Program-made: the position numbers and the translations under genes
Part shown: positions 1-36,134 of the stretch, piece by piece
How the letters are laid out: each line of letters starts with the position of its first letter
Numbering within the stretch: position 1 is the stretch's first letter
Notes under the pieces: model-generated
What the model saw: only the letters and a program-made list of their open reading frames with translations
Database searches by the model: none
Told to the model about the DNA's origin: nothing
Assembly (NCBI GenBank): GCA_021789915.1
Contig: JAJYIV010000011.1
Coordinates: forward strand, 1 to 36,134
Length of the DNA stretch: 36,134 bases
From: a bacterium
Lineage (GTDB): Bacteria > Patescibacteriota > Patescibacteriia > UBA9934 > GWF2-40-263
Reading direction: 5' to 3'

Positions 1-109
1 GATCTGCGCATCTCTCGCGGTTCAGGTCCTGGCGCCCGAGCATGGCTCAAGGGCGACGGAGTAACGCGGGAAGCATAGCAGAGACGGATCATCCTGTCAA
101 CAGCAGATG
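1..109. other. Left edge, no gene recognised
   Basis: No coding region, RNA gene or repeat could be supported here. The only structure nearby is the terminator hairpin that begins at 110. Confidence 0.5.
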
Positions 110-141
110 AAAAAACGCCTCCGGAACCGGAGGCGTTTTTT
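110..141 (-). terminator. Terminator of the RRM protein gene
   Basis: A perfect inverted repeat (ACGCCTCCGG, two-base loop, CCGGAGGCGT) has an A-run on one side and a T-run on the other, so it can end transcription in both directions. It lies 12 bases beyond the stop codon of the minus-strand RRM gene. Confidence 0.9.
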
Positions 142-153
142 CGGAGCATCGCG

Positions 154-420
154 CTAGGGGCGCGGCTCCATCGGCTTGGCTTCGTTCACGACGATCGTTC
201 GGCCGCCCATCGAGGAGCCGTCGAACATCTTGATGGCGTTCTCCATCTCTTCGCGGGAGCCGAACTCGACGAAGCCGAAGCCGCGCGAGCGGCCGGTCAT
301 CTTGTCCATGATCACGCGGGCCGACGTCACGTTGCCGGCGGCCGAGAAATACGAACGGAGCTCTTCGTCCGTGGTGGCGAACGGAAGGCTGCCGACGAAC
401 ACCTTGAACTGCGCGTCCAT
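154..420 (-). CDS. RRM-domain RNA-binding protein
   Basis: This 88-residue protein is a single RNA recognition motif. It shows RNP2 (VFVGSL, residues 7-12) and RNP1 (RGFGFVEF, residues 46-53) in the right order and spacing for the four-strand, two-helix fold, with a short acidic and basic tail. Bacterial single-RRM proteins bind single-stranded RNA and are often cold or stress induced; that role is inferred from the family. The ATG at 420 was chosen because the domain begins there. The open frame continues upstream to 606, but that part is an arginine-rich reading of non-coding sequence. No clear ribosome-binding site is visible close to the ATG. A strong hairpin terminator follows the stop. 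Confidence 0.92.
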   Translation of the reverse strand: MDAQFKVFVGSLPFATTDEELRSYFSAAGNVTSARVIMDKMTGRSRGFGFVEFGSREEMENAIKMFDGSSMGGRTIVVNEAKPMEPRP

Positions 421-545
421 AGGAACGGGAACGAAAAGAATGAAAGTACCTCTCCGTACTTTCGCTGGCCACGCGACGAAACGTCGTTTGGGAACGCGAA
501 CGTGACAGGAACAGGTTGCGCCGATGGTAGCACGGCGAAACGGAA

Positions 546-576
546 AAGAAAAACCCGTCAAGGGGTGCTTGACGGG
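546..576 (-). terminator. Terminator of the 591-1724 gene
   Basis: A nine-base-pair stem (CCCGTCAAG / CTTGACGGG, five-base loop) is followed on the minus strand by a T-run. It sits 15 bases past the stop codon of the minus-strand gene at 591-1724. Confidence 0.88.
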
Positions 577-590
577 AAGCCCGAGCGCGG

Positions 591-1724
591 TTACTCGGCG
601 TCGCATCGGCGCTCATAGGCCGCGTACCGTTCCAGCCAGCGTTCCTTTTTGAACCACCGTGGAATCCTCGCGCCCGTGAGTTGCCCCTCGGTCTTGAGCG
701 TCCGGTACGTCCAGACGGCGTGGCCTTCGGTCCCGCGCACATGGATGCCGCTGAGACGGAGGCGCCGCGCGACCTCGTGCGGCGACGGCAGCGGCGGACG
801 GAATCCGCCGAGGATGGCCGCGTACTTCCGTGGATCCAGCCCCAGCGCTGCGCGCAGGAGCGACGTCAGGTTCTCGGTGTCGGCGCGCGTGCGGCAGAGG
901 AACAGATCGATCTCCAGGCCGAGATCGTGTCCTTCCGCTTTCCACGGGTGCCGCATGTTGCCCCAGCTGCCGAAGTCCAGCGGCTCTTTGCCCGCGGCCG
1001 TCGCTTCGTTCGGCGGCCGAAGGGAGGCGATGGAAGGGGAACCGGCAATCAGGGCGTCGGTGTCTCCGTTCACGCATGGTCCTGCTTGTTTGCCGTTCTG
1101 TTGCGGGTGATACGGCGGCACGATGTACAAGTCGTCGCCGGCATCGAACCACAGGGCGAAGGGGCGGGCGGACGAGACGAGCCGGAACGAAAGGCGTCCC
1201 AGATAGCGTTCGGCCGCGGCATTCTCGACATGGATTTCGACGCCGTCTTGCCTGCGCAACGTCGTGAGAGCACGCTCCATGACGTTGAGGACATTGCCGT
1301 GATCGGCGGCCATGAATTCGTCGGCGAGACGATGCCGACCCGCGTCGAGCGCGTCATCGGACATCGCGAGGACGCCGTTGCGCTCCTCGGCCTCGCTCAG
1401 AATGGACCACGGCCAGATCGACCGCGGGTCCCCTTCATCTCTCGCCGCGCCGTGCGCCTCGTGCAAGAGATTCTGGCGGGATTTCGTGGTCGGATGCGTC
1501 AGCGCGTGCACGAGTTCCCGCACGGCGCGCACCTGTTCCGGGTCGAACGTTCCCCGGCCGTTCGGGAGATGGACCACCTCGAAATGCGACTGGTCGACCA
1601 ACGGCGCCTGGAACGCGCAGCGGATTTCCGCCAGAGTCGTTTCCCCGCGGCGGACGAGCATGATGTTCCGCAGTCCCTTGGCGACGACCGAATCGCCGCG
1701 GACGAAGCTGAGAGCCGATCGCAT
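591..1724 (-). CDS. Unrecognised 377-residue protein
   Basis: I do not recognise a family. The protein is soluble, with no signal peptide or membrane segment. Its middle is rich in Trp and acidic residues (for example LWFDAGDDLYIVPPYHP near residue 200), and the C-terminal third is rich in Arg and Trp (RWFKKERWLERY). The start is well supported: an AAGGAG site (1731-1736) lies six bases upstream of the ATG, one of the strongest ribosome-binding sites in the window. A dedicated terminator follows the stop. It therefore looks like a complete monocistronic transcription unit rather than a remnant. The opposite strand has long open frames here; these are rejected because only this strand has a start signal and a terminator. 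Confidence 0.75.
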   Translation of the reverse strand: MRSALSFVRGDSVVAKGLRNIMLVRRGETTLAEIRCAFQAPLVDQSHFEVVHLPNGRGTFDPEQVRAVRELVHALTHPTTKSRQNLLHEAHGAARDEGDPRSIWPWSILSEAEERNGVLAMSDDALDAGRHRLADEFMAADHGNVLNVMERALTTLRRQDGVEIHVENAAAERYLGRLSFRLVSSARPFALWFDAGDDLYIVPPYHPQQNGKQAGPCVNGDTDALIAGSPSIASLRPPNEATAAGKEPLDFGSWGNMRHPWKAEGHDLGLEIDLFLCRTRADTENLTSLLRAALGLDPRKYAAILGGFRPPLPSPHEVARRLRLSGIHVRGTEGHAVWTYRTLKTEGQLTGARIPRWFKKERWLERYAAYERRCDAE

Positions 1725-1888
1725 GCGTCACTCCTTGTTGTCGCCGTTCGGCGACGTAGTCTTGCGTGAAAAGAACGAGGAGGAATAATGCCCGAACGGG
1801 GCATCATTGTCAAGCGACTGCGTCCCGCCCGCCAGCTCTGGCGGCCCCCGTATTCTCAATGATGCCAAAAAGCGGTAGGTTGTTTTTT

Positions 1889-2800
1889 ATGCCCAATCTC
1901 CCGTACGCATTCCTCGATCGACTCAATCGTCAGTTCGGCGCTTCCACGGCGGCGCGCATCGTGGCCGGATTCAAGGCGGCCAAAGACCGGCGGCCTAGTT
2001 TCCGGGTGAACACGCTCAAAACGGAGGATCAGGCGGTCATGGCCGTCTTGCGCGAGGAAGGCATTGCTTTCGAACGGGCCAAAGGGATCCCGCACGCGTT
2101 TTTTATCCGCAACCGGACGGACCGCGAACTGCTGGAACATCCCTTGAACCAGGTTGGGATGATTTACCTGCAAGGCATCGTTTCCATGCTGCCGGTTCTG
2201 GTGCTGGATCCGAAGCCGGGCGAAAAAGTTTTGGACCTGTGCGCCGCGCCGGGGAGCAAGACGACGCAGATGGCTGCGGTGATGGAAGCCAGAGGCCGAT
2301 TGATGGCGGTCGAGGACGACGCCGTTCGCTTCCAGAAACTCCAGAACACATTACGTATTCAAGGCGCGGATTTCGTCGATGCCAGGCATGAGGACGCGGG
2401 CGGGCTGTCCCATTCGTACGATGCGGCCTTCGACAAGATTCTTGCAGACGTGCCGTGCTCGGCTGAAGGGCGTACGGATCTGTCGGATCCGCGCTCGCAC
2501 GGGTACTGGTCCGCGTCCAACGTCACCGCGCACGCCAAACTCCAGCGGCGTCTGCTGCGCTCGGCGGTGCGCTGTCTCAAGCCGGGCGGCGTCCTCGTCT
2601 ATTCGACGTGCACCTTGGCGCCGGAGGAAAACGAGCTGATGGTCGATTGGCTGCTCGAAAATTTCCCGGAGCTCAAGGCGGAGTCTTTCGCGCTTCCGCT
2701 CTCCGACGTGAAACGATGGCCGAACGGTTCCGTCACCGTGCTGCCGACGAAGGACCATGAGGGTTTTTTCGTCGCGAAGTTCCAGAAGCGCGCCTCTTGA
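1889..2800 (+). CDS. NSUN/RsmB-family RNA m5C methyltransferase
   Basis: This 303-residue protein transfers a methyl group from S-adenosylmethionine to C5 of a cytosine in RNA, most likely rRNA. The SAM-binding loop DLCAAPGSKT is at residues 116-125. The two family cysteines are present: C190 in DVPCSAEGR (motif IV) and C241 in STCTLAPEENE (motif VI), the catalytic pair of the RsmB/RsmF/NSUN group. It is shorter than E. coli RsmB or RsmF and lacks a large N-terminal NusB domain or a C-terminal PUA domain, so the exact target base cannot be named. The start at 1889 fits the family N-terminus (MPNLPYAFLDRL); in-frame ATGs at 1859 and 1862 are possible. The stop overlaps the possible rlmN start, suggesting translational coupling. 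Confidence 0.93.
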   Translation: MPNLPYAFLDRLNRQFGASTAARIVAGFKAAKDRRPSFRVNTLKTEDQAVMAVLREEGIAFERAKGIPHAFFIRNRTDRELLEHPLNQVGMIYLQGIVSMLPVLVLDPKPGEKVLDLCAAPGSKTTQMAAVMEARGRLMAVEDDAVRFQKLQNTLRIQGADFVDARHEDAGGLSHSYDAAFDKILADVPCSAEGRTDLSDPRSHGYWSASNVTAHAKLQRRLLRSAVRCLKPGGVLVYSTCTLAPEENELMVDWLLENFPELKAESFALPLSDVKRWPNGSVTVLPTKDHEGFFVAKFQKRAS

Positions 2801-3882
2801 TGGCGGCGCGTTTTCCTGATAGGTTCATGCGTTCTATGGCTTACGTCTCCCGCGCCGAGCGCCTGAAAACGCTGTTTCCCAACGAACCGGCTTTCCGCTC
2901 GAAGCAGGCGGAGGAAGCCTTGTTTGCGGCGAGAACGCGCGGCTGGGAGGACGTTCGCGCGTTGCCGAAGGCCGTGCGCGAGAGGCTGGCGCGCGAGGTG
3001 CCGTGGACGTCGCTGCGCGAGGTCGCCGTCGTCGAGAGCGCGCACAAGGACACGTTCAAGGCGCTCGTTGAGGCGGAAGACGGGGCGCGCGTCGAAACCG
3101 TGCTGATGCGCAATGCGCGCGGCGGCTGGACGGTCTGTCTCTCCTCGCAAGTCGGCTGCGCGATGCGCTGTGCCTTTTGCGCGACCGGCCGGCTGGGACT
3201 GGCGCGCTCGCTGAGCGCCGACGAGATGGTCGACCAGGTGAGATTTTGGCAGGCGTTTCTCCTGTCGTCTTCTCATCCTGGACGCATTTCCAATCTCGTC
3301 TTCATGGGCATGGGCGAACCGCTGGCGAACTACGAGAACGTAAAATCCGCCTTGAACACCATCGTGGCTCATACGGATATCGGCCCGACGCATATCACGG
3401 TCTCGACCGTCGGCATCTTGCCGCGGCTGGAACAGCTGCTCGTCGACAAGGATTGGCCGTCCGTGCGGCTGGCGATTTCGCTGCACAGCGCCAACCCGAA
3501 GACGCGCAAGGACATCGTGCCGACGTCCTACGGCGACTTCCTGCCGAAGCTGCTGGATTGGACCAGGAAATACCTGGTCGCGTTGGGCAATCGCCGCCAT
3601 CATTTGACATTCGAGTACGTCCTCTTGTGCGGGGTGAATGATACGGACGAACAGGCGGATGCGCTCGCGACATTTGCGAACGCGGCAGGACATGCGCGCG
3701 TCAACGTCGTGCCGTACAATGCGACGGACGGCGCGTTCGCGCGCCCGGCGGACGCCGGCGTCAGGGGATTTGTCGCGCGGCTGGAAGGGCGGGGCGTCAC
3801 GGTGACCGTGCGCCGCGCGATGGGCGACGACATCGCCGCCGCGTGCGGCCAATTGGCCGCGTCTCATCCTACAGACCGCTGA
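2800..3882 (+). CDS. rlmN: 23S rRNA (adenine-2503-C2)/tRNA-A37 methyltransferase RlmN
   Basis: RlmN is a radical SAM enzyme that methylates C2 of A2503 in 23S rRNA and, in some bacteria, A37 of tRNAs. The CxxxCxxC iron-sulfur motif is C120-C124-C127 (CAMRCAFCATG), followed by the SAM motif GMGEPLANYENV. The C-terminal cysteine that resolves the methyl intermediate is C349 (GDDIAAACGQL). The 360-residue length fits the family. The start is uncertain: the ATG at 2800 overlaps the previous stop (TGATG), while ATGs at 2827 and 2836 would remove 9 or 12 residues; none has a clear ribosome-binding site. It pairs with the upstream m5C methyltransferase as a small RNA modification operon. Confidence 0.96.
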   Translation: MAARFPDRFMRSMAYVSRAERLKTLFPNEPAFRSKQAEEALFAARTRGWEDVRALPKAVRERLAREVPWTSLREVAVVESAHKDTFKALVEAEDGARVETVLMRNARGGWTVCLSSQVGCAMRCAFCATGRLGLARSLSADEMVDQVRFWQAFLLSSSHPGRISNLVFMGMGEPLANYENVKSALNTIVAHTDIGPTHITVSTVGILPRLEQLLVDKDWPSVRLAISLHSANPKTRKDIVPTSYGDFLPKLLDWTRKYLVALGNRRHHLTFEYVLLCGVNDTDEQADALATFANAAGHARVNVVPYNATDGAFARPADAGVRGFVARLEGRGVTVTVRRAMGDDIAAACGQLAASHPTDR

Positions 3883-3943
3883 GTTCTTGACGTTTCGCCA
3901 GAGCCGCGTTAAAAAGGCACTGTTTCTTTTTCGGAGGCGTACC

Positions 3944-4300
3944 ATGGTCGAATCGTGGGAGGATCGGCAGGTCATTGCGCGCAGCGGCGATGACAGGGAA
4001 GGAAGCTTTTTGGCCTTTTACGGACGGCGGGTCGTCATGCGTCGATGGGGGCCGCAGAAGGAGCTTGAAATCTCCTTCACCATTTCCGATGCGGACTTGG
4101 CCGTCGCGGTCCAGCGAGGCGAAAAGATGGAAGTCAGCGGAAGCGATGTTGTCCAAATAGAATGGATGCACGGCATGCCGGTCGTGTCGCCGATGCGGGA
4201 ACGACAGGTCATGCTGGTGCCGAAGGGGGTGATCGAGCGCATGCGGGTCCGCGAAGTGCAGAGGCCGCGCGGCGTTCCGCCCGCCCGCCCGTTTCTCTGA
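3944..4300 (+). CDS. Unrecognised 118-residue protein
   Basis: No family is recognised. It is a soluble protein with alternating hydrophobic and charged residues typical of a beta-rich domain (for example EISFTISDADLAVAVQ) and a basic, proline-rich tail (RPRGVPPARPFL). The start is strong: GGAGG at 3933-3937 lies six bases before the ATG. A perfect 10-bp stem with a T-run follows the stop at 4320-4346, so this appears to be an independent unit starting 61 bases after rlmN. The open frame extends upstream to 3887 through a TTG, but the ribosome-binding site argues against that start. Confidence 0.7.
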   Translation: MVESWEDRQVIARSGDDREGSFLAFYGRRVVMRRWGPQKELEISFTISDADLAVAVQRGEKMEVSGSDVVQIEWMHGMPVVSPMRERQVMLVPKGVIERMRVREVQRPRGVPPARPFL

Positions 4301-4319
4301 CGGCCGTCCGTCCGTTCTC

Positions 4320-4346
4320 GTCCGTCGCGCGCGACGGACTTTTTTG
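4320..4346 (+). terminator. Terminator of the 3944-4300 gene
   Basis: GTCCGTCGCG and CGCGACGGAC form a perfect 20-base palindrome followed by six T residues. Element A inserted only a few bases downstream of the T-run. Confidence 0.9.
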
Positions 4347-4352
4347 TAACGA

Positions 4353-4507
4353 GACCTCCGAAAAACTGATGGATTTTCGTTGTCAGCCAAAGGCTGATCA
4401 GCCTCTGGCTGAAATGGGCTGCCGAGCCCCGCGAACCCTACTCAAACGTAGGGAGAGCGGGGTCGGCGGGCGCCCATGAGACGAAAAGACGCAGTCTTGC
4501 AGAGGTC
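4353..4507. mobile_element. Element A, copy 1: 155-bp MITE-like element
   Basis: This segment starts GACCTCCGAAAAACTG and ends with the imperfect inverted copy (reading in from the right end: GACCTCTGCAAGACTG), giving terminal inverted repeats of roughly 30 bp with mismatches. A second copy at 29913-30066 is about 95% identical, with differences concentrated at the ends. The interior holds a 28-bp palindrome around GGCTGATCAGCC and a longer GC stem (GCCGAGCCCCGC / GCGGGGTCGGC) with an inner ACCCTAC/GTAGGG stem. The flanks are TGTAACGA on the left (4345-4352) and TCTAACGA on the right (4508-4515), an imperfect 8-bp direct repeat consistent with a target duplication. No coding capacity is convincing. 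It looks like a non-autonomous miniature transposable element. Confidence 0.82.
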
Positions 4508-4541
4508 TCTAACGAAATTCCGCCTTGCGGCGGATGGTTCG

Positions 4542-4652
4542 TCATGCCTTTTTCTCGTCCGCGAGGCGGATGGCCTTCTGCCTGCGGATGCGGGAGAGAT
4601 CGAGCTTGCGCTGCGCCTTCCACGCGGTGCGCACTTTTTTTCGGATGCCCAT
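4542..4652 (-). CDS. Possible 36-residue basic microprotein
   Basis: A short frame encodes a strongly basic peptide beginning MGIRKKVRTAWKAQ and ending RLADEKKA. A stop lies five codons upstream, which fixes the frame. Third codon positions are mostly G or C, as in the real genes around it, and the other two minus-strand frames here give arginine/serine-rich nonsense. No clear ribosome-binding site is seen. Downstream on the minus strand there is a small stem (CCGCC-GCAA-GGCGG) but no strong T-run. A small nucleic-acid-binding or ribosome-associated peptide is possible, but that rests only on charge. It could be chance. Confidence 0.4.
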   Translation of the reverse strand: MGIRKKVRTAWKAQRKLDLSRIRRQKAIRLADEKKA

Positions 4653-4734
4653 AGAGTGTTTGAGTCAACGCATGACATTCTGCCGCGCCGTTCGGTTCCC
4701 GTCAAGGGCTGCCGCATGGTATACTCGCTGCCGC

Positions 4735-5142
4735 ATGAACCCGGCGCTTATCGCGGATCCGTACGTCGTCCTCTTCGGCGCGCTGCTCGTCCTCTTCGGC
4801 GCGTCGGTCGTCTTGGCCTTCCTGCTTGCGCGGCATGGCGATTTGGCGTGGCCGTTGGCGGCCGTCTTCGGCACGTCCGCCGTGCTGTGGCTTGGACTGC
4901 TGACGCTCGATCTTTCGCGCCTCGCGGCCGCCGACCTGCGTCCAAGCGCCATCGACGCGCGCTGGGTGCTGTTTCCCGCGGCGATCATCCTGTTCGGTTC
5001 AGGCACGGTTGTCTTGTGGACGTACGGCGAGCATGCGGCCGGCGCGCACGCCTGGGAATACCGTTTTGCCGTTCGTTTGATCGTCTTGTGCTCCGTCCTG
5101 GCGCTATTCGGCGTCTTGATCCAGCCGTTGTTTGCCGCCTGA
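4735..5142 (+). CDS. Small integral membrane protein (4 helices), unknown
   Basis: This 135-residue protein has four predicted membrane segments, around residues 8-28, 36-58, 78-98 and 112-132. The N-terminus is short (MNPALIADPYVV) and there is no signal peptide. The family is not recognised. The ATG at 4735 was chosen because membrane character starts directly after it, while upstream in-frame sequence is cysteine- and arginine-rich and non-coding in appearance. No clear ribosome-binding site is visible. A TGATATG junction joins it to the next membrane gene, with one base between stop and start, so the two are almost certainly co-translated and may form one complex. Confidence 0.72.
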   Translation: MNPALIADPYVVLFGALLVLFGASVVLAFLLARHGDLAWPLAAVFGTSAVLWLGLLTLDLSRLAAADLRPSAIDARWVLFPAAIILFGSGTVVLWTYGEHAAGAHAWEYRFAVRLIVLCSVLALFGVLIQPLFAA

Positions 5143-5143
5143 T

Positions 5144-5485
5144 ATGCCGACGCCTTCTTCCCGCATCCACGAACCGCTGGCCTTGGCCGCCCTCTTTGCC
5201 GCGGGCGTTTCGCTGCACCTGCTGTGGATGGGCAATCTGCTGGCGTTGCGGCTCGTGCCGGTCGGGGAGGCGCTGGATTTTCTTCCGTCCATCGGCCCCA
5301 TGTCTGGCTTGTATGCGATCGTGGCGGCGGCGTACGTCTTGACGTTCGCCGTCGTCGCCGTGGTCTTCCGTGGCCGGGATTGCACGTCCGCGCGTGAAGG
5401 CGCTTTCTGGTTTTTCGTCTCGGCCGTCATTGCGTTCGCCGTCCTCACGCTGCCGTTCGTGGCCGGTTTCGGCGTCACGGCGTAA
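5144..5485 (+). CDS. Small integral membrane protein (3 helices), unknown
   Basis: This 113-residue protein has three predicted membrane segments, near residues 15-37, 50-72 and 87-110, separated by a short basic loop (FRGRDCTSAREG). The family is not recognised. It starts one base after the stop of the upstream membrane gene. Its last 11 bases overlap the end of the convergent MazG-like gene. The two proteins have similar size and topology and could be partners or paralogues, though I see no strong sequence similarity between them. Confidence 0.7.
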   Translation: MPTPSSRIHEPLALAALFAAGVSLHLLWMGNLLALRLVPVGEALDFLPSIGPMSGLYAIVAAAYVLTFAVVAVVFRGRDCTSAREGAFWFFVSAVIAFAVLTLPFVAGFGVTA

Positions 5486-5903
5486 GCGCGTCTGTTTTCA
5501 ATCCCGGCAACACGACGGCGTCGTACGCTTCGTTCGCGCGCGCTTCGCCGACGCCGAACGTGCCAAGCCATGCCACGACTTTTTCCCTTCGTTTATAATT
5601 GCCGCAAAAGTTTGACGCGCGCGGATCCAGCCCCGTGAAAGCGTACAGCTTCCGCCACACGTCCAATCGTGCCATGAACTTCTCGACCGAGCCCATTGAG
5701 CATTTCCAAAGCTCGCCATCCAAACCGAAGCGCCAGTACAGCCACAACTGCAGGAAGTGCATCACGTCGCCCGCCTCTTCGCGGATTTCGCCGCGATGTC
5801 GACGAACGAGCGCCTCGAAAAGCTCGCCGAGTTCGTCGAGGATGCGCGGGAAGCGGATGCGGCCTCCGGACGTGTAGGCTTTGACGTATGCCGAGACGCG
5901 CAT
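5475..5903 (-). CDS. MazG-like nucleotide pyrophosphohydrolase
   Basis: The N-terminal half of this 142-residue protein carries the pattern of all-alpha MazG-like NTP pyrophosphatases: DELGELFEAL, then about ten residues later EIREEAGDVMHFLQLW, matching the acidic E-x-x-E ... E-x-x-D metal-binding arrangement. Such enzymes hydrolyse nucleoside triphosphates, often non-canonical ones, to monophosphate and pyrophosphate. The C-terminal half (WKCSMGSVEKFMARLDVWRK) is not typical and may be an added helical region. The ATG at 5903 gives the compact form; an ATG at 5936 would add 11 basic residues. No ribosome-binding site is seen. It converges with the membrane pair. Confidence 0.68.
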   Translation of the reverse strand: MRVSAYVKAYTSGGRIRFPRILDELGELFEALVRRHRGEIREEAGDVMHFLQLWLYWRFGLDGELWKCSMGSVEKFMARLDVWRKLYAFTGLDPRASNFCGNYKRREKVVAWLGTFGVGEARANEAYDAVVLPGLKTDALTP

Positions 5904-5981
5904 AGAAAGTCGGCGAGGCGACAGCCCCCGCCTCATGACAGATCCATGCGCATACTCTAAGCTGCCGGAAACCACCTGTCT

Positions 5982-7460
5982 ATGGATATCTCGATCGTCA
6001 AGAAGGCGCCGGAAGAGGCGAAGGCCGATGTGCTGGCGGTGATGTGGACCTCGGAGGGCGGACAGCCGCCGGCCGCCTCGGCGCTCGACAAAACGCTGGG
6101 CGGCTGGCTGACGCAGACGGCGAAGGAAGAAGGATTCGCCGGCAAGGAAGGGGAGACGCTGACGCTGCGCACCGAGGGACGGCTGCCCGCGGCGCATGTC
6201 GTCCTGTGCGGCGTCGGCAGGAAGAAGGACGCGGCGGCGGAGTCCCTGCGTCTGGCGGCCGCCTCGGCGCTTCAGGCGGCGCGGAAGCCCGCGGGTCGGT
6301 CGCTTGCCTTCGCGTTGGACGTGCCGCGGGGCACGTCGGCGGCGGAGGCTGCGCAGGCGGCGGCGGAAGGATTGATCCTGGGCGCGTATCGCTTTGGCGC
6401 GTTCAAGACGCTGGAGCCGGAGGGACCGTCGTCCGCCGTCGTGCTGGCGCCGTCGGCGGCGTTCGCAAGCGCCCGGCGCGGGTTCGTCCGCGGCCGTCTC
6501 TTCGCGCAGGCGACGAACGTCGCGCGCGACCTCGTCAATCAGCCGGCCGGCCATCTCACGCCGCTCGCGCTCGCGAAGGAAGCGGAGCGCCTCGTCGCGG
6601 GCAAGACGCACATGAGCGCGCGGCTGATGCGCCGGGCCGAGCTGGAGAAGATGGGCGCGGGCGGCCTGCTCGGCGTGGCGCAGGGAAGCGCGCACGAGCC
6701 GGTGATGGTTCACCTTGCGTACAAGCCGCGCGCGGCGAAGAAGCGCGTGGCGCTCGTGGGCAAGGCGGTCACGTTCGATTCCGGCGGCCTCTCGCTCAAG
6801 ACGGCCAAGGGCATGGAGACGATGAAATGCGACATGGCCGGCGCCGCGGCGGTGATCGGCGCGTTTTCCGCGCTCGCCGCGCTGAAGCCGGACGTCGAAG
6901 TGCACGGGATCTTCGGCGCGTGCGAGAACATGCCGTCCGGCGCCGCGCTGCGCCCGGGAGACGTCGTGAAGACGATGAGCGGCAAGACGATCGAGATCCT
7001 GAACACGGACGCGGAGGGGCGCGTGACGCTCGCGGACGCGCTGCACTTTGCGACGACGCTCGCGCCCGACGCGATCGTTGATTTGGCGACGCTCACGGGC
7101 GCTGAAATGGTCGCGCTGGGCGAGGAGATCACGGGGCTGATGAGCAACCGGCGCCCGCTGGCGGACAAGGTTCTGGCGGCGGCCGCGCAGGCGGGCGAGA
7201 AAATGTGGGAGCTGCCGCTGGAGTCCGCGTACAAACGCGAGCTGGAGTCGCGCGTCGCGGACTTCAAGAACGACACGAGCCGCTGGGGCGGCTGCCTTAC
7301 GGCCGGGCTGCTGCTGCAGGAGTTCGTCGCCGGCGTGCCGTGGGTTCATCTCGACATCGCGGGCCCGGCCTTCGCCGAGCGGCCGTTCAACGTCTACACG
7401 CAGTCGGGCGGCACGGGACATGGCGTGCGGACGCTGCTCGAGTGGATTGAACGCGGGTGA
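5982..7460 (+). CDS. pepA: Leucyl aminopeptidase (M17, PepA)
   Basis: This 492-residue protein is a cytosolic two-metal aminopeptidase that removes N-terminal residues from peptides. The C-terminal catalytic domain has K261 and D266 (GKAVTFDSGG), K273, D284, and the family signature NTDAEGR at 341-347 with D343, E345 and R347. All lie exactly nine residues before their E. coli PepA counterparts, so every metal ligand and catalytic residue is present. The N-terminal domain is the variable alpha/beta domain of M17. Small departures from the consensus (GKAVTF for GKGITF, CDMAG for DMGGA) do not touch ligands. The ATG at 5982 has no clear ribosome-binding site; it is divergent from the MazG-like gene with 78 bases between. 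Confidence 0.96.
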   Translation: MDISIVKKAPEEAKADVLAVMWTSEGGQPPAASALDKTLGGWLTQTAKEEGFAGKEGETLTLRTEGRLPAAHVVLCGVGRKKDAAAESLRLAAASALQAARKPAGRSLAFALDVPRGTSAAEAAQAAAEGLILGAYRFGAFKTLEPEGPSSAVVLAPSAAFASARRGFVRGRLFAQATNVARDLVNQPAGHLTPLALAKEAERLVAGKTHMSARLMRRAELEKMGAGGLLGVAQGSAHEPVMVHLAYKPRAAKKRVALVGKAVTFDSGGLSLKTAKGMETMKCDMAGAAAVIGAFSALAALKPDVEVHGIFGACENMPSGAALRPGDVVKTMSGKTIEILNTDAEGRVTLADALHFATTLAPDAIVDLATLTGAEMVALGEEITGLMSNRRPLADKVLAAAAQAGEKMWELPLESAYKRELESRVADFKNDTSRWGGCLTAGLLLQEFVAGVPWVHLDIAGPAFAERPFNVYTQSGGTGHGVRTLLEWIERG

Positions 7461-7488
7461 ATCATTCGCGGCGCAAGAGAACCCGCCG

Positions 7489-7557
7489 CCGTAGCGGAAG
7501 GCTTTAGCCTTCCATTCCGATGCGCCGCGATTGGAACCCTAAAGGGTTCCGCTACGG
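7489..7557. repeat. 69-bp double-hairpin palindromic repeat
   Basis: The outer ends CCGTAGCGG and CCGCTACGG are perfect inverted copies. Inside are two further hairpins, GGAAGGCTTTAGCCTTCC and GGAACCCTAAAGGGTTCC, around a short spacer. This cloverleaf-like layout is typical of dispersed intergenic repeats. No T-run follows, so a terminator role for pepA is less likely. Confidence 0.75.
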
Positions 7558-7690
7558 ACGCTTCTCTTGACGCTGTGTCCACTCCGTGTCTTAAGTGCCG
7601 GCGCTGCCTTACGAGGCGGCGCCTGTTTCGTTGAAGCGGACCACGGTCCGCGGCGAAACGCTCCGGCCAAGGCCGGAAGAGGAGACGAAC

Positions 7691-8809
7691 ATGGGTCTTT
7701 TCTCCATATGTCAGGACGGCGTTCCGCTCATGTGGGCGCAGTACCAGTCCGCGACTGAACTTGCCGTGGCCGACAAGGACGTTCCCATGGTGAGGCTTCT
7801 GGCGACGTCGTCGTACCCGGTGGAGATCGCGAGGGAAGTATTTCTCGCGGCCGCCACGACCGAAGACGACGCGATCACCCTGCGCCACCTGAACTACCTG
7901 CTCGCCGCGTGCCGCGATAAGTTCGTGCTTCCGCTTTTTTGCTCGCGTAGCAAGAAACCCCTCGAAAGGCCGGAGAAGGAGAAGGCCGAGGAGGCTGAGT
8001 CGGCGGCGGTGCGCATGGCCGCACACCAGGTCGTCGCGATCATGGACAAGATGCCGCACGACCTGCGGAGGCTGGATGCCGTACGCAAGCGGATGATCGA
8101 GGTGGTCGTCGAGGCGTGGATGGCTACGCGGAGCGACGGGGAGGCCGAAACGTTCTGGAGCTTTCTCTACTGCGCATACGATCACAGCGTGCTTTCCGGC
8201 ACCATGGAAGCGTTGCTGCGCGAAGCGAGGATTCCGCCGTTGCGGCTGCTCCAGGCCATGGAGTTCACGCGGGCGCACGGCGAGTGGGACGACGGTCGCC
8301 ACGCGGGGCTCGAACGTTTCCTGCAGACGGCCTGGGCGCGCACGCTGCCGTTCGGCGACGCCGTGCGGTTCGCGAGGATGCGGTTCGATGCGGATTGCCA
8401 CGTTCCGCAACACGAGTGGCCCGAGGCGTGGGAACGCTTGATGCAGGACGTCGAAAGCTTCACCCGCACCCGGGTGCAGAGCATGGCGCCCGCCGTGTCG
8501 CTCGCGCAGGAAATCAACCCGGAGGCGCCTGGCGCGCGCATGATCGCCTTCGTGTCCTGTCATGCGGTTCCTTGCGACGTCGAGGAGGATGACCGCACGG
8601 TGCGCGTCCAAGTGCACGGCGCGCCGGATCAGGAGCTCGACAAGGACGAATTCCTGAACGTGCTCAAGGCCGTCCGGGAAAAGGCCGTGGCCTGGCGGGA
8701 GCGGCAGGCCGTTCCGCCGACGGCTCTGCCGAAGGTCGAGGTCTTGCTGATGATGCTGGACAACAACAACCAGCTCACCAGATCGGAGACGCTCTTTCTG
8801 CAAGACTGA
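7691..8809 (+). CDS. Unrecognised 372-residue soluble protein
   Basis: No family is recognised. The protein appears mainly helical, with a charged stretch near residues 95-110 (ERPEKEKAEEAESAA) that could be coiled or flexible, and it has no signal peptide or membrane segment. The C-terminus includes an asparagine run (MMLDNNNQLTRSETLFLQD). The start is well supported by AGAGGAG at 7678-7684, seven bases before the ATG. The frame is open upstream to 7595, but without a start signal. A hairpin terminator follows 22 bases after the stop, so this is a free-standing unit. Its arrangement resembles the unknown gene at 591-1724. Confidence 0.75.
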   Translation: MGLFSICQDGVPLMWAQYQSATELAVADKDVPMVRLLATSSYPVEIAREVFLAAATTEDDAITLRHLNYLLAACRDKFVLPLFCSRSKKPLERPEKEKAEEAESAAVRMAAHQVVAIMDKMPHDLRRLDAVRKRMIEVVVEAWMATRSDGEAETFWSFLYCAYDHSVLSGTMEALLREARIPPLRLLQAMEFTRAHGEWDDGRHAGLERFLQTAWARTLPFGDAVRFARMRFDADCHVPQHEWPEAWERLMQDVESFTRTRVQSMAPAVSLAQEINPEAPGARMIAFVSCHAVPCDVEEDDRTVRVQVHGAPDQELDKDEFLNVLKAVREKAVAWRERQAVPPTALPKVEVLLMMLDNNNQLTRSETLFLQD

Positions 8810-8830
8810 CGCCAAGACGAACACTTCGCG

Positions 8831-8866
8831 CCCCGGCGGCCTTCCCGCCCGGGTGTTTTTCTTTTA
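8831..8866 (+). terminator. Terminator of the 7691-8809 gene
   Basis: CCC-C-GGCGG and CCGCC-C-GGG pair around a short loop with one internal mismatch, followed by a T-rich run (GTTTTTCTTTT). Confidence 0.8.
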
Positions 8867-8878
8867 CGCTGTGCGCAT

Positions 8879-9262
8879 ATGATCGACCATGTTTCCGTGT
8901 ACGTGAGTGACCTGGCCCACAGCAAGGCGTTTTACGAAGCGGCGCTGAAGCCACTCGGCTACGTGGTCTTTTCGGAGATGGACGGTGCCGTCGCGTTCGG
9001 CAATGAAGCCGAGGCGGATTCGGCACTGCGCGGCGGCGACTTTTGGATCGCGCAGGAACAGCCGGTACGGAAGCAGCATGTCGCGTTCCGCGCAAAGGAT
9101 CACGCGACAGTCGATACGTTTTACCGCGCGGCGCTGGGCGCCGGCGGCACGAACAACGGCGCGCCTGGTTTGCGGTCGGATTACGGGGAACATTATTATG
9201 CCGCCTTCGTGCTCGATCCCGATGGTCACAATATCGAGGCGGTTTGCCAGAATCCTGTATGA
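8879..9262 (+). CDS. VOC/glyoxalase-superfamily protein
   Basis: This 127-residue protein has the duplicated beta-alpha-beta-beta-beta layout of the vicinal oxygen chelate superfamily. The first module begins MIDHVSVYVSDLAHSKAFYE; the second ends AFVLDPDGHNIEAV, the usual C-terminal signature. Likely metal ligands are H4, H67 and E120. The superfamily includes glyoxalase I, dioxygenases and resistance proteins; nothing here fixes the substrate. The ATG at 8879 begins exactly at the family start. No ribosome-binding site is evident, and it lies close behind the previous gene's terminator. A 22-bp palindrome follows the stop. Confidence 0.9.
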   Translation: MIDHVSVYVSDLAHSKAFYEAALKPLGYVVFSEMDGAVAFGNEAEADSALRGGDFWIAQEQPVRKQHVAFRAKDHATVDTFYRAALGAGGTNNGAPGLRSDYGEHYYAAFVLDPDGHNIEAVCQNPV

Positions 9263-9269
9263 AACCAAA

Positions 9270-9291
9270 CCCCGCCTGCATGCAGGCGGGG
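9270..9291. repeat. 22-bp perfect GC palindrome
   Basis: The half-site CCCCGCCTGCA is followed directly by its reverse complement. The identical 22-bp palindrome occurs again at 15977-15998, so this is a dispersed repeat unit rather than a simple terminator. Confidence 0.8.
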
Positions 9292-9310
9292 CGGTTGGTC
9301 CCAAGCCATT

Positions 9311-9384
9311 TGGACCCGGCGGGAGTCGAACCCGCGTCTGTCGGTGTCAAAACGACCGAGATTTACCGTTATCTCCACGGGCCC
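9311..9384 (-). tRNA. tRNA-like gene, isotype uncertain
   Basis: On the minus strand, a 7-bp acceptor stem (GGGCCCG with CGGGTCC, one G-U pair) closes a 74-base molecule with discriminator A. T8, a D-arm (GAGA...TCTC with GG in the loop) and a perfect T-arm (GCGGG-TTCGACT-CCCGC) are present. The anticodon arm is not normal: GTCGT/CCGAC gives loop TTTGACA (anticodon TGA, with a mismatch at 31-39 and no long serine variable arm), while TCGGT/ACCGA gives a 9-base loop containing TTG. CCA is not encoded, as in the other tRNA here. The T-arm resembles that of tmRNA, but no tmRNA body or tag frame fits the space before the HNH gene. Confidence 0.55.
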
Positions 9385-9403
9385 GTAGTCCGGCCTGGGA
9401 TGA

Positions 9404-9443
9404 AATAAAATCCCCCAACCATTCAGGCGTGGGGGATTTTATT
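9404..9443 (-). terminator. Strong bidirectional hairpin between HNH gene and tRNA-like gene
   Basis: A perfect 14-bp stem (AATAAAATCCCCCA / TGGGGGATTTTATT) with a 12-base loop has T-rich flanks in both directions. It probably ends transcription of the HNH gene on the minus strand, and could also stop plus-strand read-through from the VOC gene. Confidence 0.85.
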
Positions 9444-9519
9444 GACACCGACATCTAGACCGTGGAGTCTCGATCGTCTGTCACGATTTCAACACAGATC
9501 GTCATCGTTGTCAATGACT

Positions 9520-10134
9520 CTATGCCAAGTTTTTGCCTTTGCTCCTATTGCAGGACTCGCAAAGCAACTGAATATTTCTCTCAGTGTTGCTCCCACCTTC
9601 TGCTACCGGAATGATATGATCGAACTCCAACTTTTCCTTAGCGCCACACTTTACGCACGTACCTTCGTCCCTCTGCCACACGAACAAGCGTACGGATTCC
9701 GATACCCTTTCTCTCTGAGTATTTGGAACTTGTTCTTGATTTTCAAACGCTTGAACTTCCCGACTAATTTTCTGCATCTGCTTGTTTCGTAAATAAGCGA
9801 AGTGTTTGATGCGCATCTTAATTTCCTCACTATCAACCCCACCGGAATCCTCCACAAGATATACGTCGCTGTGAAAATACCAGTATTTATGGAACAAAAA
9901 ATGGCCAGGATCTTGAACTGGTTCATCCTTACTCTTTTCCAAGAGAGCTCGGATTATTTCCCACTCATTCGCAGCTTCTTGCTGTTTCTCCGGTGGTAAT
10001 TTCATCACGTTTTCTTTCTTTTCATCCAAGACATTCAATCTTACAGTCTTTGCTTTGTCTCCCTTACCAAGAGTTATATTCACAGAATATACCCCTCCGT
10101 CGTTATAGATTTTAGAAACGTGCTTGATCTTCAT
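9520..10134 (-). CDS. HNH endonuclease-domain protein, probably acquired
   Basis: This 204-residue protein ends in a clear HNH nuclease domain: CVKCGAKEKLEFDHIIPVAE, then GGSNTERNIQLLCESCNRSKG, with two CxxC zinc knuckles (CVKC, CESC) framing the D-H catalytic core and the downstream N. The first 140 residues are not recognised and may bind DNA or a partner. The gene is visibly AT-rich, with AAA/GAA/ATT codons, unlike every neighbour, which indicates recent transfer. It lies next to a tRNA-like gene on the same strand, a common landing place for mobile DNA. Homing, restriction or phage-related roles are all possible. The ATG at 10134 follows an A-rich leader. Confidence 0.88.
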   Translation of the reverse strand: MKIKHVSKIYNDGGVYSVNITLGKGDKAKTVRLNVLDEKKENVMKLPPEKQQEAANEWEIIRALLEKSKDEPVQDPGHFLFHKYWYFHSDVYLVEDSGGVDSEEIKMRIKHFAYLRNKQMQKISREVQAFENQEQVPNTQRERVSESVRLFVWQRDEGTCVKCGAKEKLEFDHIIPVAEGGSNTERNIQLLCESCNRSKGKNLA

Positions 10135-10169
10135 ATTTTTTCTTTACGTCAATGCCGGCCTGTGGGCAT

Positions 10170-10712
10170 CTACGCCTTGCCGAGCGTCTTGCCGCCCTTG
10201 CGCCAGTTGGCGGGACACAGCTCGCCAGTTTGTAGCGCCTCCAGAACGCGCAGCGTCTCGTCCACGCTGCGGCCGACGCCCAGATCGTGGTACAGCGCGT
10301 AACGCAGCAGGCCTTCCGGGTCGATGATGAACAGGCCGCGCAGCGCGACGCCTTTTTCCGGGATCAGCGTGCCGTAGTCGCGCGAGAGCTCGCGGCTCAT
10401 GTCCGAGAAGAGCGGATAGCCGAGCGTGCCGAGCTCCTTGAGCCAGGCCTTGTGCGAGTGCACGGAATCCGTCGAGCCCCCGAGCACGGCGGCGTTCAGC
10501 GCCTTGAATTCGTCCAGGCGCTGCGAGAAGCTTGTGATTTCCGTCGGACACACGAACGTGAAATCCAGCGGATAGAAGAACAGTACGAGCCACGTGCCGT
10601 GATAATCCTTCAACGCCCGCGTGCCGAACGTGCCGTCGGGCTGGCAGATTTCCAGCGAAAAATCCGGCGCCTTGCGGCCGACTTGCGCGATTTGAGGAGC
10701 GCGTTCATCCAT
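10170..10712 (-). CDS. Typical 2-Cys peroxiredoxin (AhpC/Prx1 type)
   Basis: This 180-residue thiol peroxidase reduces hydrogen peroxide and organic peroxides. The peroxidatic cysteine is C55 in DFTFVCPTE, and the resolving cysteine is C166 in GELCPANW, the arrangement of typical 2-Cys peroxiredoxins that work as dimers or decamers. Length and C-terminus (PANWRKGGKTLG) match the AhpC/Prx1 class. It begins five bases after the stop of the superoxide dismutase gene on the same strand, so the pair forms an operon in which the dismutase product, peroxide, is the substrate of the second enzyme. No reductase partner (AhpF) is in view; thioredoxin may serve. Confidence 0.96.
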   Translation of the reverse strand: MDERAPQIAQVGRKAPDFSLEICQPDGTFGTRALKDYHGTWLVLFFYPLDFTFVCPTEITSFSQRLDEFKALNAAVLGGSTDSVHSHKAWLKELGTLGYPLFSDMSRELSRDYGTLIPEKGVALRGLFIIDPEGLLRYALYHDLGVGRSVDETLRVLEALQTGELCPANWRKGGKTLGKA

Positions 10713-10717
10713 AATGG

Positions 10718-11344
10718 TCAGCGGGCCGAAAGGCCCTTCACGTTGTTAAATCGTTCCGTCGCCGCCTTCCAGTCGAGATTCTTCCACCACGCCTGGATGT
10801 ACGCCTTGCGGTCCGAGCCGTGATCGATGAAATAGGCGTGTTCGTAGACGTCCAGCACGAGCAGCGGAATGCAGCCCCAGACGCCGCCTTGGTCGTGGGC
10901 GTCGCAGCCGTACAGTTTCAGACGTCCGAGCTGGGCGTCCCAGCACAGCACCACCCAGCCGCGCACGGCCATCCCCGTCGCGGAAAACATCGCGACGAAC
11001 TTCTCCCACGAGCCGAACTTTTCCACGATCGCGTCGCGCAGCGCGCCGGCAGGCTCGCCCGCGCCGCCGAGCGCTTCGAAATAATATTCGTGCAGGTAGA
11101 CGCCGTTGACGGCGAACGTCTCGCCGTTGCGCAGCGCGCGCAGGTCCGAGTACGTCTGGTTCGCGGCGTCGAGCCCGGTGCCGGCGGCGGCCATCTCTTT
11201 GATTTTTTGGCCGACCTCCTTCATCTTGTTGACGTAGCCCACGTACAATTTGTCGTGGTGGATATCGATCGTCTTTTTCGAAATGCCGTCGAGCTCCTTG
11301 GAGAAGGGCAGCGGCCGCGCTTGATCGTCGGCGGAAGATGGCAT
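10718..11344 (-). CDS. Fe/Mn superoxide dismutase
   Basis: This 208-residue protein is an iron or manganese superoxide dismutase. Metal ligands can be placed at H29 or H30 (DIHHDKLY), H85 (VYLHEYYFEAL), D165 and H169 (LDVYEHAYFIDH). The usual DVWEHAY signature reads DVYEHAY, a Trp-to-Tyr change next to the ligand. GCDAHDQGG near residue 150 carries the active-site outer-sphere region, but metal choice cannot be decided from it. The protein is cytoplasmic. It is the first gene of the dismutase-peroxiredoxin pair and is divergent from the DUF3179 gene, with 47 bases between the starts. Confidence 0.95.
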   Translation of the reverse strand: MPSSADDQARPLPFSKELDGISKKTIDIHHDKLYVGYVNKMKEVGQKIKEMAAAGTGLDAANQTYSDLRALRNGETFAVNGVYLHEYYFEALGGAGEPAGALRDAIVEKFGSWEKFVAMFSATGMAVRGWVVLCWDAQLGRLKLYGCDAHDQGGVWGCIPLLVLDVYEHAYFIDHGSDRKAYIQAWWKNLDWKAATERFNNVKGLSAR

Positions 11345-11391
11345 ACGGTGACGAGGTTAAGGATGAAGCGCTATCATCGTATCCGAATCAT

Positions 11392-12498
11392 ATGAACCAG
11401 CGCAACCGCGTGCTCCTCTTCGTCCTCGCCTTTGCCGCGGCGGCGGCCGCGGTCGGCTACGGACAGTGGGGGTATTGGCGCGCGCCGGGTCCTTCCGCGC
11501 CGGCCCCGGCGCCGTTCGCGCTTTCGGTGGACGGCGGGGTCAACCAGCTGGTGCCGGCATCCGACATCTTGTCCGCCGGTCCGGCCCCGGACGCGATGCC
11601 GGCCATCGACCATCCGTCATTCGTCGCCGACGCCGTTGCGGATCCGTATTTGAAGGACGACGGATTGGGCATCGATGTCGCCACGGCGCACGGCCGGCGG
11701 TTCTATCCGTTCCAGATCCTCGTGTGGCATTTGGCCGTCAACGACGTCATCGACGGCACGCCGGTGCTCGTCGCCTTCTGCCCGCTGTGCCAGGACGGCG
11801 GCGCGTATGAACGCACGGTGGGCGGCAACGTGCTGCAATTCGGAACGGCCGGTCAGGAATGGAACAGCACGTCGCTGCTGTACGACGTCGGTTCAAAGAC
11901 CGTCTGGACGGCGGCGACGGCGCTTGCCTTGCGCGGGCCGATGGCGGGGACGCGGCTGACGCCGGTGCCGTCGCGCATCATGACGTGGGCGGACTGGAAG
12001 AAGGAGTATCCGGACGGCAACGTGTTGGCGCGCGTGAGCGGGTCGGATCGCGACTACACGCTGGATCCGTACGGAAGTTACGCCGTCGACCGCCGCATCC
12101 TGTTTCCCATCACGCGGCCGGACGCGCGACTGGGCGTGAAGGATTCCGTCTACGGCGTGTCCGTCGGCGGCGCGGACAAGGCGTACGCGGCGTCCGACGT
12201 GCAGCAGGCGAACGTCGTAAACGATCGGATCGGCGCGACGCCGGTGTCCGTGTGGACGTTCGACGGTGACGGCGCGGAAGCGTTCGAGGCGCAGGCGAAC
12301 GGCAAGACCCTCACGTTCTTCCGCGCGGGCGACGGTTCCACGGCCGACCGTGAGACCGGCTCGACGTGGGACGATGACGGCGCCGCGATCGCGGGCCCGC
12401 TGCGCGGGTCGCACCTGACACGGCTGCCGCTCGAACGTTCGTTCTGGTATTGTTGGGCCGGACTGCATCCGCAGAGCATGATGTACTCCTCGAACTAG
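11392..12498 (+). CDS. DUF3179 family secreted or anchored protein
   Basis: The protein (368 residues) has a short basic N-terminus and a hydrophobic segment (VLLFVLAFAAAAAAVG, residues 7-22), so it is probably exported or membrane anchored. The rest matches the DUF3179 family: RRFYPFQILVWHLAVND, then GTPVLVAFCPLCQDG, the family's hallmark region with a CPLC pair, followed by the conserved WNSTSLLYDVGSKTVW. The function of DUF3179 is unknown; the two cysteines could bind a metal or form a disulfide outside the membrane. The ATG at 11392 was chosen because the signal segment follows directly. It ends 14 bases before rsmI. Confidence 0.9.
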   Translation: MNQRNRVLLFVLAFAAAAAAVGYGQWGYWRAPGPSAPAPAPFALSVDGGVNQLVPASDILSAGPAPDAMPAIDHPSFVADAVADPYLKDDGLGIDVATAHGRRFYPFQILVWHLAVNDVIDGTPVLVAFCPLCQDGGAYERTVGGNVLQFGTAGQEWNSTSLLYDVGSKTVWTAATALALRGPMAGTRLTPVPSRIMTWADWKKEYPDGNVLARVSGSDRDYTLDPYGSYAVDRRILFPITRPDARLGVKDSVYGVSVGGADKAYAASDVQQANVVNDRIGATPVSVWTFDGDGAEAFEAQANGKTLTFFRAGDGSTADRETGSTWDDDGAAIAGPLRGSHLTRLPLERSFWYCWAGLHPQSMMYSSN

Positions 12499-12512
12499 GA
12501 CCCATACGTCCT

Positions 12513-13205
12513 ATGAGCACGCTCTCCGTCGTCGCCACGCCGATCGGCAATCTCCAGGACGCCAGTCCGCGCGCGCTGGAGGTTTTGCGCACGGCCGACG
12601 CGATCATCTGCGAGGACACGCGCGTCACCGCGAAGCTGCTCGCGGCGCACGGCATCAGCCGCCCGCTCCTGTCGCACCACCACCATTCGACGAAGGACAA
12701 GACGCAGGACATCATCGACCGGCTGGCGCGCGGCGAAAACCTGGCGCTGGTCACGGACGCCGGCACGCCCGCGATCTCCGATCCCGGCGGGGAACTGGTG
12801 CGCGACGTCGTCGCGGCCATCGGCGACGGCGTGACGGTGACGCCGATTCCGGGCCCGTGCGCCGCGATCGCCGCCCTGTCCGTCAGCGGCTTTCCGGCGG
12901 ATCGTTTCGTCTTTCTCGGTTTCCCGCCGCACAAGAACGGCCGGCGGACGTGGTTCAAGGAGATCGCCGGGCGTCCGGAGACCGTCGTCTTCTACGAGAG
13001 CACGCACCGCATCGACAAGACGCTCTCGCAGCTCGGCGAAGCGGTCGGCAGCCGCGCGCTCGTCGTCTGCCGCGAGCTGACCAAGCTGCACGAGACGATC
13101 TACCGCGGCACGGCGGCCGAGATCGTCGCCGCCGTCAAGGCGACGAGCGACAAAGGCGAGTTCGTCATCGTACTGAGTCCCGCTGTCCCGCGTTCGCGCG
13201 CTTGA
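12513..13205 (+). CDS. rsmI: 16S rRNA (cytidine-1402-2'-O)-methyltransferase RsmI
   Basis: This 230-residue tetrapyrrole-methylase-fold enzyme methylates the 2'-OH of C1402 in 16S rRNA using SAM. The family motifs are present: VVATPIGNLQD at the N-terminus, CEDTRVT, ALVTDAGTPAISDPGG and PIPGPCAAIAALSVSGFP, with GFPPHK before the C-terminal half. The protein is shorter than E. coli RsmI (286) because it lacks the extra C-terminal domain. The start at 12513 is where homology begins, with a weak AGGA upstream. It lies 14 bases after the DUF3179 gene, so both probably share a transcript. Confidence 0.95.
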   Translation: MSTLSVVATPIGNLQDASPRALEVLRTADAIICEDTRVTAKLLAAHGISRPLLSHHHHSTKDKTQDIIDRLARGENLALVTDAGTPAISDPGGELVRDVVAAIGDGVTVTPIPGPCAAIAALSVSGFPADRFVFLGFPPHKNGRRTWFKEIAGRPETVVFYESTHRIDKTLSQLGEAVGSRALVVCRELTKLHETIYRGTAAEIVAAVKATSDKGEFVIVLSPAVPRSRA

Positions 13206-13290
13206 CGGGAGAAAGAATCGCCGTTATGATGCGCCGTCGCATCCGAACGGAGTGCGCGTCCGGCCGTGGCGGCCGGAAAAGGAGGATTCG

Positions 13291-13590
13291 ATGTTCGCCC
13301 TGATGGCGTTCGTCTGGCACGTCGCTTGGGGATTTTTCACGGCCTACGTCTTCGACGTGATCATTCCGCTCGGCGTGTCCGAGAAGGATCGCGCGGAGCG
13401 CAAGCGATATGCGCCGCTGCGCTGGGCGCTGGAGAAAGGGCACGCGAACCGCCTGGCCGTTTTCGTCCTCGGGATGGCGGCGATGGTCCCCGTCCTCATC
13501 TTCGTCGGGTTCGCCCATCCGTTCCCGTCGCTCATCGGGGCGGCGGCATACGCGGCAAGCGTCGGCAAGTCCCGCTTCGCTTCGATCTAA
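13291..13590 (+). CDS. Small membrane protein, unknown
   Basis: This 99-residue protein has two hydrophobic segments, near residues 5-27 (including WHVAWGFFTAYVFDVIIPLG) and 55-90 (LAVFVLGMAAMVPVLIFVGF), separated by a charged loop (EKDRAERKRYAPLRWALEK). The family is not recognised. The start is well supported by AAGGAGG about six bases upstream of the ATG. A clean hairpin with five T residues follows the stop, so it is its own transcription unit. Confidence 0.72.
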   Translation: MFALMAFVWHVAWGFFTAYVFDVIIPLGVSEKDRAERKRYAPLRWALEKGHANRLAVFVLGMAAMVPVLIFVGFAHPFPSLIGAAAYAASVGKSRFASI

Positions 13591-13611
13591 GGTCTGCCGC
13601 GACGGGCGCAG

Positions 13612-13635
13612 GACCACCTTCTCGGTGGTCTTTTT
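13612..13635 (+). terminator. Terminator of the 13291-13590 gene
   Basis: GACCACC and GGTGGTC form a seven-base-pair stem with a five-base loop, followed by TTTTT. Confidence 0.9.
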
Positions 13636-13669
13636 CTGTCGAAACCGGTAGGATTCAGCAAAGCCACCG

Positions 13670-13749
13670 GCTGTCAGCCTTCAGCCCTCAGCTCGCGTTC
13701 CCTCCTGACGGCTGACAGCTGATGGCTGAAGGCTGATGGCTGATGGCTG
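13670..13749. repeat. Degenerate 7-bp array (GGCTGAT-type) before metG
   Basis: The right half is a run of heptamers of the type GGCTGAT/GGCTGAA/GGCTGAC. The left half carries the reverse complement (CTGTCAGCCTTCAGCC), so the transcript could fold into a long imperfect hairpin. The array ends five bases before the MetRS start codon. Similar arrays lie before 29097 and 29509. Confidence 0.8.
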
Positions 13750-13754
13750 TTCCT

Positions 13755-15278
13755 ATGTCCAAATACTACCTCACCACGACGCTGCCGTACGTCAACGCCG
13801 ATCCGCATGTCGGTTTCGCGCTTGAAATCGTCCAAGCGGACGCGCTCGCGCGCTATCACCGCCTGCTTGGCGACGACGTCGCGTTCAACACGGGCACGGA
13901 CGAGCACGGGCAGAAGATTTATCAGAAATCCGTCGAGGCCGGCGAGGAGCCGCAGGCGTACTGCGACCGGTACGCGGCGAAGTTCGACGGGCTCAAGGCG
14001 GCGCTGAACCTGACGTACACGCGCTTCATCCGCACGACGGACGCCCACCACGTCGCGGCGGCGCAGGAATTCTGGCGCCGCTGCAAGGCCGCGGGCGACA
14101 TCTACAAAAAGCAATACCGCACGAAGTACTGCGTCGGCTGCGAGCTGGAGAAGACGGATTCGGAGCTTGAAGACGGCCGCTGTCCCATCCACCCGAAACT
14201 CCCGATCGAATTGCGCGACGAAGAAAATTATTTCTTCCGCTGGTCGCGCTCCCAGCAGGCGCTGCTGAACCATTACGCCGCGCATCCCGACTTCGTCCTG
14301 CCGGATTTCCGGTTGAAGGAGATCCGCAACTTCGTCGCCGCGGGCCTGCAGGATTTCAGCATTTCGCGGCTCAAGGCCAAGATGCCGTGGGGCATCGACG
14401 TGCCGGACGATCCCGCGCACGTGATGTACGTGTGGTTCGACGCGCTCGTCAACTACGTGTCGACGCTCGGCTGGCCCGAGGACGCGGCGAACTTCGCGGC
14501 GTTCTGGGGAACGGACGGCGCGCCGAACGCCGTGCAAGTCGCCGGCAAGGACAATCTGCGCCAGCAGTCGGCGATGTGGCAGGGCATGCTGCTCTCCGCC
14601 GGCTTGCCGCTTTCCAAGCAGGTGTTCATCCACGGCTTCATCACGGCGGACGGGCAGAAGATGAGCAAGTCGCTCGGCAACGTCGTGAACCCGTACGACC
14701 TGGTCGCGACCTACGGCACGGATGCCACGCGGTACTTTTTGCTCGGCGCCATCCCGTCGTACAACGACGGCGACTACACGAAGGCGCTGTTCGAGGAGAC
14801 GTATGCGGCGCGGCTCGCGAACGGCATCGGCAATTTGGCGGCGCGCGTGACGACGATGGCGGGGAAGTTCTCCGGCGGCGCGTCGCCGGCAAAGGCCGAG
14901 GATCGCTTCGCGACGCAGGCGCTGTGGACGCGCTATCGCGACGCGCTGGACGCGTTCCGTTTCGACGACGCGGTGCACGCGGTCGAGGAGCTCGTCGCGC
15001 TGTGCAACCAGGCGATCGACGTCGAGGCACCGTGGAAAAAGGCGAAGGCGGGCGAGGACGTCGGACCGTTCCTGTATCAGCTGCTGGAGGCGCTGCGCCA
15101 CGCGGGGCTCATGCTGCTGCCGGTGATTCCGCAGGCGGCGGAGAAATTGCTGGCCGCGCTTGGCGTCGACGCGTCATCGGTGCGGCTTCCGCGCGATGCG
15201 GCGTGGGGCTTGCTCGCGCCGGGAACGAAGATCGAGAGCGGGGTGATCCTGTTCCCGCGGCTCGATGCTAATTCCTAA
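13755..15278 (+). CDS. metG: Methionyl-tRNA synthetase number 1
   Basis: This 507-residue class I synthetase charges tRNA-Met. The HIGH-type motif is HVGF at residues 18-21 (PYVNADPHVGFALE) and KMSKS is at 302-306. The zinc insert is the short type with C126, C129, C143 and H146 (CVGC ... CPIH), a single knuckle. The C-terminal anticodon-binding helical domain is present, but the extra C-terminal dimerisation domain is absent. A second, different MetRS lies at 22457-24103. The start at 13755 is directly behind the heptamer array; no Shine-Dalgarno sequence is visible. A palindromic repeat follows the stop within four bases. Confidence 0.96.
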   Translation: MSKYYLTTTLPYVNADPHVGFALEIVQADALARYHRLLGDDVAFNTGTDEHGQKIYQKSVEAGEEPQAYCDRYAAKFDGLKAALNLTYTRFIRTTDAHHVAAAQEFWRRCKAAGDIYKKQYRTKYCVGCELEKTDSELEDGRCPIHPKLPIELRDEENYFFRWSRSQQALLNHYAAHPDFVLPDFRLKEIRNFVAAGLQDFSISRLKAKMPWGIDVPDDPAHVMYVWFDALVNYVSTLGWPEDAANFAAFWGTDGAPNAVQVAGKDNLRQQSAMWQGMLLSAGLPLSKQVFIHGFITADGQKMSKSLGNVVNPYDLVATYGTDATRYFLLGAIPSYNDGDYTKALFEETYAARLANGIGNLAARVTTMAGKFSGGASPAKAEDRFATQALWTRYRDALDAFRFDDAVHAVEELVALCNQAIDVEAPWKKAKAGEDVGPFLYQLLEALRHAGLMLLPVIPQAAEKLLAALGVDASSVRLPRDAAWGLLAPGTKIESGVILFPRLDANS

Positions 15279-15281
15279 TCC

Positions 15282-15366
15282 CGTCATTGCGAGCGCAGCG
15301 AAGCAATCCTGCCGCCCGTGGTGAAAGATTGCTTCGTCGTTCGCGGACTTGCTCCTCGCAATGACG
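15282..15366. repeat. 85-bp palindromic repeat, CGTCATTGCGAG family
   Basis: The ends CGTCATTGCGAG and CTCGCAATGACG are perfect inverted copies. A second inner pair (AGCGAAGCAATC / GATTGCTTCG) makes a long imperfect hairpin. The unit fills the gap between metG and the CvpA-like gene. Related units lie at 15882-16008 and, inside a coding region, at 26323-26413 and 27986-28088. Confidence 0.85.
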
Positions 15367-15376
15367 AGGAAAAAGT

Positions 15377-15877
15377 ATGTCCCTGCCTTGGATAGACATT
15401 GGCCTTCTCATCCTCGTCGGCGGCTTCACCATCACCGGGTTTGCCGTCGGCTTCGTGCAGACGGCCGCCAATCTCGCCGGCACCATCCTTGGCATCGCGC
15501 TGGCGGGCCGTTTCGTCGATCCCGTGATGGCCTTCCTGCACAGCGCGAGCGGCATCACGCGCGTGATCGTCTACCTCGTCTTGTACGCCCTCCTGTCGCG
15601 CCTCGTCGGTTTCGCGTTCTGGCTGGTGCGCAAGACGTTCGGCTTCCTGCGCCATATCCCGCTCGTCCCGACGGTCAACCGCCTGCTCGGCGCCGCGCTC
15701 GGCTTGCTCGAAGGGCTGATCGCCGTGGGCGCCGCGATCTTCATCGCGCTGCAGTTCATCCCCGAGACGACCGTCACGTCCGCGCTGCAGCAATCAACGG
15801 TCGCCGCGTGGCTCTTGGTGCTGATGCAGGCGTTCAAGTATTTGCTGCCGCAGGCGATGCGCCTCTTGAATCAATAA
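15377..15877 (+). CDS. CvpA-family membrane protein
   Basis: This 166-residue protein has four membrane segments (about residues 6-28, 30-50, 62-85 and 105-128). The N-terminus DIGLLILVGGFTITGFAVGF and the following glycine-spaced NLAGTILGIALAG fit the CvpA (colicin V production) family. Family members are inner-membrane proteins linked to envelope homeostasis; the molecular role is unsettled. The ATG at 15377 is supported by GAGGA at 15366-15370, six bases upstream. The first G of that site is the last base of the palindromic repeat, and the rest lies directly beyond its inverted end, so the repeat border and the start signal abut. Confidence 0.82.
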   Translation: MSLPWIDIGLLILVGGFTITGFAVGFVQTAANLAGTILGIALAGRFVDPVMAFLHSASGITRVIVYLVLYALLSRLVGFAFWLVRKTFGFLRHIPLVPTVNRLLGAALGLLEGLIAVGAAIFIALQFIPETTVTSALQQSTVAAWLLVLMQAFKYLLPQAMRLLNQ

Positions 15878-15881
15878 TCCT

Positions 15882-16008
15882 CGTCATCCCGAACGCAGCG
15901 AAGCAAACGGCCGCTCGTGTCATTCCGAGCCTGCCTGCCGGCAGGCAGGCGCCGTGAGGAATCTCGAGATCCTTCCCCCCGCCTGCATGCAGGCGGGGTC
16001 AGGATGAC
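15882..16008. repeat. Composite palindromic repeat cluster
   Basis: The outer ends CGTCATCC and GGATGAC are inverted copies. Inside lie two 22-bp perfect palindromes: one at 15929-15950 (half-site GCCTGCCTGCC) and one at 15977-15998 that is identical to the palindrome at 9270-9291. An inner pair TCATTCCGAG / GAGGAATC is also visible. The cluster fills the gap between the CvpA-like gene and tatD. Confidence 0.8.
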
Positions 16009-16041
16009 ACCGTGGTGGAAGCGATGACGAAATTGAGAACT

Positions 16042-16887
16042 ATGCTCATCGACACCCACTGCCACGTGAGCTTTCCCGCGTACGCCGGCGACGCCGACGG
16101 CGTGCTTGCGCGTGCGCGCGAGGCGGGCGTTGAAAAGATGATCACGGTCGGCACGCGCCTGGAGACGAGCCGCGGGGCCGTTGCGTCCGCCGAGGCGCAC
16201 GAAGGCGTGTGGGCCGTCGTCGGATTGTATCCGGGCCATATCCACGCCCAGGAATTCGCCGATCCGTACGAGACGGAAACGGTCCATCCGGCGGAAACGC
16301 TCGATGTGGACGCGTACCGCGCGCTGTTGGCGCATCCGAAAACCGTCGGTCTCGGCGAGAGCGGATTGGATTACAGCCGCGTGCCGGACGGCCTGCCGTT
16401 CGAACGGATGCGGGCGGACCAGCAAGACGTCCTGCGCGCTCTGCTGGCGCTCGCGTCGGAGACGAACAAGCCGATGGTGATTCATTGCCGCGGCGGGGAA
16501 GGCCGCGCTTCAGCCCATGACGATCTGATCGCGCTGCTGCGCGAGGAGATCGGTCGCGGCGGGCTGGCGAAGCGAGGCGTGATCCATTGCTTCACGGGCA
16601 GCGCGGAGGAAGCGGCGGCGTACCGCGCGCTGGGCTTCTTCGTCGGCATCGGCGGCATCGTGACGTTCGGCAAGAGCGTGATGGAAGCCGTCAAAGACAT
16701 TCCGCTCGAGCAAATCGTTTTGGAAACCGACGCGCCGTATCTCACGCCCGCGCCGCATCGCGGGAAACGCAACGAGCCCGCGTTCGTGGGCCTTGTCGCC
16801 GAGGCGGTCGCCCGTATCAAGCGCGTGCCGCTCGAGGAGGTCGAGCGCGTGACGACGGCGAACGCGCAGCGGCTGTTCGGTCTGTAG
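16042..16887 (+). CDS. TatD-family metal-dependent DNase
   Basis: This 281-residue TIM-barrel hydrolase belongs to the TatD family (3'-5' exonuclease and apurinic activities in characterised members). Metal ligands are visible as H6 and H8 (MLIDTHCHVS), the glutamate in GLGESGLDYS, histidines in VIHCRGG and GVIHCFTGS, and the aspartate in LETDAPYLTP. Length matches the family. The first ATG of the typical N-terminus is at 16042; an ATG at 16024 would add six residues. No ribosome-binding site is evident. The next gene starts 12 bases after its stop. Confidence 0.95.
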   Translation: MLIDTHCHVSFPAYAGDADGVLARAREAGVEKMITVGTRLETSRGAVASAEAHEGVWAVVGLYPGHIHAQEFADPYETETVHPAETLDVDAYRALLAHPKTVGLGESGLDYSRVPDGLPFERMRADQQDVLRALLALASETNKPMVIHCRGGEGRASAHDDLIALLREEIGRGGLAKRGVIHCFTGSAEEAAAYRALGFFVGIGGIVTFGKSVMEAVKDIPLEQIVLETDAPYLTPAPHRGKRNEPAFVGLVAEAVARIKRVPLEEVERVTTANAQRLFGL

Positions 16888-16899
16888 CTTCGAAACATT

Positions 16900-17247
16900 A
16901 TGCCAATGACGAATGTCCGCGTGTCCGTGAACGTGCCGGCGGAAAAGCCGGAGGAGATCGAGCTCGTCGATCGGATCATCGACGCGATGGCGGAAGCGGG
17001 AGCCGGGACGGTCGGCCGGTACGAACGCGTCGCCCTGGTGATCGACGGCCGCGAGACGTGGCGGACGGGGGAAGGCGCCCATCCGTACAACGGAAGGCCG
17101 GGGGAAATCACGTCCGCCAGGACGAAGCGGATCGAGATGCGCTGCCCGTCCGAAAATCTGGCGACCGTCGTCCGCGCCATCCGCAGGCTCCATCCGTACG
17201 AAGAGCCGGTGATCGAAATCGCGCGGCTGGAGGATCCTTCTTTTTGA
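16900..17247 (+). CDS. Stand-alone NIF3/YqfO-type inserted domain protein
   Basis: This 115-residue protein resembles the PII/CutA-like domain that is inserted in YqfO-type NIF3 proteins. The signature is AGTVGRYERVAL, then GEGAHPYNGRPGEI, RIEMRCP and finally RLHPYEEPVIEI, which mirrors the G-N-Y ... G-E-G-A-N-P-F-I-G ... H-P-Y-E-E-P pattern of that domain. Here it stands alone, without the flanking NIF3 metal-binding halves. Its function is unknown; a trimeric, small-molecule-binding role is an inference from the fold. It starts 12 bases after tatD and is likely co-transcribed. ATGs at 16900 and 16906 are both possible. Confidence 0.78.
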   Translation: MPMTNVRVSVNVPAEKPEEIELVDRIIDAMAEAGAGTVGRYERVALVIDGRETWRTGEGAHPYNGRPGEITSARTKRIEMRCPSENLATVVRAIRRLHPYEEPVIEIARLEDPSF

Positions 17248-17295
17248 GGACGCCTCGCTTCGGCATTCCAGGACGTTTTTTCCAGGACGTTTTTG

Positions 17296-17324
17296 TTGAT
17301 TCGTCCCGGCGGTCCGCGTACAAT
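17296..17324 (+). promoter_or_regulatory. Probable sigma-70-type promoter of the nitrilase gene
   Basis: TTGATT and TACAAT are separated by exactly 17 bases, and the -10 box lies 35 bases before the ATG at 17360. Directly upstream is a tandem duplication of a 14-bp unit (TTCCAGGACGTTTT, 17266-17293). Confidence 0.72.
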
Positions 17325-17359
17325 ACCTTGGCGCCGTTCGCGCAAAAAAGGAGATTGCC

Positions 17360-18271
17360 ATGACCGATCGTGCCATCCGCGTCGTCGTTCAGCAAGCCGC
17401 CCCCGTTCTTTTCCAGGCGGAAGCGACCGTGAAAAAAGTCGAGAGCCTGTTCGAAACCGACATTGGCCCGCGGCGTCCGGACCTGGTTCTTTTCCCGGAA
17501 GCGTTCGTGCCGGCGTACCCGCGCGGATTGAGCTTCGGCGCCGTCGTCGGCAGCCGCAGCCGGGCAGGCCGCGAGCTGTGGCTTCGATATTGGAACAATG
17601 CCGTCGATGTTCCCGGACCGTCGACGGAACGCTTCGGCGCGCTTGCGCGGACGTTCCGCACGCATCTCGCCATCGGCGTCATCGAGCGCCAAGGACACGT
17701 GAGAGGCGGGACGCTGTACTGCACCGTTCTCCTGTTCAACCAGGATGGGACGCTGGTCGGCCGGCACCGAAAGATCAAGCCGACAGGAACCGAACGCATC
17801 ATTTGGGGCGAGGGCGATGCGTCGACCCTTGATGTCGTCGAGACGAGGATCGGCAAGATCGGCACGTTGATCTGTTGGGAGAACTACATGCCGGAGGCGC
17901 GTCTTCATCTCTACCGGCAGGGCGTGGAACTGTATCTCGCGCCGACCGCCGATTCCCGGGACGCGTGGCAGGCGACCATGCGGCACATTGCGTGCGAAGG
18001 CCGTTGTTTCGTCCTCGGCTGCAACCAGTACGTCACGAAGACGATGTACCCGGACGACCTGCCCTGTCGTGACGAACTCTCCCTGCAGCCCGACGTCCTG
18101 TGCCGCGGAGGGAGCGTCATTGTCTCGCCCATGGGGGAGATTCTTGCCGGGCCTATTTATGATGCGGAAGGATGCTTGTTCGCGGAGTTGGATCCGGACG
18201 ATCTGATTCGCAGCCGTTTGGATTTCGACGTGGTCGGTCACTACGCGCGGCCGGACCTGTTCGGAAACTAA
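17360..18271 (+). CDS. Nitrilase-family carbon-nitrogen hydrolase
   Basis: This 303-residue enzyme belongs to the true nitrilase branch, which converts nitriles to carboxylic acids and ammonia. The catalytic triad is visible: E47 (FPEAF), K138 (GRHRKIKPTGTER) and C172 (LICWENYMPEA). KPTGTERIIWG is typical of nitrilases rather than amidases. The C-terminus stops soon after VVGHYARPDLFGN, where many homologues run 20-40 residues longer, so it is at the short end. AAGGAG at 17348-17353 sets the start. The TAA stop is part of the duplicated target of element C, and the gene's own terminator now lies 162 bases further away at 18450. Confidence 0.93.
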   Translation: MTDRAIRVVVQQAAPVLFQAEATVKKVESLFETDIGPRRPDLVLFPEAFVPAYPRGLSFGAVVGSRSRAGRELWLRYWNNAVDVPGPSTERFGALARTFRTHLAIGVIERQGHVRGGTLYCTVLLFNQDGTLVGRHRKIKPTGTERIIWGEGDASTLDVVETRIGKIGTLICWENYMPEARLHLYRQGVELYLAPTADSRDAWQATMRHIACEGRCFVLGCNQYVTKTMYPDDLPCRDELSLQPDVLCRGGSVIVSPMGEILAGPIYDAEGCLFAELDPDDLIRSRLDFDVVGHYARPDLFGN

Positions 18272-18433
18272 GAGCCTGTTCAGCATCTTTCTTCCAGGGA
18301 CATGCGGATGACGTTTTAGGCGAAAAAGGCGAAGGCCGACGAAGCGTAGCCGAAGCTACGGTGAGGAGGCCTGAGACGTTTGCAGCCAAAACGGGGCCGA
18401 ATGGAGCCGGAAGAAAAGATTTTGAACAGGCTC
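18272..18433. mobile_element. Element C: 162-bp MITE-like element in a TAA stop
   Basis: The left end GAGCCTGTTCAGCATCTTTC and the right end, read inward, GAGCCTGTTCAAAATCTTTT match over about 26 bp, giving clear terminal inverted repeats. TAA (or CTAA) stands on both sides (18268-18271 and 18433-18436), a 3-4 bp direct repeat like the YTAR targets of IS5-type elements. The interior has a small hairpin (CGTAGCCGAAGCTACG) and no convincing gene. It separates the nitrilase stop from its terminator and borders the stop of the convergent deacylase gene. Confidence 0.85.
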
Positions 18434-19443
18434 TAAGCGGATGTCCGTGCGCCTCGGCGATCCCGAGGCGTTTTTTCTTCCTGCTTCGCGAGATAGAACA
18501 GGCTGGGATTGCGGCTCAGCGTGTGCACGCCCGCAGGGAAGGCGAGCAGGCCGTCGTCCGGCGCGCGGACGATCTCGCCATCTTCATAGCGGCCGATGGC
18601 GTCGCCTTTCTTGACGGGCGTCCAGCTTTTCGTAAAACGCTCCTCTGCGAACTGGAATCCTTTGAAACGATTGCGCTCGCAGTGCGTCAGTCGATAGTTC
18701 GCGGGAGCGTCCGCGGTCGGCAGGGAAAGATCCGGCACGCCGATGCGCTCCGAGAACGCATGATCGACGGATCCGCACGCTTCCAAGAGACGGAGAAGAT
18801 CGCGCGTGGCGCGCGGAACCGAATCAAGGTCGTCCTGGCTGCCCATCTCATAGCACAGGCCGACGCCGCCGTGGCGGTTCACCCAGGAGCAAGTCGTGGG
18901 CGTTTGATCGATCGCTGGATCGTCGATGCCGACGTCGCGGCCAAGAACGCGATTTACATCCAGTACGATCGAGACGGGAAGGGAGGCACAGATGGCGTCG
19001 TGCCGAGATGTGCGCGTCGTGATGCCGACGAACGGACGAGCGTTCGGCGCGCTCACCGAATGCAAGTCGAAAAAGTAATCCGCCGAGGCGAGAAGGTCGG
19101 CCAGTTCGGCTGCGCGCCGCTCGTCGGGCGACGCCATCGCCTGCGGATCTGAGAAAAACGATTCGTGGAAGCAGCGGTTCAGATCGCGCGGGCCGCCGGC
19201 GCCGCGGGTTCCTCGGGCAACGGCGGACGGATTGCCGATGCCGAAATACAAGGCGCCGCGAACGCCGTCGACGACGTGTGTGCCCGCGGGCGGATTTGAC
19301 GGCAATCCAAGCGCTTCAAGAACGTTTTTCACGACCGAAACCCCCGTCGTTTCATTGCCGTGCGTACCGCCGAACACAACCGTCCGAGGACCGGGGACGG
19401 ATCCTTGGAGGCGGCAGACGGCGAAGGGAAGCGCGGAGGACAT
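18433..19443 (-). CDS. Aspartoacylase/succinylglutamate desuccinylase-like zinc hydrolase
   Basis: The protein (336 residues) resembles the AspA/AstE branch of M14 metallo-carboxypeptidases, which cleave N-acyl groups from amino acids. Zinc ligands are visible in GGTHGNETTG (H and E) and DLHSVS (H), and PRDLNRCF matches the D-x-N-R substrate site. The later EMGSQDD holds a candidate catalytic glutamate. The C-terminal beta domain (FTKSWTPVKKGDAIGRY, then DDGLLAFP) is also typical. The substrate is not decided. ATG at 19443; no ribosome-binding site is seen. The 3' end overlaps the terminator of the nitrilase gene on the other strand, and the TAG stop touches element C. Confidence 0.85.
   Translation of the reverse strand: MSSALPFAVCRLQGSVPGPRTVVFGGTHGNETTGVSVVKNVLEALGLPSNPPAGTHVVDGVRGALYFGIGNPSAVARGTRGAGGPRDLNRCFHESFFSDPQAMASPDERRAAELADLLASADYFFDLHSVSAPNARPFVGITTRTSRHDAICASLPVSIVLDVNRVLGRDVGIDDPAIDQTPTTCSWVNRHGGVGLCYEMGSQDDLDSVPRATRDLLRLLEACGSVDHAFSERIGVPDLSLPTADAPANYRLTHCERNRFKGFQFAEERFTKSWTPVKKGDAIGRYEDGEIVRAPDDGLLAFPAGVHTLSRNPSLFYLAKQEEKTPRDRRGARTSA
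18450..18476 (+). terminator. Terminator of the nitrilase gene, displaced by element C
   Basis: CGCCTCGG and CCGAGGCG form a perfect eight-base-pair stem with a five-base loop, followed by six T residues on the plus strand. It lies inside the last codons of the convergent deacylase gene. Without element C it would stand about 14 bases after the nitrilase stop. Confidence 0.85.
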
Positions 19444-19481
19444 ATCTGACAGAACGATACGCCGCGCGGACGGAACGCGTC

Positions 19482-19510
19482 AAAAAAATCGGACGTCCGA
19501 AGACGTCCGA
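19482..19510 (-). terminator. Terminator of metK
   Basis: On the minus strand, TCGGACGTC and GACGTCCGA pair around a four-base loop and are followed by seven T residues. It lies 22 bases past the metK stop codon. Confidence 0.88.
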
Positions 19511-19531
19511 AAGAATCGGGGCGGCGGAAGG

Positions 19532-20611
19532 CTACCCTCTCGCCTGCTCCCAGGGAAACTGCGGCCGGCCGAAGTGGCCGAACGCCGCCGCGTCCTCGTA
19601 GCTCCAGCCTTGGGGATGCGTCAGCCCCAAGAACTCGATCATGCCCGCCGGCGACAGCGGGAACGTCTTGCGCACCCACGCCTCCAGCGCCGCATCCAGC
19701 CGGCCGTCGGCGATCACGACCAGCGCGTCCGGCTCGACGCCGTTGATGGTGTAGGCCAGCTGGACGAACGCCTCGTTCGCGTCCTGCCGCCGCACGATCT
19801 CCTTCGCGATGAAGCGCGCCATGTAGGCGGCCGTGCGGTCGACCTTGGTGGGATCCTTGCCGCTGAAGGCGCCGCCGCCGACCGGGATGCCGGGGCCGTA
19901 CTGGTCCACGACGATCTTGCGGCCGGTGAGGCCCGCGTCCGCGGCGGGACCGCCGAGGATGAAGGCGCCCGTGCCGTTGATCGTGCACGCCTTGGGGTCG
20001 ATGTCACCGACCACCGGCACGATCACCTGCGCGAACACCTCGCGGCGGATGTCCTCGAGCGGCGCCTCGCGGTCGTGCTGGATGGCGATGGTGACGTGGG
20101 TCACCGCGCCGCCGCGCATGACGACCTGGCTCTTGCCGTCGGGGCCCATCCACGGCAGCGCGCCGGACGCGCGCACCTCGTGCAGGCGGTTCGTCAGCTT
20201 GCGGGCGAACGCCGTGCACGTGGGCATGTGCTCGTGCGCGGGGTTCCACACGGCGAAGCCGTTCATGATGCCCTGGTCGCCCGCGCCTTGCGCGCCCGCG
20301 CCCTTGTTGATGAGGGCGATGTCCGGCGACTGACGCACCACGTCCACGTCGACGCCCCGCAAGTCTTCCGGGCGATAGCCCGTTTCGTTCCACACGCGGC
20401 GTACGATCGCCTTGATGTCGATCGGCGTCGATGTGGTCATCTCTCCGAGCACCCGCACGCCGCTTTTTGCCGCCGTCTCGATGGCCACGCGGCTGTTCGG
20501 ATCGCCGGCGAGCGCCGCGTCCAGGATCGCGTCGGACACGCGGTCGCAGAATTTGTCGGGATGTCCGTTGGTGACGGACTCGACGACCTGAATGCCTCCA
20601 TGCTCGTACAT
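19532..20611 (-). CDS. metK: S-adenosylmethionine synthetase
   Basis: This enzyme makes SAM from methionine and ATP. Signatures are clear: GHPDK at residues 16-20, the methionine/ATP loop GAGDQGIMNG at 109-118, and the P-loop-like GGGAFSGKDPTKVDR at 245-259. At 359 residues it is somewhat shorter than the usual 380-400. AAGGAG seven bases before the ATG at 20611 fixes the start. A promoter with TTGACA-17-TACAGT and a terminator bracket the gene. It is divergent from a Cys/Met PLP enzyme and sits in a cluster with tRNA-Met and a MetRS. The SAM product feeds the methyltransferases seen elsewhere in the window. Confidence 0.97.
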   Translation of the reverse strand: MYEHGGIQVVESVTNGHPDKFCDRVSDAILDAALAGDPNSRVAIETAAKSGVRVLGEMTTSTPIDIKAIVRRVWNETGYRPEDLRGVDVDVVRQSPDIALINKGAGAQGAGDQGIMNGFAVWNPAHEHMPTCTAFARKLTNRLHEVRASGALPWMGPDGKSQVVMRGGAVTHVTIAIQHDREAPLEDIRREVFAQVIVPVVGDIDPKACTINGTGAFILGGPAADAGLTGRKIVVDQYGPGIPVGGGAFSGKDPTKVDRTAAYMARFIAKEIVRRQDANEAFVQLAYTINGVEPDALVVIADGRLDAALEAWVRKTFPLSPAGMIEFLGLTHPQGWSYEDAAAFGHFGRPQFPWEQARG

Positions 20612-20662
20612 AGCGTCTCCTTGCGGAAAGCCTCCAGGCTGGATGCCAGGTCAGGCGCAGGT

Positions 20663-20691
20663 ACTGTAAAAACCAGCGGCGCCATTGTCAA
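20663..20691 (-). promoter_or_regulatory. Promoter of metK
   Basis: On the minus strand TTGACA and TACAGT are 17 bases apart, with the -10 box 52 bases before the metK start codon. The resulting leader of about 45 bases is too short for a SAM riboswitch. Confidence 0.8.
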
Positions 20692-20702
20692 CAACGCGTG
20701 GC

Positions 20703-20731
20703 TTGACGACTTCCGATTCCGCTCCTAGGCT
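20703..20731 (+). promoter_or_regulatory. Promoter of the Cys/Met PLP enzyme gene
   Basis: TTGACG and TAGGCT are 17 bases apart, and the -10 box ends 39 bases before the ATG at 20771. The -35 boxes of this promoter and the metK promoter are only 11 bases apart, so one bound regulator could affect both. Confidence 0.65.
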
Positions 20732-20770
20732 TGGGCAGCGACGCATCCCGCGCCGCCGGAGGTACGTACC

Positions 20771-22189
20771 ATGGCAAGCGAAAAAAGCGGGAAGAGCGAC
20801 GACATGAACATGCGCATGCGGGCCGGCCAGGTGGTCTCGCCCACGGCGGCCCTGACGGTCTACCGGCCGGGCGACTGGGGGGGAGCCGTGGTCATGCCGG
20901 TCTTCGGCGCCGCGACCTACGCCTTCGAGAAGGCCGTCGACGGGCGCCACGCCTTCGGTTGCGCCTACGGCCTGGCGGCCGTCATCGCCGCGACGGAGGA
21001 CGCCGCGCACGGCGGTCCGCACGCGATGGAAGACATCTACGCCCGCCTCACGACGCCGAACCTGCGCGAGACGGAGAAGATGCTGCAGCGGCTCGAGCGG
21101 ACCGGACCGGGGAAAGACGACGAGGCCGATTGGGCCCTGCTGTTCCCGTCGGGCATGTCCGCCGTGACCACGCTCACGCAGGCCGCCTGCCACCTGCCGC
21201 TCGCCCCGGGCAGGCCGAACGGCGACATGCGGCGCGACGTCGTCATCCACGACACGCCGCTGTACGGCGGAACCCACGCGTACTTCTACGTCCTGTCGCG
21301 GCGCGCGGGGCTCACGCACGTGCCCGTGAACTGCCGCGATCCGGAAGCCCTGCGCCGCGCGTTCGAGGCGTACGGCGACCGCGTCGGCCTCGTGTTCTTC
21401 GAGACGCCCGCCAATCCCACGCTGACGATGGCGGACATCGCGGCCGTGCGCGCCGCCGTCAACAAGGCCTACGCGGGCAAGCGCCGCCCGCCGATCGCGG
21501 TGGACAACACCTTCATGGGCGTGTTCCAGCATCCGCTGGAGCTCGGCGCCGACGTTGCGCTCTACAGCGCGACGAAGTTCATGGGCGGCCATTCCGACCT
21601 GATCGCGGGCGCGCTCGTCGGCCGCAACGGCGCGACGACGCTCGCCGGCGATTTCGACGGCGACGTCAAGGAGGTGCCGCTGTTCGGCGCGCTCATGACC
21701 CTGCGCACCGTGCTCGGCTGCACGCCTGCGAGCGGCATGGCGCAGCAGCTCTGGACGCACCTCAAGACGTACGTTCCGCGCATGCGCAACCAATCGCGCA
21801 ACGCGCAGACGGTGGCCGAGTGGCTCCTCCACGACGCGCCGAACGTGCGCAACGTCCGCTTCCCGTCGCTGTTCGCCGGCGCGGAGAAGGAACTCTACGA
21901 GCGGCAGTGCCTCGGCCCCTCGAGCATCATCGCGTTCGAGATCGTCCCGGGCACGCCGGAGGCGGCGGAGCGCTTCCTGAACGCGCTTGAGATCGTCGAG
22001 CGCGCCGTGTCGCTCGGCAGCGCGAACTCGCTCGTGGACTGGCCGCGGCACTGGACGCACAGCGACGTGCCGGTGCCGGAGCAGGAAGCGCTGGGCATCG
22101 GCGAGGGCCTGATCCGCCTCTCCGTCGGCCACGAGGATCCCGCGGACATCATCGCGGACCTCGAGCAGGCGCTCAACCAGGTCATCTGA
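20771..22189 (+). CDS. Cys/Met metabolism PLP-dependent enzyme (gamma-lyase/synthase family)
   Basis: This 472-residue fold-type I PLP enzyme belongs to the cystathionine gamma-synthase / methionine gamma-lyase group. The PLP lysine is K269 in YSATKFMGGHSD, the cofactor aspartate is D245 in AVDNTFMG, and LYGGTH (164-169) holds the ring-stacking tyrosine. FPSGMSAVTT is the phosphate-binding loop. It is longer than the usual 390-400 residues, with extra sequence at the N-terminus (residues 1-85, including GCAYGLAAVIAATED) and around 145-155. Whether it makes or breaks methionine precursors cannot be read from sequence. GGAGG upstream supports the start. It is divergent from metK and followed by a terminator, then tRNA-Met and MetRS. 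Confidence 0.9.
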   Translation: MASEKSGKSDDMNMRMRAGQVVSPTAALTVYRPGDWGGAVVMPVFGAATYAFEKAVDGRHAFGCAYGLAAVIAATEDAAHGGPHAMEDIYARLTTPNLRETEKMLQRLERTGPGKDDEADWALLFPSGMSAVTTLTQAACHLPLAPGRPNGDMRRDVVIHDTPLYGGTHAYFYVLSRRAGLTHVPVNCRDPEALRRAFEAYGDRVGLVFFETPANPTLTMADIAAVRAAVNKAYAGKRRPPIAVDNTFMGVFQHPLELGADVALYSATKFMGGHSDLIAGALVGRNGATTLAGDFDGDVKEVPLFGALMTLRTVLGCTPASGMAQQLWTHLKTYVPRMRNQSRNAQTVAEWLLHDAPNVRNVRFPSLFAGAEKELYERQCLGPSSIIAFEIVPGTPEAAERFLNALEIVERAVSLGSANSLVDWPRHWTHSDVPVPEQEALGIGEGLIRLSVGHEDPADIIADLEQALNQVI

Positions 22190-22205
22190 CCGAAGCATGT
22201 TCTTC

Positions 22206-22236
22206 CCGGACGCCGTTCTCGGCGCCCGGGGTTTTC
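22206..22236 (+). terminator. Terminator of the PLP enzyme gene
   Basis: CCCGG-A-CGCCG and CGGCG-C-CCGGG pair around a four-base loop with one internal mismatch, followed by a T-rich run. Confidence 0.82.
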
Positions 22237-22251
22237 TTCGAGACTGACCCT

Positions 22252-22280
22252 TGACGCTCCGCGCCGGCGATGGTTAGCTT
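22252..22280 (+). promoter_or_regulatory. Probable promoter of tRNA-Met (and MetRS number 2)
   Basis: TTGACG is followed after 17 bases by TTAGCT, about 30 bases before the tRNA. Between promoter and tRNA, GTTGAATGGT and ACCGTTCAAC form a hairpin that ends at the first tRNA base. Box positions may be off by one base. Confidence 0.6.
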
Positions 22281-22310
22281 CCGTTGAATGGTCCTTCCGA
22301 ACCGTTCAAC

Positions 22311-22382
22311 GGCGCGTTAGCTCAGCGGCAGAGCGAGGGTCTCATAATCCCTTGGTCGTCGGTTCGATTCCGTCACGCGCCA
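22311..22382 (+). tRNA. tRNA-Met(CAT), elongator-like
   Basis: The acceptor stem GGCGCGT/ACGCGCC is perfect. The D-arm is GCTC-AGCGGCA-GAGC, the anticodon loop CTCATAA gives anticodon CAT, and the T-arm is GTCGG-TTCGATT-CCGTC with one mismatch. The paired first base and absence of the initiator C1-A72 mismatch point to an elongator tRNA; a lysidine-modified tRNA-Ile(CAT) cannot be fully excluded. CCA is not encoded. It stands 74 bases before a methionyl-tRNA synthetase gene. Confidence 0.93.
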
Positions 22383-22391
22383 CTTTCTCTC

Positions 22392-22424
22392 GGGACGTCC
22401 CGCCGCGAGCGGGGCGTCCCTTTT
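22392..22424 (+). terminator. Terminator or attenuator between tRNA-Met and MetRS number 2
   Basis: GGGACGTCCCGC and GCGGGGCGTCCC form a 12-bp stem with one G-U pair and a five-base loop, followed by TTTT. It would end the tRNA transcript, and read-through would be needed to express the synthetase from the same promoter. Confidence 0.82.
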
Positions 22425-22456
22425 CCGAAAGGTCGTCCTTTCACAAGGAGAACGCC

Positions 22457-24103
22457 ATGAGACGAAACGTGTACGTCGGGTCGGCCTGGCCGTATCCGAA
22501 CGGCAAGCTGCACCTCGGGCACATCGCCGGTCTTGTGCCGGCGGATGTCATCGCCCGCTATCATCGCCTTCGCGGTGATCGCGTGCTGTGGACGTCCGGG
22601 TCGGATTGTCACGGGACGCCCATCACGGAGCGCGCGCGCAAGGAAGGCGTTGCTCCCCGGGACGTCGCCGGACGCTTTCACGCCGGATTCATCAGGACCT
22701 TCGACCGCCTAGGGTTTTCCTACGACCTGTACGGCGCGACGATGGAGCCCTGGCATGTGCAGGCCGTGCAGGAAAGCTTCCTCGAACTGCATCGCAAGCG
22801 GCTGATCGTCGAAGGCGAAGAGCTGGCGGCGCACTGCGACGCCTGCCGTGACCGCCGGGCGGATCGCGAGATCGGCGGAACGTGTCCGGCCTGCCACTCC
22901 GCGGGCGCGCGCGGGGATCAGTGCGACGCTTGCGGCCGCGTGCTTGCGCCAAACGAGCTCCTGAGCCCCGTGTGCCGCGCCTGCGGCGGGGCGATCCGGT
23001 TCGAACGCTCGCGCGAGCTGTTCTTCGACCTGCCGGCCTTCGAACCGCTCCTGCGTGACTGGGTTGGGCGCCAAAGCCATTGGCGCGTCAACGCGAAGGG
23101 GTGGACGGACGGCTGGTTGAAGGAAGGCCTGAAGCGACGGACGGTCACGCGTGCCATCGACTGGGGCATTCCGGTGCCGCTGCCCGGCTGGGAAGACCGC
23201 CGGATCTACGTGTGGTTCGAGGCCGTGCACGGGTATCTCACGGCGAGCCGCGAGTGGGCGCGCCGCCAGGGCGACCCCGACGCCTGGAAGCCGTTCTGGA
23301 CGATGACGGATCCGCGCGCGCTGGCGTACTACGTGGTCGGGAAGGACAATATCCCGTTCCACACGCTGCTGTGGCCGGCCGTCCTGATGGGCCTGGGACT
23401 CGCGCTGCCGTGGCAGATCGTGTCCAGCGAATACCTCACGTTCGGCGACGCGAAACTCTCCAAGAGCACGGGGACGGCCATCACGGCCGACAAGGCCCTG
23501 GACGCGTACGATCCGGACGCGCTGCGATGGTTCCTCGTCGCGCACGGCCCGGAACGCCAGGACACGCCGTTCACCTGGGAACGGTTCGTCTCGGTTGCGA
23601 ACGCGGATCTGGCGAATACGTACAGCAACCTCGTCCATCGCCTTCTGTCGTTCGTCGCCCGTACGTACGGCGGTTGCCTGCCGGACGCGAAGCCGTTCGG
23701 CGAACGCGCCGACGCGCTCCTCGAGATGGTTGACCGTTCATTCGACGAGATCGGAACGCTCATCGAGCGGACGGAACTGCGCGAGGCCGCCGCCCGCGTT
23801 CTCGCCTTGGCGCAGGTAACGAATGAATTCGTCAGCCATGAGGCGCCCTGGGTTCAGATCAGGACGAATGCAAGCCGCGCGGCAAGCGCCGTGAGCGTTG
23901 CGCTGCGCGTCATCGCCGCGCTGGCCGTCCTGACGCAGCCGTTCATGCCGTTCCAGGCGCAGCGGTTGGCGCGCCTGCTCGCGCCCGCCGCCGCGGACGG
24001 CGAGGCCGCGTTCTCCCGCTGGGAGGCGCCCACGCTGAAGCCGGGCGTCCGTCTCGCCCCTCCGGAGCCGCTGTTTCTGCGGATCTCCGCCCCGAGCGCC
24101 TAG
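22457..24103 (+). CDS. Methionyl-tRNA synthetase number 2, four zinc knuckles
   Basis: This 548-residue protein is a second MetRS. HLGH is at residues 19-22 and KLSKS, the KMSKS variant, at 333-337. The connective insert carries four CxxC motifs (127-130, 143-146, 156-159, 173-176), the two-zinc form seen in E. coli-type MetRS, unlike the single knuckle in the other copy. It ends with the helical anticodon-binding domain and lacks a tRNA-binding C-terminal extension. AAGGAG six bases upstream gives a strong start. It follows tRNA-Met and has its own terminator. Duplicate MetRS genes are known to differ in inhibitor sensitivity; whether that applies here is unknown. Confidence 0.95.
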   Translation: MRRNVYVGSAWPYPNGKLHLGHIAGLVPADVIARYHRLRGDRVLWTSGSDCHGTPITERARKEGVAPRDVAGRFHAGFIRTFDRLGFSYDLYGATMEPWHVQAVQESFLELHRKRLIVEGEELAAHCDACRDRRADREIGGTCPACHSAGARGDQCDACGRVLAPNELLSPVCRACGGAIRFERSRELFFDLPAFEPLLRDWVGRQSHWRVNAKGWTDGWLKEGLKRRTVTRAIDWGIPVPLPGWEDRRIYVWFEAVHGYLTASREWARRQGDPDAWKPFWTMTDPRALAYYVVGKDNIPFHTLLWPAVLMGLGLALPWQIVSSEYLTFGDAKLSKSTGTAITADKALDAYDPDALRWFLVAHGPERQDTPFTWERFVSVANADLANTYSNLVHRLLSFVARTYGGCLPDAKPFGERADALLEMVDRSFDEIGTLIERTELREAAARVLALAQVTNEFVSHEAPWVQIRTNASRAASAVSVALRVIAALAVLTQPFMPFQAQRLARLLAPAAADGEAAFSRWEAPTLKPGVRLAPPEPLFLRISAPSA

Positions 24104-24125
24104 TGCGCCATGAACGCCGTCTTTT

Positions 24126-24153
24126 CCCCGTCGCATCGCGGCGGGGATTTTTT
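24126..24153 (+). terminator. Terminator of MetRS number 2
   Basis: CCCCGTCG and CGGCGGGG pair (one G-U pair, five-base loop) and are followed by a run of six T residues. Confidence 0.88.
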
Positions 24154-24169
24154 GCAGAGGTCTCTGTAC

Positions 24170-24197
24170 AAAAAATCCGGATGCGCGCGGCATCCGG
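24170..24197 (-). terminator. Terminator of the GCS2-family gene
   Basis: CCGGATGC and GCATCCGG form an eight-base-pair stem, followed on the minus strand by ATTTTTTG. It faces the MetRS terminator with only 16 bases between the two T-tracts, so the pair acts as a double stop between convergent genes. Confidence 0.85.
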
Positions 24198-24211
24198 AAG
24201 GCCGGCGCCCG

Positions 24212-25567
24212 TTACGGCGCCATCAGATGGCGGAGGAAGCCGCCGAGTCCATATTGCAGGAAGAGATCTTTTTTCGCGTGCGCGGGCGATCGGCCGGTCT
24301 CCAGCGGGCCGCGCAGCGGCGCGAGGAATTCCTCTTCGCCAAGGCCGCGCCGCGCGAGCCCGTCCTTCGCGATCTGCACGAGCCGTCGCGCGCGGGAGCG
24401 CAGGCCTTCGTCGCTCAAGCCGGCGCGCTGCGCATCGTCCTGCCGGTCGCGCCACCAGGCGAAGCTGCCGGCGCCGCGCACGTGTGCGAGCGCCGCGTCC
24501 AGGTTCTCCGCGAGGCCGAGCACGAGCGCCCGCGATGCGAGCGCGTCGCGCGTCTGGCACATGGGTCGGACTTCGACCGTGCCGTAGGCCGCGCGCGGCC
24601 GCGCATCCCACCACAGCGTTCCTTCGTGGTCCAGGAACGCCGCGCGGAAGGCGTCGTCCGTCCATTCCCGCCCGTCCCGCGCGGCCCAAGCGCCGAACGG
24701 CGCCTGCGGGCATTCGGCCCTGCCGCCGTCGATGCGCACCAGGAACTTCGCGCGGCACGCGATGGCGGCGAGCGCCGCGAACGTACGCGGCGGATGCTGC
24801 GCCGGTTCGGTCCCGCACAGGACGTTTCCCCAGAACCCGTGGTTCGTCGTGAACCGGTTCCAGAAATCCTGCCGCGCCGCCAGCATCCCTTCCGGATCCA
24901 GGGCGCCGCCCCACACGGGCGAGTTGGCGTTCAGCGCGATCAGCACCGGGCTGACCGCCAGGAAGAGCTCGAGCGCAGGCAGTACTTCGCCGCGCGCCAG
25001 CTCGACGTGGATTTGGGCCGAGGCGGACAGCGTCTGCAGGTGCACGTCGGGAACGAACAGCGTGCGGAAAATGTCCGCGCGCGCCTTGCGGGCCCATCCT
25101 TCGGGCGCCGGCAGCGTACGCGGCTGGCAGGCGTAATCCTCCAGCCGGACGAAGCCATGGCTCGCCAATCGCGCGTCGACGCCGGCGAGGATGTCCGCAC
25201 GCAGGCGGACGTGGTCGTGCAAGTCAGCCACCGGCGGCCAGCCGATTTCAAGCGTGCCCCGTCCGACGTCCAGGCCGATCTCGAGGCCGTCGGGGCGCCG
25301 GACGCCGATCAGCGTTCCGAGGACGGCGTCGCGCTTCGGCTTCCAAACATCGCGGGGGAAATCCTCGAAGATGACCGCGACGTCCGCCATGCCGCCTTCC
25401 GCGTCGACGACGGCGAACTCGTCTTCGAACCCGACGCGCCGCGGTCCGTCGAGGCGCGTCGGAAAGGCGTCTTCGTAGAGGCGGCGAACGCGATCGACGA
25501 TCGTTTCGTTTTCCAAAGGCAGCTCCTGCTTCCCGTCAGGACCGAATGTCCATGACGTGCGAACCAT
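24212..25567 (-). CDS. Glutamate-cysteine ligase family 2-like protein (GCS2/YbdK type)
   Basis: The protein (451 residues) resembles the GCS2 group of carboxylate-amine ligases, which join glutamate or similar acids to an amine using ATP. VGFEDEFAVVD near residue 45 corresponds to the family's G-x-E-x-E-F ATP/metal strand; QIHVELARGEVLPALELFLAVSP with LNANSPVWGG downstream is the strongest match, and YGTVEVRPMCQ matches the C-terminal E-x-R region. The substrate is unknown, and glutathione synthesis cannot be claimed. The ATG at 25567 has no good ribosome-binding site; a TTG near 25510 preceded by GGAG is an alternative. The minus-strand frame runs further upstream into element B but is not coding there. 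Confidence 0.82.
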   Translation of the reverse strand: MVRTSWTFGPDGKQELPLENETIVDRVRRLYEDAFPTRLDGPRRVGFEDEFAVVDAEGGMADVAVIFEDFPRDVWKPKRDAVLGTLIGVRRPDGLEIGLDVGRGTLEIGWPPVADLHDHVRLRADILAGVDARLASHGFVRLEDYACQPRTLPAPEGWARKARADIFRTLFVPDVHLQTLSASAQIHVELARGEVLPALELFLAVSPVLIALNANSPVWGGALDPEGMLAARQDFWNRFTTNHGFWGNVLCGTEPAQHPPRTFAALAAIACRAKFLVRIDGGRAECPQAPFGAWAARDGREWTDDAFRAAFLDHEGTLWWDARPRAAYGTVEVRPMCQTRDALASRALVLGLAENLDAALAHVRGAGSFAWWRDRQDDAQRAGLSDEGLRSRARRLVQIAKDGLARRGLGEEEFLAPLRGPLETGRSPAHAKKDLFLQYGLGGFLRHLMAP

Positions 25568-25642
25568 GCTAGGAGAGCGGCGCCCGCGCGTCAAGCGCGC
25601 GCGGCCTTTTGCTTTTCGCCCCATGCGGTATCCTGTTCGCGC

Positions 25643-25809
25643 TAGGGGTCTATTCCCGAATGCCGCATTCGGGAGATCGCAAGCACGGGCGAGCGAGCCG
25701 TCGTCGAAAAAACGCAGGTGTGGCAGAGCCACATCGAGGTTTTTCCGACAAGGCGCAGCCGCCTGTGCGTGGCAAGATCCCAATGTCGGTATTCGGGAAT
25801 AGACTCCTA
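25643..25809. mobile_element. Element B: 167-bp hairpin element before the helicase gene
   Basis: The left end TAGGGGTCTATTCCCGAAT and the right end, read inward, TAGGAGTCTATTCCCGAAT differ at one base. The inverted similarity continues inward through almost the whole element (for example TCGAAAAAACG / TCGGAAAAACC and GGTGTGGC / GATGTGGC), so the segment is one long imperfect hairpin with a small apical loop at GGCAGAGCC. No target duplication is obvious. The final A of the element is the first base of the ATG of the helicase gene. Confidence 0.82.
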
Positions 25810-28800
25810 TGGCCAACCTGCTTGAGCATGCCAATCCGGAGCAGCTTGCGGCCATCACGCACCGCGAGGGGCCGCTCATGATCGTCGCCGGCGCCGGCAC
25901 CGGCAAGACCAGCGTCATCACGCAGCGCATCGCGTGGCTTATCGAACAAGGGCTCGCGAAGCCCGAGCAGATTCTCGCGCTCACGTTCACCGACAAGGCG
26001 GCGGGCGAGATGGAGGAGCGCGTGGACCTGCTGCTGCCGTTCGGCTACGTCGACCTGCAGATCTCCACCTTCCACGCCTTCTGCGAGAAGCTGCTGCGCG
26101 CGTACGGCGCGGAGATCGGCCTGTCGCGCGACTTCACGCTGATGCCGGAGCTCGACGCGTGGCTGCTCGCGCGCCAGCAGGTCGGCCGCTTTGCGCTGGA
26201 CCATTATCGGCCGCTCGGCAACCCGACCAAGTTCCTGCGCGCGCTGCTCGCGCATTTTTCGCGCTGCAAGGATCTTGGCGTGACGCCGGAAGCGTATCGG
26301 GCGTTCGTCGAGCGCCGCTTCCCGTCATCGAGAGGGTCCGCCGGCGGCGACGCGATCCCGTCTCCGCCGGATGGGAGCAGGACGGCGCCGTCCTCGGCTC
26401 GCCGTGACGAGGAAGAAAGCGAACGCAAGCGCCTGTCCGAGCTCGCGAACGCCTACGCGGCCTATCAATCCGTCCTGCAGGAGCACGACGCCGTCGATTT
26501 CGGCGACGTGATGATGTACGCGCTGGACCTGCTGCGCCGGCGCCCGCGCGTGCTCGCCGACGTGCGCGAGCGCTACCGCTTCGTGCTCGTCGACGAATTC
26601 CAGGATACGAATGCCGTCCAGTACGAGCTGGTGAAGCTGATCGCCGCGCCGCGCGACAACCTGACCGTCGTCGGCGACGACGACCAGGCCATCTACGCCT
26701 TCCGCGGGGCGTCGCTCGCGAACATCCTTCGGTTCCAAACGGATTTTCCGACGGCGGAAAAAATCGTCCTCACGCGCAATTACCGATCCGGCCAAGCGAT
26801 CCTGGACACGGCGCATCGCCTCATCCAGGCGAACAATCCGCATCGCCTGGAAGCGCAGGACGAGCGCCTGTCGAAACGGCTCGTGTCGCAGCGCGAAGGG
26901 CGGGGGAGCGTGGAGCATCTGCCGTTCGCGTCGCTGGAAGACGAAGCGGTCGGCGTCGCGAACAGGATCCTGGCCCTGAAGGAAGCGCATCCGGACGCGG
27001 CCTGGAGCGATTTTTGCATCCTCGTGCGCGCCAACGACGCGGCCGACGCCTTTCTCGGCCCGCTCGAGCGCGCGGGCATCCCGTTCCGCTTCCTCGCGCT
27101 GTCGGGCCTGTACGCCAAGCGCGCGCTGCTGGATGTGCTGGCCTTCCTGCGCGTGATCGACAACCCGTTCGACGGCCCGAGCTTCTACCGCCTGCTGGCG
27201 ATGCCGCTGCACGGCGTGCCGGCGGACGCGGTGGCGCGGCTGTCGCACGTGGCGAACCGGAAGGGGAAGTCGCTGGGCGAGGCCGCCGCGATGGGACGCG
27301 CCGCGGGCGCGGTGCAGGGCGAGGCGGCGGACCGCGTGGAAGGGCTGCTGGCGTTCCTCGCGCGCATGCGCGCGGAAGCGACGCGGCGCCCGATCGGCGA
27401 GCTGTACGTCCTCGTCGCCAAGGAAAGCGGTTATCTCGCCTGGCTGAACGGGCGCGGCGAGCGGGAAAAGCGCGACGAGTTCAATTATCTGCAGCAGTTC
27501 TATCAGCGCGTGAAGCGCTTCGAAGAGCGGCACGACCATCCCGTCCTTCGGCACTTCCTGGAGGAGTTCGCCTTCGAGCGCGACGCCGGCGAGGACGGTG
27601 CGCTCGTGCACGACGTCGAAGCCGGGCCGGACGTCGTCCACGTGATGACGGTGCACGCGTCCAAGGGCCTGGAGTTCCGCTTCGTGTTCGTCGTATCGAT
27701 GGTGGACCGGCGTTTTCCGTCGCAGGCGCGGGCGGAAGCGATCCCGCTGCCGGAAGGGTTGGAAGGGGATGAAGGGTCGGAAGGGGTTCAATCGAGCGCC
27801 GAGCGCCGAGCGCCGAGCGCCGCCGACCCCGCCACGGCCCACCTCGAAGAAGAACGCCGGCTGTTTTACGTGGCCGCGACGCGCGCCAAGGAGGCGCTGT
27901 TCCTGACGTGGGCGGAGGATTACCGCGGAACGCGCAAACGCAAGCCGTCGCGCTTCCTGACGGAGCTCGGATATCAGATCTCGCCCTCGTCATCGCGAGA
28001 AGCCGCAGGCGACGACGCGATCCTGCAGCCGGACGGGAGCGGGACTGCTTCGTCCCGCCCGCCTGGAGGCGGGACTCGCGATGACGAGCAGGAAGACCAC
28101 CTCGTCATCCAAATCCCGAAGCAGTTCTCCTTCACGCAGCTCGTCGCCTTCGCGAGCTGTCCGCTCCAGTACGAATTCGCGCACGTGCTGAAGATCCCCG
28201 TCTTCGGCAAGCGGCAGATGTCCTTCGGCAAGACGATGCACAACACGCTGCAGCATTTCTTCGAGCGCTGGTTGGAACGGACGGGCGCGCGGCAAGCGAA
28301 CCTGTTCGACGCCGCGGCCGCCGTCTTCCCCCCGGCCCCATCCGCTGACGCGGACGGGGAGGCCGCGGGACGCGCGGCGCCGGTGTCGCTCGAGGAATTG
28401 GAAGCGCTGTACGCCGAGCATTGGATCGACGACTGGTATCCCGACGACGCGGCGCGCGAAGAGTACCGCGCGCAGGGGCTCGCGAGCCTGCGCGCCTATT
28501 ACGCGCGGGTGAAGAAGGCGCCGCCCGACGTGCTGGCGCTGGAACAATCGTTTACGTTGAAGATCGGAGACGTCGCCTTGAAGGGCCGCATCGACCGCAT
28601 CGACCGGTGCGGGGACGGCGTAGAGATCATCGACTACAAGACGGGAACGCCCAAGACGGAAGCCGACCTCAAGAAAGACCGGGGCAAGCGCGAACAGCTG
28701 TACCTGTACCAGCTGGCGGCCGGACGCGTCCTCGGCATGAAGGTTGAAAAGCTGACTTTCCATTATCTCGAGGACGACTCCACGGTGTCGTTCCTGGGGA

Positions 28801-28943
28801 CGCCCGACGATCTGCTGACGCTCGAGGAAGACATCGCCGAACGCGTCGGCCGCATCAAGCGCGGCGTCTTTGATCCGACGCCGGGCTATCACTGCCGCCA
28901 TTGCGACTTCAAGGACGTGTGCGAGTTTAGAGCGAAAGAGTGA
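25809..28943 (+). CDS. UvrD-like helicase fused to RecB/AddB-type nuclease with Fe-S cluster
   Basis: This 1044-residue protein combines a superfamily 1A helicase with a C-terminal PD-(D/E)XK nuclease. Helicase motifs: Walker A GAGTGKT (28-34), LTFTDKAA, DEFQDTN, GDDDQAIYAFRGA, LTRNYRS, VMTVHASKGLEF and LFYVAATRAKEAL. Nuclease: D929 (GRIDRID), D942 and K944 (IIDYKTG) and QLYLYQLAA. Four cysteines, C784, C1029, C1032 and C1038, match the iron-sulfur staple of AddB-type nucleases. A DNA end-processing or repair role is expected. Two palindromic repeats (residues about 172-202 and 726-760) and a tandem-repeat stretch (about 650-671) are translated within it. The ATG directly abuts element B; no ribosome-binding site is seen. 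Confidence 0.95.
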   Translation: MANLLEHANPEQLAAITHREGPLMIVAGAGTGKTSVITQRIAWLIEQGLAKPEQILALTFTDKAAGEMEERVDLLLPFGYVDLQISTFHAFCEKLLRAYGAEIGLSRDFTLMPELDAWLLARQQVGRFALDHYRPLGNPTKFLRALLAHFSRCKDLGVTPEAYRAFVERRFPSSRGSAGGDAIPSPPDGSRTAPSSARRDEEESERKRLSELANAYAAYQSVLQEHDAVDFGDVMMYALDLLRRRPRVLADVRERYRFVLVDEFQDTNAVQYELVKLIAAPRDNLTVVGDDDQAIYAFRGASLANILRFQTDFPTAEKIVLTRNYRSGQAILDTAHRLIQANNPHRLEAQDERLSKRLVSQREGRGSVEHLPFASLEDEAVGVANRILALKEAHPDAAWSDFCILVRANDAADAFLGPLERAGIPFRFLALSGLYAKRALLDVLAFLRVIDNPFDGPSFYRLLAMPLHGVPADAVARLSHVANRKGKSLGEAAAMGRAAGAVQGEAADRVEGLLAFLARMRAEATRRPIGELYVLVAKESGYLAWLNGRGEREKRDEFNYLQQFYQRVKRFEERHDHPVLRHFLEEFAFERDAGEDGALVHDVEAGPDVVHVMTVHASKGLEFRFVFVVSMVDRRFPSQARAEAIPLPEGLEGDEGSEGVQSSAERRAPSAADPATAHLEEERRLFYVAATRAKEALFLTWAEDYRGTRKRKPSRFLTELGYQISPSSSREAAGDDAILQPDGSGTASSRPPGGGTRDDEQEDHLVIQIPKQFSFTQLVAFASCPLQYEFAHVLKIPVFGKRQMSFGKTMHNTLQHFFERWLERTGARQANLFDAAAAVFPPAPSADADGEAAGRAAPVSLEELEALYAEHWIDDWYPDDAAREEYRAQGLASLRAYYARVKKAPPDVLALEQSFTLKIGDVALKGRIDRIDRCGDGVEIIDYKTGTPKTEADLKKDRGKREQLYLYQLAAGRVLGMKVEKLTFHYLEDDSTVSFLGTPDDLLTLEEDIAERVGRIKRGVFDPTPGYHCRHCDFKDVCEFRAKE
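26323..26413. repeat. Palindromic repeat inside the helicase ORF, copy 1
   Basis: CGTCATCGAGAG at the left and CTCGCCGTGACG at the right are imperfect inverted ends. The interior GGCGACGCGATCCCG matches the second intragenic copy. It is read in frame as PSSRGSAGGDAIPSPPDGS and lies between YRAFVERR and ERKRLSELANAYAAYQ, which are adjacent in normal UvrD-type proteins. Confidence 0.8.
27755..27821 (+). repeat. Short tandem repeats inside the helicase ORF
   Basis: Imperfect GGAAGGG-type units (27755-27788) are followed by four perfect copies of GAGCGCC (27794-27821). They encode a low-complexity linker (EGLEGDEGSEGVQSSAERRA) just before the helicase motif EEERRLFYVAATRA. Confidence 0.85.
27986..28088. 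repeat. Palindromic repeat inside the helicase ORF, copy 2
   Basis: CTCGTCATCGCGAG and CTCGCGATGACGAG are perfect 14-bp inverted ends. The inside carries GATCCTGCAGCC, matching the intergenic repeat at 15282 (AATCCTGCCGCC), and a CCCGCCTGGAGGCGGG hairpin. It is read in frame as SSSREAAGDDAILQPDGSG and lies between the helicase and nuclease domains. Confidence 0.88.
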
Positions 28944-29096
28944 TAAAGTGATGGAGTGATGGAGTGTCCCGCTCTGACTCCCGGCATCCGGGAACGTCCG
29001 TTGGAAAGACGGTGAGAGAATTAGACGATTAGACGGTTAGACGCGGTGAGCGATCTAACGGCTAATAGCTAAAAGCTAACGGCCAACGGCTTTCTT
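28944..29096. repeat. Intergenic tandem-repeat tract before the DUF721-like gene
   Basis: The tract holds GTGATGGA-type octamers (28948-28972), then TTAGACG-type heptamers (about 29020-29041) and GCTAAYG-type heptamers (about 29058-29090) that end six bases before the ATG at 29097. AGAGCG at the helicase stop and CGCTCT at 28971-28976 can close a hairpin. No gene is seen in it. Confidence 0.75.
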
Positions 29097-29417
29097 ATGC
29101 GCCATCCCGTTTCCATCAAGGATCTGCTCGGCAAGGCCGTCCAGCGCGCCGGCATCGACCGCCAGGTCGCCGTCGCCCAGGTTCTCGAAGCCGCCGACGA
29201 GGCCGTGCGGCGGCTGCTTCCGCGCGGACGCGCCGCGGACGCGCGCGCCGCGGCCCTGCGCGACGGCGCGCTCATCGTCGCGTGCCGCCATGCCTCGGCC
29301 GCGCAGGCCGTGGCGCGCGGGGCGCCGTCCCTGCTTGACGCCGTGAAGCGCGCCTCGCCCAAGGCGGACGTCCGCCGCGTCGTGACGCGTTTGGAATCGG
29401 ACGAGGAAACGAGGTAG
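29097..29417 (+). CDS. DUF721/DciA-like protein
   Basis: This 106-residue protein resembles the DUF721 family, which includes DciA, the loader of the replicative helicase in many bacteria. Matching features are the N-terminal ISIKDLL-type helix (VSIKDLLGKAVQRAG), a central D-G-x-L-x-V strand (RDGALIVACRHASAAQAV) and a C-terminal helix leading to DVRRVVTRLE. The usual tryptophans (W..V-G and A-W-x-x-E-L) are absent, so the match is moderate. It is transcribed in the same direction as the helicase upstream and the membrane protein downstream. No Shine-Dalgarno sequence; a heptamer tract precedes the ATG. Confidence 0.62.
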   Translation: MRHPVSIKDLLGKAVQRAGIDRQVAVAQVLEAADEAVRRLLPRGRAADARAAALRDGALIVACRHASAAQAVARGAPSLLDAVKRASPKADVRRVVTRLESDEETR

Positions 29418-29456
29418 AATCCAGTTGTGAGCCGTTGACTTGGCCACTCGTCTTCA

Positions 29457-29503
29457 GAGCTAACGGCTAAAGGTTAAAGGCTAAAGGCTATCGGCTAACG
29501 GCT
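29457..29503. repeat. Heptamer array (GGCTAAA-type) before the 29509 gene
   Basis: Units of the form GGCTAAC, GGCTAAA, GGTTAAA and GGCTATC follow one another in a 7-bp rhythm, ending at CGGCT five bases before the ATG at 29509. It resembles the tracts before 13755 and 29097. Confidence 0.85.
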
Positions 29504-29508
29504 TCCCC

Positions 29509-29901
29509 ATGACCTTCCGCGATTACGTCGTCGTCATGTCCCTGGCCACGGCAGCCGCCTGGGTCGCGTTTCTCATCGTGTTGGTCTCCACGGATCCGGC
29601 GCACGCCGGATGGCTCGGATTGGCGCTGTTCTACCTCACGTTCGGTTTGTCCGTCGTCGGGACGCTGTCCGTCGCCGGCACCGCCGTCCGCGCGTGGGCG
29701 CGTCCGCAGGAACTCGTCTCGCGGCATGCGTCGCGCGCGTTCCGCCAGGCCATCCTGGTCGCCGTCCTGGTCGTGGCCTGCCTGCTCCTGCTTGCGGCCG
29801 GATGGTTCCGCTCGTGGACGGGCATCCTCCTGGTGGTGGCGGCCGCCCTGGTGGAACTGGCCTTTCTGGCCTCCCAATCCCGCGCCCGTCCCGCGCGATA
29901 G
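29509..29901 (+). CDS. Conserved four-helix membrane protein of Patescibacteria type
   Basis: This 130-residue protein has four membrane segments (about 6-27, 34-60, 82-100 and 102-122). The pattern LALFYLTFGLSVVGTLSVAG, then a basic loop and RAFRQAILVAVLVV, is one I associate with a small membrane protein widespread in Candidate Phyla Radiation genomes (G-T-x-x-x-x-G and S/A-F-R-Q). Its function is unknown. It lies between the DUF721-like gene and mreB, all in one direction. The ATG at 29509 follows a heptamer array without a ribosome-binding site. Element A copy 2 begins 12 bases after its stop. Confidence 0.75.
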   Translation: MTFRDYVVVMSLATAAAWVAFLIVLVSTDPAHAGWLGLALFYLTFGLSVVGTLSVAGTAVRAWARPQELVSRHASRAFRQAILVAVLVVACLLLLAAGWFRSWTGILLVVAAALVELAFLASQSRARPAR

Positions 29902-29912
29902 CATCCACAGGG

Positions 29913-30066
29913 GACCTCTGAAAAAATGATGGATTTTCGTTGTCAGCCAAAGGCTGATCAGCCTCTGGCTGAAATGGGCTGCCGAGCCCCGCGAACCCTA
30001 CTAAACGTAGGGAGAGCGGGGTCGGCGGGCGCCCATGAGACGAAAAGACGCCGTTTTACAAAGGTC
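29913..30066. mobile_element. Element A, copy 2: 154-bp MITE-like element upstream of mreB
   Basis: It is the same element as at 4353-4507, in the same orientation, with a single-base deletion near ACTAAACG and about six substitutions, mostly in the terminal repeats. The ends are GACCTCTGAAAAAATG and, read inward from the right, GACCTTTGTAAAACGG. The flanks CCACAGGG (29905-29912) and CCACAGGA (30067-30074) form an 8-bp direct repeat with one mismatch. It separates the small membrane protein gene from mreB. Confidence 0.85.
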
Positions 30067-30120
30067 CCACAGGACAAAAAACCGACGAGGTGATAAGGTC
30101 GCGGCGACGCATTTTTTCCT

Positions 30121-31173
30121 GTGTTCAACCGCCTCTTCGGACGATTCTCGAAGGATCTCGGCATCGATCTCGGGACCTGCAATACCCGGGTTTTTTCGCG
30201 CGAGAAGGGCATCGTGATCCAGGAGCCGTCCATCGTGGCCGTCAACAGCCGGACGGAGCAGATCGTGTCCGTCGGCGCGGAAGCCAAGGACATGATCGGC
30301 AAGACGCCGCCGCACATCCGGGCGATCAAGCCGCTGGTCAAGGGCGTCATCTCGGATTTCGAGATCAGCGAAAAGATGATCAAGTACTTCATCGACCGGG
30401 TGCACGCGGAATCCTTCACCCTGGTTCCGCGCCCGCGCATCGTCATCGGCGTCCCCCTGGAGACGACGGAGGTGGAACGCAAGGCGATCGAGGACGTCGT
30501 CACGGCCGCCGGCGCGCGCGAAGTCGTGCTGGTCGAGAATCCCATGCTGTCCGCGATCGGCGCGCGCCTGCCGGTCACGGAATCGGTCGGCACCATGATC
30601 GTCGACCTGGGCGGCGGCAAGACGGAGATCGCCGTGCTGTCCCTGGGCGGCGTCGTGACGTGGAAATCGCTGCCGATCGCGGGCGACGAGCTGAACCGCA
30701 ACATCATCCAGTACGCCCGCGACCTCTTCAACCTGCTGCTCGGCGAGAAGAACGCCGAGCAGGTGAAGATGCGCATCGGCACGGCCGTCCCCGGCGACGG
30801 GCCGATGCAGATCGAGATGCGCGGACGGGACCTCATCACCGGCCTGCCCAAGGAGATCCTCGTCAATGACGGGCAGATCCGCGAAGCCATGCAGCGGTCG
30901 ATCGGCACCATCGTCGACAGCGTCCGCGCCGCGATCGAAAACACGCCGCCGGAGCTCGTCGCCGACATCTACGAGCGGGGCATCGTGCTTACGGGCGGCG
31001 GCTCGCTGCTCAAGGGGATGGACGCCCTCGTCTCGCGGCAGGCGCAGATCCCCGTGCGCGTGGCCGAGGACCCGACGGCCTGCGCCGTGCGCGGCGCCGG
31101 CGCGCTCCTGGAACAGGAGGACGTCCTGCGCGACGTCGCCCTGCCGTCGGCGACCAAGGGGGGGATCGTATGA
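30121..31173 (+). CDS. mreB: Rod-shape protein MreB
   Basis: This 350-residue actin-like ATPase forms membrane-associated filaments that guide cell-wall synthesis. The phosphate-1 loop is DLGTCNTRVF (usually DLGTANT), the connecting region is TEVERKAIEDVVTAAGAREVVLVENPM, phosphate-2 is DLGGGKTEIAVLSLGG, and the adenosine motif is IVLTGGGSLLKGMD. The substitutions VENPMLSAIGARLPV and GGGKTE are departures from the common VEEPMAAAIGAGLPV and GGGTTE. It starts with GTG at 30121, with no ribosome-binding site, 54 bases after element A copy 2. It overlaps mreC by four bases, as the first gene of mreB-mreC-mreD-PBP2. Confidence 0.96.
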   Translation: MFNRLFGRFSKDLGIDLGTCNTRVFSREKGIVIQEPSIVAVNSRTEQIVSVGAEAKDMIGKTPPHIRAIKPLVKGVISDFEISEKMIKYFIDRVHAESFTLVPRPRIVIGVPLETTEVERKAIEDVVTAAGAREVVLVENPMLSAIGARLPVTESVGTMIVDLGGGKTEIAVLSLGGVVTWKSLPIAGDELNRNIIQYARDLFNLLLGEKNAEQVKMRIGTAVPGDGPMQIEMRGRDLITGLPKEILVNDGQIREAMQRSIGTIVDSVRAAIENTPPELVADIYERGIVLTGGGSLLKGMDALVSRQAQIPVRVAEDPTACAVRGAGALLEQEDVLRDVALPSATKGGIV

Positions 31174-31943
31174 AACGCGCGCCGGCCCGCTGGCTCCTGG
31201 CCGCGCTCGCCCTCGCGGCGGCGCTGCTCGTCCCCTGGCGCCGGCTGTTCGGCGCGCTGCAGCGTCCGTTCGCGGCGGCGGGGACGTGGGTCGATGCCCG
31301 CGCCTTCGGCCTCTTCGACCCCGCGACGGCGTCGCCCGCGCGCGTGGCGCAGCTTGAGGCCCAGCTGGCCGCGGCGGCCGTCGACCATGCGTCGGACCAG
31401 GCGCTGAAACAGGAGAACGACGATTTGCGTTCGCGCCTGAATTTCGTCGCGCGCGCCAAGGCCCGCATGGTCTCCGCCGACGTCGTCGCGCGCACGGTCG
31501 GCGCGGATGCGGACCGTTTCGAGATCGACCGCGGCAGCCGCGACGGCCTGGCCGTCGGCATGCCGGCCGTCGTGGAGGACGGCGTCCTCGCCGGCAAGGT
31601 GGTTTCGGTGTCGGACGCGGACGCCGTGGTCGCCGCGGTGACGGATCCCGGCGTCCGCACGGCCGTGTCCCTGTTGAACGGCGCGCGGACCATCGGCGTC
31701 GCCACGGGGCTGGACGGTACCATGATGGCGTTGACGTACATCCCCAAGGACGTCGACGTGGAAGCGAACGAGATCGTCGTGACGTCCGGCCTGGAAGACC
31801 GCGTGCCCAGCGGCCTCGTGATCGGCGTGGTGAACGCCGTGGAATCGGCGGGGACGGATCCGTTCAAGCAGGCCGTCATCCAGCCGCTGGCGGATCCGCG
31901 GCGCGTGAGCTCCGTCAGCATCATCGTCGGTTCCGCCCCATGA
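31170..31943 (+). CDS. mreC: Rod-shape protein MreC
   Basis: This 257-residue protein has an N-terminal membrane anchor (residues 6-24, WLLAALALAAALLVP), a coiled coil (about residues 50-88, with QLEAQLAAAAVDHASDQALKQ) and a periplasmic-type double beta-barrel domain (for example VVEDGVLAGKVVSVSDADAVV, then GVATGLDGTMMALTYIP). This is the full MreC layout. MreC links MreB filaments to MreD and PBP2 on the outer face of the membrane. ATGA overlaps at both ends (with mreB and mreD) show tight translational coupling. Confidence 0.93.
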   Translation: MKRAPARWLLAALALAAALLVPWRRLFGALQRPFAAAGTWVDARAFGLFDPATASPARVAQLEAQLAAAAVDHASDQALKQENDDLRSRLNFVARAKARMVSADVVARTVGADADRFEIDRGSRDGLAVGMPAVVEDGVLAGKVVSVSDADAVVAAVTDPGVRTAVSLLNGARTIGVATGLDGTMMALTYIPKDVDVEANEIVVTSGLEDRVPSGLVIGVVNAVESAGTDPFKQAVIQPLADPRRVSSVSIIVGSAP

Positions 31944-32452
31944 CTTCTTCCGCGCGCCTCACGTCCATCGTCCTCGCCTGCGTCCTGCTGGCGGCGTTCG
32001 AGACCGGATTCATCGCCTCCCTGCCGGGCGCCTGGCGTTTCCTGCCCGTCGTCTTCGCGACGAGCGTGTACCTGGTCCAGCTGCGCGGCTGGCGCTTCGG
32101 CGGCTGGCTGCTCGCCGGGTTCGGCGTCCTGCTCGACCTTCTGGGCATCGGCGCGCTGCCCTGGCAGACGCTCGCGTACGGCGCCGCGGCGTTGGCGGTG
32201 TACGCGGTTTCCCTGCACGTCTTTTCCAACCGCTCGCTCTACGGGCTGCTCGGGGCAGGCCTCGCCGGATGGACGGCCTGGGCGGCGGGGCAGGCCGCCG
32301 TTTGGGGCGCGCTGGCGCTGACGCGCCAGGGAGCGCCGGACGGCCGCGCCTTCCTCGCGTATCTCGGCTGGCACTTGTTTTTCCTGATGCTCCTGCTCGC
32401 CATCCTGTTTTACGCCGTCCCTCGACGGACGCGCTTGCCGGTGCATCGTTAG
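31940..32452 (+). CDS. mreD: Rod-shape protein MreD
   Basis: This 170-residue integral membrane protein has five or six segments spread over its length and almost no soluble part. Sequence similarity is low, as usual for MreD, so the call rests on size, topology, the GFGVLLDLLGIGALPWQTLAYG region (resembling the G-x-x-x-D-x-x-x-x-x-P-x-G pattern of the family) and its place between mreC and PBP2. It overlaps mreC by four bases, and the PBP2 ATG follows five bases after its stop. Confidence 0.85.
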   Translation: MTSSARLTSIVLACVLLAAFETGFIASLPGAWRFLPVVFATSVYLVQLRGWRFGGWLLAGFGVLLDLLGIGALPWQTLAYGAAALAVYAVSLHVFSNRSLYGLLGAGLAGWTAWAAGQAAVWGALALTRQGAPDGRAFLAYLGWHLFFLMLLLAILFYAVPRRTRLPVHR

Positions 32453-32457
32453 AGCCT

Positions 32458-34440
32458 ATGGATTCCCCGATTTTCGTCGTTCAGGACGACGGGCGCTTCG
32501 GATCCGCTCGCAGCGCCTCCGGGCTTCTGGACGAAATTCCGGATTTTTCGTCCGCCGACGCCGAACGGCGGCGGCCGGTCGTCGGGCGGGCGATTCCGCG
32601 CCGGCGGTTCACGGTCTGGGCGGTTCTTTTGGCGATCTCGTTCGCCGGGCTGACGGCCCGCGCCGCGCAGCTGCAGATCCTGCAGGGGGCGGCGTACCGC
32701 GCGCAGGCGGACCGCAACCGCATCGAAGAGAAGGTCGTGCCGGCGCCCCGCGGCGTCATCACGGACCGCAACGGGCTCGTGCTGGCCGGCAATGTGCCGA
32801 CCTTCATCCTGACGGTGCGGGCGGCGGGCCTCCCGTCCGTTCCCGCCGGCGCGGATCCGTGGGACCTGTCGCGGGCGCAGCAGGCGCGCGACGCCGTCCT
32901 GGACAAGGCCGCGGCGCTGGCCGGATTGCAGCGGGCGGACATCGACGAAGTCCTGTCGTCGTTCGCCGACGCGGCGCAGGATCCCGTGGCCGTGAAGCGC
33001 GGATTGTCCTACGAGGCGGCCATGCGCATCGCGGTCGCCCTTCCGGAGCTGCCGGGATTCGGGCTGCAGACGTCCGCCATCCGCACGTACGACACGTCCG
33101 CCCTGTCGTTGGGCCACGTGATCGGCTACACCGGCGCCATCAGCGCGGACGAAGAGCGCGCGCGGAAGGACCAGGGCTACCGTCCGACGGACGACATCGG
33201 CAAGACGGGCCTGGAAGAGACGGAGGAATCGCGGCTGCGCGGAACGCCGGGGCTCACCACGTACGAAGTGGATGCCAAGGGCCGCCAGCTCAAGCTCGTG
33301 GACCAGCAGGCGCCGGTCCCCGGGGAAAATCTCACGCTGTCGCTCGACCTGCCGCTGCAGCGCTTCGTCGAACAGCGGTTGAACCAGGAGCTGCAGAAGG
33401 CGAAGGTGGCCAAGGGCGCGGTGGTGGCCATCGATCCGCGCGACGGGGCGATCCGCGCGCTGGTCAGCCTGCCGGCCTTCGACGCCAACCAGTTCGTCAA
33501 CGGCATCGGCGCCGGCGCGTACAAGGCGTTGGCGGACGACCCGGCCCAGCCGCTGTTTTCGCGCGCCGTCTCCGGCACCTATCCGGCCGGATCCACGTTC
33601 AAGCCCTTCGTGGCGTACGCCGCCCTGAAGGAAGGCGTCGTGAACGAGCACACCAGCTTCCTCTCGACCGGCGGCATCCGCGTCGGGCCGTGGTTTTTCC
33701 CCGATTGGAAAGTCGGCGGACACGGCATCACGGACATCCGCAAGGCCCTCGCCTGGTCCATCAACACGTTCTTCTACATCGTCGGCGGCGGCTTTGAGAA
33801 CACGACCGGGCTCGGCGTCGAACGGATCACGGCGTACGCGCGGACGTTCGGCTTCGGGTCGAAGACGGGCATCGAGCTGCCGGGAGAAGCGGCCGGATTC
33901 CTGCCGTCCAAGGAGTGGAAACTGGAAGCGAAGGGACAACCGTGGTTCGTCGGCGACACCTACCACCTGGCGATCGGCCAGGGGGATCTGCTCGTCACGC
34001 CCCTGCAGATCGCCGGCGGCCTTTCCGTCATCGCCAACGGCGGGAGGCGCGTGACGCCGCATCTCGTTTCGGACGTGGACGGCCGGCCGCTGCCGCCCGC
34101 GCCCGCGCCGGACGTGCCGTTCGACGCCGCCGACATCCAGATCGTCCGCGAGGGGATGCGGCAGGCCGTGACGGACGGAAGCTGCCATTTTCTGCACGAC
34201 CTTCCCGTGCCGGTGGCGGGCAAGACGGGGACGGCGCAGCCGGGCGGCAGCGTGCAGACGCACGCGTGGTTCGCCGGCTTCGGTCCGTATGACGCGCCGA
34301 ATTTGGCCATCGTCGTCCTCCTCGAGAACGCCGGCGGCGGCGACGTGTACGCCGTGCCGGTGGCGAAGGACATCTTCGCCTGGTGGTTCGCGCACGGAGG
34401 AGCGGGGGACGCGGCGCCCGCGCCGAACGCGGGAGGGTGA
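32458..34440 (+). CDS. mrdA: Penicillin-binding protein 2 (MrdA), elongasome transpeptidase
   Basis: This 660-residue class B PBP cross-links peptidoglycan during elongation. It has a cytoplasmic N-terminus of about 50 residues, one membrane anchor (FTVWAVLLAISFAGLTARAA), the pedestal domain beginning APRGVITDRNGLVLAGN, and the transpeptidase domain with the serine in STFK (379-382), SIN (434-436) and KTGT (589-592). All catalytic motifs are intact. The start at 32458 is the first ATG after mreD; a longer frame runs upstream inside mreD but is not used. It completes the mreBCD operon. Confidence 0.96.
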   Translation: MDSPIFVVQDDGRFGSARSASGLLDEIPDFSSADAERRRPVVGRAIPRRRFTVWAVLLAISFAGLTARAAQLQILQGAAYRAQADRNRIEEKVVPAPRGVITDRNGLVLAGNVPTFILTVRAAGLPSVPAGADPWDLSRAQQARDAVLDKAAALAGLQRADIDEVLSSFADAAQDPVAVKRGLSYEAAMRIAVALPELPGFGLQTSAIRTYDTSALSLGHVIGYTGAISADEERARKDQGYRPTDDIGKTGLEETEESRLRGTPGLTTYEVDAKGRQLKLVDQQAPVPGENLTLSLDLPLQRFVEQRLNQELQKAKVAKGAVVAIDPRDGAIRALVSLPAFDANQFVNGIGAGAYKALADDPAQPLFSRAVSGTYPAGSTFKPFVAYAALKEGVVNEHTSFLSTGGIRVGPWFFPDWKVGGHGITDIRKALAWSINTFFYIVGGGFENTTGLGVERITAYARTFGFGSKTGIELPGEAAGFLPSKEWKLEAKGQPWFVGDTYHLAIGQGDLLVTPLQIAGGLSVIANGGRRVTPHLVSDVDGRPLPPAPAPDVPFDAADIQIVREGMRQAVTDGSCHFLHDLPVPVAGKTGTAQPGGSVQTHAWFAGFGPYDAPNLAIVVLLENAGGGDVYAVPVAKDIFAWWFAHGGAGDAAPAPNAGG

Positions 34441-34464
34441 CGTTCCGTGCTACACTAGCCGTCT

Positions 34465-35508
34465 ATGTTTCGACGTTTCGTCGCGCTGATCTCGCTGCTC
34501 GGCCTGACCGCCGGCTCGCCCGTCTTCGCCGCAACGACGCCCGTGGCGTCCGCCGCACCGGCCGCGTCCGCGCAGGCCGGCAATCCAGCCGACCAAATCC
34601 AAGCGACCGTGACGCGAGTGGAGAAAGCATGGACGGAGAAAGGCGTGGAACAGATGGTGTTCGACGCGCAGGGCGACGACGGCAAGGTCTACCGCGTCGA
34701 CACGTCGCAGGGCTACGCGGACGGCGTCCGCTGGGACGTGAACGCCGGCACGCGGGTCGTGCTGGAGGTCGACCGGAATCCCGACGGGACGTCGACGGTC
34801 TTCCTTGCCGACGTCGTGCGCACGGGCGGAGTGGCGTGGATCTTCTTGATCTTCGTGCTGGTGGCGCTGGCCGTCGGACTTTGGCGCGGCGCAGGCGCGC
34901 TGTTCGGCTTCGGCGTCACCGTCGCCGTGCTGTTCCTGTTCGTCTTCCCGCGCATCATCGGCGGCGGCAACCCGATCCTCTACACGCTGCTCGGCGCCGT
35001 CGTCATGCTCGGCGTGAACATGCACGTGGCGCACGGATTCACGCGCAGCACGCTCGCGGCGTATCTCGGCACGCTGGCGGGGCTCGGCGCGGCGCTTGCG
35101 GCGGCCGCGGCGTTCGTCAAGCTCGCTTCGCTTACCGGCCTTGCCACGGACGACGCCAATTACCTGTTCTGGCGCATCGGCGGCAAGGCGTATCCCTCCG
35201 GCATCCTCATGGCGGCGATCCTGCTCGGCGCCGCCGGCGTGCTGGATCACGTCACGAGCAGCGCCTCGATTTCGTCCCGCACCTTCTCGGGAAAGGATAG
35301 GCGCGGCGGCCCGGCCACCGTGCAGGTTCCCTTCACCGCGTTCACGAGCAGGAGCGGCATGCTCCCGACGCCGATCGGGCCTTCGCGGACGGGAAGGTGC
35401 TCCCGAATGGCGGCCTCGGTCGTGGACCACACTCGCGGGCGATCGGAGGGTGCGCACACGATGCGCGCGCCATCCCAGCCGACGACAGAGGCGGAGCACG
35501 CCTCGTAA
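34465..35508 (+). CDS. YibE/F-family protein, C-terminally truncated with an antisense-derived tail
   Basis: The 347-residue reading frame begins with a signal peptide (residues 1-22), an extracytoplasmic domain (DQIQATVTRVEKAWTEKG, then VYRVDTSQG), and several membrane segments from about residue 118. GGGNPILYTLLGAVVMLGVN and AYPSGILMAAILLGAAGVLD match the YibE/F family. In the family this last stretch is followed by D-V-T-x-x-Q and three or four more membrane segments. Here, from about residue 261 (nt 35247), the frame reads the reverse strand of the neighbouring gene and becomes arginine/serine-rich. The functional protein is therefore probably broken. It starts 24 bases after PBP2, with TACACT as a possible -10 box. 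Confidence 0.75.
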   Translation: MFRRFVALISLLGLTAGSPVFAATTPVASAAPAASAQAGNPADQIQATVTRVEKAWTEKGVEQMVFDAQGDDGKVYRVDTSQGYADGVRWDVNAGTRVVLEVDRNPDGTSTVFLADVVRTGGVAWIFLIFVLVALAVGLWRGAGALFGFGVTVAVLFLFVFPRIIGGGNPILYTLLGAVVMLGVNMHVAHGFTRSTLAAYLGTLAGLGAALAAAAAFVKLASLTGLATDDANYLFWRIGGKAYPSGILMAAILLGAAGVLDHVTSSASISSRTFSGKDRRGGPATVQVPFTAFTSRSGMLPTPIGPSRTGRCSRMAASVVDHTRGRSEGAHTMRAPSQPTTEAEHAS

Positions 35509-35855
35509 ATCTCGCGGCCGTCGGGGGACGTGAGCAGGGTCGCGGCGCCAGGCAGCCGCACCGCATCGAACGGTGAGGGCGAGGCCGACTTCGGGATCGC
35601 GCCGGCGTGCGAGGTGATAGGGCTTGGCGCGAGCCTTGTTGGCATCCCGTCGAACAGGCGGCTCCCCTGACGCAGTGACGCCTCGACGCCGTTGCAGTCC
35701 ACCTGCACGGCCCACACGCCCGGCACGGCCTCACGGAGGAAGCGAATGAGCGGTTCGCGGGTGGCACTCTTTCCGTCCGCAAGCCCCAGGCGGCGCAGGT
35801 GGTACTCCAGCAGGACGACACCGGTTTCGATCAGCTTGAGGAGCGTATACGGCAT
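35247..35855 (-). CDS. Possible class IV aminotransferase-like protein
   Basis: The C-terminal half of this 202-residue protein resembles fold-type IV PLP enzymes (aminodeoxychorismate lyase or branched-chain aminotransferase group): TSPDGREIYEACSASVVGWD corresponds to the D-G-x-V-x-E-x-x-x-x-N-V-F region, and PLLLVNAVKGTCTVAG to the L-T-N-S-x-x-G-x-x-P-V region. EYHLRRLGLADG near the N-terminus fits the H-L-x-R-L helix. It is shorter than usual (250-300), and the expected PLP lysine can only be guessed (IPKSASPSPFD), so activity is doubtful. Its 3' end coincides with the breakpoint in the YibE/F frame. No ribosome-binding site is seen before the ATG at 35855. Confidence 0.5.
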   Translation of the reverse strand: MPYTLLKLIETGVVLLEYHLRRLGLADGKSATREPLIRFLREAVPGVWAVQVDCNGVEASLRQGSRLFDGMPTRLAPSPITSHAGAIPKSASPSPFDAVRLPGAATLLTSPDGREIYEACSASVVGWDGARIVCAPSDRPRVWSTTEAAIREHLPVREGPIGVGSMPLLLVNAVKGTCTVAGPPRLSFPEKVRDEIEALLVT

Positions 35856-36134
35856 CGGAGGCGATCACCCGCATCCAAGACACAGAGAAACCTGCACGGC
35901 GGGTCACTTGGCCGATTCACACTCAGTCTACCGGCAAGTTCTCACGAAGAAGGTCAAAGAGTCCATGAAAGTGCTTAGAAGTGGTCTTCAATGCGCCGGC
36001 CCCCACGGATCTCCGTTATTCCTTCGGTCGCGTCGAGCACGAATTCAAAAACTATGTTGCCGACAACAGCAAATTGCATACTCGGAAGTGTTGTGTTGAC
36101 GCGGCGGACAACGGCTCCAGAATGTTCTTTTATA
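35856..36134. other. Right edge, no gene recognised, lower GC
   Basis: No protein family, RNA gene or clear repeat could be identified in these 279 bases. The composition is less GC-rich than most of the window, and the short open frames look like chance. Confidence 0.5.

What the first reader, a model, noticed from the sequence alone, without database searches (positions are those of the whole stretch)
4345..4515. Element A copy 1: miniature element with inverted ends and an 8-bp target repeat
A 155-bp segment with ~30-bp imperfect terminal inverted repeats is nearly identical to 29913-30066, 25 kb away, and is flanked by TGTAACGA and TCTAACGA. Both copies show an 8-bp flanking repeat with exactly one mismatch, which strongly supports transposition. 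The interior is highly structured (28-bp palindrome plus a nested GC stem). No transposase is in the window, so the element would depend on one elsewhere.
Basis: partly seen in the sequence, partly recalled or inferred. Interest (0 to 1): 0.7.

Follow-up and report, generated by a model that had tools for sequence, protein, structure and literature searches.

The report
Hairpin mini-transposon with ISNme1-type ends
This is a real small parasitic DNA element that has no genes of its own and moves with a borrowed transposase (4-base target duplication, not 8); what is unusual is that its inside is a conserved folded hairpin with repeated G-A mismatch motifs, a pattern also seen in similar elements of several unrelated bacterial groups.

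Summary
Two ~95% identical copies (4351-4509 and 29911-30068) belong to a multi-copy family in a 1.06-Mb genome whose family-level relatives are Candidatus Uhrbacteria. They are MITEs. The ends read GRGACCTCYGMAAAA, like those of the published IS5-family elements ISNme1 and ISPg1 and their MITEs. The target duplication is 4 bp (TAAC; ACAG), not 8: 24 of 48 comparable elements in this class show exactly 4; relatives in other phyla show 5. Two empty sites in relatives confirm movement. Full IS with these ends and an IS5/IS1182 transposase exist in relatives; no cognate transposase was found in this assembly. (1) The ends are a vehicle: in this genome they enclose at least three unrelated interiors, all hairpins. 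(2) The hairpin type shows strong covariation (24 of 50 pairs with double changes; 0 of 500 shuffles) and three near-invariant tandem G-A loops on one strand. GA/GA makes up 90% of 2x2 loops in this class, 52-75% in Desulfobacterota and Neisseria, about 1% in random quasi-palindromes. No Rfam family matches. Why the fold is conserved is open.

The parts
4351..4509 (+). MITE copy 1 (159 bp); + is the strand with the GA/GA loops
4347..4350 (.). target duplication TAAC, left of copy 1
4510..4513 (.). target duplication TAAC, right of copy 1
4351..4367 (+). left end GAGACCTCCGAAAAACT (GAAAAA type)
4493..4509 (-). right end, GAGACCTCTGCAAGACT read on the - strand (GCAAAA type)
4372..4373 (+). tandem-GA loop 1, 5' side (partner 4488-4489)
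4488..4489 (+). tandem-GA loop 1, 3' side
4383..4412 (+). inserted pair of 15-bp palindromes TCAGCCAAAGGCTGA + TCAGCCTCTGGCTGA, inside GA loop 2 (G4382 | A4413, partner GA 4478-4479)
   Evidence: absent in L008 and in the aligned relatives from other genomes
4478..4479 (+). tandem-GA loop 2, 3' side
4433..4434 (+). tandem-GA loop 3, 5' side (partner 4455-4456)
4455..4456 (+). tandem-GA loop 3, 3' side
29911..30068 (+). MITE copy 2 (158 bp), upstream of mreB (30121-31173)
29907..29910 (.). target duplication ACAG, left of copy 2
30069..30072 (.). target duplication ACAG, right of copy 2
29943..29972 (+). same pair of 15-bp palindromes in copy 2
24150..24164 (-). solitary element end GAGACCTCTGCAAAA without a partner, next to a terminator-like hairpin

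Best explanation
A type-II MITE: a non-coding cassette with the terminal inverted repeats of ISNme1/ISPg1-like IS5-family elements (relatives up to IS1182). It is mobilised in trans by a DDE transposase that recognises GRGACCTCYGMAAAA and makes 4-bp target duplications in this lineage. Shown here: the shared ends, the target duplications, multiple copies, complete IS with these ends in relatives, filled/empty sites in relatives, and no detectable cognate transposase in this assembly. Inferred: that the transposase was lost, is unassembled, or was present only for a time. The interior is not a deleted transposase gene. It is a hairpin cassette whose stems covary and whose three tandem G-A loops are kept on one strand, so folding of that one strand (as RNA or as single-stranded DNA) is probably under selection; this last step is inferred. 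The window copies additionally took up a 30-bp double palindrome.
For: Copies in the genome. Exact 4-bp duplication in 24/48 elements of this class with TC ends, none of 5 or more; 50/89 with exactly 5 bp for TT ends in other phyla; 3/7 with 6 bp for GT ends here; chance for 4 bp is 1/256. Empty sites: N. dentiae element inside an IS5-type transposase gene, AGGCT|element|AGGCT against a single AGGCT in five N. weixii copies; L167 against L201 with CCTT. Complete IS with these ends: L111, IS1182 model NF033551 at 351.6 bits; G024:C33, 1340 bp, same family; N. weixii about 1.1-1.2 kb with 5-bp duplications AAGCC, GGCCT. Published ends: ISNme1 GAGACCTTTGCAAAA and ISPg1 GAGACCATTGCA, both IS5 (PMC4596501). 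Conserved fold: 24/50 pairs with double changes against 12.3 in shuffles, 98 cells against 25, 0/500; loops GA/GA in 24/25, 20/25 and 22/25; about 1% in random quasi-palindromes.
Against: No empty site was found for the window's own two insertions. No cognate transposase was found in the window's assembly (no PF05598; the two PF01609 transposases there carry other ends). About half the elements have no exact duplication, consistent with age or recombination but not shown. The complete IS in the same family (G024) has no clean duplication. The window copies show only one GA/GA loop in unconstrained minimum-energy folds, the 30-bp insert lying inside loop 2.
Confidence: 0.93

Rival explanations
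1. A structured non-coding RNA (or an mRNA leader/trailer hairpin) that is merely repeated; the fold is the function and the mobility is incidental.
For: Strong covariation with one-strand tandem-GA loops; G-T outnumber A-C mismatches on the GA strand, 45:15 and 57:12, when pairs are taken from that strand's fold.
Against: Duplications, filled/empty sites and IS-type ends show transposition. Orientation between flanking same-direction genes is 21 sense to 16 antisense, no clear bias. No Rfam match (the only weak hit lies outside the element). No promoter-like site at the two copies. The G-T excess vanishes when pairs come from the other strand's fold.
Confidence: 0.2
2. The covarying stems are a by-product of palindrome correction (template switching) in a hairpin-forming DNA; there is no selection on the fold. 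This rival concerns the interior only, not the MITE reading.
For: Long quasi-palindromes are known to be corrected (general knowledge); all unrelated interiors in the genome are hairpins too.
Against: Correction should erase the mismatches or leave them of mixed kind and strand; instead GA/GA is near-invariant and on one strand only in virtually every element.
Confidence: 0.25
3. An independent element with 8-bp target duplications.
For: 7 of 8 flanking bases match at both copies if the ends are drawn 2 bp inside.
Against: Across 48 elements of this class the duplication is 4 bp when exact, never 8.
Confidence: 0.02
4. A REP/REPIN-type element moved by a Y1 (HUH) transposase.
For: Small, palindromic, intergenic, many copies.
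Against: Real target duplications and DDE-type IS ends; REP elements make none (general knowledge).
Confidence: 0.01

Closest known systems
ISNme1 and the N. meningitidis ATR repeat (type-II MITE proposed for it); cited in PMC4596501
   Same: Ends GAGACCTTTGCAAAA / TTTTGCAAAGGTCTC; MITE with IS ends and an unrelated interior; IS5-family parent
   Different: Different interior (ATR is AT-rich, by its name; not compared here); Neisseria elements found here have 5-bp duplications against 4 bp here; no parent found in this genome
BrickBuilt and MITEPgRS/MITE464 of Porphyromonas gingivalis (PMC4596501), parents ISPg1/ISPg4/ISPg9
   Same: GAGACNNTTGCA-type ends, IS5-family parents, unrelated interiors sharing one kind of end
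   Different: Interiors hold tandem repeats (23 or 41 nt), not a tandem-GA hairpin of about 130-160 bp; their duplications were reported as uneven
IS1182 / IS5 family insertion sequences (NF033551, NF033581)
   Same: L111 (IS1182) and L088 (IS5_4) transposases lie next to these ends
   Different: They carry the transposase; only about 15-18 bp of the ends are shared with the MITE
ERIC, Correia and Rickettsia palindromic elements
   Same: Short, palindromic, repeated
   Different: Other ends and other parents (general knowledge; not compared by sequence here)

Membership tests
Bacterial MITE (non-autonomous DDE element) | A few hundred bp at most, no transposase gene | tested here: met
   159 and 158 bp, too short to hold a transposase gene
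Bacterial MITE (non-autonomous DDE element) | Terminal inverted repeats | tested here: met
Bacterial MITE (non-autonomous DDE element) | Target site duplication of constant length | tested here: met
   4 bp exact in 24/48 of the class
Bacterial MITE (non-autonomous DDE element) | Empty site with a single target copy | tested here: met
   Met for two elements of relatives; not testable at the window's own sites
MITE of ISNme1/ISPg1-like IS5 elements | Ends match the parent IS | tested here: met
   GRGACCTCYGMAAAA here; GAGACCTTTGCAAAA in ISNme1 and GAGACCATTGCA in ISPg1
MITE of ISNme1/ISPg1-like IS5 elements | Complete parent IS with these ends in the lineage | tested here: met
   G024:C33 in the same family, L111 in the same class
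MITE of ISNme1/ISPg1-like IS5 elements | Parent transposase in the same genome | tested here: not met
   No PF05598 in G000; its two PF01609 genes have other ends. Not a strict requirement; the assembly is 95.6% complete, so absence is not proven
MITE of ISNme1/ISPg1-like IS5 elements | The parent transposase acts on this element | not testable with these tools
   needs a transposition assay
Known structured RNA (Rfam) | Match to a family model | tested here: not met
REP/REPIN (Y1 transposase) | No target duplication | tested here: not met
   duplications present

The most novel reading that the evidence does not exclude
The hairpin punctuated by tandem (probably sheared) G-A pairs is a conserved nucleic-acid module, carried by ISNme1-type ends in Patescibacteria, Desulfobacterota and Beta-/Gammaproteobacteria, whose folded single strand (RNA or single-stranded DNA) is bound by a protein or otherwise does a job that keeps these MITEs successful; the ends are exchangeable vehicles for hairpin cassettes.
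Probability: 0.3. Interest if true: 0.72.

Novelty: new variant of a known kind. Interest (0 to 1): 0.5.

Why it matters
MITEs are usually read as decayed IS whose interior does not matter. Here the interior keeps its fold and its G-A loops while the sequence turns over, and similar loops occur in elements of distant phyla, which suggests that the folded strand itself is used. It also shows one kind of transposon end carrying several unrelated hairpin cassettes in a reduced Uhrbacteria-like genome. I found no paper in the searched library on MITEs in Patescibacteria.

Tried and rejected
8-bp duplication: rejected by the survey. Exact pattern scan of viral contigs for a short-gap form: no match. 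DNA similarity in plasmids: none. Rfam: none (weak chance hit outside the element). The two PF01609 transposases of the own genome as drivers: rejected, other ends (by eye GGCTTTGTTGCA type and GAGTAGTGCTAG type). Orientation bias relative to genes: no clear bias, with a home-made gene caller. G-T/A-C strand asymmetry: suggestive, but depends on which strand's fold defines the pairs. A last relatives search for GAGACCGTTG elements used too short a gap and is uninformative.

Full report
What is there. Copy 1 lies at 4351-4509 and copy 2 at 29911-30068 of the window, about 95% identical. The window is contig C12 of a 1.06-Mb, 95.6%-complete genome. Same-family genomes G013 and G004 have contigs of the same lengths (281,942; 168,708; 414,343 bases) as public Candidatus Uhrbacteria records JACRJU010000013, JAHFIQ010000003 and JAHFIQ010000001, so the host is taken to be Uhrbacteria or near it (inference).

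Ends and target duplication. Across the copies sequence identity stops at GRGACC...GGTCYC. With these ends the flanks of copy 1 are TAAC/TAAC and of copy 2 ACAG/ACAG. In a survey of all paired-end elements held, 24 of 48 with TC-type ends in this class show an exact 4-bp duplication and none 5 or more; elements with TT-type ends elsewhere show exactly 5 bp in 50 of 89; GT-type ends here show 6 bp in 3 of 7. Different end variants and lineages thus go with different duplication lengths, which suggests more than one transposase (inference; the GT sample is small).

Proof of movement. In Neisseria dentiae (L234:1915-2035) an element with these ends interrupts an IS5-type transposase gene as AGGCT|element|AGGCT; five N. 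weixii copies of that gene have a single AGGCT and no element. In Desulfobacterales L167 the site CCTT|element|CCTT is a single CCTT in L201. These are relatives, not the window's own sites.

The parent. A relic of an IS5_4-type transposase (NF033581, PF05598 + PF01609) sits next to such an end in G011. A complete 1340-bp IS with ends GAGACCACTGCAAAACTC...GAGTTTTGCAGTGGTACT and PF05598/PF01609 is in G024 of the same family. L111, same class, is a complete IS of the IS1182 model (351.6 bits, cut-off 270) with ends GAGACCTCTGAAAAA. N. weixii has IS of about 1.1-1.2 kb with GAGACCTTTGCAAAA-type ends and 5-bp duplications. The literature gives the same kind of ends for ISNme1 and ISPg1 (IS5 family) and for the P. 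gingivalis MITEs BrickBuilt and MITEPgRS (PMC4596501, Table 2). In the window's own genome no PF05598 is found and the two PF01609 transposases have other ends. Only 1 of 43 family genomes and 4 of 381 class genomes match the relic protein, while 18 of 60 relatives carry the ends and 26 of 286 class genomes the hairpin: in assemblies the MITEs are far commoner than their possible parents.

One vehicle, several cassettes. In this genome the same ends enclose (i) the hairpin of the window copies, (ii) GTCATTGCGAG...GAAGCAATCC palindromes, (iii) GTGTCATCC...GGATCAC palindromes. GTCATTGCGAG palindromes also occur without these ends, for instance in the window at 15283-15365. All 23 interiors tested are hairpins stronger than their shuffles (mean z -6.7, flank controls -0.3). 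The N. dentiae element likewise encloses the palindrome ATTCCCGCGTAGGCGGGAAT, which looks like the Neisseria dRS3 repeat (from memory, not tested).

The window copies' extra arm. Between G4382 and A4413 lies TCAGCCAAAGGCTGA TCAGCCTCTGGCTGA, two 15-bp palindromes. TCMGCCNNNGGCKGA occurs at 37 places (control 0), repeatedly as such head-to-tail pairs outside these elements. L008 and the aligned relatives from other genomes lack the insert, so it probably came later; L022 has a pair of other sequence at the same place.

The conserved fold. In 25 hairpin-type elements 24 of 50 pairs have changes on both sides (shuffled 12.3), 98 cells (shuffled 25), paired cells 96.6%; no shuffle of 500 reaches these values, and sliding the partner by 1-3 columns drops pairing to 37-49%. 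The caution that relatedness inflates such numbers applies. Three 2x2 internal loops are GA/GA in 24/25, 20/25 and 22/25. In minimum-energy folds GA/GA makes 57 of 63 2x2 loops in this class, 109 of 209 in the 140-143-bp elements (mostly Desulfobacterota), 9 of 12 in Neisseria, and about 1% (49 of 4806) in random quasi-palindromes. The strand was chosen as the one with more GA/GA, but the opposite kind was almost never found within the same element. An all-purine 2x2 loop sits 20-24 nt from the end in Uhrbacteria, Desulfobacterota, Neisseria and a gammaproteobacterium. Whether the groups share the hairpin by descent or converged is open.

What the fold is for. Gene orientation gives no clear bias (21 sense, 16 antisense between same-direction genes), there is no promoter-like site at the copies, no Rfam match, and the G-T excess on the GA strand is only suggestive. 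I therefore do not call it an RNA gene. The most that can be said is that folding of one strand is probably kept by selection.

Verdict. A well-supported MITE with ISNme1/ISPg1-like IS5-family ends, not described for this lineage in what I could search, with an unusual conserved tandem-GA hairpin interior.

Noticed in passing
window 25641-25810: Another palindromic element with different ends (TAGGGGTCTATTCCCGAAT... / ...ATTCGGGAATAGACTCCTA; arms of 53 nt, 72% complementary).
   Followed up: no
window 15283-15365: GTCATTGCGAG...GAAGCAATCC palindrome without GAGACC ends; about 20 places in the genome.
   Followed up: partly
window 13662-13748: Inverted arms made of repeated GGCTGA/TCAGCC words (32 nt, 84% complementary).
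   Followed up: no
window 24150-24164: Solitary element end directly after a terminator-like hairpin; similar unpaired ends at G000 C21:18281 and C23:2975.
   Followed up: partly
G000 genome (e.g. L003, L029, L061, L063): 15-bp palindrome TCMGCCNNNGGCKGA at 37 places, often as exact head-to-tail pairs; also a recurrent palindrome CCCCGCCTGCATGCAGGCGGGG.
   Followed up: partly
L061, L063, L143, L316: Elements with GAGACCGTTG-type ends show 6-bp duplications against 4 bp for GAGACCTCTG ends in the same lineage.
   Followed up: partly
L263 (G000:C22:17227): An IS with GGCTTTGTTGCA-type ends and an apparent 9-bp duplication GACTTGGTC, apparently inside a coding region.
   Followed up: no
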